This document shows, one piece after another, positions 1 to 61,611 of a stretch of 61,611 nt of DNA. Numbering within the stretch: the first letter of the stretch is position 1; each line of letters begins with the position of its first letter. Source of the stretch: Polyangium aurulentum (GTDB lineage Bacteria > Myxococcota_A > Polyangia > Polyangiales > Polyangiaceae); NCBI GenBank assembly GCA_945875545.1, contig CAMCKZ010000006.1, positions 1 to 61,611 on the forward strand, written 5' to 3'. The translations under genes were made by a program, and so were the position numbers. The notes beneath the pieces are model-generated. The model ran no database searches, had not been told where the DNA came from, and worked only from the letters and a program-made list of their open reading frames with translations.

Positions 1-2
1 CC

Positions 3-644
3 GAAATTGGCTACACGAACCAAGAGTCCGACCTCTTCGACATCGAAGCCGCGGTGTATTTCAACCGCGTCACCGACCTCATTCAGCTCGCACCGCTGTC
101 GCTTCTCGGGCCTTCCAACAGCCTCGTGGGCCTCGATCAGCAATCGGGCCGCTACGTCGTCGGGCTCTCGGGTTTCGTCAATCAGTGCGCCGCGTTCAAC
201 GTTCTCGGCAGCGAAGTGGGCATCCGCACGTACCCCATGCCGGGCCTCGACGTCTTCGCCAACTACGCTTTCAACCGCGTGGCGATCGATCGTCCCGCGG
301 GGTGTGAACAGCCCGCCGACAGCCGCACCAGCGCCCACAAAGTGAATGCCGGCGTGCAGTGGCGCACAAAGCCCGGCATCGACGGCGAGCTGACATTTCA
401 CTGGGTTTCCGACCAAGTGTGGAGCGAGCGCGACGTCGATCAAAAGCAGGCCACGCTCGTCTTCAAAGAGCTGCCCCTCGGCGCTTACAAGATGGTGAAC
501 GCGCGCATCGGCTGGAAGATTCACCCGGAGGTCGGAGAGATTTCGGCCGCGATTTTCAACGCCTTCGACGACGTGCATCGCGAGCATCCGTTCACGAGCC
601 AGCTTCGCCGCCGCGTCTCTGTTTTCTTCACCCGCGATCTTTGA
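3..644 (+). CDS. TonB-dependent receptor, C-terminal fragment
   Basis: This is the 3' end of a gene that begins before the window; the frame is open from base 3. The visible ~213 residues are beta-barrel-like, with alternating aromatic and hydrophobic strands. They finish with 'GEISAAIFNAFDDVHREHPF' and a terminal strand ending in F-T-R-D-L, as in the C-termini of TonB-dependent outer-membrane receptors. The family imports large or scarce nutrients (iron chelates, vitamins, sugars) across the outer membrane using TonB energy. The substrate cannot be read because the plug domain is missing. The next gene, a lipoprotein, starts 11 bases after the stop, so the two are probably co-transcribed. 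Family call good, substrate unknown. Confidence 0.72.
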   Translation, partial: EIGYTNQESDLFDIEAAVYFNRVTDLIQLAPLSLLGPSNSLVGLDQQSGRYVVGLSGFVNQCAAFNVLGSEVGIRTYPMPGLDVFANYAFNRVAIDRPAGCEQPADSRTSAHKVNAGVQWRTKPGIDGELTFHWVSDQVWSERDVDQKQATLVFKELPLGAYKMVNARIGWKIHPEVGEISAAIFNAFDDVHREHPFTSQLRRRVSVFFTRDL

Positions 645-655
645 GAGCCACGACC

Positions 656-2281
656 ATGCTCCCCATTCTTCGTTCTTCAACGTCATCGCTCGCGCTTCTC
701 GCGCCGTTGATGCTCGCGTTCACAGGCGTCGCCGTTGCGTCCTGCACCCCGCCCGACGACGCCGCCCTTCCGCCGGCGGGGGTCATTTCGGGAACCGTGT
801 CTTACGTCGGGCCCAAGCCCTGCACCGAGAGCGGCCACGTTGTTGGTGCCGCAAATTTGCTCCTGTTCGAGACCAAAAACCTTCCGCCTCCCGACGGCCT
901 CGCAACGCGATCGGTGCGCATTTCTGCTGTACCCGGCACGTTGCTATTCGCCGATTTGGCCCCGCGCCTCACCTACAATGCCGATGGCAGCCGATGGTGC
1001 CCGACCGACGGCGAACGCGTGACGTCGAGCGTTCCGTTCAGCTTTGCGGCGGTGGGCGGCGGCCAATTTCAAGTGCGCGGTTATTACGATCTCGTTGGCG
1101 ATTTTAACCCCGCTTTCAAGATCACCACGTCGTCCGCCAAGGGCAACATCAGCGGCGGCGCTCTGTTGAACGCGGCGGAGGCAGCGGGCGGACAAGACCC
1201 GATCTATGCCCAAGTGACCATCGGCCAACGGCAGCCCGACGGCACGTATTTGGTGCCCCCAACTGGTGTGCATCTGACGAACGTCTCCGTCTCACTCTGG
1301 AAGCCATTCGCCTTCGAGCGACCGTATTACCATGTTAAGTCCGTGCATTACCCTGTTCTTACAGCAACTGCATCCGAACAAGTTAGAATCGTCGAGGCAC
1401 CCCCATTTGTGGAGGTGGCCTCCGACTGGCACATCGCTTATGGGCCAAGTGAAATCACGAGCATCAGCAACGCGCTGCTCGGCCTTGAGCTCTCGGCGAC
1501 CATGCCCGCGGCCGAGATGGCTACTGCCCAGGCATTTCCCTACCGATTTCGCGTCGGGGCGGCATCCACCTTCGACCTTTTTTGGGACGGCAAGGCGCGG
1601 GTTCCGGGAACAAAAAGCGCCATTGTCGCCGACGGTCTTCCGGCCTACGGCCCGAGCATTGTCGTCGCCAAGCTCGATCCGAACGACCCGAAACACCTCG
1701 CGGGCCAGGCCAATCCGCGCGTCGTTTCATCGGGCATTGTGGCGAAGGAGTTCTCGCTGCTCACGCTGTTGAATGCGACCCAGACGACCGAAGCGCACGC
1801 AACCATTGTGGCGCTGCTCCGGCCAACACTCATTTGCATCACCGACCCAAACGTCAACGGGCCGGCTCACATCATCACGCCCTTCAAACAGAGTTTGTCC
1901 GACAAACCCGTGGTCGCCGATGAAGCGGGGCTCATCACCGATGTCGCGGCGCTGCTTCGTCGCGACCCCAAAAAGACGACGTTCGGCGAAAGCTGCCTCA
2001 TTCCCGGCGACTACGCGATGAACGTCGTGTACCCGACGAGCCAAGCCTGGACGTTGCCAAACGAAAGCGGCCTGTGCATGGGCAACGAAGTGACCGGCAC
2101 CGGCACCTGCGAGACCAAAGACACGAGCCGGACCACGCTCGCATCGCAGCGCTTTGTCATTCGCATTGGCAAGGCGGCTGATCCAAAAGCGTGCCGCGCC
2201 AAAGTTGATGCTTTGACCAAAGCGAACTGCCTGTCGCCGTCCGATCTTGCCAAGTTGGAAGCGGGTACGCTTTTCGATTGA
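656..2281 (+). CDS. Large lipoprotein of unknown function, partner of TonB receptor
   Basis: 541 residues. The frame stays open upstream into the receptor gene, but the ATG at 656 was chosen because it directly precedes a lipoprotein signal peptide: a hydrophobic stretch ending in the lipobox V-A-S-C at about residue 29. The mature part is rich in beta-strand-like segments and begins with a 'GVISGTVSY' segment that resembles a carboxypeptidase-regulatory or Ig-like domain. It has several scattered cysteines but no catalytic motif I can name. It sits 11 bases after the receptor stop and 75 bases before the porin gene, so it is probably a surface lipoprotein that works with the receptor. I do not recognise a specific family. 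Confidence 0.7.
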   Translation: MLPILRSSTSSLALLAPLMLAFTGVAVASCTPPDDAALPPAGVISGTVSYVGPKPCTESGHVVGAANLLLFETKNLPPPDGLATRSVRISAVPGTLLFADLAPRLTYNADGSRWCPTDGERVTSSVPFSFAAVGGGQFQVRGYYDLVGDFNPAFKITTSSAKGNISGGALLNAAEAAGGQDPIYAQVTIGQRQPDGTYLVPPTGVHLTNVSVSLWKPFAFERPYYHVKSVHYPVLTATASEQVRIVEAPPFVEVASDWHIAYGPSEITSISNALLGLELSATMPAAEMATAQAFPYRFRVGAASTFDLFWDGKARVPGTKSAIVADGLPAYGPSIVVAKLDPNDPKHLAGQANPRVVSSGIVAKEFSLLTLLNATQTTEAHATIVALLRPTLICITDPNVNGPAHIITPFKQSLSDKPVVADEAGLITDVAALLRRDPKKTTFGESCLIPGDYAMNVVYPTSQAWTLPNESGLCMGNEVTGTGTCETKDTSRTTLASQRFVIRIGKAADPKACRAKVDALTKANCLSPSDLAKLEAGTLFD

Positions 2282-2356
2282 TCGGCAGGGTTCGCGCCGA
2301 TCTTTGAATTCGTGGCGGGTGCTTTCGCGACCTGAATTCGTTAGGGTCGGGGGCAA

Positions 2357-3562
2357 ATGCGTCTTCCTCTATTTCTAGCCCCAGCCCTCGCTTTGGCGTC
2401 CAGCGCCCCCAGTTTGATCGCCCACGCGGACACCTCCGACTCCAACGCGGCCTCGGCACAAATGCCCGTCGTCGAGCTCGGGTCCGACGCCTCCCTCGCG
2501 GTAGGAGCTTACGTGCAAACAGGCTTCGCATACCGAAAGCATACACCGTATGTTGGTCAGCAAGATCCGAGTGGTTTTGAGTTCGGCAACGCACGCCTCT
2601 TGGGGCGCGGCGCGCAGAAGATCAGCGCGGATCTCGACGCAAAACTGACGCTCGATTTCGAGGTAAGCCGGGGAGCTTTCTTCGTCCAAGATAGTTATGG
2701 GAGCCTCGAGTACAAGAACGGGCTGCTCTCGGTGGACGTGGGGCAGATGAAGGTTCCGATGGCGCTTTCGTGCCTGACGCCGGAATCGCAGATGCAGTTT
2801 GTGCAGCTCGCACCCGGTGCCCGCGATCTTTTTTACAACCGCGATCGCGGGGTTCGCCTTCGTTCGAAGTTCAACCTCGGTGACGCGTATTTTGGGGCCT
2901 GGGCCGCGGTGCAAAACGGCGAGGGCGAGAACGTTCGCGACAACGCCAACAAGCACTTTCTATTTTCGGGCCGAGCCGAGGTCGGACCCCTTGGGGAGGT
3001 GTCGTTGGCGGAGCCCGATCTTGACCACAGCCCGTTTCGCTTCGTCGTCGGATTGGGTGCATCTTACACCGATATGCAAAGTCGATCCGGGGCGGCCTAC
3101 ACCGCGATCGACAACGGGTCTGAAGAGCTTCGCGTCGCCGGCGACGTGCGTGCCCACGTTCTCGGGCTGTCTTTTCGCGGAGAAACCATTCGCGGCTTTG
3201 TGAAGCGCAGCGACGGCGTCGACGTCAAACGCAGCGTCTTTGCGGTGCAAGCCGGTTACGTTTTGCCGCTCGGCCTTGCGTTTCAATTGGAACCGGTGGT
3301 GCGCCTTGAGCAACACGATCTCAACGACACGGAAGGAACCAAGGGATTCACCGATAGCTTGGCCGACACGTGGCGCCCCGAACTCGCGAGCCAGCGCGTC
3401 ACCGACGCCGGTGTGAACGCCTACTTCCGGGCGCATCGGCTTAAAGTGCAGGCGGTGTGGCGGCGCACCGATTTCTTGGAAGGCGCAAAAGACTCGGCTG
3501 GCACCGCGCGAACGCCCATCGGCGACGCCGTTTTTCTTTACGCGCAATTCGGCTGGTTTTAG
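2357..3562 (+). CDS. OprP/OprO-type phosphate-selective porin
   Basis: 401 residues with a signal peptide ending near A-H-A (residue ~24). The body is a 16-strand-type porin. The diagnostic stretch is near residues 130-170: 'GQMKVPMALSCLTPESQ', followed by a segment with 'RDLFYNRDRGVRL', which matches the conserved part of the Porin_O_P family (inner strand followed by the 'R-D-x-G' region). The protein ends in aromatic phenylalanine (F-G-W-F), the usual outer-membrane barrel C-terminus. Family members form anion or polyphosphate channels in the outer membrane. The next gene encodes a phosphatase-like lipoprotein, which fits a phosphate-uptake role, although many Porin_O_P proteins have untested specificity. 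Confidence 0.8.
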   Translation: MRLPLFLAPALALASSAPSLIAHADTSDSNAASAQMPVVELGSDASLAVGAYVQTGFAYRKHTPYVGQQDPSGFEFGNARLLGRGAQKISADLDAKLTLDFEVSRGAFFVQDSYGSLEYKNGLLSVDVGQMKVPMALSCLTPESQMQFVQLAPGARDLFYNRDRGVRLRSKFNLGDAYFGAWAAVQNGEGENVRDNANKHFLFSGRAEVGPLGEVSLAEPDLDHSPFRFVVGLGASYTDMQSRSGAAYTAIDNGSEELRVAGDVRAHVLGLSFRGETIRGFVKRSDGVDVKRSVFAVQAGYVLPLGLAFQLEPVVRLEQHDLNDTEGTKGFTDSLADTWRPELASQRVTDAGVNAYFRAHRLKVQAVWRRTDFLEGAKDSAGTARTPIGDAVFLYAQFGWF

Positions 3563-3595
3563 TTGATGCGGCCCTTCATGATCGCCGGAGTCTCA

Positions 3596-4606
3596 ATGCA
3601 CCCATTTCTAAAATTTTCTCTCGCCGCTTCCGCCGTTGCCCTCGTTGCGTGCCGCGGCGATGAGACCGCGGTCGCCCAACCTGGCTTGCAGAATGCAACC
3701 GCAATCCAGTGCCCGTTTTCCACCGTCACGAAGGGGTTTGCGAGCGAAGACTCGGCAAACGTTCTCGAGACCGGGCGCCTCTTCATGAACGAGAGCCAGG
3801 ACTCCTACGGCCTTCCGGGTGCTCTCGCCCCACTGCGCGGAAAGATGCAACGCGGCACCTCAAATTACATTGTCGGCAAGGTCTTCGCCGGCGAAAAGGT
3901 GAGCCTTTGGGTGCAGAATACAACGGGCACGTGGGAGCAGAGCGGGGCCAGTATTTCCACGGACGCGAGTGGCAATTACACCTTCCCGTTGGCGGCGGCC
4001 CAGCAGGTGCAGAATACAAGTACCCACGCTTACGTGCTGCTCGAGGGCGACGGGTCTTGCGCGGAACACGGCGTGTACGCTTGGCCACGCGGCACCCAAA
4101 TTGTTGTGACCGACATCGACGGCACGATGACCAAGGCCAACGCGGAATTTGAGACGCAGGTGACGAAACCAAGTTACGTCCCGCTTGAACACCACGGTGC
4201 CGCCGCCACGATGACCGCGTGGACCTCGAAGAAGTACCGCGTCGTATTTCTCAGCGCGCGGCCCGATAATTTTCGCGATCCCACGCGCGTTTGGCTGCGC
4301 GACAAGGGTGTGAACTTTGGCCCGATCGTCACCGCGACGAGCTTCGTCACGGGCGCGGCAGCCATCGATTACAAGACCAAGGCCCTGCAAAAAATGGTCA
4401 CCGATTACGGGTGGAAAATTGTCGCCGCGTACGGCAATGAGCCCAGCGACGTGCAGGCGTACGCCAACGTCAACGTGCCCAAGGCCCAGACCTTTACCGT
4501 AGAAAACGCGAACGGCATCGAGGGCACCACGGGCCTCCCGGGAGACGACTACGGCCCGCACCTGACCAACTACGTGAGCAAGCAGCCCGACGCCCAGCAG
4601 CCCTAA
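3596..4606 (+). CDS. Lipoprotein with LNS2/HAD phosphatidate-phosphatase-like domain
   Basis: 336 residues. The ATG at 3596 is preferred over an upstream TTG at 3563: it has GGAG about six bases upstream and is followed by a compact signal peptide with lipobox L-V-A-C (Cys at residue 19). Residues ~85-165 look like a beta-sandwich linker domain. The C-terminal half carries the HAD signature 'VVTDIDGTMT' (D173 nucleophile, D175), then 'VVFLSARP' (motif II Ser) and a distal Lys and Asp region, as in the LNS2 (Lipin/Ned1/Smp2) family, whose eukaryotic members dephosphorylate phosphatidic acid. As a lipoprotein it acts outside the cytoplasm, probably at the outer membrane. It follows the porin by 33 bases, so a phospholipid or organophosphate scavenging role is inferred. 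Substrate unproven. Confidence 0.75.
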   Translation: MHPFLKFSLAASAVALVACRGDETAVAQPGLQNATAIQCPFSTVTKGFASEDSANVLETGRLFMNESQDSYGLPGALAPLRGKMQRGTSNYIVGKVFAGEKVSLWVQNTTGTWEQSGASISTDASGNYTFPLAAAQQVQNTSTHAYVLLEGDGSCAEHGVYAWPRGTQIVVTDIDGTMTKANAEFETQVTKPSYVPLEHHGAAATMTAWTSKKYRVVFLSARPDNFRDPTRVWLRDKGVNFGPIVTATSFVTGAAAIDYKTKALQKMVTDYGWKIVAAYGNEPSDVQAYANVNVPKAQTFTVENANGIEGTTGLPGDDYGPHLTNYVSKQPDAQQP

Positions 4607-4657
4607 TGGGCTCGCGGATGGTCGCCACAGGGTTGCCACACGGGTGCCCCGCGTAGG

Positions 4658-4717
4658 GCATCCCGTAGTGCTCAACGTATGCGTGATGTATGTATCAAGC
4701 GCTGCATCCCGTAGTGC
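4658..4717. repeat. 14-bp direct repeat in intergenic spacer
   Basis: The word GCATCCCGTAGTGC occurs at 4658-4671 and again at 4704-4717, 46 bases apart, in the gap between the LNS2 lipoprotein gene and tRNA-Phe. No open frame or mobile-element end is associated with it. Its meaning is unknown; it could be debris of a local duplication. Confidence 0.5.
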
Positions 4718-4781
4718 AAAAAGGTCCGGATGGTGCCGGCTTTACCCGGACACCGGGGGCCGGCCCTGGAGGCACGGGCAA

Positions 4782-4808
4782 GAAAAAACCCCGTTGTTAC
4801 GCGGGGTT
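4782..4808 (-). terminator. Rho-independent terminator of tRNA-Phe
   Basis: On the minus strand a 7-bp stem AACCCCG/CGGGGTT with an 8-base loop (4787-4808) is followed by a run of six T (complement of the A run 4783-4788). It lies 38 bases past the 3' end of tRNA-Phe. Confidence 0.85.
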
Positions 4809-4845
4809 AGTAAACTTCTGCGGACTGCGCCAACCAACTGAAAAG

Positions 4846-4918
4846 TGCCCAGAGACGGAATCGAACCGCCGACACGGGGATTTTCAATCCCCTGCTCTAC
4901 CGACTGAGCTATCTGGGC
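4846..4918 (-). tRNA. tRNA-Phe (GAA)
   Basis: A 73-base cloverleaf. The acceptor stem GCCCAGA pairs with TCTGGGC, and the discriminator is A. The D arm contains GCTCAGTCGGTAGAGC. The anticodon loop TTGAAAA reads GAA and the T arm contains GGTTCGATTCC. The CCA end is not encoded. Confidence 0.95.
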
Positions 4919-4934
4919 TCCGTCGAGAGCGCGC

Positions 4935-4964
4935 ACCATGCAGGATCGTCCCACGTGGTGTCAA
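4935..4964 (-). promoter_or_regulatory. Candidate sigma-70-type promoter of tRNA-Phe
   Basis: Reading the minus strand, TTGACA (4964-4959) is followed after 18 bases by CATGGT (4940-4935), about 16 bases before the tRNA 5' end. The -10 element overlaps the start codon of the oppositely directed lipoprotein gene at 4938. Confidence 0.5.
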
Positions 4965-5471
4965 GAACGAATCTTCCCCTGGGCGACTCTCGTGTGCCTC
5001 CTGGGAGCCTGCAAAGGCGGTCCAAGCGCCTCCAGCGCCCAGGACGGGGCCATCGGCGCCGAGTGCGTCGCCGTCCTCGACGCCGTCTCCCGGGTGCCGA
5101 ACTTTGCGGGCGCGGGCAGCGCCCATTTTGAGGCCGTCAACCGCGGTGAAGCCGCCGACGTTCTGCGCCTCGCAGCCAGCACGTGCCCGTTCGGGTGGCT
5201 CGCGTTGCCCGCCGACGAAAAGAAGGACCTCCGCGGGGCCGTGGGTGCGCGTTGTGCCGACGGCGAGGCCATGCTCGCATTTGCATGCATGATACACGGA
5301 GATATTTCGGCCCGCGACACCGACGTCTTCGTTCGTTGGGCCTACTTGCACCCCGCGGTTCGCGCGGACGACGGGCCGGCGATGGCCGCGACGATTCGGC
5401 GCTTGGAGCGGCTCGGAGGGAGCGAAGCGGCTCGCGATGCTCTCGCGCGGGCCGTCTATCCGGCGCGGTAA
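4938..5471 (+). CDS. Small putative lipoprotein, unknown function
   Basis: 177 residues with strong GC bias at third codon positions, which supports a real gene. The N-terminus has a short basic/hydrophobic signal and a lipobox L-G-A-C (Cys at residue 25), so it is probably membrane-anchored. The mature part is mostly helical and Ala-rich, with cysteines at 'AECVAV', 'STCPFG', 'ARCADG' and 'FACMIH'. I recognise no domain. It stands alone between two tRNA genes on the other strand. The ATG at 4938 lies inside the candidate tRNA-Phe promoter, but no later start would keep the signal peptide. Confidence 0.65.
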   Translation: MQDRPTWCQERIFPWATLVCLLGACKGGPSASSAQDGAIGAECVAVLDAVSRVPNFAGAGSAHFEAVNRGEAADVLRLAASTCPFGWLALPADEKKDLRGAVGARCADGEAMLAFACMIHGDISARDTDVFVRWAYLHPAVRADDGPAMAATIRRLERLGGSEAARDALARAVYPAR

Positions 5472-5685
5472 AAGCCCGCGGCACCAAGAACAAACACGCG
5501 GCCACTTCATGCCCATGCGCGGGTTCGAACCCGGCCTACATGAGCGCGGTTTTCGTCCAGATGGACCGCTTTGGAACGTTCGAACGACCAAACATCGCTC
5601 TAGAAAATCGGCGGGCGGCGAGGCGGCGTGATCCGCAGTGGCGTCTATGCCGCTGAAAAGGGCGCTAAGCGAGGGAGGCTAACGG
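5472..5685. other. Spacer without a recognised gene
   Basis: The stretch between the small lipoprotein gene and tRNA-Leu has no frame with convincing codon bias. It contains GGGTTCGAACCC, which looks like a tRNA T-arm, but there is no matching acceptor or anticodon stem on either strand. Confidence 0.5.
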
Positions 5686-5768
5686 TAGCCCCTGAGGGAT
5701 TCGAACCCTCACGCCCTCGCGGGCTGCGGATTTTAAATCCGCTGCGTCTGCCATTCCGCCAAGAGGCC
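5686..5768 (-). tRNA. tRNA-Leu (TAA)
   Basis: An 83-base class II tRNA. The acceptor GGCCTCT pairs with AGGGGCT (with wobbles) and the discriminator is A. The D region is TGGCGGAATGGCAGACGC. The anticodon arm GCGGA-TTTAAAA-TCCGC reads TAA. The long variable arm is AGCCCGCGAGGGCGT-like, and the T arm is GAGGG-TTCGAAT-CCCTC. Only CC of the CCA tail matches. Confidence 0.95.
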
Positions 5769-5887
5769 ATGGGTTCGACCTTAGACGAGCAGGCGTAGAA
5801 ATCCATGTTCGAGCGAACTTCGTCCTGCGAACGGGGCCCAGCCTAGGCATCGGAACCCTCGGAAATTCGCCTTGAGTCCCGCGTGTG

Positions 5888-7489
5888 TCAGGCCAGTCGA
5901 CCCACTGCCGCCTCGACATCCGTCCGCAGGCGCCCGGCACCGAGCCACTGCTCGATGGCCCGCACATCGTCCGAGAGAATGCGATCGCCCGTCATGGGTG
6001 CCACGATCTGCCGCACGGACCTCAGCGCCGAGGCCACACCACGACTCGGCGACACCGGTGCCCGTTGGTCGATACCCGCCGCCGCGACCATCAGTTCCAA
6101 GCTGAGACCTCGCCGCACGTTCGTGACGATCAAATGGAGTTTTCGCGCGCTGATCGAGCCCATGCTGACATGGTCTTCGCGGCCTGCGGACGACGGGATG
6201 GAGTCGACGCTCGCGGGATGTGCGTAAATCTTGTTTTCGCTCACGAGGCTCGCCGCTGCAACCTGGGCGATCATGAAGCCCGAGTGCAGTCCGCTTCCGG
6301 CCGCAAGAAAAGGCGTGAGCCCCGCCGACAACGACGGGTTCACGAGCTGCTCCACGCGTCGCTCGCTTACGTTGGCCAGTTCGGCCACCGCCATGCCCGC
6401 GAGGTCCAACGCGAATGCAAGGATCTGGCCGTGAAAGTTTCCGCCGCTCAACAGATCGAAACCCCCGTCGCGAAGAAATACACTGGGGTTATCGGTGACC
6501 GAATTGATCTCGCACTCAAGCACCGAGCGCACCCACGTCAACGCATCACGCGACGCGCCGTGAATCTGCGGCATGCACCTAAGGGAATACGGGTCTTGTA
6601 CTTTTTCGCAATTTCGATGGCTCTCGGCGATGGGGCTGTCCGCGAGCAGGGTTCGAAGATTGTTCGCAACGCTCGCCTGCCCAGGATGGGGCCGCGCCGC
6701 ATGAAGGCGCGGATCAAACGGCGTTGAAGTGCCCTTCAGTGCCTCCAAACTCATGGCCCCAATGATGTCGGCGGCGGAGCAAAGTTCCTCGGCTTCAAGG
6801 AGCGCCAGGGTGCCAAGGCTCGCCATGTATTGCGTGCCGTTGATCAACGCCAACCCCTCTTTGGCCTCGAGGGCGATCGGGGTCATGCCGGCACTGGCGA
6901 GCACCGAAGAAGATGCAATATACACAGGTATTTCATCGTCATACGACGCATAGATGGCCTGCGGCCTCGCCACGAGCGCCGCGCGGCCCTCACCCACCAG
7001 CGTCAGCGCCAAGTGCGCGAGCGGTGCCAAGTCGCCCGAGGCACCGACACTGCCCTGCGACGGAATCAGCGGATGGACCCCGCGATTCAGCATTTCGATG
7101 AGCTGGGTGAGGACCTCCTCGCGAACGCCCGAGTGACCCAACGCCAACACCTGGGCACGGAGGAGGACCATTCCGCGCACCGCCGTGATGGGCAGCGCAT
7201 CTCCGAGACCCACCGCATGCGACCGCACTAAATTGATCTGCAGCGCGCGCACGTCCGCGGCCGAAATGCGCGTTTCGGCGAGGGCACCAAAACCCGTGTT
7301 CACACCGTAAACCGAGGGGGCTGCGTCGCCCGCTGCGGCGATGGATTCGATCGGGGCCCGACTTGCGCGAACCCTTGATCGCGTGTCGTCATTGATGGTC
7401 ACCGCACGCCCGCGCAGCGCCACATCGGCGAAGTCTCGGAGCGAGAGCGGGAGACCTAGAAAGACCGGTGATAGCGGCGCGATTGGCAT
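5888..7489 (-). CDS. hutH: Histidine ammonia-lyase (histidase)
   Basis: 533 residues (family ~510). It deaminates L-histidine to trans-urocanate, the first step of histidine degradation, in the cytoplasm. The MIO prosthetic group forms from A-S-G at residues 150-152 in 'GSVGASGDLAPLAH'. The catalytic Tyr is in 'VYGVNTGFG' (Y61), with H91 in 'RSHAVGLG', 'QDPYSLRCMPQ' in the middle, and the 'SENKIYAHPASVDS' segment carrying the conserved Glu. The start at 7489 (MPIAPLS) removes a non-conserved 46-residue extension of the open frame. It lies 116 bases after the hybrid kinase gene, and no hutU, hutI or hutG is in the window. 'SSAGRED' replaces the usual 'ANQED', a small deviation. Histidase is favoured over tyrosine or phenylalanine lyase. 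Confidence 0.9.
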   Translation of the reverse strand: MPIAPLSPVFLGLPLSLRDFADVALRGRAVTINDDTRSRVRASRAPIESIAAAGDAAPSVYGVNTGFGALAETRISAADVRALQINLVRSHAVGLGDALPITAVRGMVLLRAQVLALGHSGVREEVLTQLIEMLNRGVHPLIPSQGSVGASGDLAPLAHLALTLVGEGRAALVARPQAIYASYDDEIPVYIASSSVLASAGMTPIALEAKEGLALINGTQYMASLGTLALLEAEELCSAADIIGAMSLEALKGTSTPFDPRLHAARPHPGQASVANNLRTLLADSPIAESHRNCEKVQDPYSLRCMPQIHGASRDALTWVRSVLECEINSVTDNPSVFLRDGGFDLLSGGNFHGQILAFALDLAGMAVAELANVSERRVEQLVNPSLSAGLTPFLAAGSGLHSGFMIAQVAAASLVSENKIYAHPASVDSIPSSAGREDHVSMGSISARKLHLIVTNVRRGLSLELMVAAAGIDQRAPVSPSRGVASALRSVRQIVAPMTGDRILSDDVRAIEQWLGAGRLRTDVEAAVGRLA

Positions 7490-7605
7490 GGATCGCCCAC
7501 TTACACGCTCGCGCTCGCCTTCCAATGCTTGACGCGCAAGCCCGTGCAGAATACACGTTCTTTTCCGAAGGACCAACCGGCGCTCGCGGCCAATCGACAA
7601 GCCCT

Positions 7606-10413
7606 CTAAACGGTGATGACGATCCATCGCTCAAGGAGCGAATCAAGGGCTTCAAGGGTAATGGGCTTCGAGACGAAGTCGTCCATCCCCGAGAGGAACG
7701 AGCGTTCGCGATCTTCGTTCGTCGTATTCGCCGTCAGCGCAACAATCGCTACATGGCCGCCGAGCTTTTTTTCGTTTTCGCGAATGCGCCGCGTCGCCAC
7801 ATAGCCATCGACGACGGGCATTTGGCAATCCATGAGAATGAGATCGTAGCGGTTCGATTGGGCCGCCTCCACGGCCTCTGCGCCGCCAATGGCCGTCTCG
7901 GGCCGGTACCCCAGCTTCTCGAGCATGCGCACGCAGACGCGGAGGTTGACGGCGTTGTCGTCGACGACCAAAACGCGGCCTGCCCCACCACCACGCGCAC
8001 CGAGCGGACGCGGGCGCCCAGACTGCGTAACGAGGGCCTGCGCCGGCTGCATCATGCGCTGGGCCACCTCGACCAAGCGTGCGGGCTGCAACGGCTTGAC
8101 GAGGACGGCTCCAAAGCAGCCGAGGTCGCCGCCAACGCGCGGGCTTTTTCGGCCCGCGGGCAAGATACCCACCATGGCCGTTCCGTCGTGCGATCCCACC
8201 GCCTCCACAATCGCGCGCAGCCCTGACTCGTTGAGGGATGCTTCACCGCAGTCCACAAAAATCATCGCGAATTTTTCGGCGCTGCAAGAGCGAATGGCGG
8301 CCACAGCCTCTTCGGCACTCGCAACAGCCGTAACCTTTACACCGGCTGCACCAAGTGTTACCTCTACTGCCTGACGTACAGTCTTAACGGCCGAGAGAAC
8401 GAGGACCGATTTCTCGCAGCGAAAGGCAGCCCGCCCGTCGAGCTCGGTGCGCGTCGTGCCCGCCGGCATGGGTATGGTGACATGAAAAGTGCTGCCCACG
8501 CCGAGTTCGCTCTCCACGCCGTCGTCGCCGCCCATCAGCGCCACGATCTGGCGCACGAGGGCGAGCCCTATGCCGCTGCCGCCGTGGCGACGGCTCATGG
8601 AGCTATCGGCCTGCTCAAAAGCCCGAAACACGGACACGAGATCGGCCTCGGCAACTCCGATGCCCGTGTCTGTCACGGTGAACCGCCAATAGGGAACGCC
8701 GTCGATGGAGCCCTCTTGCGTGACCGAGAGCGTGACCTCCCCGATCTCTGTGAACTTAATGGCGTTGTCGATCAGGTGCCCGAGGACCTGACGAATTCGC
8801 CCCGGATCGCCGGAACAAGCGCGGGGAAGATTGGGTGCCACCAACAGGCCGAACTCGAGTCCCTGGTTGAAGGCTATCTCCGCCATCTGCGTGCATACTG
8901 CATCGATCACGGCCAGTGGATCGTATTGAATGTTCGCGAGAGACAGCTCTTGAGCTTCGAGCTTGGCGAAATCGAGGATGTCGTCGACGAGGCGCAAAAG
9001 CTGTTCGCCGGACGTGCGAACGGTTTCGGCGTACTCCCGCTGTTCGTCGGTCAAGACGGTGGCGAGCAACACGGTCGTCATGCCGAGAACGCCGTTTAGC
9101 GGGGTTCTCATTTCATGATTCATCATCGCCAGGAAAGCCGAGCGATGTTTGTTCGCGGCTTCATTGGCGGCGACGGACGCCAGGGCCAACTCGATCTCGA
9201 GTTCTTCGGTTCGATCGCGAAAGACCACCACGCAGCCGATGATCGCGCCCTCGGAATCGCGAATGGGCGAAGCCGTGAGCGCCACCGGGCGCAACACCCC
9301 CCTTGCGCATTCCAAAAAGGTCGGGCCGGCCGTTTCCACAAGCGTCGTGCCGGATTCGAGGACCTCCGTCGTGGGGTCCGGGAGCGGCTGCTTTGAGGCC
9401 TCGTCGATGAGGTGGAGCACGTCGGGGCAAAAGGTGCCGCGGACCGACTCGAAGGTCTTTCCGAGCAGGCGGCACGCCGCAGGATTCATGCGCACGATGC
9501 GGTTCTGAGAATCGGTGGCAATGACTGCATCGCCGATGCTGTGCAGGGTGGCCTCGAGGCGACGAGCACGCTCGCTCTCTTCTTCGCGCTCGCGCACCTG
9601 GGCGGCGTCGGTGAACATGCGCATCGTCGTCTGAAAAACAAAGCTCGACACGGAGTAATCGCCCTCATCCCAGGCCAACCCCGCGCCATCGCGCTCGACG
9701 CGTACAACGATGAATTCACCGGGATTCCGCTGCACAGCGTGCTCGATGACCCGAGCATCGGCGGCAAGCGCATTTACCTTGACAAGCTCCTTGAGATGCC
9801 GATCGGCACCGGCGGCGTCGGTCACAATCTGCCTCGTTCCAGAGGCCGGAAGCCAGCCGTCGATGTCCGCCCTGGCCAACACCACGGATTCAGCTGAGGT
9901 CGAAGCATCGCGATTGTACATCGCCATGGTGCGCAGGCCATCGATGCCGAGCACCGACAAAACGACGCGATCGGCTCGCAACATTTCGCCTGCAATATAC
10001 ACGAGCTCCCGCGCCGCGGCACCGAGCCCCTCTTGCTCCACGGTGGCACGAAGCCCGAAGGTCATGAGCGAGTGATGCTGCGACGCAGGCGATGTGCCCG
10101 AGCGTAGCCCGACACGCACAAGAGACACCGCGATGCGCTCCGCGAGCGCCACCTCTTCGAGAAGCGCGACGTCGTCGGCACCAGCGATGAACGCGTCGCG
10201 CGCGTTTACGTGGCTCGCCAACACCGCGATGACATGCGTCGCGGGGTGCTCCGCGCGAACGGCTGAAATGTGAAACGCCAGCCTCTCGCTGGAACACACC
10301 AAAACAATGGACGCACCCTCACCGCACTCCGCCACGCCCGCGCGGCGCAATGCAGCCCTTACGACCGCCTTACCCTCCTCGCCTACGAAACGAACCGCCG
10401 TGACTTCGTCCAC
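7606..10413 (-). CDS. Hybrid sensor histidine kinase (GAF-PAS-HK-REC-REC)
   Basis: 935 residues from a GTG start. Approximate domains: a receiver-like N-terminus without clear phosphorylation residues (1-105), GAF (120-270), PAS (285-400), HisKA with 'MNHEMRTPLNG' (H433), HATPase with 'DNAIKFTE' (N550), 'DTGIGV' and 'GGSGIGLAL' (to ~648), a degenerate receiver (668-790; D721 and K773 kept, acidic pair missing) and an intact receiver (812-930; D-D-N, D862, K916). No membrane segment is apparent, so it is probably cytosolic. It is the last gene of the che cluster, 115 bases after cheB, so it may feed into or read out of the chemosensory array. The signal is unknown. Confidence 0.88.
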   Translation of the reverse strand: MDEVTAVRFVGEEGKAVVRAALRRAGVAECGEGASIVLVCSSERLAFHISAVRAEHPATHVIAVLASHVNARDAFIAGADDVALLEEVALAERIAVSLVRVGLRSGTSPASQHHSLMTFGLRATVEQEGLGAAARELVYIAGEMLRADRVVLSVLGIDGLRTMAMYNRDASTSAESVVLARADIDGWLPASGTRQIVTDAAGADRHLKELVKVNALAADARVIEHAVQRNPGEFIVVRVERDGAGLAWDEGDYSVSSFVFQTTMRMFTDAAQVREREEESERARRLEATLHSIGDAVIATDSQNRIVRMNPAACRLLGKTFESVRGTFCPDVLHLIDEASKQPLPDPTTEVLESGTTLVETAGPTFLECARGVLRPVALTASPIRDSEGAIIGCVVVFRDRTEELEIELALASVAANEAANKHRSAFLAMMNHEMRTPLNGVLGMTTVLLATVLTDEQREYAETVRTSGEQLLRLVDDILDFAKLEAQELSLANIQYDPLAVIDAVCTQMAEIAFNQGLEFGLLVAPNLPRACSGDPGRIRQVLGHLIDNAIKFTEIGEVTLSVTQEGSIDGVPYWRFTVTDTGIGVAEADLVSVFRAFEQADSSMSRRHGGSGIGLALVRQIVALMGGDDGVESELGVGSTFHVTIPMPAGTTRTELDGRAAFRCEKSVLVLSAVKTVRQAVEVTLGAAGVKVTAVASAEEAVAAIRSCSAEKFAMIFVDCGEASLNESGLRAIVEAVGSHDGTAMVGILPAGRKSPRVGGDLGCFGAVLVKPLQPARLVEVAQRMMQPAQALVTQSGRPRPLGARGGGAGRVLVVDDNAVNLRVCVRMLEKLGYRPETAIGGAEAVEAAQSNRYDLILMDCQMPVVDGYVATRRIRENEKKLGGHVAIVALTANTTNEDRERSFLSGMDDFVSKPITLEALDSLLERWIVITV

Positions 10414-10528
10414 GAATGCCGACCCCTTCGGTCAATGACCCACCGTTTTTGCTGGTGCCCCGCTCCACCATCGTAGCACACGCGCTTAGCACACGCGAAC
10501 GGGCCGATTTCCCCGGATCGAAGCCGCT

Positions 10529-11566
10529 TTACGCGCTCGATAGTGCCCGAAAAATGCCGCCCGCCACCTCGTGCAAAGGCAGTTGTTCCACGACTGCGCC
10601 TAGCTTCGCCGCCTCTCCGGGCATGCCGTAAACGACGGTGGTGCTCTCGTGCTCGGCAATCGTGTGGGCACCGGACTGCTTCATCTGCAGCAGGCCCCGC
10701 GCGCCGTCTGCGCCCATGCCGGTCAACAGGACGCCCACCGCGTTCGACTGGGCTTCACGCGCGACGGACTGGAAAAGGACGTCTACGCTTGGACGCTGGT
10801 ACTGCACTGGCGGACCATCTTTGACGCGCACCTGGTACGTTGCACCGTTCTTTTTGACGTACATGTGGCGGTTACCCGGGGCAATGAGCGCCAGGCCCTG
10901 CACCACTTGGTCGCCATCTCTCGCCTCGCGCACGTTCATCGCGCAAGATTTATCGAGGCGGCGGGCGAATTCAGCTGTAAAACTCTCGGGCATGTGCTGC
11001 ACGATGAGCACGCCGGGAGCGTTGGGCGGAAACTGTTGCAACACGGTTTCGATCGCGCGAGGGCCGCCCGTAGAAGCGCCGATGGCGATCATCTTGCTCG
11101 TGGTGTTGAGCGCGAAATTTTGCGCGCCTGCCGCTTGCGCGTGAGCGTTCGCGACACTCATTTGCGGGGGACGCAGCTTCGCAACGGACGCCGCGCGAAT
11201 GGCACTCACGAGGTCGCGCGCGACGTCTGGAACGCTGTATTGCGAGCCGGGTTTCGACACAACTTCGACGGCCCCGAGCGCCAACGCACGCAGCGCGGTC
11301 TCACTATTTTCGGGTGCTAGCGAACTGACGATAACCACCGGAATCGGGTGGTGCTTCATCAGCCGTTCAAGAAACGTGAGGCCGTCCATCCGCGGCATCT
11401 CGATATCGAGCGTCAAGACGTCCGGCTTCAGCTGGATAATTTTGTCTCGCGCGACGTAAGGATCCACCGCTTGCCCAACGACTTGAATGTCGTCGTGCTT
11501 CGAGAGTTCCTCCGTCAACATCCGTCGAACGATCGCGGAGTCGTCGACAACCAAGACCTTAATCAT
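10529..11566 (-). CDS. cheB: Chemotaxis protein-glutamate methylesterase CheB
   Basis: 345 residues. It removes methyl groups from, and deamidates, MCP glutamate/glutamine residues, which provides adaptation when CheA phosphorylates it. The N-terminal receiver starts 'KVLVVDDSAIVRR' with phospho-acceptor D54. The C-terminal methylesterase has catalytic S165 in 'IGASTGG', H191 in 'VQHMP' and D287 in 'GMGADG'. The start at 11566 was chosen because the receiver begins directly there; the frame is open for 58 more codons upstream but without homology. It lies 29 bases after cheX. Confidence 0.95.
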   Translation of the reverse strand: MIKVLVVDDSAIVRRMLTEELSKHDDIQVVGQAVDPYVARDKIIQLKPDVLTLDIEMPRMDGLTFLERLMKHHPIPVVIVSSLAPENSETALRALALGAVEVVSKPGSQYSVPDVARDLVSAIRAASVAKLRPPQMSVANAHAQAAGAQNFALNTTSKMIAIGASTGGPRAIETVLQQFPPNAPGVLIVQHMPESFTAEFARRLDKSCAMNVREARDGDQVVQGLALIAPGNRHMYVKKNGATYQVRVKDGPPVQYQRPSVDVLFQSVAREAQSNAVGVLLTGMGADGARGLLQMKQSGAHTIAEHESTTVVYGMPGEAAKLGAVVEQLPLHEVAGGIFRALSSA

Positions 11567-11595
11567 GCCGCTGATCCTTCCACAATTCGCCGACT

Positions 11596-12033
11596 CTAGT
11601 CGACGAACAACGTCACGTCTGCCACGCCGGAATCGAAGGGCACCGAACCAACGGCAAAAACCGCGCGATGCAACAATGACACTCCGAGGTCTTCCGGAAA
11701 CTCCGGTCGACGAAGAGAAAACACGGCCTCCGCTCCCCAAATAACGGGAACGATGTGACCACAGATAATATTGGCGACCTCGCCGAGGGCGTCGCGACGC
11801 TCGGCCTCTCCCGCGTCGTCGCCGAGCATGTTCGTGGCGATCTCGTTGAGGAGAGTGCCTCGCATTTGAATCAAGACGATGCCGTTGACCGGCCCCTCAA
11901 AAACCACATAGGCACCGGCCGCGACCGGCTCCGCATCGAGACCCGCGGTGTCGTCGCCGGGAATGAGAAAGCACAGGTCTTCGAGCGACTTTGAGGTGAC
12001 CTCACGAATCGCGTTGTTCCAGTTTTCAGCCAT
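11596..12033 (-). CDS. cheX: CheX/CheC-like CheY-P phosphatase
   Basis: 145 residues, one CheC-like domain. It contains 'ALGEVANIICGHIVPVIWG' (residues ~82-100), the E-x-x-N-x-x-x-G active-site helix by which CheX and CheC hydrolyse CheY-phosphate. An acidic insertion 'GDDAGEAER' precedes it. Only one such motif is present, as in CheX. Its ATG overlaps the cheY stop (TGATG), which suggests translational coupling with its likely substrate. CheC rather than CheX identity cannot be excluded. Confidence 0.8.
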   Translation of the reverse strand: MAENWNNAIREVTSKSLEDLCFLIPGDDTAGLDAEPVAAGAYVVFEGPVNGIVLIQMRGTLLNEIATNMLGDDAGEAERRDALGEVANIICGHIVPVIWGAEAVFSLRRPEFPEDLGVSLLHRAVFAVGSVPFDSGVADVTLFVD

Positions 12034-12410
12034 CAGCCACCTCCGATCGCATTGACCACCGCATCCACCAGGGCCTCTGGCGCGAAGGGCTTGCGAATGA
12101 ACGCAGCCCCCTTGTCTCGCAACTCCTTGATGCGCTTATCGCTGCCCTCGGTGGAAACCACAACGATTGGAAGCGAAGCCAATTTTGGGTTGGCACGCAC
12201 GAGATCCAGCATTGTTAGGCCGTCCATGACGGGCATGTTGATGTCGACCAGGGCAAGGTCTATCCCGCCTTGTTCGAGCGCTTCCAGGCCCGCTTTGCCG
12301 TTTTCCGCTTCGCGGATTTCGACGATGGGCAAGCCCGTCATGTGCAACACCTTAACGACCATGCTGCGCATGACCGCACTGTCGTCGACAACCAAAACTC
12401 TAAGCGCCAT
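12033..12410 (-). CDS. cheY: Chemotaxis response regulator CheY
   Basis: 125 residues, a single receiver domain. It has the acidic pair in 'VLVVDDSAVMR', phospho-Asp in 'ALVDINMPVMDG' (about residue 57), the conserved Thr/Ser in 'VVVSTEG' and Lys in 'FIRKPFAPE'. Phosphorylated by CheA, it carries the signal to a motility motor or another output. Stop and cheX start overlap by one base. Confidence 0.92.
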   Translation of the reverse strand: MALRVLVVDDSAVMRSMVVKVLHMTGLPIVEIREAENGKAGLEALEQGGIDLALVDINMPVMDGLTMLDLVRANPKLASLPIVVVSTEGSDKRIKELRDKGAAFIRKPFAPEALVDAVVNAIGGG

Positions 12411-12471
12411 GGTTTTCTCCGCTTCGGGCCCTAGGCCCGGCCCGTAAAAGTAGATGAAATCAACTGCGACA

Positions 12472-12990
12472 TCATAGAACCTTTATTTGCCCGTTGATGT
12501 GCAGTGTTACTTCGCCGGTGCCGATGTCGAGAGACATCGTTCGCGGCTCCGTGCCGCCTACGTCTTGCGCTTTCAATAGTACCCCGTTTGCCCACAAGAG
12601 CTTGCGAAGCATCGTGATATTTCGTTTGCCAATTTCAAAAATATCGCCCTCCCAAGCGCCCTGAGTCGCCGCCCCGCCCGCCACTTTAACAACCATGCGC
12701 CCCTTTTGGGCCCCGGCCTGGTAGCACTCGTGAAAGAGGCGCGGAACGCCCGTGTCGACGAACATGCACGGGTTTTTTGCAGCCTTGGCAGGATCAATGG
12801 TTGAAATCGGAAGCATGACGTGCAGCAGGCCCCCAACCCTCGCGTTAGGGTCATACGCGACCACCCCGAGGCAACTACCGAGCGCATACGTAACAAGGGT
12901 ATCGGTAGCGCTGTTCGACACTTTCATGTCGCCAACCCCGATCACCTGTTTCACGCGCTGTACTTGACCCTGATCCATCGAGAGATGCAT
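12472..12990 (-). CDS. cheD: Chemoreceptor glutamine deamidase CheD
   Basis: 172 residues. It deamidates specific glutamines in MCPs and in several species works with CheC/CheX. The catalytic Cys is C40 in 'ALGSCLGVV' and the His is H57 in 'GGLLHVMLP'. The 'DIGG'-like end appears as 'VGGTEPRTMSLDIGTGEV'. An alternative ATG lies four codons later. It sits between cheR (69 bases upstream) and cheY (61 bases downstream), the expected adaptation context. Confidence 0.92.
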   Translation of the reverse strand: MHLSMDQGQVQRVKQVIGVGDMKVSNSATDTLVTYALGSCLGVVAYDPNARVGGLLHVMLPISTIDPAKAAKNPCMFVDTGVPRLFHECYQAGAQKGRMVVKVAGGAATQGAWEGDIFEIGKRNITMLRKLLWANGVLLKAQDVGGTEPRTMSLDIGTGEVTLHINGQIKVL

Positions 12991-13059
12991 TCTACCTAGT
13001 TAGTGCTTCACACGAACGATACGGCATGTTCGCCGCCGCCCGATAGTGCCAACGCCGAT

Positions 13060-13902
13060 TCACATCACTTTTTCGTACACTGCCGGCTTAACGTAACGCA
13101 GCTTTACCTTGAGGGCCGACAAAGACTCGGAGTGCCCGATAAACAGAAAGCCGCCGGGGCTGAGAGCGTCCGAAAAACGGTTCACTAGGCGCTCGCGTGT
13201 TTCGTCGTCGAAGTAGATCATCACGTTGCGGCAGAAGATCAGATCGAAGCGCCCCCGCATCGGCCACGGGTCCGGAGAGTTCAGATTGAGTCGGCCAAAG
13301 CTCACGATCTTACGAACCTCAGCCTTGACCTCGAATCGGCGAACTCCTCCCAGGGGCGGCGCTGGGACAAACGACTTCGTCTGTACCTCCGGGGGAACAT
13401 CCGCCACGTTCAGTTCGTCGTAGATGGCCAGCTTCGCCCGCTCGAGAACGATGGTCGACAAATCTGTCGCGAGAATACGGCACTTGCTGAACGTCGGTTC
13501 GGGAATCTGGTCCCGAAGGATCATCGCCAGCGTGTACGGTTCCTCTCCCGACGAGCAACCGGCGCTCCAAATCGTCACCGGACTTCGCTCGTTGCGATGC
13601 CGAGGGAGAACGCGCTCGCGAATGAAGTCGAAGTGGGCCTCTTCGCGAAAAAAGTTGGTCTTGTTGGTGGTGAGTAAATCCACCATCGTGGAAAACTCGC
13701 CGGTGCCCGCGGGGCTCTGAACCAAAGCCAGATACTTGGCAAACGTCGTCATCCCGAGGGCGCGCAACCGCTTGAGCAGTCGCGTGCGGATCAACTCTTC
13801 TTTGCCCTGCTGGAGAGCAATACCGACCGACCCATACATCAGCGCGCGAAGCTGTTCAAATTCCGGCGGCAACAGCGGGGGATTCAGTTCTCCTTTACTC
13901 AT
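13060..13902 (-). CDS. cheR: Chemoreceptor methyltransferase CheR
   Basis: 280 residues. It uses S-adenosylmethionine to methylate MCP glutamates. The N-terminal helical CheR_N domain has 'TRLLKRLRALG', and 'LLTTNKTNFFREEAHFD' is the conserved linker. The SAM-binding domain has 'IWSAGCSSGEEPYTLA', 'ATDLS' and 'DLIFCRNVMIYFD', and 'FLFIGHSESL' is near the end. No TPR tail is present. It follows an intrinsic terminator after the MCP gene, so it may have its own promoter or depend on read-through. Confidence 0.94.
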   Translation of the reverse strand: MSKGELNPPLLPPEFEQLRALMYGSVGIALQQGKEELIRTRLLKRLRALGMTTFAKYLALVQSPAGTGEFSTMVDLLTTNKTNFFREEAHFDFIRERVLPRHRNERSPVTIWSAGCSSGEEPYTLAMILRDQIPEPTFSKCRILATDLSTIVLERAKLAIYDELNVADVPPEVQTKSFVPAPPLGGVRRFEVKAEVRKIVSFGRLNLNSPDPWPMRGRFDLIFCRNVMIYFDDETRERLVNRFSDALSPGGFLFIGHSESLSALKVKLRYVKPAVYEKVM

Positions 13903-13947
13903 TCATTGCCCTGGCTCCGGCTGCGACGAAGCGGCGTCTCCGGCCCA

Positions 13948-13987
13948 CAAAAAAGGCGGGGGCTACATCGCGACTGCAACCCCCGCC
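13948..13987 (-). terminator. Rho-independent terminator after MCP gene
   Basis: On the minus strand an 8-bp stem GGCGGGGG/CCCCCGCC (13987-13955) is followed by TTTTTT (complement of 13949-13954). A second GC-rich hairpin with an A7/T7 loop lies just before it (13989-14006). This splits the che cluster into cheA-cheW-mcp and cheR-to-kinase parts. Confidence 0.75.
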
Positions 13988-14022
13988 GCCCCCAAAAAAA
14001 GGGGGCTCTCGAAAACGCGCTG

Positions 14023-16452
14023 TTAGAAGTCCCTCATGGGGCCGTCGTCGTCGAGCGGAATGACCCATTTGGGATCGTTCTTGCTGGAGGATGATGAGTG
14101 CGAATGGCTCGTCGATCTCACGGGTGCCGAGACCGCATGCGACTTGTTTTGGCGGTGCATGGGCGCCGATCGGCCCATGGAGCCCATGGAAACAGGTGCG
14201 CTGCGCATTGGCGATGCGAAGGCCCCGGCCGACGCGTTTGTCGTGTGGAACTCCGCGGCCATATTGCGCATGGCGGTGGCTTGGCCCGCGAGCTCTTCGG
14301 CCGCACTGGCCGCCTCTTCGGTGGTCGCGGCGTTTTGCTGCGTCTCGCGCGACATATTTTCGACCGCGACGTTGATCTGCGCGACGCCATCGGACTGCAT
14401 GTTTGAGGCCGCTGCGATTTCGCCCATCACCTCGACGACCTTGGTGATTCCCTTGCCGATTTCCTCGAAGTTCACGAGAACTTCTCGGTTGAGGATGACG
14501 CCGTCTTCGGCCTTTTTTACCGACTCGTCGATCATCTGCGAGGTCGTCTTGGCGGCTTCCGCCGAGCGCATGGCCAAGTTTCTCACTTCTTCGGCGACGA
14601 CCGCGAAGCCCTTTCCGGCGTCGCCGGCACGGGCTGCTTCGACCGCGGCGTTGAGCGCGAGAAGGTTCGTTTGGAAGGCGATTTCGTCGATGGTCTTGAC
14701 GATTTTTGCCGTTTGGTCCGCGGCCGATTTGATGCGGTCGATCGCCTGCGACAGACGGTGCATGCTCGCGGTTCCGCGCTCGGCGCTCTGCTTCGAAGAT
14801 TGAGCCATGGCTCGGGCTTCGTTGGCATTCGCCGCGTTGCCGCGACTCATGGAGGTAATCTCTTGGAGGCTGCTCGTGATCTCTTCGAGAGCGCTCGCCT
14901 GACTCGCGGCCGACTGCGCGAGGGTCTGCGCGCCGCTCGTGATGTGGCTCGAAGCGGTGGCAACTTCTTCGGCACCGATCGACACGCGAGCAACGGCTTC
15001 GTCGAGGTTGCCGACCGCCTTGTTGATCGCGACCTTTATCTGGCCGTAAGCGCCCTTAAACTCGCCCTCCATACGACCCCTCAGATCGCGCTCAGCGACG
15101 CGCTCAAGGGTCTTTTGTGCCTCGGCAATTGGTGCTTCGACGGCACCGAGGAGTTCGTTCATGCCTTCGAGCAGTTCGCGGTAGCCGCCCACGTACTTGG
15201 TGACGTCTGCGCGGTGTTCGAGCACGCCGTCGCGGGCTGCATCGATGAGACTCTTGGAGTCTTCGATGAGGTGTTGCAGCGTTGTGACCGCCAGGGAAAC
15301 ACTTCCGCCCAAGACGTCGTCGCCGGATTTTGCCTCGCAGGAAACACTGAGATCGCCTCGTGCAAGGCCATCGGCGGCGGCCGCAACGGCGTTGCCGTAT
15401 TCGATCAGCGCACGAAATGCCGACGCCAGTTCGCCGAGTTCGTCGGTGCCATCGTAGCGCACTTCTTGGGTGAAATCGCCACTCGCCAAGCGCGTTGCGA
15501 CAGACGTCAGTTGGCTGATTGGCTCGACGGCCTTCTTGCCAAGCCAGAGACCCACGGCGATGATTGCCACCAACATGCCTGCGCTGGCCGCGAGAAACTT
15601 TTGCCCGATGCCATGCACGTCGCCCGAAACCTCAGCGGACGGTGCCTTCGCAATGACGTACCAATCAATGCCGCCAAAGGCCGGCGAAACGTTCTTGCCC
15701 CAGTAGGCATAGCCTTGGGTGGACGCCTTGTCGCTGACGTAGCCGAACGCGTTTTTAAGTTCGCTTACGGGCAGCGCTTGGCCGCCCGTCTCGGTGCTGA
15801 CGATGACGTTACCCTTGGCGTCGACGACGGCGATTTGCGCTCCGGGAAGGTTCGCGGCCGTGAGTTCTTTCTGCCCATTCTCGAGAATGGCACTCACCGC
15901 CTCTTTCTTCAATTCCATGTAGACTACAAAGGAACGCTTCTCGTCGATCGGAGCAGCGAAGTTGAGGGATGGGCGATTGGTCGTCCATTCTTCAGACGCT
16001 GTTTTGCTCCGACTACCGGCGGTGGCAAAGCTTCCGATGTTGGCTTTCTTCACGACGCCCGCGTACGAAGGCGACGCTATCTCTTTCGTCTTGGCGACCA
16101 CGACGCCGTCGCTGGCACCTTCAACGAGCTGCACAACGGCGGCCCGTTCGTAGACGGGGTTGAGGTTCAAAAACGCATTGAGCTTTGCCTCAAGGGACCC
16201 GAGGGACTCTTTTGCAACGCCCGCGCTGCCGATCGACGTCGCGAGTTTCTGCGCGTCGTCGTAGCGTTCGCCCATGGCGCGATCGAGCCGGTCGCCGACC
16301 GAGAAAGCCGCGCTTTGGAGACGTGCGCCAGCGCGGCTTTCGATCGTCTCTGCGGCTTGGTAGGCGACGCCGGTCAGGACGAGCGTCGGCAGCAGACCAA
16401 AAGTGAAGAGGAGCAGCGCAAGTTTCTGCGCGATCGAGAATTTACCTAGCAT
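14023..16452 (-). CDS. Methyl-accepting chemotaxis protein, transmembrane
   Basis: 809 residues. TM1 is at ~10-30, with a periplasmic Cache-like sensor to ~285 (with '[13 protein letters not shown]' and '[12 protein letters not shown]'). TM2 is at ~290-310, followed by a HAMP with '[18 protein letters not shown]' and further HAMP-like repeats. A long coiled coil carries the hairpin tip '[21 protein letters not shown]' and '[11 protein letters not shown]', which bind CheA/CheW. The tail is Ser/His-rich and ends in '[11 protein letters not shown]', which could be a tether for adaptation enzymes although it is not the classical NWETF. The gene sits 73 bases after cheW. The ligand is unknown. Confidence 0.93.
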
Positions 16453-16525
16453 CGATGCGTCTCCGAGATGCGTGATTCAGTCGCTAACCGAACGTTGGAA
16501 AAAATAGAATGGACTAAAACTAAAC

Positions 16526-17044
16526 TCAATCGGGGTCGCCGCCAGCACTAAACGCCGCGGCCATTTGAAGCAGTTCGCTCGTGGAAAGCGCTTTGTCGAT
16601 ATCGAGCAGAAGCCTCACACGGCCCTGGGTCTTGGCGATGCCGACAAGGTAATCGGTGCTGACTTGTCCGCCAAAGAACGGCGTGTCTTCGATGTCGTCG
16701 GAGGTCACGAGCAGAACTTCGTTGACGCGGTCGACGTACATGCCCATCTCGATGCCGTTTGACTTGACAACGATGATGCAGTTGGCCTCGCTCGGCTCCA
16801 CCGACGGCATGTCGAGTTTGCGACGGATGTCGATGACTGGGATGATTTTTCCGCGAAGATTGATAACGCCCAGCACGTAGTGCGGAGTGCGCGGAACCAC
16901 CGTGATCGAGGTGACTCCGATGATTTGTTGGACCTTGAGAATTGGAATTCCATATTCCTCGCTTTCGAGGAAAAAGGTCAAATACTTTCCCGCGTTTTCA
17001 AGCTTTCGCTGAGCTAGCGCGGTCGCTTTTGGATCGGAAGCCAT
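16526..17044 (-). CDS. cheW: Chemotaxis coupling protein CheW
   Basis: 172 residues. It is an adaptor linking the MCP and CheA in the receptor array. The CheW beta-barrel contains 'FFLESEEYGIPILKVQQI', 'VINLRGKIIPVIDIR' and 'DRVNEVLLV', all family-conserved. An N-terminal 20-residue helix precedes it. It lies 30 bases downstream of cheA and 73 bases upstream of the MCP gene. Confidence 0.95.
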   Translation of the reverse strand: MASDPKATALAQRKLENAGKYLTFFLESEEYGIPILKVQQIIGVTSITVVPRTPHYVLGVINLRGKIIPVIDIRRKLDMPSVEPSEANCIIVVKSNGIEMGMYVDRVNEVLLVTSDDIEDTPFFGGQVSTDYLVGIAKTQGRVRLLLDIDKALSTSELLQMAAAFSAGGDPD

Positions 17045-17074
17045 GGTCGGTTCTCGCGGGATCGAAGGGAGCGT

Positions 17075-19453
17075 TTAAAGGAGCCCACTGTGGCGGGCGA
17101 GGTTGACAATGCCAGAGGGGTCGAGGATCAGACCCACGCGGCCATCTCCAAGGATTGCGCCCCCGGAGACGCCTTCTACGCGGCCAAGCCCTGCGCCCAG
17201 AGCCTTGGCGACCACTTGGCGTTGGCCGAGCAGTTCATCGACGAGAAGCCCGCAGCGCTGAGCGCCATCGGTCACGATCACAATGAGGGCGTCGGTAGGA
17301 TTTTCTACGGCACCATGGATATCGAAGAGCCGGTGCAGCCTAAAAATGGGGATGAGCGCCCCGCGCAAAATAAGCATTTCGCCGCGACCAGAAACTGTTG
17401 ACAACTGGCGCTGCTCAGGCCGCAGACTCATGTTGATGCTGACGGTCGGTACAATATACCGCTCTTTGCCGACCCGCACCAGCATGCCATCGGTGACGGC
17501 CAGCGTGAGGGGAAGGTAGATCGAAAAGATCGTTCCAGCGCCCAGCTGCGACGTGATCTCGATGCGGCCCTTCAGCGCCTCGATATTTCGCCTCACGACA
17601 TCCATACCGACGCCGCGACCGCTGACGTCTGTGACGGCCTCTTTGGTCGAGAAACCGGCTTCGAAAATGATGTTATAGACTTCGCTGTCGCTGAGAACCT
17701 TGTTCGGATCGACCAAGCCCTTTTCCGCGGCGCGACTGAAAATGCGCTCGCGATCGAGCCCGCCGCCGTCGTCGGTAAGTTGGACGATGACGTTTCCGCC
17801 CGCGTGAAAGGCTGCGAGCGTGACGCGGCCCGCGCGACTCTTGCCGTTCTTCTCGCGAACCTCGGGAACTTCGATGCCGTGGTCGACGGAGTTACGAACC
17901 ATGTGCACCAGCGGATCGCTGATGAGGTTCGCCATGTTTCGGTCGATTTCGGTGTCTTCGCCGTCGGTCACGAAGTCGACGATTTTGCCGCACTTGCGGG
18001 CTACGTCGCGGACGACGCGCTGCATGTTCTGGAATGTGGACTTCAGCGGCACCATGCGGAGCGACATGCTGAGGTCTTGAAGCTCGCGAACAATTTTACC
18101 GCTGTGCGTAACCTTGCGCACGAGGTCGTGGTTGGCCCCGTGGATCAGGTGGTCGTCTTGGGCGACCATAGAGTGCGCGATGACCAATTCACCGACGAGG
18201 TCGATGAGGCGGTCAAGGCGGTCTGTGCGAACGCGGATGCTGGATTCGACGGCGCTCTCGGCCGGCTTGCGCTGCTCGGGACGCTTTTTGGGTTCGCCGG
18301 CCTCGGCGGGTTGAGCGGGTTCGGCGGCCGCCGCAGGAACGGGCGCTGGAACTGGCGCGGCCACCACAATGTGCCCAGAGGCGGTCTTGGCGGCGGGTGC
18401 AGCCGCGGGCGCGGCTGCAACAGGTGCCGGGGGCCCAGCAACGGGCCTCGCGGCCTGCACCGGCGCGACGGCGGCGGGGGCTGCTGCCCTTGGGGCCGCC
18501 GCGGGTGCAGCGACGGGGGCCGCTGCCTTCGGTGGCGGCGGCGGCGGCGAACTGATCACCGGAATAGGCTCGGTGGGGGCCAGCGCCCCACCGTGCTTGG
18601 CCGCGGCTTCGGGATTCGTGAGCTCGTGGAGGAGGTCGTCGTAGCCTTCAGGAATAATCGGCGACCCGCCGTTCAAGGCCTCTTGGACCTTGTCCATGCA
18701 GGCCTTGATCATATCGACGGAGCGCAACGAGAGGTTCGCCGAGGTGCCGGTGAACTTTGCAGACCCGTCGCGGACGGGACTCAACAAAGATTCGGCCTGG
18801 TGCGCGAGCAACGAAATGGCCGTTAGCTCGAGCATCGCACCCACACCCTTGATGGTGTGGAATGCACGGAAAACGGTATCGATCGACTCTTTGTCGTAGG
18901 GGTCGTTTTCGAGGGCCAGGAGCGCACCTTCGGCGCTCGCGATGTAGTCGAGGCACTCGGTGACGAACTCGCCGAGGACGGTGGTGTCGACGTCGGGCGG
19001 GCATAGCACCACACCCGCGGAATACTTGCGGCGCTCGGCACCGGCCTCAGTGGGTTCTGCGTGGACCGGTGGTGGCGGCGCGACTGGACCTGCGGCAACC
19101 GCGGCGATTTCGCCGTCGCTCATTTCGCTTGGCCGAGGCAGGCCTGGCCCGTGATCGCTCGGGCGCTGAATAGAACTCGCGGCCGTCACCAAGCGGCACG
19201 CGGACGCCAAAGCCGGCGCGGCGTCTTCGATGGGGGCGTCTATGGTGACCGCAATTTTCTTAGCGGCCTCACGAAGCAGTTTTCGGATGGCCGGATTGCC
19301 GACAGCGGGGTCGTCGGCGAGCCCCTCGAGGCGGCCCCGTATGGCCGCAAGGTCGTTGATGTCGTTCGGCTCAAGCTGAACGAGGAGCGCCGCGATGTCG
19401 TCGAGCGTCAAGCTCTCCGTCGTCGGTCCGCCTTTCCCTTCGTTCTCCGTCAT
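17075..19453 (-). CDS. cheA: Chemotaxis histidine kinase CheA
   Basis: 792 residues. It autophosphorylates and passes phosphate to CheY, CheB and possibly the hybrid-kinase receivers. It has an atypical ~140-residue N-terminal region, then the Hpt domain with 'AFHTIKGVGAM' (H199). A long Ala/Pro-rich linker (~295-400) takes the place of a recognisable P2 CheY-binding domain. The dimerisation region is 'RLDRLIDLVGELVIAHSM'. The ATPase has 'MVRNSVDHGIE', 'DDGGGLDRERI' and 'GRGVGMDVV', and a CheW-like regulatory domain is at the end. It is the first gene of the operon. The P2 assignment is by absence of recognisable sequence only. Confidence 0.95.
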   Translation of the reverse strand: MTENEGKGGPTTESLTLDDIAALLVQLEPNDINDLAAIRGRLEGLADDPAVGNPAIRKLLREAAKKIAVTIDAPIEDAAPALASACRLVTAASSIQRPSDHGPGLPRPSEMSDGEIAAVAAGPVAPPPPVHAEPTEAGAERRKYSAGVVLCPPDVDTTVLGEFVTECLDYIASAEGALLALENDPYDKESIDTVFRAFHTIKGVGAMLELTAISLLAHQAESLLSPVRDGSAKFTGTSANLSLRSVDMIKACMDKVQEALNGGSPIIPEGYDDLLHELTNPEAAAKHGGALAPTEPIPVISSPPPPPPKAAAPVAAPAAAPRAAAPAAVAPVQAARPVAGPPAPVAAAPAAAPAAKTASGHIVVAAPVPAPVPAAAAEPAQPAEAGEPKKRPEQRKPAESAVESSIRVRTDRLDRLIDLVGELVIAHSMVAQDDHLIHGANHDLVRKVTHSGKIVRELQDLSMSLRMVPLKSTFQNMQRVVRDVARKCGKIVDFVTDGEDTEIDRNMANLISDPLVHMVRNSVDHGIEVPEVREKNGKSRAGRVTLAAFHAGGNVIVQLTDDGGGLDRERIFSRAAEKGLVDPNKVLSDSEVYNIIFEAGFSTKEAVTDVSGRGVGMDVVRRNIEALKGRIEITSQLGAGTIFSIYLPLTLAVTDGMLVRVGKERYIVPTVSINMSLRPEQRQLSTVSGRGEMLILRGALIPIFRLHRLFDIHGAVENPTDALIVIVTDGAQRCGLLVDELLGQRQVVAKALGAGLGRVEGVSGGAILGDGRVGLILDPSGIVNLARHSGLL

Positions 19454-20138
19454 AGTCTCCCTCGGTACACCTCCGCGTTAGGAGGCGATGTGAGCGTCGT
19501 GACGCCCATGCAAGTTGCACCAAAAGAACTACGACCATTCGAGGCGTTCGGTGAAGGGCTTCGTTCGTTTCTTACCTCAAACACGGCGAATTCCAGGAGA
19601 AAATCTATTCGAGTGCCAAAACGGAGGGGCACCGCATTTGGACGCTTGACGTCCTGACGCAGACCCTCCGCGTGTCTGTCGCGCGCCGTTTCGCTTGTGG
19701 CTTGCGGTCAGCGTTTCGCGCTGAATGCCACTCATTTTTGCGAGCCCTGTGGCCAGAAGCCATCGGAGAAATAGCCTGCAAAACACCATGAAAAGATCAT
19801 TTTCCGCTCCCCTTTTGCAACCCCCATCGGCGCGCCCGCACTGCGGCTCTCGCCGTCCGCGCTGCACGTTTTTTCCTGCCCGCGGCCACCGACCCGTACC
19901 GTCATTTCTGGCGTAGGCGTCCGCGGCGGCGTGGGCTCGATTTTTCGCGTGGCCTCGGGAGCGCGTTTTCGCGGGGGCAGGCTGCGTGGGCGTTTTTTTT
20001 GCATCCGAGGGCCCGGCGATTGACAGCTTCTTCGAAAAGTTATTCGCGTCCGGATTGTTCGAGAAATTCGTCTGCGCCTAACGACCACGGCGTTTTGGGC
20101 ATGCTACGGGTTCCGCCAAATCGGCTCGCTGAGGATCC
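19454..20138. other. 685-bp region without a recognisable gene
   Basis: The region lies between divergent cheA and the Big_2 lipoprotein gene. Open frames here (up to 118 codons) are Arg/Pro/Ser-rich, lack codon-position bias and look random. The region probably holds promoters for both flanking genes; I cannot place -35/-10 boxes with confidence. A GC-rich segment with T runs (19860-20000) is visible but forms no clear terminator. Confidence 0.6.
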
Positions 20139-23100
20139 ATGCCTAAGTATTTTCGCTTCACGAACTTTCGTTTTTTTGCCCTTACGGCTCTCCTTGCGTT
20201 CCTGCCCTTTGTGAGCGGTTGTGGCCGCTCGGAATTGGAAGGTCCGGCCTACGCCCTTGACGCGGGTGGCGATGCGGCCCGCGATGCGCAATCCGATGCT
20301 GCGATCATTCCCTCGGGCACGCTGCTGGGCCTTGACGCGTCCCCGTCGCCCGTCGTGATTGCGGTTGGCGAAACGCTCCAGCTCGTCCTCACCGCACGTT
20401 TTGACACCGGTGCCGAACTCGATATCGCCGATCGCGCGACGTGGGTGAGCGGCGACCCGTTGGTGGCGAGTGCGGCTGCGGGTAAAGTCTCGGGCCTTGC
20501 GCCTGGGCGGCTCATCGTCGACGCCACATGGGGCGGAATCACCGTCCGCATACCCGTGGAAATTCGCGCAGAAAAAGCTATCAGGCTCGACGTGAGCCCG
20601 GCTGTCGTCAGCATCGGTGTTCGCACGGCGGCGAGCCTGCAGGCCTTGGCAGTCTTCGCCAATGGAGCGGTCACCGATGTGTCGTCGAGTGCCATCTGGT
20701 CGAGTGAGTTTTCGGCGATTGCGACCGTTGATCCCACGGGGCAAATCCTCGGCGTTGCGGCGGGCGCAACGGCTGTTCGAGCAACTTTCGATGGGTTGAC
20801 GGGCACCGCGTCCGTCAAGGTCACCGGCGCATCGGTCACGGCCCTGCGCGTCGATCCCGCGGTGCTTTCCCTCGCTACCGGAGCCCTCGGCAGCTTCACC
20901 GCCACCGCCTTTTACGCCGACGGCACACAGGCCGATGCCACGGGCCAATCCGTGTGGTCTACAACGACCGCCGGCGTCGCCGTGGCCACGGTACCGGGTT
21001 CTTTTTCCGCAACCGCCCCGGGCACCACAGACATCGTCGCAACGTTTACCGGCGTGACCGGTAAGGCGATGCTCACCGTCATCGCCCCTGCCACCGTGGC
21101 GAGTGTGGTCGTGACCCCCTTCGCCGCGTCGCTCACGATTGGTGCCACGCGAGTCTTCACGGCCACCGCTACGCTGACCGATGGTTCGACCACCGATGTC
21201 ACCGCGTCGGCCGTGTGGACGACCGATGCGGCAACCGTTGTCACCGTCTCGAGCGGCGGCACGGGTGCGGGCACGGCCCAGGCTATTGGCGCGGGACAGG
21301 CCGTCGTCACCGCCACATTTGGCGGAAAATCCGGGACCGCGAACATCACAATCCCTGCGATTCCAGCGACTCTAACGAAATTGACCATCACCCCATCGCC
21401 GGTAACATTGGCTTTCGGGGCGTCCGCGCAGCTGTCTGTGATTGGCACATACAGCAACGCGTCGACGCAAGACCTAACCGCATCCGCTGTATGGGTATCG
21501 AGTGCATTTAGTACAGCCGCGGTAAGCCAAGGGCTTGTCTCGGGCGTAGCATCGGGAACAGCCAACGTCACAGCGACTGTCGGTGCCGTGTCGGCCACCG
21601 TTTTGGTCACCGTGACAGCAGCCCCACTTCGCGCTCTCGTCATCACGCCCGCAGCGATCACGCTCGACGTAGGCGCTACGACCAACGCGCGGGCGCTGGG
21701 CACTTTCGCTGACGGCTCTTCGAGCGACGTCACCGAGCAGTGCGCGTGGCTCGGAGCAGCCCCGGCCATCGCGGGGGTGAGCGCCACGAGCGGCACGCGA
21801 GGCCTCGTCAACGGCGCCGCCGCTGGCACCACGACGATCACCGCGTCGCTCCAGGGAATCCAGGCAACGGCCAGCGTTACCGTGCGCACGCCCGTCACGT
21901 ACGTGCTCCAAATACTCCCGTCCACCGCAAGCATTCGGGTCGGATCGACGCAGGCGTTTACCGCAACAAGGGTTGGCTCAGACGGCTCCTCTGTCGACGT
22001 CACGGCCACGGCTACTTGGGTCTCCTCGAGTCTCACAGTGGCATCGATGGCCGCCGCCGTAGCCGCCGGTGTCAGCGACGGAACAACCACTATTTCCGCT
22101 ACCGCAGCCGGTCTCACGGGCTCCGCAACGCTCGTCGTGACGCCCGCCGCACCGACGCCAACGGAGCTTCGCGTGTCGCCGCCCACGACCACAATCGCCG
22201 TCGGCGCGACGAGCAATTTGGTGGCAACACTTGTGTTCAGCGACGGGTCCGCCCAAGACGTCACAAGCAGCGCCACGTGGGTTTCTGCTGCCAGCGCGAC
22301 GGCTTCCGTGAGCGCCGGAACCGTCGTCGGCCAGTCCCCGGGCACGGTCCTTGTGACGGCCACCGCGAGCGGGTTTAGCGCGTCGGCCAGCGTCACGGTG
22401 TCCGCGATTCCGGCGGGTCTGCTTCGCCTGGAGCTGTCGCCCGCAAACGGAACGCTGAGCGTCGGTGCGTCGCAAACGATCGTCGTCACCGCTGTCTTCT
22501 CCGATGGCACCAGGCAAGACGTGAGCGCGCTTGCCACGGCTACGTCCAACGCCCCGAACGTCGCCGCGGTCACCGCCGGTCCGACCGTTCGCGGTGTCGC
22601 ACCCGGCAGCGCGACGATAAGTGTATCTTACACGGGTCTCACGGCGAGCGGCACCTGGACCGTCACGTCGCCAACGCCGACAATTACGTCAATCACGGTG
22701 ACGCTCACGCCGTCCACGATCGGCATCGGTGCCACCGCCACTGCGACGGCCACGGCGCGTTACAGCAATGGCGCGACGCAAAACATCACGCGCCTCGCCA
22801 CGTGGACCTCATCTGCCACAGCGGTCGCCACGGTCACGGCGGGAACCACGGTCACCGCCCGCGGGGTTGCCCCGGGAACGGCCTCCATCACCGCAACGTT
22901 CAACGGCGTCGCGGGCTCCGCAACCCTGACAGTGAGCCCGCTCACGCTCACCAATCTGCTCATTCTTCCCGTCTCCGCGACGATGGGCGTTGGCGACACC
23001 CGTGCGTTCACCGCGCAGGCTGTTTACAGCAACAATACCACCATCGACGTGACCACGCAGGCGACCTGGGCGAGCAGCAACGGGGGTGTGGCGACCGCCT

Positions 23101-23495
23101 CCGACGCCGCTGGATCGAAGGGACTCGTGACCGCCATCGGGACGGGCACCGCGACCATTTCCGTCACCTTCGGGGGCCGCACGGCAACGGCCACAGTCTC
23201 CATCGCGCGCATGACCGGCATCGTTATTCGCATCACGAATCTCGCGCCGATTCCGTTCATTCCGCCGCTCACCGTGGGGCAAAGCGCTCGGTTTTACGCG
23301 ATGGCAAGTTTCTCGAACGGAACGACGCAAGATGTCACCATGCTGGCCACATGGACTTCCTCCAATCCGTCGATCCTTTTCGTGAACGATAGTGGTACAG
23401 TCAAGGGCGAGGTCACGGCTATTTCGCGTGGAACCGCTACCGTTCGGGCCGCATACGTTGGCTTCACCGCTCAACAAAACGTAACCGTTCGCTAA
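20139..23495 (+). CDS. Lipoprotein with twelve Big_2 (bacterial Ig-like) repeats
   Basis: 1118 residues. The ATG at 20139 has GAGGATCC just upstream. The signal peptide ends in lipobox V-S-G-C (Cys at residue 28). After a short linker, about twelve tandem ~85-92-residue modules run to the last residue. Each follows the pattern 'L-x-V/I-x-P ... I-x-x-G-x-x-x-x-x-A-x-x-x-F/Y-S-D/N-G-x-x-x-D-V-T ... W-x-S ... G-x-A/G-x-I-x-A-x', typical of Big_2 (group 2 Ig-like) domains found in intimin/invasin-type and myxobacterial surface proteins. No catalytic domain follows. The role is probably an extended, anchored surface or adhesive rod. The gene is monocistronic or leads into the HDOD gene 33 bases on. 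Confidence 0.88.
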   Translation: MPKYFRFTNFRFFALTALLAFLPFVSGCGRSELEGPAYALDAGGDAARDAQSDAAIIPSGTLLGLDASPSPVVIAVGETLQLVLTARFDTGAELDIADRATWVSGDPLVASAAAGKVSGLAPGRLIVDATWGGITVRIPVEIRAEKAIRLDVSPAVVSIGVRTAASLQALAVFANGAVTDVSSSAIWSSEFSAIATVDPTGQILGVAAGATAVRATFDGLTGTASVKVTGASVTALRVDPAVLSLATGALGSFTATAFYADGTQADATGQSVWSTTTAGVAVATVPGSFSATAPGTTDIVATFTGVTGKAMLTVIAPATVASVVVTPFAASLTIGATRVFTATATLTDGSTTDVTASAVWTTDAATVVTVSSGGTGAGTAQAIGAGQAVVTATFGGKSGTANITIPAIPATLTKLTITPSPVTLAFGASAQLSVIGTYSNASTQDLTASAVWVSSAFSTAAVSQGLVSGVASGTANVTATVGAVSATVLVTVTAAPLRALVITPAAITLDVGATTNARALGTFADGSSSDVTEQCAWLGAAPAIAGVSATSGTRGLVNGAAAGTTTITASLQGIQATASVTVRTPVTYVLQILPSTASIRVGSTQAFTATRVGSDGSSVDVTATATWVSSSLTVASMAAAVAAGVSDGTTTISATAAGLTGSATLVVTPAAPTPTELRVSPPTTTIAVGATSNLVATLVFSDGSAQDVTSSATWVSAASATASVSAGTVVGQSPGTVLVTATASGFSASASVTVSAIPAGLLRLELSPANGTLSVGASQTIVVTAVFSDGTRQDVSALATATSNAPNVAAVTAGPTVRGVAPGSATISVSYTGLTASGTWTVTSPTPTITSITVTLTPSTIGIGATATATATARYSNGATQNITRLATWTSSATAVATVTAGTTVTARGVAPGTASITATFNGVAGSATLTVSPLTLTNLLILPVSATMGVGDTRAFTAQAVYSNNTTIDVTTQATWASSNGGVATASDAAGSKGLVTAIGTGTATISVTFGGRTATATVSIARMTGIVIRITNLAPIPFIPPLTVGQSARFYAMASFSNGTTQDVTMLATWTSSNPSILFVNDSGTVKGEVTAISRGTATVRAAYVGFTAQQNVTVR

Positions 23496-23528
23496 GCGCG
23501 ACACGCCGATGCCGTTCAACGGCAGCAT

Positions 23529-24950
23529 ATGAGCTTCACGATAGACGAAGACCTTTGGTTCGGCGGACGCGGCGACAGCAATGCGCCGGCCAACGCCGCC
23601 GAAAGCCTGGCCGCCCTTTCCGCGCGGGTACATGGGGTTCGCCCGTTCTCGATTGCGGCGCAAAGACTCCTCGACGTCACGGCGGACGAATCCGCCACGC
23701 CGCACGAGGTGTCGCAGATCGTGGAAGCAGACCCGGCCCTCGCCGCGCGCGTTCTTCGCCTCGTCAATTCATCTGCCTACGGGTTGCGGGTACCGTGCCG
23801 GAGCATTGGCCACGCGGTGGCACTGCTGGGGCTTAAGAAGCTCGGAGAACTCGCCGCCGCAAGTGCCGTCGTCGATCTTTTCGACGACCCCCTCGACTCC
23901 GCGGGCGATATCGTTTTGCGCCACGGAGCCGCCGTGGGGGCCATTGCGAGGCACCTCGCACCGTCGGTGAACTTGTCGTCCGAAGAGATGTTTATCGCTG
24001 GTCTTTTGCACGATATCGGCAAGCTGATGATGCTTCAAAGCGAAGAAGACGGTTACGCCGATCTGCTCGCGGAACGGGGCGGCCAATTTGATGCCATGCA
24101 CGCCCAAGAACAGACCGCCTACGGATTTGATCATGCGGTGCTTGGCGGTTACGTGCTGCGCCAGTGGCGCATTCCCGAGCCGCTGCCTCGGGTTGTGGCG
24201 TGGCACCACGCGCCCACGAAAGCGTACGAGGTCGGAGGCCGCGTCGGTGCCATGATCCACCTTCTTCGCCTCTCGGATCGGTTGGCCTATGAACTCGCTT
24301 CCGCCAAGCCCTGCACGCCTGAACTGCTCAACGAACTAGGCCGCGGGGAGTCCGCGTCGTACCTTGGTATCTCCTCGAATTTACTTGAGTTTTCGTGGCC
24401 AAAGCTCGCCAGACTTGCGCTCGAATCGAGCCTCGTTCTTCGAGACCCCGAGGCCATTCCCGCGAGCACGATTGGCGTCGTTCAGATGGGCGACGAACCG
24501 GTCATGTCGGTGGGCGATCGCATGCTTCTCACGAGCCCTGTGAGCATCGCGTTTTCGGCCTCGCGCCACGACGCCATCACGCTCGGGTGCGTTGTGTGCT
24601 CCGAGTCAAGTTCCGGCGCGGCGTGCCCTCGCTGCCGCGGCCCCGTGTGCGCAACCCACGTGGTGAGCGAGTTGCCGTGGTGCGACGAGTGCGAGCGCGA
24701 ATACCAAACCATCGCGCCTCCCCAGGGGCTGCGCGCACCGCTCTTTCGCGCGGCTTCGGGCGCACTTTCCCTCGGCGTCATTGGGGTCGTGATGCAGCCA
24801 TGGGTACGCGTCGAGTTGCTTGAACGCTTGGCCATACTTTCGTTCGGAATCGCCCTCCTCGCGTTTGGGGCTCACGCCTACTTTGGCTTCGCAACGCGGT
24901 CGCAGTTTCTTAGCGATGCACCACCGGAGCCTCGCGTTCCCAAGGAGTAA
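23529..24950 (+). CDS. HDOD domain protein with C-terminal zinc finger and membrane segments
   Basis: 473 residues. Residues ~25-230 are an HDOD domain ('ALAARVLRLVNSSAYG', 'HAVALLGLKKL', 'AGLLHDIGKLMM', 'AWHHAP'), the HD-related output domain often found near c-di-GMP, motility and chemosensory genes. Near residues 356-395 is a cross-brace zinc-binding pattern C-x2-C-x8-C-x2-C-x4-C-x2-H-x7-C-x2-C ('CVVC', 'CPRC', 'VCATH', 'WCDEC'). Two hydrophobic segments follow near the C-terminus, probably membrane-spanning. It is followed by a PilT-like gene only three bases away, so a link to type IV pilus control is inferred. Confidence 0.82.
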   Translation: MSFTIDEDLWFGGRGDSNAPANAAESLAALSARVHGVRPFSIAAQRLLDVTADESATPHEVSQIVEADPALAARVLRLVNSSAYGLRVPCRSIGHAVALLGLKKLGELAAASAVVDLFDDPLDSAGDIVLRHGAAVGAIARHLAPSVNLSSEEMFIAGLLHDIGKLMMLQSEEDGYADLLAERGGQFDAMHAQEQTAYGFDHAVLGGYVLRQWRIPEPLPRVVAWHHAPTKAYEVGGRVGAMIHLLRLSDRLAYELASAKPCTPELLNELGRGESASYLGISSNLLEFSWPKLARLALESSLVLRDPEAIPASTIGVVQMGDEPVMSVGDRMLLTSPVSIAFSASRHDAITLGCVVCSESSSGAACPRCRGPVCATHVVSELPWCDECEREYQTIAPPQGLRAPLFRAASGALSLGVIGVVMQPWVRVELLERLAILSFGIALLAFGAHAYFGFATRSQFLSDAPPEPRVPKE

Positions 24951-24953
24951 CCG

Positions 24954-26036
24954 ATGGCTCTCGACGTCGAACAGCTGCACGAGCTTCTGCGATTCGCGCT
25001 GCACTACGGGGCGAGCGATCTTCACCTTCGAGCGGGCGATGCTCCCGCGTTGCGCGTGAGCCAAGATTTGGCGACGCTGAAGCTCGAAAAACTTTCACCC
25101 GCTGACACCGCCGACGTCGCGCGGATCATCCTGGCGTCGCACGGTCGCGCGTTTGAGCCCGCAGCGATTCGCGAGGTCGATGTGGGCTACGGGGTTCCCG
25201 GACTCGCGCGTTTTCGTGCCCATATTTACCGGCAACGCGGAAGCATCGCCCTCGTTCTTCGCGTGGTTCCTACCACGATTCCCACGTTTGAAGCCCTGGG
25301 CCTGCCCGCCATTCTTGGGCGCGTAGCCGAGTTGCCGCGGGGACTCATTTTGGTCACCGGCGCGACGGGTTCCGGCAAGACCACCACCCTCGCCGCGATG
25401 ATCGATCACCTGAATCGGTCGCAGCGAATGCACATCGTCACGATTGAAGACCCCATCGAGTTCCTCCATCGAAACGTGCATTGTGCAATCTCTCAGCGCG
25501 AGGTTGGCAGCGACACCGAGAGCCTCCAGACTGCACTGCGCGCGGTTCTTCGCGAAGACCCGGACGTCATCCTGGTGGGCGAATTGCGCGACTACGACTC
25601 CGTGGATACGGCGCTAAAAGCAGCCGAAACGGGGCACACTGTTTTGGCGACACTGCACACGCCCGATGCGATAAAATCGCTGCACCGGCTCGTGGCACTG
25701 TTTCCCGCCGAGGAGCAAGAGACCGCTCGGCGGCGCGTGAACGAGGCCATTGAAGCGATTGTGTCGCAGAGACTCGTGCCGCGCGTTGACAAGGCGGGCC
25801 GGGTGGCTGCCCTCGAGATTCTCTTCGCGACGCCTGCCATTCGCGAGGCCCTCCGCGACCCTCAAGGTCTCACGCGGGTGCGCGATTTGATGGAGCGCGG
25901 GCGCGACCAGTGGGGCACGCAGAGCTTCGACCAGCACCTGCTCGAGCTGTTGCAAGCGGGCCTGATTTCCCGCGAAGACGCTATCAAGAACGCCACAAGC
26001 CCATCGGACCTGGAGCGGGTTCTGCTGCTAGCCTAA
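24954..26036 (+). CDS. PilT/PilU-type twitching motility ATPase
   Basis: 360 residues. It is a hexameric secretion-type ATPase that powers pilus retraction. The start has AAGGAG upstream. The N-terminal PAS-like domain has 'ASDLHLRAGDAPALR'. The Walker A is 'GATGSGKTT' (136-144), the Asp box includes 'TIEDPIEFLH', the Walker B region is 'DVILVGELRDYDSV', and the His box is 'TGHTVLATLHT'. PilT's usual 'AIRNLI(R)E' motif is not clear near the C-terminus, so it may be a PilT paralogue or PilU-like protein. It is translationally close to the HDOD gene. Confidence 0.88.
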   Translation: MALDVEQLHELLRFALHYGASDLHLRAGDAPALRVSQDLATLKLEKLSPADTADVARIILASHGRAFEPAAIREVDVGYGVPGLARFRAHIYRQRGSIALVLRVVPTTIPTFEALGLPAILGRVAELPRGLILVTGATGSGKTTTLAAMIDHLNRSQRMHIVTIEDPIEFLHRNVHCAISQREVGSDTESLQTALRAVLREDPDVILVGELRDYDSVDTALKAAETGHTVLATLHTPDAIKSLHRLVALFPAEEQETARRRVNEAIEAIVSQRLVPRVDKAGRVAALEILFATPAIREALRDPQGLTRVRDLMERGRDQWGTQSFDQHLLELLQAGLISREDAIKNATSPSDLERVLLLA

Positions 26037-26097
26037 TCGCGAAAAAGAGCCGGGCTTCGGGCTTTCGGTCCGCGCAATTCGCGGTAGCTTCGCGTCC

Positions 26098-27045
26098 ATG
26101 AGTTCTCTCCTAATGCGCGGAGTCCTTTCGCGTATGGCCAGTGGTACGCCGACCGTACGGTTCTTCGACGAAGAAACGCAGTGCGTCCTCTGGCTCAAAC
26201 TTGAGTCCATGTTGCCGAGCGGTTCCACGAAAGATCGCGTCGCTAGTTTCATCATGAACCACGCGATCGAGGCCGGGCTCGTGACGACCGATGCCATCGT
26301 CGTCGAAGCATCGAGCGGGTCCACTTCGATTTCTTTCGCGATGGCCTGCGCGATGACCGGCGTTCGGTTCCTCGCCGTCATGCCCGACGGCGTGAGCCGC
26401 GAACGCGTGCTCATGATTCGTCGCTTCGGCGGCGAAATCATCCTGACGCCCAAGGCCGGTGGCGTGCGCGGGGCCATCGATGAAACGAAGCGAATGGCGG
26501 CGAACGATCCGCGCATATTTCTGCCACGGCAATTTGAAAACGAGCTCAACGCCCTCGCCCATCAGCGCACCACAGGGCCGGAGCTGATCGCGCAAGTTGG
26601 CCAAACTATTCACGGATTTGTTGCCGGCGTTGGAACCGGCGGCACGCTGATGGGCATCGCGCGGGCCCTTCGCGAAGCCGGCCATCGCACGCACATCGCG
26701 CGCGCCCTCCCAGATTCCAGTCTGTGTTTTCCAAACGAACCAGAGATTTGCGGCGGCGTTCCCGGCGTCATCGAAGGACTGAGCACGATTCTCAATCCCG
26801 CGGCGGTGGGCCTCGAGGCCGACATTCGCGTGAGTCAGGGCGAGGCCTATCTCGCGGCGCGTGAACTGTGCGGCATGGGCTTCCCGGTGGGGCCGTCGAG
26901 CGGTCTTAACTTCGTTGCGGCGAAACGCCTGGCCGCCATTCTTGGACCCGGCCACGACATCGCGACCGTCCTCTGCGACCGTATGGAACGCTACTTTTCC
27001 ACCGAGCTCTTTCAAGACGTAGACCTGCCGCAAACGGGGGCGTAG
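26098..27045 (+). CDS. Cysteine synthase/cystathionine beta-synthase family PLP enzyme
   Basis: 315 residues, fold type II PLP enzyme. The PLP lysine is in 'LPSGSTKDR' (~residue 44). The phosphate loop is 'GVGTGGT' and the substrate loop near the end is 'GPSSGLN', with a C-terminal 'LCDRMERYFST' that matches 'DSGERYLST' of CysK. The usual substrate-binding 'TSGNTG' is 'SSGSTS', so the Asn that contacts substrate in O-acetylserine sulfhydrylases is Ser here. It probably makes or uses cysteine or a related amino acid, but specificity is uncertain. Start alternatives at 26113 and 26134 are possible because no strong ribosome binding site precedes 26098. Confidence 0.82.
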   Translation: MSSLLMRGVLSRMASGTPTVRFFDEETQCVLWLKLESMLPSGSTKDRVASFIMNHAIEAGLVTTDAIVVEASSGSTSISFAMACAMTGVRFLAVMPDGVSRERVLMIRRFGGEIILTPKAGGVRGAIDETKRMAANDPRIFLPRQFENELNALAHQRTTGPELIAQVGQTIHGFVAGVGTGGTLMGIARALREAGHRTHIARALPDSSLCFPNEPEICGGVPGVIEGLSTILNPAAVGLEADIRVSQGEAYLAARELCGMGFPVGPSSGLNFVAAKRLAAILGPGHDIATVLCDRMERYFSTELFQDVDLPQTGA

Positions 27046-27078
27046 GGTTCAGGCCGTTGTGGAGCGGAGGAGACATCG

Positions 27079-27543
27079 ATGGCGCTGAGTGCTGAGGTCA
27101 TGACGGCCGTACTGACGGAGCTGGCGGAGCAAATCGCGATCCTCCAGACGGAGCTCACTGAGTCGGCCATGCCCGTCGAAGATCCAGCGATCCTCGATCA
27201 CCTATACCGCGCGGCCCACACCATGAAGGGGCTCGCCGGTGCCGTCGAGATGCACGATTTGCATCGCCTGTCAAATGCGATGGAACTCGTGATTTCCCAG
27301 GGGCTTTCGTGCGCGCTCGTCATTGATGGCAGCGTCGGCACCACCCTGCGCGAGGCCAGCGCCGCATGCGCCGAGCTCGCCAGCGGAGAGGTGTCGTCGA
27401 CCCTCAACGTCGAGGCCATGGTGGCGCGCATCGAGGCCATCGAGACCTCGGCCACACCCACGCGCCGCGTTCTTTTCCACGCAACGGCCGCGCCTTACGC
27501 GCGAGCATCTGGGCCCCCTGGCGACCCACCTGACGACGCCTGA
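27079..27543 (+). CDS. Stand-alone Hpt (histidine phosphotransfer) protein
   Basis: 154 residues, start preceded by GGAGGAG. The Hpt helix carries 'RAAHTMKGLAGAVEM' with the phospho-His at ~residue 49 (H-x-x-K-G). The rest is helical with a Pro-rich tail. Such proteins shuttle phosphate between hybrid kinase receivers and response regulators. The hybrid kinase 17 kb away is one possible partner but there is no direct link. It has no kinase or receiver neighbour. The stop lies inside a 15-bp tandem repeat. Confidence 0.8.
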   Translation: MALSAEVMTAVLTELAEQIAILQTELTESAMPVEDPAILDHLYRAAHTMKGLAGAVEMHDLHRLSNAMELVISQGLSCALVIDGSVGTTLREASAACAELASGEVSSTLNVEAMVARIEAIETSATPTRRVLFHATAAPYARASGPPGDPPDDA

Positions 27544-27577
27544 CAGAACGACGCCTGACAGAACGACGCCTGACAGA
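27533..27577. repeat. Three perfect 15-bp tandem repeats
   Basis: The unit ACGACGCCTGACAGA is repeated three times without change (27533-27547, 27548-27562, 27563-27577). The first unit contains the stop codon of the Hpt gene, and the array fills most of the spacer before the acyltransferase gene. Confidence 0.95.
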
Positions 27578-27620
27578 GTGATGACACCGGGCGCGCGGCG
27601 ACTCGAAGAAGGTTGAAAAT

Positions 27621-28217
27621 ATGTCTACCTCTCCTTGGCTCCTTGACGCCCGTGAACGCTTTGGTCGCGCGTGGCTCAAAACTTACGGCTGGACGATCGA
27701 CGGCGTAGCGCCGGGCATTCCCAAGGCCGTCGTGTGCTCCGCGCCCCACACAACCAATTGGGACCTTCCATTTTGTTTGGCCATCTGTTGGGCGCTCCGC
27801 ATTGAGCTCGCGTGGATTGGCAAAAATGATCTTTTTTCGGGCCCGGCCGGCCCCCTCATGCGCGCCCTCGGAGGCATCGCGGTGGATCGCACGAAGAGCC
27901 TCAATCAAGTGCAGGCCGCGTCGGCGCTCTTCGAAGAGACAGAACGGCTGCTGTTGATGGTTCCGCCCGAGGGCACGCGCGGCCGCGCGGAGCGGTGGAA
28001 GACAGGCTTTTATTACATCGCCCTGTCGGCGAAAGTCCCCATTATCCTCGGCTACCTCGACTACGAAAAAAAGTGCGGCGGCTTCGGCGAGGTGTTTTGG
28101 CCCACGGGAAACATCGTCGAAGACGAGTCGCGTCTGCGCTCATTTTACGCCGGAAAAAAGGGGAAATTCCCCGACCAAGCGACCCCCGTGTATTTTGCAC
28201 CTACTCAAAAAGAATGA
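27621..28217 (+). CDS. PlsC-family acyltransferase
   Basis: 198 residues. It has the glycerolipid acyltransferase motifs: 'APHTTNWDL' (H-x4-D, catalytic His and Asp), 'GGIAVDR', 'VPPEGTRGRAERWKTGFYYIA' split into the EGTR phosphate-binding part and a following Lys, and 'VPIILGYLDY'. It is shorter than PlsC (~240) and lacks clear membrane spans, like the small YihG/1-acylglycerol acyltransferase-related proteins found in many bacteria. The likely role is transfer of a fatty acyl chain to lysophosphatidate or another acceptor. The ribosome site is AAGAAGG. Confidence 0.85.
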   Translation: MSTSPWLLDARERFGRAWLKTYGWTIDGVAPGIPKAVVCSAPHTTNWDLPFCLAICWALRIELAWIGKNDLFSGPAGPLMRALGGIAVDRTKSLNQVQAASALFEETERLLLMVPPEGTRGRAERWKTGFYYIALSAKVPIILGYLDYEKKCGGFGEVFWPTGNIVEDESRLRSFYAGKKGKFPDQATPVYFAPTQKE

Positions 28218-28260
28218 CGCGAGCCTCGGCGGGCGTCGTGATGCTACGAGGCGAGCGCCT

Positions 28261-29601
28261 ATGCCCAAAGATCCCGTTAAGCCGAAGGAGCCGCGCGCCA
28301 CGGCCATTGTTCGGCGTAAACGCTCCCTGACGAACGTTGGGGGCCCGGTGCGGGTGCCGAGCGGTAGTCGCCTCACGGAGCTGCTGGTGCGTGCTCTAGA
28401 CGTCAGCGCGGCCCCTGTTCCCGCCGGGGCGCCGGTTGCCGAGGCTCCATCCGTCCCAACAGCCCCGGGCACCGTAACGGCGCCGCCCGACGGCGACGAC
28501 GCGGACCGGGAAGATGTCCACGGATTTCACGTGTATCCTGCACGCATGCATCCTCACACGGCGCGGTCGATCGTGCGGGGGCTTACGCCCAAACGAGGCA
28601 TCGTTCTTGACCCGTTTTGCGGCAGTGGCACGGTGGTTCTGGAGGCCAGCGCGCTCGGCCTGGCGGCGCATGGCTCGGACCTGAATCCCCTCGCCGTGCA
28701 GCTGTCTCGCACGAAGCTTCAGCGGTACACCGCCGAAGATCTGACGCTGCTTGTCGCGGAGGCCCACCGCATTTCTGCCGTTGCGGACGAACGCCGAAAG
28801 ACCCGCGCCGGTGCCACACATCGCTATGGCGAGAGCGACGTAGAGGTCTTCGAACCACACGTGCTTTTGGAACTCGACAGCCTCCATGCGGGCATCCACC
28901 GCACCGAGGCACCGCCAGCCATTCGTCGAGCGCTTTCCCTGGTTTTGAGCGCAATATTGATCAAGGTGAGTCGACGCAAAAGCGACACATCGCTTCGCTT
29001 CGAGGCCAAGCGACTCGCGGCGGGCTACACGGCAAAATTGTTTCGCCGCAAGACCGAAGAGCTCGCGGGTCGCCTCACACAATACCGCGAGCGCCGCGAG
29101 GGCAAAGCGAGGTGGCGCGTTGAGCTTGACGACGCCACGCGCCTCACGTCCGTGCGCGACGGCTCGGTGGGTCTCGTGGTCTGCTCGCCCCCATACGCCG
29201 CGACTTACGACTACTTCGCCCACCACGATCTGCGCCTCCGCTGGCTCGGTCTTGATGCCGAGGCATTCGCGAAGGGCGAACTCGGGGCACGGCGCCATTT
29301 CGAAAAGCTCTCGATCGACGACGCTCGCATCCGATGGCAGCTGGAGCTCGTCAACTTGCTCGGCGCCCTCGCGCGCGTTACCGCGGAAGACGCCTACGTT
29401 TGTTTCCAACTCGCGGACTCCGCGGTGGGCGGGCACGCGCTGTGGGCCGATGAAGAACTCCGCGCGGCAATGGCGCGATCGCCCTTCAGTTGGGAGGCGG
29501 AGGCGTCGCAAGACCGCCCTCATTTTCACGGGCCCACGAACAACGTCTTTGCGCGAAGGCCCCGGCGCGAGCACCTTTTTTTACTCCGTCGCGTCCGCTG
29601 A
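28261..29601 (+). CDS. SAM-dependent DNA (N4-cytosine/N6-adenine type) methyltransferase, orphan
   Basis: 446 residues. The ATG at 28261 (GAGGCG upstream) is chosen over 28195, which would overlap the acyltransferase gene. After a ~90-residue variable N-terminus comes 'HGFHVYPARMHP' (motif X-like). Next is motif I 'LDPFCGSGT', a ~180-residue helical, Arg-rich middle that could recognise DNA, and motif IV 'VCSPPYAATYDY'. The order X-I-spacer-IV fits an alpha-type amino-methyltransferase. No restriction endonuclease gene is adjacent. An RNA or TRM11-like methyltransferase is the main alternative. Confidence 0.75.
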   Translation: MPKDPVKPKEPRATAIVRRKRSLTNVGGPVRVPSGSRLTELLVRALDVSAAPVPAGAPVAEAPSVPTAPGTVTAPPDGDDADREDVHGFHVYPARMHPHTARSIVRGLTPKRGIVLDPFCGSGTVVLEASALGLAAHGSDLNPLAVQLSRTKLQRYTAEDLTLLVAEAHRISAVADERRKTRAGATHRYGESDVEVFEPHVLLELDSLHAGIHRTEAPPAIRRALSLVLSAILIKVSRRKSDTSLRFEAKRLAAGYTAKLFRRKTEELAGRLTQYRERREGKARWRVELDDATRLTSVRDGSVGLVVCSPPYAATYDYFAHHDLRLRWLGLDAEAFAKGELGARRHFEKLSIDDARIRWQLELVNLLGALARVTAEDAYVCFQLADSAVGGHALWADEELRAAMARSPFSWEAEASQDRPHFHGPTNNVFARRPRREHLFLLRRVR

Positions 29602-29690
29602 ACCGCGCTCTCGTTACGCGTCCGTTACGCTCCCCTGCCGCACCCCACGTGACCCGTGCCTTCGCGTGGAGAAACGAGTAGCGTGCACGC

Positions 29691-30002
29691 ATGGCCCGCG
29701 TTCGATTTCTGCTCGACGACGACAAAACTTTTGAAGCCTCGTGCGCAGACGGAGGCAAATTGGCTGACATTTGCGATGCGGCGCCTCAGGCCGTGGTCCC
29801 GTTTTCGTGCCGCAGCGCGAACTGCGGCACGTGCCGCGTGGTGATCCTTGAGGGCGGCAACGAACTGCAATCCCAAGACGACGAAGAACTCGACTTGCTC
29901 GAAATTTTTCGCGCTCCGCCCTCCCATCGCCTCGCGTGTTGCGCTTCCGTAAAGCCCGGCGACGGGCTCGTCGTCCTCAGGGCTGTGCGTGAAGACGAGT
30001 AA
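29691..30002 (+). CDS. Plant-type 2Fe-2S ferredoxin
   Basis: 103 residues. The cluster ligands are visible as C-R-S-A-N-C-G-T-C (C-x4-C-x2-C, about residues 41-49) and a fourth Cys in 'HRLACCASV' (~residue 81). It is the beta-grasp fold of plant-type or adrenodoxin-like ferredoxins, so a soluble one-electron carrier. No dedicated reductase or oxygenase is next to it. It is followed by a PAP2 protein gene 18 bases on. Confidence 0.87.
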   Translation: MARVRFLLDDDKTFEASCADGGKLADICDAAPQAVVPFSCRSANCGTCRVVILEGGNELQSQDDEELDLLEIFRAPPSHRLACCASVKPGDGLVVLRAVREDE

Positions 30003-30020
30003 CGAGTAGGCGCAGACTGC

Positions 30021-31040
30021 ATGCTTCACCCGTTCCCTTGGTGGTCGCTCCGGCGGTGGGCGGCGCAAGACTTTATCTTGGCGTTCTACTTCGGCGTTTT
30101 GGTGCTGTCGGCCGCCTTGGGTTCCGGCATAAACGCGCGCGCGGAGGCCGTGGCGATGGGCGCCATTCTCGCGGTATTTGTAGCCACACTTTTTTTCGTT
30201 CGCAGCCCGTGCATGTCCGGATTTCCGCGCGTCGCCGGGGCCATTTACAGGCTCGTGCTCTTCGGCGCATTCCTCGGAAGTTACCTGCGTTTGCGCACGC
30301 TTCTTCCCGCCGTCACCGACCGGGTGGCCGACGCGCAAGTCTACGCCGTGGACCTCGCCCTTTTTGGCTTCGAGCCCGCGCTCTCATGGGACCGCTTCGT
30401 GACCCACGAGCGCGTCGAGTGGTTCGCTTTTTTTTACTACCTGCACTTCTTCGTGCTGGCCGCCCATGTGTTTCCACTGATGCTCTTCGGCGGCCGTGGC
30501 CCTATTCTGGCTCGATTCGTGTTTGGCATTTTGGTCGTATTTTCCCTCGGTCATCTTCTCTATCTCGTGGTGCCCGGCTACGGCCCGTTCTGGTTTTTTC
30601 GCGGCCAGTTTCTCCACGAGCCATTGCCCGGCGGGTACTTTTGGAACCTCGTGCAAACCGCAGTGGCGGCGGGCGGTGCGGGCAAAGATATCTTTCCGTC
30701 GCTGCACACTGCGGGGCCGAGTTTCGTTGCCATGTTTGCGTTCGTTCATCGCAAGCACCGGCCCTTTTGCTGGACGTGGATCCCCCTCGCGATCATCGCG
30801 GCGAACATCATCGGCGCGACCCTGTTCCTGCGCTGGCACTACGTCATCGACATCATCGCGGGCCTCACCCTGGCGGCGGCTTCCGTCGTTGCGAGCGCGC
30901 ATTTGCCTTCGAGAGAGGCCGCGTGGCGTGCCAGCGTGGGCCTCGCGCCGGTGTTCGAACCGCTCTTTCGAAATCCGTTCCCCAAACTTTTTGGTGCCCC
31001 CGCCACACGCGCAATATTTTCCCCAAGATCGGGCACTTAG
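30021..31040 (+). CDS. PAP2-superfamily integral membrane phosphatase/phosphotransferase
   Basis: 339 residues with about six to eight hydrophobic segments. The PAP2 signature is present as 'FPSLHTAGP' (P-S-x-x-x-H) and 'LRWHYVIDIIAG' (x-R-x-x-H-x-x-x-D). The overall look, with 'VVPGYGPF' and a 'YYLHFF' segment before it, resembles the PAP2_3/Aur1-like subgroup that handles inositol- or sphingolipid-linked phosphates. The likely role is lipid phosphate hydrolysis or head-group transfer at the inner membrane. The substrate is unknown. Confidence 0.82.
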   Translation: MLHPFPWWSLRRWAAQDFILAFYFGVLVLSAALGSGINARAEAVAMGAILAVFVATLFFVRSPCMSGFPRVAGAIYRLVLFGAFLGSYLRLRTLLPAVTDRVADAQVYAVDLALFGFEPALSWDRFVTHERVEWFAFFYYLHFFVLAAHVFPLMLFGGRGPILARFVFGILVVFSLGHLLYLVVPGYGPFWFFRGQFLHEPLPGGYFWNLVQTAVAAGGAGKDIFPSLHTAGPSFVAMFAFVHRKHRPFCWTWIPLAIIAANIIGATLFLRWHYVIDIIAGLTLAAASVVASAHLPSREAAWRASVGLAPVFEPLFRNPFPKLFGAPATRAIFSPRSGT

Positions 31041-31056
31041 CGTCTAAGGACTGCGC

Positions 31057-31725
31057 ATGAAGACGTCCCTATCGATTCTATCCCTCGTGTCCGTTGCGGC
31101 CCTCGCCGCTGCATCTTTCCTCGGTGCTTGCGCGAGCGACGGCACCGCTCCTGCGGCTCTCCCCGCGCCGGCCAAAGACGCGAGCGTCGCGCAAGACTCG
31201 GGCACCGTCCTCGGTGGCGACGCAGGCACGACGCCCGTCGCCGATTCCGCCACGCCGCCCCCGGTCGATTCCGGCACCCCACCGGCCCCCGATGCAGGCT
31301 GCGACACGCGGGTTGCGATCAAGGTTCGCGACGGCGGCGGCCTCTATTGCAGCTACGGCGGCGTCGATGCAGGCCCCTACTGCCAGCCCGGCGAAACGTG
31401 CTGCGTGAACCTCGTCGGCGGCGCCAACAAGAACAGCTGCGGCGCGGCTTCCGCGTGCAACTTCGACGCCGGCGCGGTTCGCTCGTTCTCGTGCACCCAG
31501 GCTTCCGATTGCACCGGCGGCACCGTCTGTTGCGGCATCGGCGAAACCGCGCCCAAGCCCCAGTGCACCTACGAGCAGGCCTCCATGGGCCACAAGGGCA
31601 CGGCTTGCAAAGCCGCGTGCGCCGCCGGCCAAAACCGAATCTGCACCGCCGACACCGAGTGCGCCGCCGGCCAGACCTGCATGAAGGCAACCATTTACGG
31701 AACGTTCGTCGGCGTCTGCCGCTGA
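31057..31725 (+). CDS. Cys-rich lipoprotein of unknown function
   Basis: 222 residues. The signal peptide ends in lipobox L-G-A-C (Cys ~25) and AAGGA lies before the start. A low-complexity Ala/Pro/Asp/Thr linker (to ~85) is followed by a Cys-rich region with paired 'ETCCVN', 'TVCCGIG', and 'C-T-x-D-T-E-C-A-A-G-Q-T-C-M', the Cys-knot-like pattern common in secreted proteins of myxobacteria. It is probably a surface-exposed, disulfide-bonded lipoprotein. It ends at a strong terminator. Confidence 0.8.
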   Translation: MKTSLSILSLVSVAALAAASFLGACASDGTAPAALPAPAKDASVAQDSGTVLGGDAGTTPVADSATPPPVDSGTPPAPDAGCDTRVAIKVRDGGGLYCSYGGVDAGPYCQPGETCCVNLVGGANKNSCGAASACNFDAGAVRSFSCTQASDCTGGTVCCGIGETAPKPQCTYEQASMGHKGTACKAACAAGQNRICTADTECAAGQTCMKATIYGTFVGVCR

Positions 31726-31745
31726 AATAACTCCGTCAAAGAAAA

Positions 31746-31779
31746 GAGGCTCGGCATCACGCCGGGCCTCTTTTTTTTT
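31746..31779. terminator. Bidirectional intrinsic terminator
   Basis: The 10-bp stem GAGGCTCGGC/GCCGGGCCTC (31746-31770, one G-T pair, loop ATCAC) is followed by nine T on the plus strand. On the minus strand the same stem is followed by TTTTCTTT. It can end both the lipoprotein transcript and the ftsZ end of the dcw operon. Confidence 0.88.
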
Positions 31780-31907
31780 GGCAATAACCTCGACCTTTGC
31801 TGGAGGTCGAGGCATTTCACTGGCTTTGTACGAGACGAGCTTAGCGCGGAAACAGCTATTTTATTACAGTCATGCTGTTAACGCGATTCAATTGCAACCT
31901 GTACGAC

Positions 31908-33260
31908 TTAGGTGTTCTGGCGACGTTTGTACGTGGGGACGTCGAAATCTTCTTCGACGTTCATGGCAAAGCCGCGGGTCGATCCCGGAGGCTGAACGCG
32001 AAACTGCGTGGTGGAAACGGGGACCGATGCGCTCATTGGCGCGCGGTGATCGTAGGGCGATGGTCGACGCGAGGCAGGGGCCACAGCGGCCGTAGGCTCG
32101 GGCTGGTGGAGGGCGCGGGCGGCTTCCATCGTCGGGTTCGGGCGGTACGAGTGCGACGACGGCACGGGCGGCGCATGCATCGCGCGCTGCGAGGCCGACT
32201 CTTGTGCGCGAGCGAAGGTCGAGGGCTCAAGAGATGTGTGCTGACGGGCGTGACCTTGCCCCTGATGACGCGTGTCTTCAACGACGCGCGCTTCTTCAAA
32301 ATCGAAGCCCGTCGCGATGACGGTGACCTTGATGCTGTCACCGAGAGTCTCGTCGATGCTCGCACCGAAAATGATGTTGGCGTCTTCGTGGGCCTGCTCT
32401 TGAATGAGCTTCGCGGCCTCGTCGATTTCTTTCATTTTGAGGTCTGGGCCGCCGACGACATTGATCAAAACGCCCATGGCGCCGTGGACCGAAATGTTGT
32501 CGAGGAGAGGCGAGCTAACAGCCATTTCTGCTGCCAAACGCGCGCGGTGCTGGCCTTTCGCGATGCCCGTTCCCATGAGAGCGCGGCCCATGTTCGACAT
32601 GACCGTTTTGACATCGGCGAAGTCGACGTTGACGATGCCTTGCACCTGAATGAGATCGCTGATGCCTTTGACGGCTTGGTAGAGAACTTCGTCGGCCTTG
32701 CGGAACGAATCGATGAAGCTCAGGTCTTCGTCCCCGAGCATGAGCAGCTTCTCATTCGGAATCGTGATGAGGGTGTCGACGTGCTCCGAGAGCGCGAGGA
32801 GACCTTGTTCGGCGCGGCGTGAGCGCTGACGACCTTCAAAACCAAACGGCTTGGTGACAACGCCGACGGTGAGAGCGCCTTCTTCACGCGCGATCTGCGC
32901 GACGACCGGGGCTGCACCGGTGCCCGTACCGCCGCCCATGCCTGCGGTGACGAAGACCATGTCCGCGCCGGCGATCAGTTCTTTGATGCGCTGCACATCT
33001 TCCAAGGCTGCCTTGCGACCGCGCTCGGGATCGGCACCCGCACCGAGTCCGCGCGTGAGCGACGAACCGATGTTGAGTTTCGTCGGCGCGGCGTTGACGT
33101 TGAGCGCCTGGGCGTCGGTATTAATGGCGATAAACTCCACGCCCTCAAGGCCGAAGTTGATCATGGTGTTCACGGCATTACCGCCGGAACCGCCCACGCC
33201 AATCACTTTAATACGAGCTTGATATTCCTGTGTATCATCTGCAAATTCGATGGAAAACAT
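31908..33260 (-). CDS. ftsZ: Cell division GTPase FtsZ
   Basis: 450 residues. It is the tubulin-like GTPase that forms the Z ring. The GTP signature is '[14 protein letters not shown]', with '[11 protein letters not shown]' near the N-terminus and the T7 loop '[12 protein letters not shown]'. A long variable linker (~330-430) leads to the conserved C-terminal peptide '[12 protein letters not shown]', which binds FtsA. The start at 33260 has a strong GGGAGG; the frame extends 15 codons further without homology. It is the last gene of the dcw cluster, 159 bases after ftsA. Confidence 0.97.
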
Positions 33261-33291
33261 CTTTCGATCCTCCCGGAGCACCCGCCGGCTT

Positions 33292-33307
33292 TCGTGCAAC
33301 GGCACGA
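33292..33307 (-). promoter_or_regulatory. Hairpin in the ftsZ leader
   Basis: TCGTGC and GCACGA form a perfect 6-bp stem with a 4-base loop, 32-47 bases upstream of the ftsZ start and just before the GGGAGG ribosome site. It could influence translation; no other evidence. Confidence 0.3.
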
Positions 33308-33419
33308 GCGTTTTGTTGTTTTGAAACTCAGCGGTCGCCTCTTACCGAAGAGCTTCATCAAGTAAGTGAGAAGGAACCACGCGGGCCTTTGATGGGCCAA
33401 CTTTGCTCCGTCTTTTTTT

Positions 33420-34682
33420 TTACCAAGCTTGCTTAAGCCAGTCCCAAATGCTGCTCGATGCCTTGGGCTCCTCAGGTGCCGCGCGTCGGCGCGAACCCGA
33501 CGGAACGGGCGACGAATTTGCCTGACGCTCGTTGGCGTCGGCGAGCTGCTCGGCACCGTACTTCACGAGGCCAATGGCCGTCGCGTACTGCGGAGCGTTC
33601 ACGAGAGCGACCATTCCGCGAACGCCGATCGGGTACCCAATGCGCACGGGCATCCCGAGAATTTCCTCGGCAAAATCCGTCATACCATCGAGAACGACCG
33701 AGCCACCCGTGAGCACTGCGCCGGAAGAAAGTTGTTCGAGAAGGCCAGTCTCTTCGATGCGACGTCGCACCACGGCAAACATCTCCTCGACGCGCGGCTC
33801 GATGATGTCGGTCAGAACGTGGCGCGCCACGCGGCGAGGCGGATGCGTGCCGACGCCGGGCACTTCGATCTCTTCAGACTCTTCGACGAGTCGCCCGAGA
33901 GCGCACCCGTAAAATCGCTTGATGCGATCCGCTTCACCCATGGGCGTATGAAGGCCCGTGGCGATGTCGCTCGTGATGCTGTTTCCGCCAATAGGAATGC
34001 TGGAAGTGTGGGCAATTCCGCCATTTGCGTAGAGCAAGATGTCCGTCGTGCCGCCGCCGATATCAATGACCGCAGCGCCGATTTCTTTTTCGTCTTCGGA
34101 GAGCACCGCATGCGCGCTCGCAAGGGGTTGCAGCACGACGTCGGCGACTTTCAAGCCCGCGCGCTCGGCACAGCGAACAACATTCTGCACGCACGTCGTG
34201 GCCGCCGTAACGAGGTTGACGTTCACGCCAAGCCGCACGCCGCTCATGCCGATGGGATCCAAAATTCCATCTTGGCTATCGACGACAAACTCGCGAGGCA
34301 GAGCATGGAGAATTTGCCGATCCGCATCGATGGGAATGGCCCGTGCCCCTTCGAGCACGCGCTCGACGTCGGCGCGGGTGACCTCGCGATCAGCGATTGC
34401 CGCCACGCCGTCGCTCATGTGAGCCCGAATGTGGCTGCCCGCGATGCCGACGTAGACCGTCTCGATCTTCACGCCTGCCATCTGCTGGGCGGCTTCCACC
34501 GCGTCGCGAATGGATCTCACGGTGAGGTCGATGTTTGAAACGATCCCCCGTTTCAAACCCTTGCACGGAACATTTCCGACCCCGAGGATCGTGATGCCGT
34601 CTGCGTCCACTTCACCGACGACGGCACACACTTTCGTGGTGCCAATGTCGAGCCCAACAATCACCTGTGCCTGTGCGCTCAT
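33420..34682 (-). CDS. ftsA: Cell division protein FtsA
   Basis: 420 residues, actin-like ATPase that tethers FtsZ to the membrane. It has 'VGLDIGTTKVCAVVG', the 1C/SHS2 region 'VYVGIAGSHIR', 'AVIDIGGGTTDI' and 'AVLTGGSVVLDG'. It ends with the amphipathic membrane-targeting helix 'SIWDWLKQAW'. The start at 34682 (MSAQAQV) was chosen over an upstream open frame with no similarity. A 222-base spacer to ftsQ may hold a promoter. Confidence 0.96.
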   Translation of the reverse strand: MSAQAQVIVGLDIGTTKVCAVVGEVDADGITILGVGNVPCKGLKRGIVSNIDLTVRSIRDAVEAAQQMAGVKIETVYVGIAGSHIRAHMSDGVAAIADREVTRADVERVLEGARAIPIDADRQILHALPREFVVDSQDGILDPIGMSGVRLGVNVNLVTAATTCVQNVVRCAERAGLKVADVVLQPLASAHAVLSEDEKEIGAAVIDIGGGTTDILLYANGGIAHTSSIPIGGNSITSDIATGLHTPMGEADRIKRFYGCALGRLVEESEEIEVPGVGTHPPRRVARHVLTDIIEPRVEEMFAVVRRRIEETGLLEQLSSGAVLTGGSVVLDGMTDFAEEILGMPVRIGYPIGVRGMVALVNAPQYATAIGLVKYGAEQLADANERQANSSPVPSGSRRRAAPEEPKASSSIWDWLKQAW

Positions 34683-34904
34683 GATGACCGTTCGTCGCAC
34701 GTCAAGTCCATCGTGGCCAAGAAATCGCCGCTCATAAATTTGCGCCCTCGACGGCCTAAACGCAGTCCGCACGCGGGGATGTAAGCGCTTGATTCGATAC
34801 ACTTTTTTCGTACGTCGCCAGCCCGCTCGGGCGTCTCGCACGGCGCCGGATTTGCGGTCTCAAGAAAACAATTTTTTGCCCGCGCGCCGTTTCGCAGCGT
34901 CCAC

Positions 34905-35780
34905 CTAACGGGCGCGAACCACGACGCGTTCGCTCGTGCCCGCGCCGTCCAAAAGAAGCGCTGTGGGCTTGCCGCCGCGACGTTCAACTTCGGCAATGAC
35001 CTTGGCCGCAACATCGAGCTTGTGACGATACGGCCCCTGCCCCAGCTCCAACGCGACGCCTTGCGTGCCCACGCGCAACAGCATCTCGCCACTGCGCTCC
35101 ACGTGCACTTCTTGAAGCGGCATCGCGTCCCCGAGGGGGCCTCGCTCAAACTCCGCGGCGAGGTCCAATGCGCGCCGCAAAAGCTCGCGTCCGTGACCGA
35201 CGGCGTCCGCCAAATCTTCAGCAGTTAGCCCCGTAATCACAGGGCGATCGACAAGTTCTTCCGCCTCGACAGCCTTGAAAATATTGCCCGATGCCGTCAC
35301 AAGATAAGGCTCGTCGAGGGCGATCACCGCGGCGGGCTCGCGCTCCCTCACGGTCACGTCGATGGAGCCCGGCAGGCGCCGCACCACGAGAGCCTCTTCA
35401 ACCCAGGGCTCTGCGAGCAGCTTGCGCCGCACGTCGGCGAGATCGATGGCCAAGACATTCCGCCCGAGCACGAGGTCTCCGTGGGCCGCATAGTGGTCGC
35501 GCGATCGATGCGAAGCACCCTCCACACGCAGGCTTCGCAACGCGAAATAGGGAGTCGTCACGAGCCACTGACGAGCGCCCAAAACGATCACCATCGCCAG
35601 CGCTACGAGCCACCCGATGGATGCCGCACTCGTCGCAATCCCAGGTTTTTCTTGAACAGAACTGATCGGCAGCGGAGACGCCGTGTCGAATACAGGGCCG
35701 GCGCTCACAGGTCCGTCGCCGTCGCTCTCGCCGTCGCCGTCGCCGTCAAGTGGGCGGCACTCGGTATCGTTCTCGCTCAT
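34905..35780 (-). CDS. ftsQ: Cell division protein FtsQ (POTRA domain)
   Basis: 291 residues. The cytoplasmic N-terminus has an acidic Gly/Asp repeat (GDGDGESDGDG). One membrane span at ~52-72 is followed by a POTRA domain starting 'YFALRSLRVEGASHRS' and the FtsQ domain with 'WVEEALVVRRLPGSIDVTV'. It joins FtsB/FtsL in the divisome. The start overlaps the murC stop (ATGA). Confidence 0.9.
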   Translation of the reverse strand: MSENDTECRPLDGDGDGESDGDGPVSAGPVFDTASPLPISSVQEKPGIATSAASIGWLVALAMVIVLGARQWLVTTPYFALRSLRVEGASHRSRDHYAAHGDLVLGRNVLAIDLADVRRKLLAEPWVEEALVVRRLPGSIDVTVREREPAAVIALDEPYLVTASGNIFKAVEAEELVDRPVITGLTAEDLADAVGHGRELLRRALDLAAEFERGPLGDAMPLQEVHVERSGEMLLRVGTQGVALELGQGPYRHKLDVAAKVIAEVERRGGKPTALLLDGAGTSERVVVRAR

Positions 35781-37186
35781 GACTTTGCCTCTGCGGCGAG
35801 CAGCAGTGCGAGACTCTTCACCGACTGGTTTACGTCACCGGCACCGAGTGAAATCACGAGATCGTTTGGTCGCACGATGGCGTGGATCCGCGCCGCCAGC
35901 TCTCTCTTGTCGGCCACGTACTCGCACGCATGATGACCGTGGGCACGCACCGCTTTGGCGAGGGCTTCACCCGTCGCACCGGCAATGGGCGCTTCGCCCG
36001 CCGCGTAAACTTCAGTCATGAAAACGACGTCGGCCTTGTTGAACGCGCGGGTGAATTCGTCGAAAAGGTCTCGGGTTCTCGTGTACCGATGTGGCTGAAA
36101 TGCCACGATAATACGCCGATCGAAACCGCTCTGCGCCGCGGCCAGCGTTGCCTCCACTTCGGCGGGATGATGCCCATAGTCGTCGACCAAAATGGCATCG
36201 CCCGTTTCGCCATCGCGGGTGAGCGAGGGCTGCGCGACGACCGTGAAGCGCCTCTGCACACCGTGAAAGTGCCCGATGGCCTCACGCACCACATTCATGG
36301 GAACGGCAAGTTCGTCCGCAAGAACAAGGGCCGCCAGAGCGTTGAGAACGTTGTGCACACCGGGCATGCGCACGGAGAATTCGCCGATGACGTTGCCCCC
36401 ATGCACCGCTTCAAAACGCGTAACGAGTCCCTCGTGCCGGATATTTCTCGCGCGATAATCGGCCTGCCTTGACAACCCGTAGGTAACGTAACGCCTTGTA
36501 ATTCTTGGTAAAATAGCCTGCACGTTCGGGTGGTCGACGCACAAGACGCCAAGCCCATAAAACGGAACCTTGTTTACGAAGTCCACGAAGGCATCCATCA
36601 CCTTCTCGAGCGTTCCGTAGTGATCAAGGTGCTCCGGGTCGATGTTCGTCACGACGGCAATCGTGGGCGTGAGGCGCAAGAACGAGCCGTCACTTTCATC
36701 GGCCTCGGCCACAAAAAGATCACCGGCCCCGAGGCGCGCATTGGACCCAAGGGCATTGACCTTGCCGCCGACAACCACCGTGGGGTCAAGCCCGGCCTCG
36801 CGGAGAATCGTCGCCACAAGAGAAGTAGTCGTCGTCTTACCGTGGCTGCCTGCAATAAGTGCAGCGTATTTCAGTCTCATCAATTCTGCGAGCATTTCTG
36901 CTCGTTGAATCGCTGGTATAGACAGCTGCCGCGCCCGTTCGAGTTCCGGGTTCGAGGACTGAATCGCGCTTGAATACACGATGACATCGGCACCATCGAC
37001 GTTGTGCGCATCGTGCCCTTCGAAGAACTTTGCCCCGAGGCCCTCGAGGCGGCGGGTGGTGTCGCTCGCCTTTCGATCGGACCCGCTCACATCAAATTCA
37101 AGGGTGCGCAGGATCTCCGCCAGGCCGCTCATGCCTATGCCGCCTATGCCGATGAAGTGAACCCTTCTGACGTGTCCTCGAAACAC
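35777..37186 (-). CDS. murC: UDP-N-acetylmuramate--L-alanine ligase MurC
   Basis: 469 residues. It adds L-Ala to UDP-MurNAc in the cytoplasm. The N-terminal Rossmann motif is 'HFIGIGGIGMSGLAEIL', the ATP P-loop is 'GSHGKTTTTSL', and 'EADESDGSFL' and 'DYGHHPAEVEATL' are the MurC-type motifs. A local stretch at ~36440-36527 uses codons rare elsewhere (TTA, AGA, AGG, ACA). It is followed directly by ftsQ with a 4-base overlap; murB and ddl are not in between. Confidence 0.96.
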   Translation of the reverse strand: MFRGHVRRVHFIGIGGIGMSGLAEILRTLEFDVSGSDRKASDTTRRLEGLGAKFFEGHDAHNVDGADVIVYSSAIQSSNPELERARQLSIPAIQRAEMLAELMRLKYAALIAGSHGKTTTTSLVATILREAGLDPTVVVGGKVNALGSNARLGAGDLFVAEADESDGSFLRLTPTIAVVTNIDPEHLDHYGTLEKVMDAFVDFVNKVPFYGLGVLCVDHPNVQAILPRITRRYVTYGLSRQADYRARNIRHEGLVTRFEAVHGGNVIGEFSVRMPGVHNVLNALAALVLADELAVPMNVVREAIGHFHGVQRRFTVVAQPSLTRDGETGDAILVDDYGHHPAEVEATLAAAQSGFDRRIIVAFQPHRYTRTRDLFDEFTRAFNKADVVFMTEVYAAGEAPIAGATGEALAKAVRAHGHHACEYVADKRELAARIHAIVRPNDLVISLGAGDVNQSVKSLALLLAAEAKS

Positions 37187-37191
37187 AATTT

Positions 37192-38301
37192 CTAACCTTT
37201 CTTCTCGCCAAGCTTGGCCAGCACGGCGATTTTTGATGCAATAACCCTGGCTGCATCCGGGCGCCCCGCTGCGAGCGCCGCGTCACTCATGGCACGAAGA
37301 CGCGCGGTGTCGCCAAGAAGTCGCTCGAGCTCCAAGGCAAGTCGCTGGGGGTCGGCGGCCTCTTCGCGAATGCAAATCGAAGCACCTGCATTCTGCAAGG
37401 CCATCGCGTTCGCGGCCTGATGGTCGTCGGCGGCGTGAGGAAATGGGATCAAGATCGAAGGGCGACCGACCGCGCAGATTTCCGCAAGCGAGACAGCTCC
37501 CGCACGCCCGATCACCACGTCGGCCCTCGCGATCGCGGCGGCCACGTCGTCAATAAACGAGGTCACTTGGACATCGGCCAATCCAGCCTGCCGGTAGGCC
37601 TCCTCGACGGCGGGCACGTTCTTGCCGCACTGGTGCACGACACTCAATTTCTTTTGAATGGAAACAAGGCGTCCCACGGCCTCTGGAACCCGCTCGTTCA
37701 GCGATTTTGCTCCCTGACTTCCGCCGAGAACGAGAATGTGAAAGCGGCCGTCGCGGGAGCTTTCCGCGCGCTGGGGCTTGAACCCGGAGCGAACGGGGAC
37801 GCCCGCCACCGAAGTGCGGCCGCTGCGACCGAGGCCCGCGAGGGTTGGCCAAGCCACGAAAACATGGTCCGCCAAGGGGGCCAGGAGCCGATTGGTGAGG
37901 CCCGGGTGACCATTGGGCTCCACGAGCACCAGGGGGACGAAGCTCGCCGCCGCGGCGACCCCAATGGGCCCAGCGGCATACCCGCCAATGCTCACGACGG
38001 CCGCCGGGCGCTCGTGGGCCACGACGCCCATGGCTCGAACGCTTTGCCACGCCGCAATGCCTCCACCGCGAAGTGCTCGCGCAAACCCGCCGCCCTTCAT
38101 GGGCTCCACGTTCAAAAGCTCGAGGCGGTAACCAAGTGCTGGAAATACCCTACTTTCAATGCCGCGCGGAGTCCCCACAAAGACGACCTCTACATCCCAC
38201 CCGCGACTCAATTCCTCCGCCAGCGCGAGGCCAGGAAAGACGTGCCCGCCGGTTCCACCCGCCGCGATCACAATCTTTGTGGGCTTACGGGCGGACGCCA
38301 T
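37192..38301 (-). CDS. murG: UDP-GlcNAc transferase MurG
   Basis: 369 residues. It transfers GlcNAc to lipid I, forming lipid II, at the inner face of the membrane. It has the N-terminal 'IAAGGTGGHVFPGLALA' loop, 'LVEPNGHPGLTNRLL', 'LGGSQGAKSLN' and 'FPHAADDHQAANA'. The ATG at 38301 with AAAGG 8 bases upstream is preferred over GTG at 38310. It overlaps the end of ftsW by 17 bases. Confidence 0.96.
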   Translation of the reverse strand: MASARKPTKIVIAAGGTGGHVFPGLALAEELSRGWDVEVVFVGTPRGIESRVFPALGYRLELLNVEPMKGGGFARALRGGGIAAWQSVRAMGVVAHERPAAVVSIGGYAAGPIGVAAAASFVPLVLVEPNGHPGLTNRLLAPLADHVFVAWPTLAGLGRSGRTSVAGVPVRSGFKPQRAESSRDGRFHILVLGGSQGAKSLNERVPEAVGRLVSIQKKLSVVHQCGKNVPAVEEAYRQAGLADVQVTSFIDDVAAAIARADVVIGRAGAVSLAEICAVGRPSILIPFPHAADDHQAANAMALQNAGASICIREEAADPQRLALELERLLGDTARLRAMSDAALAAGRPDAARVIASKIAVLAKLGEKKG

Positions 38302-39541
38302 GACGCGCACCTTTCGTCGTCCCAGAACCCTTTACGGCCGCCCTGCGTTCAACGCCGGTAGGCTCGGTGACGACGTCCGAGCCCTGCCGAGAAATGTTCA
38401 ACAAGATGCCCGCAGCGGCGCAGCAAATGAGCAAAGACGAACCGCCAAAACTGATGAAAGGCAGCGTGAGACCCTTCGTGGGCGCAATGGCCAAAATGAC
38501 GGAAAGGTTGAAAATCGCCTGAAAAGCGAAGAGGGCCGAGATGCCGTAAGCGACGAACGTGCCGTAGTCGTCGGGCGCGCGGTAGGCCGCACGAACGCCC
38601 CGAACAAAGAGCGTCACGTAGAGCGAAACGAGCAGCAGCAGGCCCGCGAAACCGAGTTCTTCGCCGATGACCGCGCCGATAAAATCCGTGTGCGCCTCGG
38701 GAAGATAAAGTGTTTGGTAGCCATGCCCGAGGCCGAGCCCGGTCTTCTCGCCGCTGCCGATCGCAATGAGCGACTGGTACGCCTGATAGCCCGTGTCGCT
38801 GCGATGGTGTTCGAGGTCCCACCACGCCATGAAACGGTTCCACCGGTAAGCCTTCATCGCGATGGCCGCCACGCCGAGTCCGACGCCCACAACCACCGCC
38901 GCAATGATGTACCCTAGGCGCGCGCCGGCGACAAAAAGCAGCGCAAACGTGAGAAATCCCACAACAATCGCGCTGCCAAAGTCGGGCTGTTTCATGCACA
39001 ATGCAACGAGTACTGCGGCCACAATGAGGTGGGGAACGAAGCCAACACTGAAGCCTCGAACCTGCTCGCCCTTCTTGGCCAGCGAATAGGCGAGCCACAG
39101 AACGAGCGCGAGTTTCGTCACCTCGGCGGGCTGAATGTGAATCGGACCGACGGAGATCCACCGCGCCGCGCCGCCCGCCGCATGACCCATTCGCGTGAGC
39201 ACGACGACGAGCATCAAGACCGACACGCCCAAGAACGGGTACGTCAGGCGATTGAGCCGATGGTAGTCCACGGCGCTTGCGGCCCCAACGACGCCCAAGC
39301 CCACGAGGACGTAGATCGCCTGCCGCACCAAGAAGAACTGCGGGTCGTGGTGGCGGAGCGAGCCCTCCACCGCCGACGCGCTGTAGACCATGACGAGGCC
39401 GAGCCCCAATAGCGCTGTTATGACGGCGAAAAGAACGGAATCCATGGGCTTGAGGCCCTGACCTTCCGGCACCGAACGGGCGTCCAGAGGACGAAAAAGA
39501 CCCGTTTTTGCGAGGGGCAATGGGAGCTGCTTGGCGTTCAT
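38285..39541 (-). CDS. ftsW: SEDS peptidoglycan polymerase FtsW
   Basis: 418 residues, about ten membrane spans. SEDS motifs are 'HHDPQFFLVRQAIY', 'GAARWISVGPIHIQPAEVTKLAL', 'VALCMKQPDFGSA', 'TDFIGAVIGEELG' and 'LPFISFGGSSL'. It polymerises lipid II with its cognate class B PBP during division. The start overlaps the murD stop by 4 bases. Confidence 0.95.
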   Translation of the reverse strand: MNAKQLPLPLAKTGLFRPLDARSVPEGQGLKPMDSVLFAVITALLGLGLVMVYSASAVEGSLRHHDPQFFLVRQAIYVLVGLGVVGAASAVDYHRLNRLTYPFLGVSVLMLVVVLTRMGHAAGGAARWISVGPIHIQPAEVTKLALVLWLAYSLAKKGEQVRGFSVGFVPHLIVAAVLVALCMKQPDFGSAIVVGFLTFALLFVAGARLGYIIAAVVVGVGLGVAAIAMKAYRWNRFMAWWDLEHHRSDTGYQAYQSLIAIGSGEKTGLGLGHGYQTLYLPEAHTDFIGAVIGEELGFAGLLLLVSLYVTLFVRGVRAAYRAPDDYGTFVAYGISALFAFQAIFNLSVILAIAPTKGLTLPFISFGGSSLLICCAAAGILLNISRQGSDVVTEPTGVERRAAVKGSGTTKGARHGVRP

Positions 39542-40911
39542 CCTGGCGTCTCTTGAAGGGCGTGCACGGCATCGACGAACATGTCACCGCGGTGTTTGTA
39601 GTCGCGAAACATGTCGAAGCTCGCGCACGCCGGCGACAGAAGAACCGCATCTCCCGCGCAGGCAAACGCGCGTGCCAGGTGCACCGCCTCTCCCATGGAC
39701 CCCGCGCGCTTCACCGGAAGCACTTCGCCGCGACCGCGCAGTGCCCCCTCGATGAGGGACGCCGCTTCACCGATCGTGACGACCGCACGACCCTTCGCTT
39801 GGAGGGCCTCTACGAGAGCCTCGTAACCGCCTCCCTTGTCTTTTCCTCCAGCAATTAGCACGGCTTTAGCCTCCGAGAGACCAAGGAGAGCGGTCACCGA
39901 AGCCCCGACATTTGTGCCCTTGGAATCATCGTAATACGTGACGCCATCTACCGTACGTACGAGGAATGTTCGGTGGGCAAGGCCCTCGAAACTCGCGATC
40001 GCTTCGACGACACATTTCGCGTCGAGGGCAAACGGACGAAGGGCTGCGAGCGCCGCGGCAATGTTGAGGGCGTTGTGCCCGCCACGCAGGCGCGTCGCGT
40101 TGAGATCCACAAGTACGCCTGCCCGCTGATCACGAATCCGCGCGCCATCGACGTCCACGTCTCCGCCCGCTCCGAAGGTGACGACGGCTGCCCCGCCGCG
40201 CGCAGCCTCGCGGTGGCAAAGTGTATTATTCACTGGAATTACTGCCAGATCGTGCGCATCTTGGCACTGGAAGGCCCGACCCTTTGCGGCCGCGTAGTCC
40301 GCGAACGAGGCGTACCTGTCGAGGTGATCCGGGGTCACGTTGAGGAGCACCGAGACCGTGGGCTTGAACATCGAAACGCGTTCGAGCTGAAAAGATGAAA
40401 CCTCAATAATCGACGCGTCGAGCACGTCGGTCACGTGGTTCGACCAAGGTTCGCCGAGATTGCCTCCGGCGAAAACCCTCAACCCCGCGGACGCCAACAC
40501 ATGGGCAATGAGCGAGGTCGTGGTGCTCTTGCCGTTCGTTCCGCCCACGGCCACCACGGGTTCGGCTCCCGCGCGAAGACGCCACGCCAGCTCGATCTCG
40601 CTGATGATTTCGACCCCGCGCCCGTCGAGAGCTCGGGACCACAAACCCCCAGGAATTCCTGGGGATACGACGCAATGCGCCACCTCATCGCCGATCCAAC
40701 TCCGCAGATCAATCTGTGCACACTGCACCGATGCGTTCTGGGGCCTCACGCCCCACGACGAGACCGGCTGTTCGTCCAAAAGGACAACCTGCGCCGCGCC
40801 CGCGCGGACGAGAAGGTCCGCCGCAGCGACGCCGCTCTTGCCTGCACCCACGACGTGCCAACGCTCTTCGCGTAGAGGTGATGGGCGCATGATCGGTGAC
40901 GGGCCAGGCAT
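39538..40911 (-). CDS. murD: UDP-MurNAc-L-Ala--D-glutamate ligase MurD
   Basis: 457 residues. It adds D-Glu to UDP-MurNAc-L-Ala. It has 'HVVGAGKSGVAAADLL', 'VVSPGIPGG', P-loop 'GTNGKSTTTSL', 'NVTPDHLDRY' and 'YYDDSKGTNVGA'. The start at 40911 forms a TGATG overlap with the mraY stop; the frame is open 29 codons further upstream, inside mraY. Confidence 0.94.
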   Translation of the reverse strand: MPGPSPIMRPSPLREERWHVVGAGKSGVAAADLLVRAGAAQVVLLDEQPVSSWGVRPQNASVQCAQIDLRSWIGDEVAHCVVSPGIPGGLWSRALDGRGVEIISEIELAWRLRAGAEPVVAVGGTNGKSTTTSLIAHVLASAGLRVFAGGNLGEPWSNHVTDVLDASIIEVSSFQLERVSMFKPTVSVLLNVTPDHLDRYASFADYAAAKGRAFQCQDAHDLAVIPVNNTLCHREAARGGAAVVTFGAGGDVDVDGARIRDQRAGVLVDLNATRLRGGHNALNIAAALAALRPFALDAKCVVEAIASFEGLAHRTFLVRTVDGVTYYDDSKGTNVGASVTALLGLSEAKAVLIAGGKDKGGGYEALVEALQAKGRAVVTIGEAASLIEGALRGRGEVLPVKRAGSMGEAVHLARAFACAGDAVLLSPACASFDMFRDYKHRGDMFVDAVHALQETPG

Positions 40912-42059
40912 CAGCGGAGCTTCATGCTGCTGAGGGCCACGAGCGCGAGGAGCACGGAGACGATCCAAAAGCGCACGATAATCTTTGGCTCGGGCCACCC
41001 CTGCTTCTCGAAGTGATGGTGGATCGGCGCCATCAAGAAGACGCGTTTGCCCCTCGTTTTGAAGGAGACGACCTGGATGATCACGCTCACAGCTTCGACA
41101 AAAAATACGCCACCAAGAACGATAGATAGCAATTCATTCTTCGAGACTACCGCGCACATTCCTAGACCGCCACCTAGTGAAAGCGAGCCAACGTCTCCCA
41201 TGAAGACCGAGGCCGGGTACGTATTGTACCAAAGAAATCCAATTCCTGCGCCCACCATGGCCCCGCAGTAGACGGCCAGCTCACTCGCGCTCCCGATGAA
41301 CGGAATATCCAAGTAGCGGGCGACCACAAAACGCTGCGCCACATGCGTGATACCGAAGGTCGCGCCCGCGAGGTAAACCCAGATGAGGTAGGTCGCCGCG
41401 TTGATCACCACGGGACCAATCGCGAGGCCATCGAGGCCATCGGTGAGGTTGACGGCGTTGCTCATGGCGACCACCGTCAGCACGGCGAGCAGGTAGGCGA
41501 ACCACACGGGCACGAGCACGGGATGCTTGTGGAATGCAACAAACGGCACGCTCAGGTGGTCGCGCAGATCGAACCAGTCGGACGGCACCTGACCCCGCGC
41601 CAAGAACATGTACGCGAGGACCGCGCCGCCAATCGTGAACTGCCCAATGAGCTTGTAGCGACCCGGGAGCCCGCGTGATGTCTTGTCACGAATTTTGAGG
41701 AAATCATCAAGGTAACCGATGACGCCGTAACCCACTGTGACCGTCGTGACGGCCCAGACAAACGGGTTGTGCATGTCGCACCACAGCACCGTTGAAAAGA
41801 GCAAACAGAGGAGGATGAGGGACCCGCCCATCGTTGGCGTGCCTCCCTTGGCGAAGTGCGACTCGGGCCCGTCGCCGCGAATGACTTGACCAATTTGCTT
41901 TTTCTGAAGCTCGCGAATGAACCAAGGACTCAACGCAAAAGAGAGCAGCATGGCGGTCGCCGTCGCGGCAATCGCGCGAAAGGGCACGTAGCGAAGAACG
42001 TTCAAAAAGCTGAGCCAGGGGGCGTGACCGCGCAGGGGGTAGAGAAGCTCGTAGAGCAT
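40911..42059 (-). CDS. mraY: Phospho-MurNAc-pentapeptide translocase MraY
   Basis: 382 residues, about ten membrane spans. It attaches phospho-MurNAc-pentapeptide to undecaprenyl phosphate, giving lipid I. Signature segments are 'GTPTMGG', 'YLDDFLKI', 'NAVNLTDGLDGLA', 'FMGDVGSL' and 'APIHHHFEKQGWPEPKI'. Codon use around 41095-41240 is unusually AT-rich. It lies three bases after murF. Confidence 0.97.
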   Translation of the reverse strand: MLYELLYPLRGHAPWLSFLNVLRYVPFRAIAATATAMLLSFALSPWFIRELQKKQIGQVIRGDGPESHFAKGGTPTMGGSLILLCLLFSTVLWCDMHNPFVWAVTTVTVGYGVIGYLDDFLKIRDKTSRGLPGRYKLIGQFTIGGAVLAYMFLARGQVPSDWFDLRDHLSVPFVAFHKHPVLVPVWFAYLLAVLTVVAMSNAVNLTDGLDGLAIGPVVINAATYLIWVYLAGATFGITHVAQRFVVARYLDIPFIGSASELAVYCGAMVGAGIGFLWYNTYPASVFMGDVGSLSLGGGLGMCAVVSKNELLSIVLGGVFFVEAVSVIIQVVSFKTRGKRVFLMAPIHHHFEKQGWPEPKIIVRFWIVSVLLALVALSSMKLR

Positions 42060-42062
42060 GAT

Positions 42063-43514
42063 TCAGTTGTCTTCCGTCGTCAGGGCAGCGCCGCCTAGGG
42101 CCTCGAGAACGCGCTCAAGACCCACCGTACGAGACCCCTTTACAAGCAGCAAATCTTCAGCTGAAATCGAGTTGCAGAGAAGACCGATGGCGGCCTCCAC
42201 ACTCCCGCATGGCACGAGGCGACCTTCGTTCGAGAACGTCATCATGGCTTCGTCGATTTCTCCGCCGCAGCCCACCACCGACGCGAAGCCGAGGTCGACG
42301 GCGCGGGCGATCACGCGCCGATGCTCCTGGTGGCTGGCGACGCCAAGTTCTTTCATCGACCCAAGAACGGCGCGCGGACGCATGCCTTGCTGCAAGGCCA
42401 TCTCGATCGTGAGCTCCAGTGCGCGAATCACGCTGTCGGGGTTGGCGTTGTAAGAGTCGTCGACGAGGGTCGCGCCAGAAGCGGCTCGAAGCAGCCGGCC
42501 GCGGCCGTCGAGGGGAACAAGAGCTTGCAGCCCGAGAGCGAGTTCGATCGGGGTGAGCGGAGTCTGAAGAGCGGCATCGGCACCCGCAATCGCCGCGCAT
42601 AAATCCAGGGCTTGAGCCTCGCCAGGAAAGGGCGTCTCGAGCTCCAACACGGCACCCGGAAACGCTCGCCGCTCAATGGTGAGCACCGCCCTCTGGAGCC
42701 CAAGAAGGCGCCTTGCGACGAGGCGCACATCCGCCCCCGCGCTCCGTCCGAAGGTCTTGAGCGTGCGGCACGCGGCACCCGAACGCTGCGCCATCGCAAC
42801 GGGGTCGTCGGCGCAGAGAACGGCAACGCCGGTGGCTCCTAGCGCGCGAATTAAATCGCCCTTCTCGCGGGCCACATCGGAAAGGCGTCCGCCGACACCC
42901 TCCGCGTGCGCGAGGCCGATGGACGAAATGATCGCGACGTCGGCCTGGACAATCCGCGCGAGGGTCGCGATTTCGCCGGTCACACTCATGCCCACTTCCA
43001 GCACGATCGCGCGATGGGTCTTGCGCAAGGCAAGAGCCGCAAGGGGAACACCCACACGATTATTCAGATTTCCAGGTGTTTTCCACGTTTCGCAGCGAAC
43101 TTGAAGCAGCGCCGCGAGCATCTCTTTCGTCGTGGTCTTGCCCGCGCTGCCCGTGACGGCCACGGTAACTGCGTGCGGAGTACACCTTCTCCACGCCGCA
43201 AGATGCTCCCTCGCGATGGCCCCAAGAGCCTCAAGGGTGTCAGGCACAACGACGCGCGGTCCCTCTCCGCAAGCATCCGAGACGACCGCGAAGGCAGCCC
43301 CGGCACTCCATGCATTTTGCACGTATTTGTGGCCGTCGTGGACGTCGCCGCGTAGCGCCACAAATAGATTTCCTGCCGCAACATTCCGCGAATTCGTGCT
43401 GACCCCGACGCCGCGGAGGCTCGGATCGCCAACGCCTTCGACCGCCCCTCCGGTGATGGCCGCGACTTCCCACACGGAAAAGGCCGCGTCGCTTTCGGGT
43501 ATCGAGGTGCTCAC
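42063..43514 (-). CDS. murF: UDP-MurNAc-tripeptide--D-Ala-D-Ala ligase MurF
   Basis: 483 residues. It completes the pentapeptide precursor. It has the N-terminal 'SLRGVGVSTNSRNVAAGNLFVALRG' region (cut across residues ~28-55), P-loop 'GSAGKTTTKEML', 'GKTT...NLNNRVGVP', 'LEVGMSVTGEI' and 'DDSYNANPDSV'. It overlaps murE by 4 bases (ATGA). Confidence 0.94.
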   Translation of the reverse strand: MSTSIPESDAAFSVWEVAAITGGAVEGVGDPSLRGVGVSTNSRNVAAGNLFVALRGDVHDGHKYVQNAWSAGAAFAVVSDACGEGPRVVVPDTLEALGAIAREHLAAWRRCTPHAVTVAVTGSAGKTTTKEMLAALLQVRCETWKTPGNLNNRVGVPLAALALRKTHRAIVLEVGMSVTGEIATLARIVQADVAIISSIGLAHAEGVGGRLSDVAREKGDLIRALGATGVAVLCADDPVAMAQRSGAACRTLKTFGRSAGADVRLVARRLLGLQRAVLTIERRAFPGAVLELETPFPGEAQALDLCAAIAGADAALQTPLTPIELALGLQALVPLDGRGRLLRAASGATLVDDSYNANPDSVIRALELTIEMALQQGMRPRAVLGSMKELGVASHQEHRRVIARAVDLGFASVVGCGGEIDEAMMTFSNEGRLVPCGSVEAAIGLLCNSISAEDLLLVKGSRTVGLERVLEALGGAALTTEDN

Positions 43515-45112
43515 GGGGCCGCTCCGCCAGGTAATCGCCTGGCCTCCAGCGCAGCGCGTGCCACGACCCGATCGTCAAAAGGGTGCTTTTGCGTGCCCAC
43601 GATTTGGTAATCTTCGTGCCCCTTGCCCGCAATGAGCACGACGGCCCCGCGCGGCGCGTCGGCTATTGCGCGCCGAATCGCTTCGCCGCGATCGAGCTGG
43701 AGCACGTAGCCGTCTTGCACCGAACGAAGACTCGCGACCTTCTGCTTGCCGCCGGCGAGCACGCCTTCTTCGATGGCCCGGGCAATGGTCGCGGGGTCTT
43801 CGGTTCGCGGATTATCGCTGGTCACCACCACGGTATTCGCGCCTTTTGCCGCGGCGTAGCCCATGGGTTGCCGTTTGCTGGCGTCCCGGTCGCCGCCACA
43901 TCCGAGGACGCAGACGATGTGGGACGGGGCACTCAGACGAAGGCTTTCGAGCACTCTCGCCACCGCATCTGGCGTATGTGCGTAGTCTACCATAACCGAT
44001 ACATCATCGGTGATGCGGCTTACACGTTCTAGCCGGCCTGGAGCGCCGCGAACGCGCCGGAGTGCCCGCAGAGCTTCGTCGGTATTTTTTCCGCATTGAA
44101 GGGCGCAGCCAAGGGCGACCAGTGCATTCTGCAGATTGTGTCGCCCGCAGAGCGGCATCTCGAATTCGCGCGTTCCATCCGGGGTGCGCAATCGCCCAAC
44201 CACCCGGTCTCGTTCAAAGTGAACGCCCTCGGGCGCGAGGTCTGCGTTGTGCGCGCTCGGCCCCTCAAGACTTGCAACGCGAATGGTTGGAATTGTCAAT
44301 GAATTCGCTAGGTTACGGCCAAACTCGTCGTCCACACACACGACGGCCGACCCGGGCGCGTAGGCGTGAAAGAGGGACGCTTTCGCCGCCCCATAACTCT
44401 CCATCGTTCCGTGAAAATCAAGGTGGTCCTGGGAGAGGTTTGTGAACGCGGCAACATGAAAGTGCAGTCCGCGCACGCGCTCAAGACTGAGGGCAATCGA
44501 CGACACCTCCATCGCGGCATGGGCTGCGCCCGCATCGCGCATTGCGGCCAAGAGCCGTGCCGCTTCGTCGCCCTCGGGCGTCGTGTGCGACGCAGGCCAA
44601 GACAGCGGGCCAAACAGATTCCCGACGGTTCCGACGATGCCGCAATCTGCGCGCCCCGCGCAGTCGTCCAAGATGTCGCGAAGCAGGTGGCTCGTGGTCG
44701 TCTTGCCGTTCGTTCCCGTGATGCCAACGACGTGCACACTGAAAGACGGATGCCCGTAAACCGCCGAGGCCGCGCGCCCGAGGGCCGATCGCACACTCGC
44801 GACGATGACGACGGGCACCGGCACCGTCGCGGGATCGACGACGCCCTCTTCGGCCAAAATTGCCGTGGCCCCGTTGGCGATGGCGTCGGACACAAACTGC
44901 GCGCCGTCGTTCGTTTCTCCGCGTCGGACAACAAACACGTCGCCGGCAGCGACCCGTCTTGAATCTTGCTGCACGCCCGTGGCGACCGCGGTTCCGGAAC
45001 CGATGCATACTGCACCTTCTCCGAGCTCGCGCACGAGCTGGTCGATGGTCAATCCTTCGGTTCCAGGACCAAACGACGGACGACGGACACGAGGAATCAT
45101 TGAGTCGCTCAC
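43511..45112 (-). CDS. murE: UDP-MurNAc-L-Ala-D-Glu--diaminopimelate ligase MurE
   Basis: 533 residues. P-loop 'GITGTNGKTTTSHL', 'EVSSIALSLERV', 'NLSQDHLDFH' and 'YAHTPDAVARVL' are present. The motif 'TSDNPRTEDP' is the D-N-P-R signature of enzymes that add meso-diaminopimelate rather than lysine, so this organism has mDAP peptidoglycan. It ends overlapping murF by 4 bases and starts overlapping the PBP gene by 4 bases. Confidence 0.96.
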   Translation of the reverse strand: MSDSMIPRVRRPSFGPGTEGLTIDQLVRELGEGAVCIGSGTAVATGVQQDSRRVAAGDVFVVRRGETNDGAQFVSDAIANGATAILAEEGVVDPATVPVPVVIVASVRSALGRAASAVYGHPSFSVHVVGITGTNGKTTTSHLLRDILDDCAGRADCGIVGTVGNLFGPLSWPASHTTPEGDEAARLLAAMRDAGAAHAAMEVSSIALSLERVRGLHFHVAAFTNLSQDHLDFHGTMESYGAAKASLFHAYAPGSAVVCVDDEFGRNLANSLTIPTIRVASLEGPSAHNADLAPEGVHFERDRVVGRLRTPDGTREFEMPLCGRHNLQNALVALGCALQCGKNTDEALRALRRVRGAPGRLERVSRITDDVSVMVDYAHTPDAVARVLESLRLSAPSHIVCVLGCGGDRDASKRQPMGYAAAKGANTVVVTSDNPRTEDPATIARAIEEGVLAGGKQKVASLRSVQDGYVLQLDRGEAIRRAIADAPRGAVVLIAGKGHEDYQIVGTQKHPFDDRVVARAALEARRLPGGAAP

Positions 45113-47289
45113 GACGGCGGTTCCAACACAAGTTTGACCGTGCCACCGCGCGGAATCGATACGCCGGCCGCGGGCTCTTGCCTCACGAGTCGACCGCTTC
45201 CAAAGAGCCGGGGAAGAAGGCCCGCGCCGAGCACGACGCGAATCGCATCCCGCGCGGGAAGGCCCGTGGTTTCGGGCACAACGACCTCATTGACGACGAG
45301 GGGACGGCCTTGAGGCAGCTCCGCCAAGTCCCCTGGAACGGCCGGCCCGTCGTCAGCGCCCACTAGGCCGATATTGGCCCCGTCGGCCCGCGTTGGGGCA
45401 CCTGGAGCGCCGGAATTGGGCATTGCGGGCGGCACGGGCGGTTTCGCGTCGATCCCGGGCGCTCCCGTCGCGGGCGGCGGCGCTGGCGGAGTGAGTTGGG
45501 CATCGAGACGGGCTGGTCCGCGCGCGGGCACGACCCCGAGGTACCGCAGGGACTGCTCGGCGACACGGCGAAAAACCGGGGCCGCGAGCTCCCCGCCGAA
45601 GTGCCCGAGGAGGGGCTCATCGAGGGTGACCGCGATGACGATGCGCGGGTTTTCCGCAGGCACGTACCCAGCGAACGAAGCGGAGAAACGGTCGGCGGAA
45701 TAGTGCCCCGTGTGCGGATCGACTTTCTGCGCGGTCGCTGTCTTCCCCGCCACTCTGTAACCATCGATGGCGGCTTCCACCGCTGTGCCGCCGGGCTCCG
45801 TCACAGACACGAGCATCTCACTAAGCATACGGGCTACGTGCGGCGGCGTGGCATCGCGGCGCACGTGCCTGTTCCACTCGCGAATCGTTTGCCCATGCCC
45901 ATCGACGATGCGGCGCACGAGAATGGGCTCCAAGAGTTTTCCGCCGTTCGCGAGCGCTGCAAAACCCATGGCCAATTGAAGCGAGGTGACGCTAATTCCC
46001 TGACCAAACGACGCGTTGGCGGTTTCGAGATCGACCCACGTGCGGCCCCTCGGATGGAGGACGCCAGCGGTCTCACCGCCAAGCGGAATGCCCGTCGGTT
46101 CGCCGAAGCCGAAACCCCGAAGCACGTCGTGGAGTCGTTCGGCGCCAAGTCTCAAGCCCACTTTGAGCGAGCCGATGTTCGAACTCTTGGTCAGAATTTC
46201 CTTCGGGGTCATCGCATCGTTGAGATGCGTATCGTGGATGGTGGCACCGCCAATTCGGAACCTCCCGTGCTCGCAATTCACCAGCTCGCCGGGCTGAACA
46301 ACCCCCGCGGCAAACGCGCCAGCAAACGTGAAAACCTTCATCACCGAGCCCGGCTCAAAGCGGTCCGCAATGGCCCTGTTTCGCCGCGCCTCTGGCTCGA
46401 AGCTCCCGTAATCATTGGGATTAAAGTTTGGGTACGACGCCATGGCGAGAACGTCTCCGTTCGCCGGATCGACCACGACCACCGTGCCACTTTTCGCCTC
46501 GTGGTTGCGAACGGCGGCCTTGATTTCTTGTTCGGCCATGAACTGAATCGACTGGTCGATCGCAAGTTCGATGGTCTCGCCCTCGGTTTCGATGCGAGCG
46601 CGATCCGCCGTTCCGTCGGTGAACACCAAACGCCCGGCGCGATCGCGGAGACTCGAAAGTTCTTCCACACGCCCCCGCAGGTCTTGGTCAAAAAAGAGTT
46701 CGATCCCCTCGCGGCCCTGGCCGTCCGGCGACACGAATCCAAGAATGGTCGAAGCGAGTTCGCGGTTCGGATAATACCGACGGCCCTCACCATCGACGCC
46801 CAAGCCACGTATCGGATTGGCCTCTTCCCTGGCATTTCCCAGGTGACGCACCGCTTCGGCCTCTTCGCCGGACACCCGATGTTTGACCCAAAGAAAGCGC
46901 CCCTTCTGCGACATCCGCCGCTCAAGCTCGACGGGGTCGAGGGCCAATGCCGCGGCCAGACGGGTAGCTGCATCATGCACGCGTATTGTTTGGGCCTCGG
47001 GTGTGCTGGCCCCGGCCACAAGGTCATGCAGGTCCAGGCTCACGCTCGGCACATCGACCGTGAGCGCAAGGGAACGATCGTTTCTATCGACGATGCGCCC
47101 GCGCCGCGGCTCCACGTGGAGCTTTCGCTGCCGCTGTTTTTCCGCAACCTCGAGCCAGGCCTTGCCTTGCTGAATCTGCATCTCCCACGCGCGCCCGACC
47201 ACGTTCAGCACGAGGCCGCCCAGCAGGACACCGAGGATAATTCCTCGCGCCCGCATCCATTTGGCCCGCGCGGGGTCGAGGTTTTTCAT
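45109..47289 (-). CDS. ftsI: Division-specific class B penicillin-binding protein FtsI with PASTA domain
   Basis: 726 residues. TM helix is at ~13-33, and the pedestal domain starts 'EPRRGRIVDRNDRSLA'. The transpeptidase domain has active-site S315 in 'EPGSVMKVF' (S-x-x-K) and 'KSSNIG' (S-x-N, S369/N371). The third motif is K516-T-A ('AGKTATAQK') where K-T-G is usual. After a Pro/Ala-rich linker a C-terminal PASTA domain (~655-726) carries 'VVPETTGLPARDA'. It crosslinks septal peptidoglycan with FtsW. The PASTA addition is more typical of SpoVD/Gram-positive types but also occurs in delta-proteobacteria. Confidence 0.94.
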   Translation of the reverse strand: MKNLDPARAKWMRARGIILGVLLGGLVLNVVGRAWEMQIQQGKAWLEVAEKQRQRKLHVEPRRGRIVDRNDRSLALTVDVPSVSLDLHDLVAGASTPEAQTIRVHDAATRLAAALALDPVELERRMSQKGRFLWVKHRVSGEEAEAVRHLGNAREEANPIRGLGVDGEGRRYYPNRELASTILGFVSPDGQGREGIELFFDQDLRGRVEELSSLRDRAGRLVFTDGTADRARIETEGETIELAIDQSIQFMAEQEIKAAVRNHEAKSGTVVVVDPANGDVLAMASYPNFNPNDYGSFEPEARRNRAIADRFEPGSVMKVFTFAGAFAAGVVQPGELVNCEHGRFRIGGATIHDTHLNDAMTPKEILTKSSNIGSLKVGLRLGAERLHDVLRGFGFGEPTGIPLGGETAGVLHPRGRTWVDLETANASFGQGISVTSLQLAMGFAALANGGKLLEPILVRRIVDGHGQTIREWNRHVRRDATPPHVARMLSEMLVSVTEPGGTAVEAAIDGYRVAGKTATAQKVDPHTGHYSADRFSASFAGYVPAENPRIVIAVTLDEPLLGHFGGELAAPVFRRVAEQSLRYLGVVPARGPARLDAQLTPPAPPPATGAPGIDAKPPVPPAMPNSGAPGAPTRADGANIGLVGADDGPAVPGDLAELPQGRPLVVNEVVVPETTGLPARDAIRVVLGAGLLPRLFGSGRLVRQEPAAGVSIPRGGTVKLVLEPPS

Positions 47290-47612
47290 CGATGGTCGCC
47301 GTCACCGGTTGGCGCTCTGCCCACCGCGTGCAGGCGTCCTGAGGTCACGCTGATCACCTGTTCGGGAGTGGGCGGTTCCATGCGGCGCAAGGCCTTCGCG
47401 ACCGCGCGAATGCGGTCTGGGGAACGCTCCGCGGCGCGCTCAAGATCGAGCACCCGGCGAACCTCTTTGAGTTGCTCTTGGTCCGCATACGCGCGACCAA
47501 GGTCGTAGCCAGCGGCCATCACCCGTCCGCGAATGGCAAGATGCACAAGAAGCCCCGATACGGTGGCGGCCAGCGCCAAGAGCCACAGAGCGGGAAACGG
47601 GAGACTCTTCAT
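47286..47612 (-). CDS. ftsL: FtsL-like divisome protein
   Basis: 108 residues. A short basic start, one membrane span (~5-22: 'FPALWLLALAATVSGLLVHL') and then a predicted coiled coil with 'YDLGRAYADQEQLKEVRRVL' match the FtsL layout although sequence conservation is low, as is normal. The ATG at 47612 overlaps the rsmH stop (ATGA) and the stop overlaps ftsI (ATGA). Position between rsmH and ftsI supports the call. The longer open frame upstream is inside rsmH. Confidence 0.85.
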   Translation of the reverse strand: MKSLPFPALWLLALAATVSGLLVHLAIRGRVMAAGYDLGRAYADQEQLKEVRRVLDLERAAERSPDRIRAVAKALRRMEPPTPEQVISVTSGRLHAVGRAPTGDGDHR

Positions 47613-48580
47613 TCCGAAGGCTCCAAGAACGGTAAACGCCGGGCGACCCGCAATTTCGCGCTCCGAGACCTTGGATTCGTTGAGGCTTCTTCGTCGCTCG
47701 CCATGCGCGGTTTTTTCGTGAGCGCCTTCCAAACGTCGCCCTGCCGAAAGAGCTGTTTGACGAGCCTGTCTTCGAGCGAATGGAAACTCAAGACCGCGAA
47801 AGCGGCCCCCGGTGCGATCCGCTGCGTGACCCAAAGAAGCAGCTTTTCGAGCTCGTCGATTTCGCTGTTCACGGCAATTCGAAGGGCTTGGAACGTCCGT
47901 GTTCCCGGATCGACGCCGCCAATTCGCGCGGGGCCAATCGCCCGCACGATGGCACGCCGCAAGTCCGCGGTGGTCGCGAGATCGTCTTCGTCGAAAGCGC
48001 GTTTGATGTTGCGCGCGATGCGCCGCGACCGACGCTCTTCGCCGTAGCGAAAGATAATGTCCGCAAGTTCATCGGCATCGAGTCGCCCAATGAGCTCGAG
48101 AGCCGTCTCTCCCGAGAGCGTGTCCATGCGCATGTCGAGAGGCCCCGAGTGGCGAAAACTCATGCCTCGCGTCGGATCGTCGATCTGCGGAGAGCTCACG
48201 CCAAGGTCGGCGCAGACGCCCGCGATGGGCTCGCGCGTCAGTTGCTCGAGAATCTCGACCCCGCAAGAGAATGCACTATGCACGGATTGAAATCGCGTGC
48301 CGAAGCGCGCGAGTCTCTCGCTCGACGCCGCGATGGCCCGGGGATCGCGATCGAAACCGATGACCCGGAGGTCGCTACGGCGCTCGAGTATCGCCTCCGA
48401 GTGGCCGCCGCCGCCGAGGGTTGCATCAATGATCAGGCCTCCCGCCGGTGCCGAAGCGACAAGGGCGGTGACCACTTCTTCGCGCATGACGGTGACGTGC
48501 TCAAAATCGTCCATGGCGCTGCTCTCCCAGTCAAACTCCTCATCGGAGCTCACGTCGTCGTAAACAAATTGAAGCTCCAT
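47609..48580 (-). CDS. rsmH: 16S rRNA m4C1402 methyltransferase RsmH (MraW)
   Basis: 323 residues. The SAM motif is 'IIDATLGGGGHSEAIL', followed by 'VIGFDRDPRAIA', 'GVCADLGVSSPQIDD', 'GMSFRHSGPLDMRMD', 'TRTFQALRIAVN' and 'LSFHSLEDRLVK'. It methylates C1402 of 16S rRNA. The start at 48580, two bases after the mraZ stop, gives a short acidic N-terminal extension ('DDVSSDEEFDW') before 'EHVTVMREEVV'. A longer frame upstream overlaps mraZ and is rejected. Confidence 0.96.
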   Translation of the reverse strand: MELQFVYDDVSSDEEFDWESSAMDDFEHVTVMREEVVTALVASAPAGGLIIDATLGGGGHSEAILERRSDLRVIGFDRDPRAIAASSERLARFGTRFQSVHSAFSCGVEILEQLTREPIAGVCADLGVSSPQIDDPTRGMSFRHSGPLDMRMDTLSGETALELIGRLDADELADIIFRYGEERRSRRIARNIKRAFDEDDLATTADLRRAIVRAIGPARIGGVDPGTRTFQALRIAVNSEIDELEKLLLWVTQRIAPGAAFAVLSFHSLEDRLVKQLFRQGDVWKALTKKPRMASDEEASTNPRSRSAKLRVARRLPFLEPSE

Positions 48581-48582
48581 GC

Positions 48583-49026
48583 TCACAGGCCGAGCTCCGC
48601 TAGGCGCGTCGCAATTTCGACACGCTCGTCGTCGGTCGTCTCGAAGGCGGTCTGCCAAGAGCCCTTGTCCCAGAGTTCCGCGTACCGGCCGTTGCCCGCC
48701 CACACGACCTCTTTCGCAAGCTTCGCGTGCTCCCGAAGCGTCTGCGGAATGAGAATACGACCCGACTCGTCGACGTCGCACTCGATGGCGCCGCTCACAT
48801 AAATGCGACGGAGTTTTTGCACCGCCCGGTCGAAACTCGGGAGCTTCGCGAGACGCTCTTCGAACGCCAACCACTCGCGCATCGGGTACGCGACGAGGCA
48901 AGGCTCGAGGGAGCTCGTGATGACGATGCGGGCCTCACCGGCGGCCACGAGAACATCGCGGTAACGCGCAGGGAGGCTCGTGCGCCCCTTTGCGTCCATC
49001 GTGTGCTCGTACCGGCCTCGAAACAT
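48583..49026 (-). CDS. mraZ: Transcriptional regulator MraZ
   Basis: 147 residues, two SpoVT/AbrB-like repeats: 'MFRGRYEHTMDAKGRTSLPARYRD' (split, residues 1-24) and 'ECDVDESGRILIPQTLREHA'. In Escherichia coli MraZ binds repeated TGGG boxes and represses the dcw operon. It is the first gene here, and three similarly spaced boxes lie upstream at 49088-49112. Confidence 0.96.
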   Translation of the reverse strand: MFRGRYEHTMDAKGRTSLPARYRDVLVAAGEARIVITSSLEPCLVAYPMREWLAFEERLAKLPSFDRAVQKLRRIYVSGAIECDVDESGRILIPQTLREHAKLAKEVVWAGNGRYAELWDKGSWQTAFETTDDERVEIATRLAELGL

Positions 49027-49087
49027 CGTGAGTCAACCCTGTTCAGGGTGGGAGCCTGGAGCCTTTCTGGCTCTTCGCGCCGCTAAA

Positions 49088-49112
49088 CGGCACTTCTTGG
49101 CACTTCTTCCCA
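49088..49112 (-). promoter_or_regulatory. Candidate MraZ operator (three 10-bp-spaced boxes)
   Basis: On the minus strand TGGGA (49112-49108), TGCCA (49102-49098) and TGCCG (49092-49088) are separated each time by the same five bases, AGAAG. The spacing is that of the known MraZ box (5-bp repeats, 5-bp spacers), but only the first repeat has the full TGGG core. It sits 62 bases before mraZ and just after the candidate -10 element. Confidence 0.55.
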
Positions 49113-49123
49113 CCAACGGGGCG

Positions 49124-49153
49124 ACGCTACGTTTCGAAGTCCTGTTTCGTCAA
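49124..49153 (-). promoter_or_regulatory. Candidate promoter of the dcw operon
   Basis: TTGACG (49153-49148), an 18-base spacer and TAGCGT (49129-49124) on the minus strand, directly upstream of the MraZ-like boxes. The rest of the 301-base gap up to the next gene (49154-49327) shows no gene. Confidence 0.45.
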
Positions 49154-49327
49154 CAGAACGGAGGCTAATTTGCGCATTTCTTCACGCGGATGAGGGGTAA
49201 TCTGGCCGGATGTCGAGCGATGTAAGGCCTGGAAGCGCACGGCATCCTACCTGCACAGATTAGCAGCTTGAGGCCCGCGCCCGCTCACTAACGCCCAATT
49301 TTTACAGGGTTCTTTTCAAATCGCGCG

Positions 49328-50371
49328 TTAGCCGCCGGGGACGTGCTGGCAGACGTTCGTTGGCCCGCCTGACGCGCCCGCGCGGCATCGGTAGCCACGC
49401 GGGCAGCCGTCGCCCTGCGCACAGGTGCGGGTGCAATAGGAACCAGATGCATCATGCACGCAAATGGACGTGGCGCAGTCCGAAGCGCGGGCACACGCGA
49501 CGCCCACGTCGCTCGCCGGCGCGATCGAACCGGGCTTCGGAATTCCGACCCGGGACGCGCGCGCGGGATGGTTCAACGCCCTCGTAAACAGGCCCGGATG
49601 TGCGTCGACCCGGCTGTAAATATTGGTGCCCGCGACCCCGCCGGCCGACGGTGCTCCGCGGCTCAAGACGCCCAAAACGGCGCCCGTGTCCTCGTCCAGA
49701 GCAGCGCCTCCCCCGTGGCCGTTACCGCCTCTCTCCTCGGCAACCGTGAAGTGTTTCCGCTGCGCGCCCGACACCGAGACGTGCTCCCGAACGCGTTTCA
49801 ATCCAGCGGCAGAAACAGCGTCTACTGGCTCAAATCTCACGGTCCGCACCCGCTGCGCCGAAAGCACGGCCCCCGTCGAAAGACTGGACGCCTTGGGACT
49901 GGCAAGCGCGCGATCGAGGACGATGACCGCGATGTCGTCGTCACAGAGATCGGTGGAAAGCTCGGTTACAATCGCCGCCCCATGCGCGGAGATGACGCCG
50001 TCGCGCAATGACTCGCCGACAAGAATTTTCAGGTCCCCCGGGTCTCGTTCCGCCTGAATCGCGGGGCCGTCATGGGGGCACTCCGCACGCCCCGTCGTGC
50101 GTGAAATGCAATGGCGCGCCGTCAGCACCAAATCGGGAGCAATGAGCACACCGGAGCACGCGTCGTTTTCACCAACCACGACGGCAACGACGGCCGAATC
50201 GTGACCACGACTGACCGCACCATGCACAACTTCGCTTGCTTGTACATCAATATACGACTCATCCAGTGGTGCCCCGAGGGGAGACCCGCATGCCACCGCG
50301 AAAACCCCGCCGATCAGTGAAACCGCCCACAATTTGCACGACGAAAAAAAACGCCCGATGACTGGAACCAT
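49328..50371 (-). CDS. Trypsin-fold lipoprotein, probable catalytically dead serine protease homologue
   Basis: 347 residues. Signal peptide with lipobox A-V-A-C (Cys ~28). The S1 (chymotrypsin-like) fold has the His box 'VLTARHCIS' and the Asp region 'DDDIAVIVLD'. Where the active-site 'GDSGGP' should be there is 'GHGGGAA', so the nucleophilic serine is replaced by glycine. A C-terminal Cys-rich module ('CARASDC', 'CTRTCAQGDGCPRGYRC') follows. It may bind rather than cleave proteins, or use another residue. It lies downstream of infC but is separated by a terminator. Confidence 0.8.
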   Translation of the reverse strand: MVPVIGRFFSSCKLWAVSLIGGVFAVACGSPLGAPLDESYIDVQASEVVHGAVSRGHDSAVVAVVVGENDACSGVLIAPDLVLTARHCISRTTGRAECPHDGPAIQAERDPGDLKILVGESLRDGVISAHGAAIVTELSTDLCDDDIAVIVLDRALASPKASSLSTGAVLSAQRVRTVRFEPVDAVSAAGLKRVREHVSVSGAQRKHFTVAEERGGNGHGGGAALDEDTGAVLGVLSRGAPSAGGVAGTNIYSRVDAHPGLFTRALNHPARASRVGIPKPGSIAPASDVGVACARASDCATSICVHDASGSYCTRTCAQGDGCPRGYRCRAGASGGPTNVCQHVPGG

Positions 50372-50481
50372 AGTGGCACCTCCTGCGGCGCAGTGCGCAA
50401 CGTTCGTGCCAACGGGATTCCGAGGAGACTGGCCGCTAACCTCAGGAGATCCTCACGCGGCGAGCCCGCCGACGCCGTCCA

Positions 50482-50511
50482 TGGCCGACCGTGGCCGACC
50501 GTGGCCGACCG
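50482..50511. repeat. Three 10-bp tandem repeats in spacer
   Basis: The unit TGGCCGACCG is repeated three times in the gap between the trypsin-fold lipoprotein gene and the infC terminator. There is no open frame of note in this 307-base gap. Confidence 0.9.
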
Positions 50512-50551
50512 CGAGCGGTCTCCGTGTGCCATTCCCCACGTCTCTCCAACG

Positions 50552-50584
50552 AAAAAAAGCCCCGGGCCGGGTGGGCCGAGGGCT
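50552..50584 (-). terminator. Rho-independent terminator of infC
   Basis: On the minus strand an 11-position stem with one C-C mismatch (AGCCCTCGGCC / GGCCCGGGGCT, loop CACCC, 50584-50558) is followed by seven T. It lies 95 bases after the infC stop. Confidence 0.85.
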
Positions 50585-50678
50585 TTCTTTCTTTTCGTGG
50601 CGGCTTCGTGGCCCGTTCGGATCGCGTTCGGAGCCAGGGACGTGGACACGCATCGCCGCTTTCCGCGACCAGAAGTGC

Positions 50679-51383
50679 TCAGTTCGCGTCGTCGTCGTCG
50701 TCGTCTTCGTCTGAGTCGTCATCGGGCAAGCTGGCAGACGACGGCGCTGCGGGTACGGCGCGCCCTTCTTTTTCTGCCTGTTGGCGGGCCTTTTCGGCCG
50801 CCGCGCGCGCTTGCGCAACCTTCTGAAGCACCGTGGGCTTAGGCGCGATGATCAGGGTCATGGATTTACCCTCCATCGATGGGCGAACTTCAACGTTCGC
50901 GATGTCTTCGAGGTGGTGCACCAAATAATCGAGGTGCTTCTGCGCCTCTTCGGGGTGCGCAATTTCACGGCCTCGGAAACGAACCGTGATCTTGACCTTG
51001 AAGCCAGCCTCAATAAATCGGCGACCGTGGCGAAGCTTCGTTTCGATGTCGTGGTCGTCGGTCTTCGGGCGAAGCTTAAGCTCCTTGATTTCGACAACCG
51101 TCTGTTTGCGCCGCTGTTCGGCGGCTTTCTTCTTCTCTTCGTACTTGAACTTGCCGAAGTCGAGGACTTTGCAGACCGGCGGCTCGGCCTTTGGATTGAC
51201 CTCCACAAGGTCAAGCCCAGACTCTTGCGCGAGTTTAAGCGCCTCATGCGTCGCCAAGACTCCGAGCATCTCGCCGTCGGCGCCGATGACTCGCACTTCC
51301 GGGACGCGGATGCGGTGGTTGATGCGGATCTGAGGACCGCGCTGCTGATTGCGGGGGTCAAAGCGTGGGCGGCCGAGGGCCAT
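50679..51383 (-). CDS. infC: Translation initiation factor IF-3 with acidic C-terminal extension
   Basis: 234 residues against ~180 in most bacteria. The core has 'INHRIRVPEVRVIG', 'PPVCKVLDFGKFKYE' and 'IKELKLRPKTDDHD', with 'GREIAHPEEAQKHL' in the C-domain. Residues ~185-234 form an Ala/Glu/Lys helix and then a tail of almost only Asp, Glu and Ser. A similar extension is known for the IF3 (Dsg) of Myxococcus xanthus, where it matters for development. An ATG start is used here. Neither rpmI nor rplT, the usual downstream partners, is present; thrS is 108 bases upstream. Confidence 0.95.
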   Translation of the reverse strand: MALGRPRFDPRNQQRGPQIRINHRIRVPEVRVIGADGEMLGVLATHEALKLAQESGLDLVEVNPKAEPPVCKVLDFGKFKYEEKKKAAEQRRKQTVVEIKELKLRPKTDDHDIETKLRHGRRFIEAGFKVKITVRFRGREIAHPEEAQKHLDYLVHHLEDIANVEVRPSMEGKSMTLIIAPKPTVLQKVAQARAAAEKARQQAEKEGRAVPAAPSSASLPDDDSDEDDDDDDAN

Positions 51384-51490
51384 CGAGTCGTGTGCGCTTT
51401 CTTTGGAGAAATTCCACAGCGGAATGAAATCCGCAAAACCGACCTTCGTGCGAATCGTACCCGGTCGTCAACTTCCGCGAAGGCGGCGTG

Positions 51491-53443
51491 TCACTTTTTT
51501 TGAATCGGCGGGAGCGTCTCCGGGAGAAGTCGACCCAAAAACGCCTCCAAACTCATAGCCCCGAGCTCCCCCGCGTCGCGCGATCGCACCGAGACTGACC
51601 CAGCCTCCGCGTCTTTCGGACCCACGACGATCAAATAGGGCACGCGCGCCATGCGCCCTTCGCGAACTTTGGCCCCCAATTTTTCTGCACCGAGGTCGGC
51701 CTCGGCACGAACGCCGTGAGCACGAAGCTCCGCGAGAACCTTGCATGCGTACGCATTCGACTTCTCGCTTACCGTGAGAATTCGCACGTGAACGGGGGCT
51801 AGCCAGGCCGGGAAGGCGCCCGCGCAATGTTCGAGGAGCACGCTGAAGAACCGCTCCAGCGACCCAAGAATCGCGCGATGGAGCATCACCGGCCGATGCT
51901 CTTTTCCGTCGTCGCCGATGTACGAAAGGTCGAAGCGCTGCGGCAGGTTTCCGTCGTGTTGAATCGTGCCGAGTTGCCACGAGCGCTTCAGCGCGTCTTT
52001 CACGTGGAACTCGATTTTCGGTCCGTAAAAAGCGCCCTCGCCCGGGGTGATCTCGAAGGGCAACCCCGCCCGCTCAAGGCCTTCTTTTAGCGCATTTTCG
52101 CTGGTATCCCAGTCTTCGTCGGTGCCGAGGCGCTTGTCTGGCCTCGTCGCGAGCTTGATGGCGACCTCGGAAAATTGGAAGGCGTCGTAGACCTCGCGCA
52201 GCATCAAAATAAACTGCTCAATTTCGCCGGCCACTTGCGCCGCCGTGCAGAAAATGTGGGCGTCATCTTGGCAGAAAGTTCGCACGCGCGAGAGGCCGTG
52301 CACGACCCCACCGCGCTCGTAGCGATGCAGGCGCCCGAAGTCCGCCACTCGCCACGGCAGCTCTCGGTAGCTTCGGCGGCGCGAACCAAAAATGATGCAA
52401 TGGCTCGGGCAGTTCATCGGCTTCAAAGCAAAGGAATTTGCCTCAAGTTCCGCGCGCAGGGTCGCGTCGATTTGTGCCTCGCCGGGGGCCGAAGGTGCGA
52501 GATGGTCGGTCGTCCACACGCGGTACAAGTTGTCGCCGTAGTTCGCCAAGTGCCCGCTGGTTTCGAACAGCTTTGGCGAAAAAAGTTGCGGCGTGATGAC
52601 CTCTTCGTAACCGTCGCGGTCGTAGAGTTTGCGCACAAATTCCACGAGGCCGTTGTAGACGCGCGCGCCCTTGGGAAGAAAGAACGGCATCGCTGGAGCG
52701 ACCGCATCGAAGAGAAAAAGATCGAGCTCTTTTCCTAGCTTCCGGTGGTCGCGGGCCTTCGCCTCCTCGATGGCCTTGAGGTGTTCGTCGAGGGCCAATT
52801 GGGTCTGAAACGCCGTGCCGTAAATGCGCTGAAGCATCGGGTTGCGCTCGTCGCCGCGCCAGTAGGCGCCCGCTACGGACGTGAGCTTCACCGCCGCAAG
52901 AAACCTCGTGGAGGGCACGTGCGGCCCCGCGCAAAGGTCGAGCCATTCTTTGCCCGACTCCCCGTGGCGATAGAGGCTGATGCGCTCGCCTGCGGGAATA
53001 CGCTCAAGGATTTCGAGTTTGTAGGTCTCGCCCATGTTCTCGAAGATTTCACGGGCCTCGTCGCGGCTTACTTCGTCGCGGCGAAACACCGAATCTTTCG
53101 CGATGATCGCGCGCATTTCGACTTCGATTTTGGCCAGGTCGTCGTCGGTGAAGGCGCCGTCTCGGCGGTCGAAGTCGTAATAAAAGCCGTCGTCGGTCGA
53201 CGGCCCGATGGTGACTTTTGTGCCCGCAAAAAGACGCTGCACGGCATCGGCCATGATGTGCGCGGTGGAGTGACGAATCATCTCCAGACCATGGCGATCC
53301 GTTGCCAAGACCACTTCAAACGGCGTCGCCTCGTCGAGGTGCGTGTGCAGGTCGACAAGCTTGGTGCCAACTTTGACCCCGATGACATCGGCGTGAAGTT
53401 TTCCTGCTTGCTTGAGGAGCGCGAGGGCGGTCGTGGTCGACAT
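51491..53443 (-). CDS. thrS: Threonyl-tRNA synthetase
   Basis: 650 residues. It charges tRNA-Thr. A TGS-like N-terminus is followed by the editing domain with 'RHSTAHIMADAV' and 'HESGKEW-CAGPHVP' type residues. The class II core has the zinc Cys in 'MNCPSHC', 'RYERGGVVHGLSRVRTFCQDDAH' (motif 2 region, split across residues), and 'HRAILGSLERF' (motif 3). The anticodon domain ends 'EAFLGRLLPE'. The ATG at 53443 is chosen; the frame runs 34 codons upstream into a terminator hairpin. The next gene is infC. Confidence 0.96.
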   Translation of the reverse strand: MSTTTALALLKQAGKLHADVIGVKVGTKLVDLHTHLDEATPFEVVLATDRHGLEMIRHSTAHIMADAVQRLFAGTKVTIGPSTDDGFYYDFDRRDGAFTDDDLAKIEVEMRAIIAKDSVFRRDEVSRDEAREIFENMGETYKLEILERIPAGERISLYRHGESGKEWLDLCAGPHVPSTRFLAAVKLTSVAGAYWRGDERNPMLQRIYGTAFQTQLALDEHLKAIEEAKARDHRKLGKELDLFLFDAVAPAMPFFLPKGARVYNGLVEFVRKLYDRDGYEEVITPQLFSPKLFETSGHLANYGDNLYRVWTTDHLAPSAPGEAQIDATLRAELEANSFALKPMNCPSHCIIFGSRRRSYRELPWRVADFGRLHRYERGGVVHGLSRVRTFCQDDAHIFCTAAQVAGEIEQFILMLREVYDAFQFSEVAIKLATRPDKRLGTDEDWDTSENALKEGLERAGLPFEITPGEGAFYGPKIEFHVKDALKRSWQLGTIQHDGNLPQRFDLSYIGDDGKEHRPVMLHRAILGSLERFFSVLLEHCAGAFPAWLAPVHVRILTVSEKSNAYACKVLAELRAHGVRAEADLGAEKLGAKVREGRMARVPYLIVVGPKDAEAGSVSVRSRDAGELGAMSLEAFLGRLLPETLPPIQKK

Positions 53444-53478
53444 GCCGCAGGCGGTTAGCACGGCGGTTCCTGGCCCGT

Positions 53479-53510
53479 AAAAAAGCCGGCGGGCTTGGGA
53501 CCCACCGGCT
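53479..53510 (-). terminator. Rho-independent terminator of tRNA-Val
   Basis: The minus-strand stem AGCCGGTGGG/CCCGCCGGCT (one T-G pair, loop TCCCAAG; 53510-53484) is followed by TTTTTT (53484-53479). It lies between tRNA-Val and thrS, so thrS probably needs its own promoter or read-through. Confidence 0.85.
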
Positions 53511-53521
53511 GTCTTATTTTG

Positions 53522-53593
<72 letters not shown>

Positions 53594-53618
53594 AATACGC
53601 CTAATGCGAGAGCGCTCC

Positions 53619-53646
53619 CGGCTACTGCAGATGGGGCAGAAGTCAA
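53619..53646 (-). promoter_or_regulatory. Possible tRNA-Val promoter
   Basis: TTGACT (53646-53641), a 16-base spacer and TAGCCG (53624-53619) on the minus strand. The -10 element is poor, so this is tentative. Confidence 0.35.
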
Positions 53647-53682
53647 GGTAAAACGCGCGCGGCAGCGAATTCGCAGGACTTC

Positions 53683-54303
53683 CTACGCGGAGCTCGGGCC
53701 TTTATCTTCCCGTGTCCATCCATGGGCCCGCAGAGTCTCCTCGAGAACAAGCGTGCCGGACTTTTCGGCCTCTTCAAGCTTCGCCATCGCTTCGTCGAAC
53801 CAGCGGTCGATGGCGCTCGGAAACGGCCACATCCACGCGTAGTCGGGACCAACAAATCGCGCGCGCAGCCAGCTTTTTTGCTTACGGGCAGCGTCCAGTC
53901 CGCGAACCTCAACGAGCGCCCGAAGCGTCTCTTCGTAGGCCTCCCACTCGATGCGCGCGCGGCCATAAGCGAGGCCGAAGGGCAGCGGAAAAAACAGGTA
54001 GACGAGGGCCATGGGAAGGACGCCGTAGCGACGCGCCTGCTGCAAATGAACGCGCTCGTGGCGAAGAAGTACGTAGCGATCGCAGTCCGTCATCGACGTC
54101 CAACCTTCCGACACCCATAGGGTTCCAGCCATGACCGTATGATACCCTGACACATACGTTGTCATACCGCCAAATGTGACGATGCGAAGCGCGGTTCCGA
54201 TGGCGCGCTGCACCAGCGAATCCCGCTTGTAACGCAGGCGAAATGCTGGAAATTCGCCGCGGATCTTCCGCAGGAAATCGTCCGAGATTCCCGCGCCCGT
54301 CAT
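53683..54303 (-). CDS. Putative HExxH metalloprotein, unknown function
   Basis: 206 residues. It contains 'LLRHERVHLQQARRYG' (H-E-x-x-H, about residues 82-86) and, 36 residues on, 'RIEWEAYEETLR', which could supply a third zinc-ligand Glu as in gluzincin peptidases. Hydrophobic segments at 'VLPMALVYLFFPLPFGLA' and near 'RIVTFGGMTTYVSG' suggest membrane association. The ATG overlaps the stop of the preceding SDR gene (TGATG), so the two are probably co-translated; a GTG one codon earlier is also possible. No substrate can be named. Confidence 0.68.
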   Translation of the reverse strand: MTGAGISDDFLRKIRGEFPAFRLRYKRDSLVQRAIGTALRIVTFGGMTTYVSGYHTVMAGTLWVSEGWTSMTDCDRYVLLRHERVHLQQARRYGVLPMALVYLFFPLPFGLAYGRARIEWEAYEETLRALVEVRGLDAARKQKSWLRARFVGPDYAWMWPFPSAIDRWFDEAMAKLEEAEKSGTLVLEETLRAHGWTREDKGPSSA

Positions 54304-55133
54304 CACGGCCTGGACCCTCCGGTGCGGTCAATGGCGAAGGGTGAAAACGCCTGGCCCGTGGGCATCAATTCGAGCGTGTTCACGTTCACGTGCTGGGGCA
54401 GCGATGCGCACCACAGAACGGCATTGGCGATATCGGCCGCACTCAAAGGCTCGAGCCCTTCGTAGACAGTCTTCGCCCGTTCCGCATCGCCACCAAAGCG
54501 CACCGCCGAGAACTCCGTGTGCACCATTCCGGGCTCGATGTTCGTTGAACGCACGGGCGTACCGAGGAGATCGGCTCTCAAATTAAGAGCGAATTGCCTG
54601 ACAAAAGCCTTTGTTGCACCGTACACGTTTCCGCCCGGATACGGATAACTTCCGGCCACGGAACCAATGCTGATCACGTGTCCGCGCCTTCTTTGGATCA
54701 TGCCCGGGAGAACGGCCCGCGTCAGCGAAACCATGGCCCGGCAATTCGTATCGATCATCGTTTCCCAGTCGTCGAGATTAGCCTCGGGGGCCTTATCGAC
54801 GCCCAAGGCGAGCCCCGCGTTGCTCACGAGCACCGCAATCGGAGCGAACTCTTCTGGCAGCATTTGCAGGGAATTATTGACGCACGCACGGTCACGCACA
54901 TCGACGGATTGCGCAAAAAAAAGATCGCCCAATGATGCACCAAGAGCCTCGAGGCGATCACGGCGCCTGCCCCAACCCACCACGCGCCAACCTTCCGCGC
55001 AGAAGAGACGCGCGCACGCCTCACCAATTCCAGAGGTCACGCCGGTGACCAGGGCCACACCAGCAGGAGGCGGGGCGACTGACGAGTAGGGTGCAGAGTG
55101 CATGGACATTTTGTTCGTCGCCGGAGCAAGCAT
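54303..55133 (-). CDS. Short-chain dehydrogenase/reductase, YdfG-like
   Basis: 276 residues. Rossmann motif 'VTGVTSGIGEACA', 'VSNAGLALG' (N-A-G), catalytic Ser in 'ISIGSVAGSYPYPG', and Y-x-x-x-K in 'GNVYGATKAFV'. 'NIEPGMVHTEFSAVRFGGD' and 'PQHVNVNTLELMPTGQ' match the YdfG group, which reduces 3-hydroxy/3-oxo acids such as L-allo-threonine with NADP. The basic residues in 'GWGRRRDRLEAL' after strand 2 support NADP(H). The true start may be a later ATG (55109 or 55103), because no ribosome site precedes 55133. Confidence 0.87.
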   Translation of the reverse strand: MLAPATNKMSMHSAPYSSVAPPPAGVALVTGVTSGIGEACARLFCAEGWRVVGWGRRRDRLEALGASLGDLFFAQSVDVRDRACVNNSLQMLPEEFAPIAVLVSNAGLALGVDKAPEANLDDWETMIDTNCRAMVSLTRAVLPGMIQRRRGHVISIGSVAGSYPYPGGNVYGATKAFVRQFALNLRADLLGTPVRSTNIEPGMVHTEFSAVRFGGDAERAKTVYEGLEPLSAADIANAVLWCASLPQHVNVNTLELMPTGQAFSPFAIDRTGGSRP

Positions 55134-55254
55134 GGAGCATCGCGCAAGGCAACATCCGGCATTATCGGCTAGTCGCGCGCCAAATTGGCGGCCTGCCTCG
55201 TGAGCCGATCGATGGGCCCTTGCGGCCCTCCGCTTACTCTCCTACCTGGAGACT

Positions 55255-55899
55255 GTGGCACCCCCGCGTCGTATTCGTCCCGCATTCTTCCTCGTGGCGG
55301 TCCTTTCCGCTGGCACGTTTGGAGGCTGTGGCGCCTCCGGTGCGTTGTCGACCATGGAGAGTTTTCGCCGTGTGTCGGACGACGCCTCGGGTTTCCTGGC
55401 GTCCATTCCCTACGCCGCGGATCGCAGCCTCGTGGCCGAGCGCTTGGCCGAAGTTGAGAGCACGCGTCGCGCGCATAAACAGTCGATTTTTCCTATCGCC
55501 GCCGCCAATCTTGTCGTCGGGTGCGCCATCCTGATTTTTTCTTGGGGCCTGCTTTCGCGGCGTGAACGCGCCCGCGTAATGACCGTGCAGCTCCTCGGTC
55601 TGCAAGTCGTCCTCGACGTCATCGAGTACGCGCTCACCCCCGAACTTCGAGGGCGCGTTTTGGCTCTCGCGTCGTCGTACCTCGATGCGCAGGCCCACGC
55701 GGCGAGCGACGCCCTGAGCCCCGAAGTCCTGGAGGTATTGCGGCAAATCGTGTTGCGCGCCCCGGCGGTGGGCCTCGGTGTGGGCCTCGTGAGTCACCTG
55801 CTCACGGCGGTGCCGCTCCTTCGCCAAGACGTGAAAGAATTCTGCCTCGCGTCCGCCGCGGACGAAGCCGACGGCAGCGGCAGCGGAGACGACGAATAG
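55255..55899 (+). CDS. Membrane-associated lipoprotein of unknown function
   Basis: 214 residues from a GTG with GGAG six bases upstream. The signal peptide ends in a lipobox-like F-G-G-C (Cys ~25). Two or three hydrophobic segments follow ('IAAANLVVGCAILIFSWGLL', 'VQLLGLQVVLDVIEYAL' and a third at ~178-192), with charged helices and an acidic tail (DEADGSGSGDDE). I recognise no domain. Its stop overlaps the GTG start of mutL, which points to co-translation, although the functional link is not obvious. Confidence 0.68.
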   Translation: MAPPRRIRPAFFLVAVLSAGTFGGCGASGALSTMESFRRVSDDASGFLASIPYAADRSLVAERLAEVESTRRAHKQSIFPIAAANLVVGCAILIFSWGLLSRRERARVMTVQLLGLQVVLDVIEYALTPELRGRVLALASSYLDAQAHAASDALSPEVLEVLRQIVLRAPAVGLGVGLVSHLLTAVPLLRQDVKEFCLASAADEADGSGSGDDE

Positions 55900-57872
55900 T
55901 GGGCATCATTGCTCTGCTCGACGCCAACCTGGCCAATCAGATTGCGGCTGGCGAGGTGGTGGAACGGCCCGCAAGCATTGCAAAAGAGCTCATCGAAAAC
56001 GCCGTCGACGCCGGTGCCAAGCGCATTGATATCGCGATAGAACTCGGCGGATTGGCGCTCGTCGAAGTGTCTGACGACGGCTGCGGCATGGAACCCGACG
56101 ACGCCGTCCTCGCGACCCAGCGTCACGCAACAAGCAAGATTCGCCACGTCGACGACCTCTCGCGGATTGAAACTTTTGGATTCCGCGGCGAGGCCCTTCC
56201 GTCGATCGCGTCGGTGTCAAAACTCACACTCATCACGCGGTCCGCCGCCCTCGATGCGGCGACGTCGGTCACCCTCGACGGCGGAGAAGCGCCTCTCGTG
56301 GAGGCTTCGTCGCGGGCTGTGGGAACAACCGTTTCGGTGCATGCTCTGTTCTGGAATGTGCCCGCGCGCCGCAAGTTTCTTAAGAGTATTTCCGCGGAAT
56401 CCGCCGCCGTCGGCGAGGTTGTGTTGATCGCCGCCATGTCCCGGCCCGAAGTGGCTTTCCATTTTTTGCGCGACGGAAAGACCGTCCGAAAACACGTGCC
56501 CGTGAACACACTTGAGGAGCGCGTGCGCGATGTCCTCGCCGACGATACGCTGGCACCCGTTCGCGGTTCGAGCGGCTCGATGCGATTTCAAGGGTGGCTC
56601 AGCGTGCCTGAACGCGCTCGCTCGGGTGCCACGGGTCTCTTCTGTTTTGTCAATGGGAGACCCGTGCGAGACCGGCATCTCACCCGCGCGATTCAGCAAG
56701 CGTACGGGTCTGTGCTGGAACCCGGGCGCTACCCCACCGGCGCTTTTTTCCTGGAAATCCCCAGGGATCACGTAGACGTCAACGTGCACCCACAGAAGGC
56801 CGAAGTGCGCTTCGCCGATGGGCGCGCGGTCTACGAAGCGGTCACGCGCGCACTTCACTTGCCACTTGCCGGCGCGTTCAATCTGCCCGTGGGCGGGCCG
56901 CTGTTTCGGCGGCCAATGCACGGCCAAGCATCGACGGACGCCTCTCCGCCAACGTTGCCTGCGCCCGATGGTCGCTGGAGTTTCGAGCCCTCGCGGGCAA
57001 CGAAATTGGCCGAGTCCGACGACGGTCCGTGGGGCCTTTCGGGCACGCCGCAGCCGCCGCACGCACTGACGCTCAATGCCTCTCACCTGGCTGATTTTGC
57101 AGGACTTCCAACGATTTTGATGGGCACGCACGTCGCTCCGTTGGCCGATGAACCTGGTGGACGAGCGGCCCCGTTCGGCCCTCCAATGCTGGCCCTTCGC
57201 GCCACCGACGACTTGCCCTACGCCGAGAACGCCGTCGATACGCCGCGGGTCCTCCCGGCCACGCACGGCGACCTCTTCGCCGAATCAAAAGGGTTCTACG
57301 CGTCGCTTCGGTACGTGGGTCAAGTGCGCCGCATGTTCCTTTTATGTGAAGGTGCCGACGGCCTTTACATTCTTGATCAGCACGCGGCAGCCGAACGCGT
57401 GACGTTTGATCGCCTGCGAAAATCCTATGGATCAGGAAGTGTCGCGATGCAGCCACTCTTGATTCCCGTCGTCCTGTCTGCAACCCCCGGCGAGGTGAGC
57501 GCGGCCGAGGTTCTCGAGAGTGAAGGCACCCGGATCGGGCTTGAGCTTGGTCCGCACGGCCCGAGCGCCATTGTGGTGCGAGCGGTGCCAGCAATGCTTC
57601 GCCGCGTAAACCCCGAGGTGCTCGCGCGCGATCTCATGGCCGAATGGATGCTCGAAGCGCAGCGCCCCTTCGCCGACCGCATCGATATGGTTTTCGCTAC
57701 GATGGCCTGCCACGGGTCTCTTCGTGGCGGCGATGCGGTGAGCGAAAATGAGGCCCGCGCCCTGCTCGAATCCCTCGATGGCGTCGATTTCGGAGGCCAC
57801 TGCCCCCACGGCCGCCCTGTCGTTTCGCGCTTGTCGTTCTCCGAGCTGGAGCGCCGTGTCGGGCGCCCCTGA
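55899..57872 (+). CDS. mutL: DNA mismatch repair protein MutL
   Basis: 657 residues. GHKL ATPase N-domain: 'GEVVERPASIAKELIENAVDAGA', 'VSDDGCGM', 'TFGFRGEALPSIAS' and 'NVPARRKFL'. After a Pro-rich linker the C-domain carries 'LDQHAAAERVTFDRL', close to the endonuclease metal motif D-Q-H-A-x2-E-x4-E but with Asp at the last position, and 'CPHGRP' near the end. It is therefore probably a nicking MutL, as in bacteria without MutH. A GTG start is used. It overlaps miaA by 17 bases. Confidence 0.95.
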   Translation: MGIIALLDANLANQIAAGEVVERPASIAKELIENAVDAGAKRIDIAIELGGLALVEVSDDGCGMEPDDAVLATQRHATSKIRHVDDLSRIETFGFRGEALPSIASVSKLTLITRSAALDAATSVTLDGGEAPLVEASSRAVGTTVSVHALFWNVPARRKFLKSISAESAAVGEVVLIAAMSRPEVAFHFLRDGKTVRKHVPVNTLEERVRDVLADDTLAPVRGSSGSMRFQGWLSVPERARSGATGLFCFVNGRPVRDRHLTRAIQQAYGSVLEPGRYPTGAFFLEIPRDHVDVNVHPQKAEVRFADGRAVYEAVTRALHLPLAGAFNLPVGGPLFRRPMHGQASTDASPPTLPAPDGRWSFEPSRATKLAESDDGPWGLSGTPQPPHALTLNASHLADFAGLPTILMGTHVAPLADEPGGRAAPFGPPMLALRATDDLPYAENAVDTPRVLPATHGDLFAESKGFYASLRYVGQVRRMFLLCEGADGLYILDQHAAAERVTFDRLRKSYGSGSVAMQPLLIPVVLSATPGEVSAAEVLESEGTRIGLELGPHGPSAIVVRAVPAMLRRVNPEVLARDLMAEWMLEAQRPFADRIDMVFATMACHGSLRGGDAVSENEARALLESLDGVDFGGHCPHGRPVVSRLSFSELERRVGRP

Positions 57873-58809
57873 TCTCAGCGCCATCGCCGATGAACTCGTT
57901 GCATCTTACACAGACCGCAGCGACTTGCTCGCCATCGTCGGCCCCACAGGAACAGGCAAAACGGCCCTCGCCTGCGCCGTCGCCGAACGAGTTCACGGCG
58001 AGATTGTCTCCGTCGATAGCGTGCAAATCTACCGGGGCGTCCAGCTAGGTTCGGGCAAGCCGAGCCCCGATGAGGAGCGGCGGGCACCGCACCACATGGT
58101 GTCCTCCGTTGACCTGCTGGAGCCGATGGATGCCGGGCGTTTTGCTGGGCTTGCGGACTTGGCCATCGCCTCGATTCAGAGTCGCGGACTCACGCCGATT
58201 CTTTGCGGCGGAACCTTTCTTTGGATGAAAGCGCTCGTCGATGGCCTTGCGGTCATGCCCCTCGCAAACCGTGAATTGCGCGCAGAATACACGCTGATCG
58301 CCGAGCGCGATGGGCGCCAAGCTCTGCACGACAGCCTCGCTGCCATCGATGCCGTGTCCGCCGCAAAGCTCGCGCCCAACGACTTTATTCGGGTGAGCCG
58401 CGCCCTCGAGGTTCACGCGCTCACCGGCATGACGCTGAGCGCGTACCACGCACAACATGGGTTTCGCGAGAAGCGCTATTCCGTGCATTATGCAGGTATT
58501 GAGATCCCGGAACCCGAGTACACCGGGTTGCTGTTGGCGCGCATTGAAAACTGGCTCGAAGGGGGCTGGGTTCACGAGGTTCAATGCCTCCGCGCTGCCG
58601 GTTTTGGGGCCTCCCGAGCCCTGCAATCCGTCGGGTTCGCGGAGATCGGGGCTCACATCGACGGAGCCCTCCCGGAGGCGCACTTGGCGGAAATGATTTT
58701 GCGGGCGACGCGGGTGTTTGCTCGGCGTCAGCGCACTTGGCTGAAGAAGGCCAACGTGCGCTGGTTTCCGTCGCCCAGCATGCCAAAGCGCTCACCTCCC
58801 GGCGCGTAG
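57856..58809 (+). CDS. miaA: tRNA dimethylallyltransferase MiaA
   Basis: 317 residues. It isopentenylates A37 of tRNAs that read codons starting with U. P-loop 'IVGPTGTGKTALA', 'VSVDSVQIYRG', 'PHHMVSSVDL', 'PILCGGTFLWMKAL' (usual 'GGTGLY') and 'RVFARRQRTWLKK' near the C-terminus match the family. The GTG at 57856 overlaps the mutL end; the open frame extends upstream without similarity. The last 82 bases overlap the converging TonB-like gene. The mutL-miaA pairing also occurs in other bacteria. Confidence 0.92.
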   Translation: MSGAPDLSAIADELVASYTDRSDLLAIVGPTGTGKTALACAVAERVHGEIVSVDSVQIYRGVQLGSGKPSPDEERRAPHHMVSSVDLLEPMDAGRFAGLADLAIASIQSRGLTPILCGGTFLWMKALVDGLAVMPLANRELRAEYTLIAERDGRQALHDSLAAIDAVSAAKLAPNDFIRVSRALEVHALTGMTLSAYHAQHGFREKRYSVHYAGIEIPEPEYTGLLLARIENWLEGGWVHEVQCLRAAGFGASRALQSVGFAEIGAHIDGALPEAHLAEMILRATRVFARRQRTWLKKANVRWFPSPSMPKRSPPGA

Positions 58810-60401
58810 GGCGGCACCGGGTCCGGATCACCGCGCTCCTGCGTCGGCAACGGTTTCGCGGGAGCGATGGGCGGCGGGTTGGCCAAGATGAACGGCTGCG
58901 CATTCATCGTCGAGCAGGCAAAAACCTCGTCGCGATGAAATTCCCAATGAAGGTAAACGTTCCCGTCGCCGGAAAAAATGGCGGGTGGTGCGGGGCCAAA
59001 GGGCTGTGCGCGCTGCACGGAATCAAGGGCCGCGATATCGAATGCGGTAACGCCGCTCGTCTTGACGATGCCCATTTTGATGATCTCGCCGCGCGCGGAA
59101 AGAATGATTTCAAGATGGGTCGCCATGCGCAGATCGTTGAGGGCGTGCGTGCGCGGAAGGCCCGAAAGGGAGCCCAAAAAAGACTCTGCGAATATCGGAT
59201 GAATGCGGTTGTGAATCGCGTGGAGGTAGCTCGCGAAGGGGACGCGCGCCGCATTGAGCGCGGTCTGATTTCCCACCTTGACGCTCGATGCGTAATTCTC
59301 CGTCGCGCTCCGCCAACGTTCGAGCGTGGAGGGCTGCCACGTGCCGCGGTGTTCGCTGCGCCGCCTTTCGCCGTCGTTCATGCGATCGCGGCGTAGGGCC
59401 TCTTCGCCGATGGTCGCCATGACCCCCGCGTGGGTGAGATTGAGATTGGGACGCCCGTCGCCCGGGTCCGCACCGAGGCCAAGCCAGTGAGCTTGGGGCT
59501 TGCCTGCGTCGCCCACTTTGCCATCGCGGACTGCGCCCACGCCGCGCGAAGCCTGCGAGCCTTTTGCCATCGGATCAAAGTGCCAGCCATCGCCGTCGGA
59601 CCGGCTTCGCTCCGCCACCGCGGCCTGCGGCGGGACCTTCGACAGGTCGCCGCGCGCCTCGTCCACGGTGCCGGATTTGCCTCGCGCATCATCGGCACCC
59701 TTGCCCGCGAGAGGCGCCATGGGCGGGGCTTGCACGCTCGGCGAAGCGCCGCGCTCGCCGGACGAACGGTCTTTCGCACCGGACACATTTTCATCTTGCG
59801 CCACGAGCTCGCGAGCTGCATTTCCTGGGCTCGCACTCGGATCCACGTGCATTCCGCCCGGCGTCGGATTGGGCTCGTCTTCACCTTGATGCGTGAGCTT
59901 TGCAACCGTTTCTTCATCGACCTTCGCCGCCTCGTCCGCGATGAATTTGGCGTCCGGGTTGTCCTCCGCGGAGGGCTTGACATGCTGGTCGACGGCGATG
60001 CGTTTGTCTCGTTTGCGCGGATCGATCGGCACCGGAATGACCGGCACCGGCGTGGCCAATTTCGCCTCCGCGATGGCTTTCTTTTTCTCTTCTTCTCGCT
60101 TGCGTTCCTCGGCTGTCTTCTCGGGCACCTTGGGCTCTTCGGCCTTTTTCTTCGCGAGCTCTTTCGCCTCTTCGACCTTGGCTTTTTCCTCGTCAGGCTT
60201 TGCCTCTAGAAGATCTTGAAGGTCGAGCGTTTGTTCCCGATCCCGCACCTCACGCCGAACCCGCCGGGCCATGTCGCGAATCGACGTAGCCCCATCGTGG
60301 ACGTCGGCGATCTCGTCGCCGCCACGCCCCGCCAAGACGTGAAGCCAAAGGGCAGCTCCAAGCCAAAGAACGATGGGTGTGGTTTGGTCGCGGCGGCGCA
60401 T
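58728..60401 (-). CDS. TonB-C-like energy transducer protein
   Basis: 557 residues from the ATG at 60401. One N-terminal membrane span ('IVLWLGAALWLHVL', ~9-24) is followed by a highly charged Lys/Glu/Ala-rich coiled region (~55-125) and a long Gly/Asp/Pro-rich stretch. The C-terminal domain (~415-520) has 'YASYLHAIHNRIHPIFAES'-like and 'VTAFDIAALDSVQRAQPFGP' segments that match TonB C-terminal domains. Such proteins span the periplasm and energise outer-membrane receptors. It is unusually long for TonB (~240). It follows the ZnuA-like gene by 19 bases and ends inside miaA. Confidence 0.78.
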   Translation of the reverse strand: MRRRDQTTPIVLWLGAALWLHVLAGRGGDEIADVHDGATSIRDMARRVRREVRDREQTLDLQDLLEAKPDEEKAKVEEAKELAKKKAEEPKVPEKTAEERKREEEKKKAIAEAKLATPVPVIPVPIDPRKRDKRIAVDQHVKPSAEDNPDAKFIADEAAKVDEETVAKLTHQGEDEPNPTPGGMHVDPSASPGNAARELVAQDENVSGAKDRSSGERGASPSVQAPPMAPLAGKGADDARGKSGTVDEARGDLSKVPPQAAVAERSRSDGDGWHFDPMAKGSQASRGVGAVRDGKVGDAGKPQAHWLGLGADPGDGRPNLNLTHAGVMATIGEEALRRDRMNDGERRRSEHRGTWQPSTLERWRSATENYASSVKVGNQTALNAARVPFASYLHAIHNRIHPIFAESFLGSLSGLPRTHALNDLRMATHLEIILSARGEIIKMGIVKTSGVTAFDIAALDSVQRAQPFGPAPPAIFSGDGNVYLHWEFHRDEVFACSTMNAQPFILANPPPIAPAKPLPTQERGDPDPVPPYAPGGERFGMLGDGNQRTLAFFSQVR

Positions 60402-60420
60402 GCGGGTCGTTCGAGGTGCC

Positions 60421-61350
60421 TTACGACTTAGTCTTGTCTGTCTGCGGCAAAGGAGCCATGTTTTGCGGTGCGCAAAGCGCATTTGCCAGGGCCTCGACCG
60501 CCGCTTCGATGGTCTTCCCGGCAAGACTCACATGTGAAATCGGACGCCCGAGCGCCTTCGCTTCTTCAGGTATTTCGCTACCCGTTACGATTACAATGGC
60601 TTGCGCGTTGTCGGCAATATCGGCGAGCACCGCCGTCATCCAGGAGGCCGATGGTGCTTGGGTAAACGGGCGCAAGACGGTGAGAACGGGAACCCCGTAG
60701 CGCTCGCTGAAATACCCCAGCGTCGGAAGGTCGGCGATCATCGCGGGCGGCGCGCAGGCCTTCAATTTTGCCTCGATCGCGTCGTCGAAGCGACCGAGCT
60801 CGTCGTCGACTTGGCCCGCACGAAATCGGTAAGCAACCGCATGGCTGCCGTCGGCGCGGACAAGTTCTTCACCAATCGCTTTGGCCGCGAGGCGCATGCG
60901 CTGCGGATCGAGCCAAACGTACGGATCAAGCTTCGAAGGATTGTCATGCGGGTCCGAACTTTCGCTGCCCATGGCCTTCGCGGGCAGCGTCAGGATTCGC
61001 GTCGGAACACGATCACCGATCGCCAGAGAACGCGCCGGCGGCTTCTGCCCCTTGGCAACTTCGTCGAGCCAGTCGTCGAGCCCAAGGCCTACGCGCACGG
61101 CGAGGCGGGCGGGCCGTACTACGTTCACGTGCGCGGCCTCGGGGGCACCAAGATGCGTCTCTTCGCCGCCGGGCCGCGGGATGGCTCGGACCTCCGCATC
61201 CGCGCCCGCCACGCGCCGCACGAGGTCCGCGACGGGCGCTTCGGTGACGATCACGAGCGCGACCTCGTGGGGCTTTCGGCACGCGCTAACGCCAAGACTC
61301 ACCGCGACGAGGGCGTACTGTCTCCAGTTGGAAAACGTCCGTCGCCCCAT
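60421..61350 (-). CDS. ZnuA/TroA-family metal-binding lipoprotein with altered ligands
   Basis: 309 residues. Lipobox V-S-A-C (Cys ~24). The cluster A-1/SBP_bac_9 fold is recognisable by 'EAPVADLVRRVAG', 'VGLGLDDWLDEV', 'LDPYVWLDPQRM' and 'DLPTLGYFSERYGV'. In zinc and manganese binders these carry 'H-x-Y-E-P', 'DPHxWLDP' and 'HxAFGYF'; here the second and third His are Tyr and Leu, and only H of 'ETHLGAP' may remain. It may bind a different metal or none. No ABC permease or ATPase gene is adjacent; a TonB-like gene follows by 19 bases. The ATG at 61350 is chosen over 61377. Confidence 0.8.
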   Translation of the reverse strand: MGRRTFSNWRQYALVAVSLGVSACRKPHEVALVIVTEAPVADLVRRVAGADAEVRAIPRPGGEETHLGAPEAAHVNVVRPARLAVRVGLGLDDWLDEVAKGQKPPARSLAIGDRVPTRILTLPAKAMGSESSDPHDNPSKLDPYVWLDPQRMRLAAKAIGEELVRADGSHAVAYRFRAGQVDDELGRFDDAIEAKLKACAPPAMIADLPTLGYFSERYGVPVLTVLRPFTQAPSASWMTAVLADIADNAQAIVIVTGSEIPEEAKALGRPISHVSLAGKTIEAAVEALANALCAPQNMAPLPQTDKTKS

Positions 61351-61481
61351 GCCCTCCCCCCTACCCCGGCCAGGCATTCTTCGCTCGATCTCCGCGTCGA
61401 ACAGGACGCTTGGCCGTTGCGACGTGGGTCAACTGCTGCGATCTGGCCTACTTGATCGATGCAAGTTGAGGGGCCCTCGCC

Positions 61482-61611
61482 ATGGCGACTCTGCTAGCGA
61501 CCGGCCCCATGAGCGCCTTTGAAATTCGCGCGGCGACAACCGCCGATGAAGACGGTCTTTACGAGCTGGCGACCCACCTCAACACCGTGAATCTTCCCGC
61601 CGATCGCGGGG
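61482..61611 (+). CDS. GNAT / arginine N-succinyltransferase-like protein, N-terminal fragment
   Basis: The gene runs off the window. Starts at 61482 and 61509 are in frame; the latter gives 'MSAFEIRAATTADEDGLYEL' and then 'ATHLNTVNLPADRG'. The pattern 'R-A/P-x-T-x-x-D-x-x-x-L-x-x-L-A ... L-P-x-D' resembles the start of arginine/ornithine N-succinyltransferases and other GNAT acyltransferases. Too short for a firm call. Confidence 0.5.
   Translation, partial: MATLLATGPMSAFEIRAATTADEDGLYELATHLNTVNLPADRG

Follow-up and report, generated by a model that had tools for sequence, protein, structure and literature searches.

Organization of the locus

Four open reading frames, all on the plus strand, lie at one end of the window, the 61,611-nucleotide stretch of Polyangium aurulentum DNA analysed here, and our reading of the frames places them where the first-pass annotation had put them (Table 1). 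They encode the end of a TonB-dependent receptor, a lipoprotein (P0002), a porin and a lipoprotein with an LNS2 domain. The first base of the window is the first base of contig C6, and the 5' part of the receptor gene and its promoter lie beyond the contig end.

Table 1. Features of the locus, in window coordinates
Feature	Position	Strand	Basis
TonB-dependent receptor, C-terminus, 213 aa	3..644	+	PF00593, 30.3 bits
Lipoprotein P0002, usual receptor partner	656..2281	+	homologues and neighbourhood reading
75-bp gap between receptor-P0002 and porin-LNS2 modules	2282..2356		
Porin, weak Porin_O_P member, LNS2 partner	2357..3562	+	PF07396, 21.7 bits
LNS2 lipoprotein (HAD phosphatase) of 336 aa, made up of a signal peptide, a beta-sandwich and a HAD domain	3596..4606	+	
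Lipobox LVAC, Arg at +2	3641..3652	+	sequence reading
Catalytic motif DIDGT (Asp173, Asp175)	4112..4126	+	
Asn182, equivalent in position to Mg-binding Asp155 in Tt Pah2	4139..4141	+	PMC12657724
Motif II SARP (Ser220, Arg222)	4253..4264	+	
Motif III Lys260 (Lys244 of Tt Pah2)	4373..4375	+	
Motif IV GNEPSD (Asn281, Asp285); Glu282 equivalent in position to PA-binding Arg269 in Tt Pah2	4433..4450	+	PMC12657724

The whole receptor gene can be read in G002, a genome of the same genus. It encodes 852 amino acids with TPR, plug and barrel, and the window piece is 86% identical to its C-terminus. Among receptors of solved structure, the colicin I receptor and BtuB come closest to it. In the window, 11 bases separate the receptor stop from the start of P0002.

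P0002 has a lipobox-like VASC, recognized by eye. For the window protein neither Pfam nor NCBIfam gives a match up to E 1, and DUF2141 appears weakly in three of 12 homologues (best E 0.0094). P0002 has no credible PDB relative; matches to leptin at E 0.11 were taken as chance.

In G002 the gene of an alpha/beta-hydrolase lipoprotein (323 aa) occupies the place of the gap between P0002 and the porin. The genes there follow one another on a single strand in the order receptor, P0002, esterase, porin, LNS2. The window genome has no close copy of the esterase; its best match (E 6.2e-7) is sited elsewhere. A hairpin at about 2280-2303 was considered as a terminator between the modules and rejected: it folds no more strongly than shuffled sequence (z -1.0), and the scan did not list it.

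Conservation of gene order

In one LNS2 subfamily, nine of the 18 members have a porin gene adjacent and co-directional; none of the 49 other LNS2 proteins does. The nine loci span at least five genera. Of the nine unlinked subfamily members, one is cut, and the other eight show no such porin in the available DNA. On the subfamily tree the porin label is distributed patchily and clusters no better than in shuffles (135 of 500 as low). The adjacency in nine loci supports the view that porin and LNS2 lipoprotein form a pair.

The receptor and P0002 are a recurrent pair of their own, a module separate from porin and LNS2. Homologues of P0002 occur in 51 of 97 genomes (the window genome included), and of 20 loci read, 17 have a receptor beside the homologue. 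LNS2 occurs in 34 of the 97 genomes and together with P0002 in 22, again counting the window genome. The two are co-located in only two of these 22 (G000 and G002), and we reject a general four-gene unit on this count. Among the remaining 20 genomes they lie on different contigs in 19 and a megabase apart in G056; many assemblies consist of hundreds of contigs, and drafts could hide some of these linkages. Of L032-L071 and L094-L096, the G002 locus alone is matched by receptor and P0002 queries, and G001 has no P0002 match in an assembly that is 83% complete. The two modules were found side by side only in the window genus, in the window and in G002. The first-pass annotation had grouped the four genes functionally. 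Of this grouping the porin-LNS2 pair survives, conserved in nine loci, while the four-gene set was found only within the genus and the receptor goes with P0002.

The LNS2 lipoprotein

The LNS2 assignment made earlier is strong. The protein scores 82.0 bits against LNS2_PITM1-3 (PF24694, cut-off 27.7) and 61.6 bits against LNS2 (PF08235, cut-off 32.3), and with these scores and all four catalytic motifs it belongs to the LNS2/HAD phosphatases. Both aspartates and the threonine of DxDxT are kept in all 65 LNS2 proteins with this site complete (two of 67 are cut), and the Ser/Thr of motif II, the Lys of motif III and the Asn/Asp of motif IV are present in 67 of 67. Our searches of an open-access library listed no paper describing bacterial LNS2 lipoproteins.

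Translation probably starts at the ATG at 3596; the protein then begins with a signal peptide whose lipobox LVAC is followed by RGDE. Signal peptide, lipobox and cysteine read MHPFLKFSLAASAVALVAC, then RGDE, as in a bacterial lipoprotein. Arginine stands at +2 in all nine porin-linked LNS2 proteins, six of them found by script and three (L096, L034 and L154) by eye. The automatic lipobox finder missed these three, which show CR by eye, and reported a lipobox in 6/9 linked, 7/9 unlinked and 33/49 other LNS2 proteins; by script count only, arginine is at +2 in 6/6 linked versus 0/7 unlinked proteins. In Myxococcus, lysine at +2 is a signal for retention in the inner membrane (PMC3222651). The window protein has no lysine at +2 after the lipid-bearing cysteine, and hence no retention signal of this kind.

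The best PDB match in a profile search is the C-terminal LNS2 domain of Nir2/PITPNM1 (PDB 9jzp, 9jtz, 9jz1; E 2.3e-25). The same domain is the best fold match of the window model (pLDDT 71.9), with Z 23.0 over 247 residues, rmsd 2.7 and 24% identity, and the similarity spans both the beta-sandwich and the HAD domain. Nir LNS2 domains are described in PMC12419160 as phosphatidate binders without the catalytic aspartate (SIDGS). In contrast, the window protein keeps DIDGT and shows no Nir-type loss of the nucleophile. Furthermore, the Nir domain sits inside lipid-transfer proteins, whereas the window LNS2 stands alone with a signal peptide and a lipobox.

The two-domain fold, Ig-like plus HAD, is also that of the lipin/Pah enzymes (Tt Pah2, PDB 6tzy and 9d14; Z 16.6 over 219 residues for 6tzy_D). 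The nucleophile, the acid/base, Lys244, Asn268, Asp272 and Arg193 of Tt Pah2 all have counterparts in the window protein. The lipin/Pah signature does not. It consists of Asp155, which binds Mg, and Arg269, which recognizes PA (Tt Pah2 numbering; PMC12657724). In the window genus Asn and Glu stand at these places (Asn182 and Glu282 in the window protein). Across the subfamily Asp is found at the 155 place in 14 of 18 members and Arg at the 269 place in none; the 49 other LNS2 proteins have Arg there in six cases and Lys in seven. Unlike lipin/Pah, the window protein is exported, with a predicted lipid anchor in place of the amphipathic helix.

Mutants of Tt Pah2 show what such replacements may do. 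In PMC12657724, R269E leaves the very low pNPP activity unchanged and reduces PA activity to less than 5%; the mutant still acts on PA, and its curve has the wild-type shape. D155N leaves less than 5% of the activity. By analogy, the window enzyme, with Asn in the position of Asp155, could be of low activity. Because R269E retains action on PA and Nir2 binds phosphatidate without the arginine, the protein may still have a lipid ligand despite loss of the Arg269 equivalent. The reading first proposed, cleavage of phosphatidate or phospholipids, is weakened, since the residues by which lipins recognize PA are replaced.

The porin

The first-pass annotation called the porin phosphate-selective and OprP-type. 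Membership in Porin_O_P (PF07396) barely holds, at 21.7 bits against a cut-off of 20.9, and a genome search with the same profile finds only four of the nine LNS2-linked porins. A structure model of low confidence (pLDDT 58.6) resembles a porin barrel, with about 16 strands and 17 listed strand elements. OprP is third among its Foldseek fold matches and is not separable from OmpF; we do not take the model as deciding for OprP, because general porins score alike. A profile search gave no sequence match of the porin to any solved porin. The 'OprP-type' label is therefore weak, given the marginal score and the fold matches. The window genome also encodes a stronger Porin_O_P porin, which sits at its pst locus. 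The hallmark of OprP-type porins is an arginine ladder together with a lysine cluster. The arginine ladder is named in the title of PDB 2o4v.

Links to phosphate

PhoD genes lie divergent from the porin-LNS2 pair in G489, where a second PhoD follows, and in G144, that is, in only two of the nine loci. PhoD is rare, with 0-6 match rows per genome in 10 genomes, and the three genomes of the window genus have no PhoD match. In G029 a single gene separates LNS2 from a metallophosphoesterase gene.

Repeats of the form TGTCA-N6-TGTCA, which resemble Pho boxes, are enriched before the porin. We counted seven sites in six loci outside the window genus versus 1.04 in shuffles (0 of 1000 reach seven), in hand-chosen regions of 261-401 bases and with a pattern that two of these loci had first brought to notice. 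Taken alone, the four loci not viewed beforehand hold four sites versus 0.68 in shuffles (5 of 1000). In the same loci, 59 further upstream regions hold eight. The enrichment is strongest at an 11-base period. The repeats precede the porin in G489, G144, G442 and G029; none precede it in G143 and G439. No Pho box was found upstream of the receptor, where a search for a PhoB box had been suggested: the upstream region, read in G002, has no Pho-box-like site, nor does the window gap before the porin.

Over whole loci the short form of the pattern shows no excess, with 14 matches in the whole window versus 28.7 expected. Its positions are nevertheless non-random, as all four of its rows in L096 precede PhoD or porin starts, and this prompted the count before the porin. 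A longer pattern of the E. coli type has no match in the G002 locus and six in the window versus 8.25 expected.

The porin-LNS2 pair resembles members of a Pho regulon in having PhoD divergent from it in two genomes and Pho-box-like repeats before the porin in four, and differs from them in the window genus, which has neither feature. Both lines of evidence come from outside that genus, and they make a phosphate role for the pair reasonable. The phosphate role proposed earlier gains from other genera and not from the window genus itself.

Proposed function and alternatives

We propose that porin and LNS2 lipoprotein form a module in which a tethered phosphatase acts on soluble phosphomonoesters and phosphate or the product enters through the porin, a reading to which we give slightly better than an even chance. 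The Pho-box-like enrichment before the porin raises its weight slightly. The locus would then hold two envelope modules side by side, the receptor with P0002 and the porin with a lipid-anchored HAD phosphatase. The N-terminal lipid would tether the phosphatase to the outer membrane and so take the role that an amphipathic helix has in lipins. Asp173 would act as nucleophile and Asp175 as acid/base, with Mg held together with Asn281 and Asp285. Small phosphomonoesters would be the substrate and lose their phosphate. Phosphate, or the dephosphorylated product, would cross the porin, and uptake might then proceed by the Pst-like system that the window genome encodes elsewhere. The genes, their adjacency across genera, the fold similarity of the model, the catalytic residues, the PhoD neighbours and Pho-box-like repeats of other genomes and the pst-like locus are observed; for this pair we infer activity, substrate, outer-membrane place, co-transcription, porin selectivity and phosphate control. 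The porin may carry something else, given its weak Porin_O_P membership and the stronger copy at the pst locus.

Alternatively, the enzyme could be a surface phosphatase for phosphatidate or phospholipids of lysed or prey cells, with phosphate taken up through the porin. The modelled fold, shared with lipin/Pah and with the PA-binding Nir2 domain, is consistent with this, a lipid anchor would place the active site at the membrane, and the G002 gene run includes a lipoprotein of a phospholipase/carboxylesterase Pfam family. We nevertheless consider it rather unlikely, as the Asp/Arg signature is Asn/Glu in the window genus and the arginine is missing throughout the subfamily, though most members keep the aspartate. 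The lipid could instead be the cell's own: LNS2 might serve the upkeep of the outer membrane, by removing phosphatidate or lyso-lipids or by Nir-like lipid sensing, and the porin would be an incidental neighbour. Phosphatidate binding by Nir domains that have lost the catalytic aspartate (PMC12419160) and the patchy, unclustered porin label would fit such a role. However, the bacterial proteins covering the site all retain both catalytic aspartates, and a nutritional role agrees better with the PhoD neighbours and the Pho-box-like repeats; upkeep is very unlikely.

All genes could also serve one uptake system for a phosphorylated or esterified compound, with receptor and P0002 importing its core and esterase and phosphatase trimming it at the surface. 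The short spacing of receptor and P0002 and the five consecutive genes on one strand in G002 point this way. Against it stand the two co-locations in 22 genomes, the lack of a close esterase copy in the window genome and of a P0002 match in the incomplete G001, and the receptor and P0002 queries, which match the G002 locus only, in fragmented assemblies. We judge a single system unlikely.

If the soluble-phosphomonoester reading holds, porin and tethered phosphatase would be a small phosphate-acquisition pair, recurrent across myxobacterial genera. The pair may also shed light on how eukaryotic lipid enzymes gained their specificity. Lipins supply the diacylglycerol from which fat and membranes are made, and Nir proteins act as phosphatidate sensors. 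A wider and doubtful possibility is that the porin-linked lipoprotein belongs to an exported bacterial branch of the lipin/Nir fold in which catalysis is retained but phosphatidate recognition is not. The protein would then be a phosphate-regulated organophosphate phosphatase of the outer membrane, and source or sister of the eukaryotic modules, with lipins fixing the Asp/Arg signature and Nirs losing the nucleophile. A catalytically intact, exported bacterial relative that has both domains and lacks the lipid signature is a natural outgroup for the origin of lipid specificity.

Two neighboring modules

The four genes of the first-pass annotation (receptor end, lipoprotein, porin and LNS2 lipoprotein) are indeed present on the + strand at positions 3 to 4606. 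Window base 1 is the first base of contig C6 in a 3.5 Mb genome of 188 contigs. Searching the genome with the LNS2 protein revealed no further copy at E values up to 0.01.

These genes had been read as one locus. We searched for LNS2 and P0002, the lipoprotein next to the receptor, in one set of 97 genomes that included the window genome. LNS2 occurs in 34 genomes, P0002 in 51 and both in 22, yet they lie side by side only in the window genome and in G002, a genome of the same genus. A unit of four genes is not supported.

Receptor and P0002 recur as a pair. Of the 20 best loci, the window counted, 17 have a receptor of the same kind next to P0002 within 1.5-kb flanks; none was seen in L083, L084 and L085. 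In two relatives (L091, L082) receptor matches flank the P0002 homologue on both sides, which suggests tandem copies of the module.

The gene row in G002 is receptor, P0002, a hydrolase lipoprotein, porin, LNS2. In G001 the end of the same hydrolase precedes the porin, at a contig end. Its place in the window genome is only 75 bases long and no close copy exists elsewhere in that genome (best E 6.2e-7), hence the gene was probably lost.

Features of the window and of related loci
Feature	Location	Strand	Remarks
TonB-dependent receptor, last 213 aa	3-644	+	PF00593, 30.3 bits
Lipoprotein P0002	656-2281	+	without known family
Porin	2357-3562	+	PF07396, 21.7 bits, barely above cut-off (20.9)
LNS2 lipoprotein	3596-4606	+	clear matches to both LNS2 models (82.0 and 61.6 bits)
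tRNA-Phe gene	after LNS2 lipoprotein	-	
Alpha/beta-hydrolase lipoprotein	L092:5456-6424 (G002, between modules)		323 aa; short-chain PHA depolymerase/carboxylesterase-like; Abhydrolase_2, 34 bits
Porin-linked LNS2 lipoproteins with Arg +2	window 3650-3655; L036, L037, L034, L096, L149, L150, L154, L161		
Pst-like locus, window genome	contig C1 (L174 = G000:C1:1-13000)		
PhoU	Pst-like locus		
Permease	Pst-like locus		
PstS-like protein	Pst-like locus		46.5 bits, under model cut-off (205)
ABC ATPase	Pst-like locus		
Porin_O_P porin	Pst-like locus		divergent from ATPase gene; 99.5 bits, far above window porin
OmpR-type regulator	~5 kb from Pst-like locus		
Three Pho-box-kind half-sites	L174:4456-4482		11-base register, at start of PstS-like frame

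Two further observations concern the neighboring genes. A small lipoprotein-like frame (177 aa, 4938-5471, no Pfam match) lies between tRNA-Phe and tRNA-Leu. On the - strand at 5888-10413, the long frame of an aromatic amino acid (probably histidine) ammonia-lyase overlaps the final part of a hybrid sensor kinase; similar genes come after the porin-LNS2 pair in G001 (L036, by eye).

A porin-linked subfamily of LNS2 proteins

We read 67 LNS2 proteins from 66 loci, the window and its relatives. The set holds the window and 39 of 40 further loci of the 97-genome search (42 rows, window among them); L071 from G060, which does not match the subfamily model, and the G038 row were left out. Added were five loci from further searches, the upper rows of another (20 loci with 21 proteins, G291:C2 skipped) and L096. 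These further searches are represented by part of their rows, and duplicates L094 and L095 were removed. A model built from the six nearest proteins scores 18 proteins above 260 bits and 49 below. A tree of these 18 and 13 others separates the subfamily with 100/100 support.

Porins were sought with a model of five LNS2-linked porins, which unrelated porins would escape. An adjacent co-directional porin accompanies 9 of the 18 subfamily members and none of the 49 others. The nine (G000, G001, G002, G029, G143, G144, G439, G442 and G489) represent five genera and, in addition, G489; the LNS2 proteins of G489 and G442 are very similar. No such porin was found with the other nine in the sequence available (that of G184 breaks off within LNS2, and that of G035 includes just 0.7 kb of upstream DNA). 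Porin linkage needs five changes on the best tree, only one forced by well-supported branches, and is not more clustered than in shuffles (135 of 500 as low). Both gains and losses may have occurred. In the window's genus the two genes are 33 bases apart, a short spacing that suggests one transcript.

Linkage coincides with Arg as the +2 residue, next to the lipidated Cys, in all nine porin-linked proteins (six by script, three by eye). Where the lipobox can be read, unlinked members of the subfamily carry Gly, Ser or Asp instead (Arg 0/7), and among the 49 others Arg occurs in 2 of 33 readable lipoboxes. For the scripted counts Fisher's p is 0.0006, relatedness ignored. This Arg may be a sorting or docking signal. 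In Myxococcus, Lys at +2 is common among lipoproteins of the inner membrane and Ala at +7 among those of the matrix (PMC3222651); Ala +7 is present in the window protein but absent from the five other scripted linked proteins.

Fold, active site and substrate

The closest fold to the structure model of the LNS2 protein (pLDDT 71.9, built from six sequences) is that of human Nir2 in its C-terminal domain (Z 23.0, 247 residues, rmsd 2.7), followed by Tetrahymena lipin/Pah (Z 16.6, 219 residues). Further matches, at Z 14 and below, mainly cover the HAD domain. Sequence profiles agree (E 2.3e-25 for Nir2, 1.9e-12 for lipin/Pah). Efficient catalysis by lipins depends on an amphipathic helix, and the catalytic Asp is described as missing from Nirs (PMC12419160). 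In contrast to Nirs, the bacterial proteins retain both Asp of DxDxT, together with the Thr, in 65 of 65 cases covering the site; motif II, Arg, Lys, Asn and Asp are retained in 67 of 67.

The first-pass annotation proposed cleavage of phospholipids or organophosphates and noted that the eukaryotic domain acts on phosphatidate. Asp155 and Arg269 of the Tetrahymena enzyme Tt Pah2 are described as a lipin/Pah signature, and R269E leaves its very low pNPP activity unaltered while reducing phosphatidate activity below 5%, with a curve still of wild-type shape; D155N also falls below 5% (PMC12657724). The window protein has Asn182 and Glu282 at these places, which speaks against phosphatidate. Across the subfamily the first place holds Asp (14), Asn (3, the window's genus) or Glu (1) and the second Ala (14), Glu (3) or Met (1), never Arg. 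The 49 others have Asp (18), Glu (29) or a gap (2), and Arg (6), Lys (7) or other residues (36). On this evidence the window protein is probably a phosphatase, and one probably not tuned to phosphatidate; the phosphatidate reading is not supported. Nir2, however, binds phosphatidate without Arg at this place, which leaves some room for the lipid reading.

A possible link to phosphate

Surface cleavage coupled to phosphate uptake had also been proposed. A phosphate role is plausible for the porin-LNS2 pair, on evidence from outside the window's genus. On contig LNFB01000191.1 of G489 (Deltaproteobacteria bacterium Ga0077550), the porin gene and a PhoD gene point away from each other, and another PhoD lies 2 kb beyond the first. 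In G144 a PhoD gene start is divergent from the porin, and in G029 a metallophosphoesterase gene is next but one to LNS2. PhoD is rare (0 to 6 match rows per genome, any in 7 of 10 genomes searched). It lies within 3 kb of two of nine pairs, against an estimated 0.015 or so expected by chance, although this association came to notice post hoc.

Upstream of the porin in the six loci outside the genus, the Pho-box-like pattern TGTCA-N6-TGTCA with up to 2 mismatches occurs seven times. Shuffled sequences average 1.04, and none of 1000 reach 7. One-mismatch sites number three, against 0.09. Other periods between 8 and 15 gave 0 to 3 sites each. Elsewhere in these loci, 59 further upstream regions with a total of 14,750 bases contain 8 sites. 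The porin sites are in G489, G144, G442 and G029, and absent before the porin in G143 and G439.

Neither sign is seen in the window's genus: three of its genomes have no PhoD match, and no Pho-box-like site precedes the G002 receptor or lies in the window gap ahead of the porin. The porin of the Pst-like locus on contig C1 is the likeliest true phosphate porin of the organism, and the window porin is a diverged paralogue.

Elsewhere in the window, a 15-base tandem repeat in three perfect copies (27533-27587, ACGACGCCTGACAGA) runs into a Pho-box-like site. At 27571-27586 on the - strand, this site matches TGTCA-N6-TGTCA perfectly and stands about 35 bases ahead of an acyltransferase-family frame at 27621.
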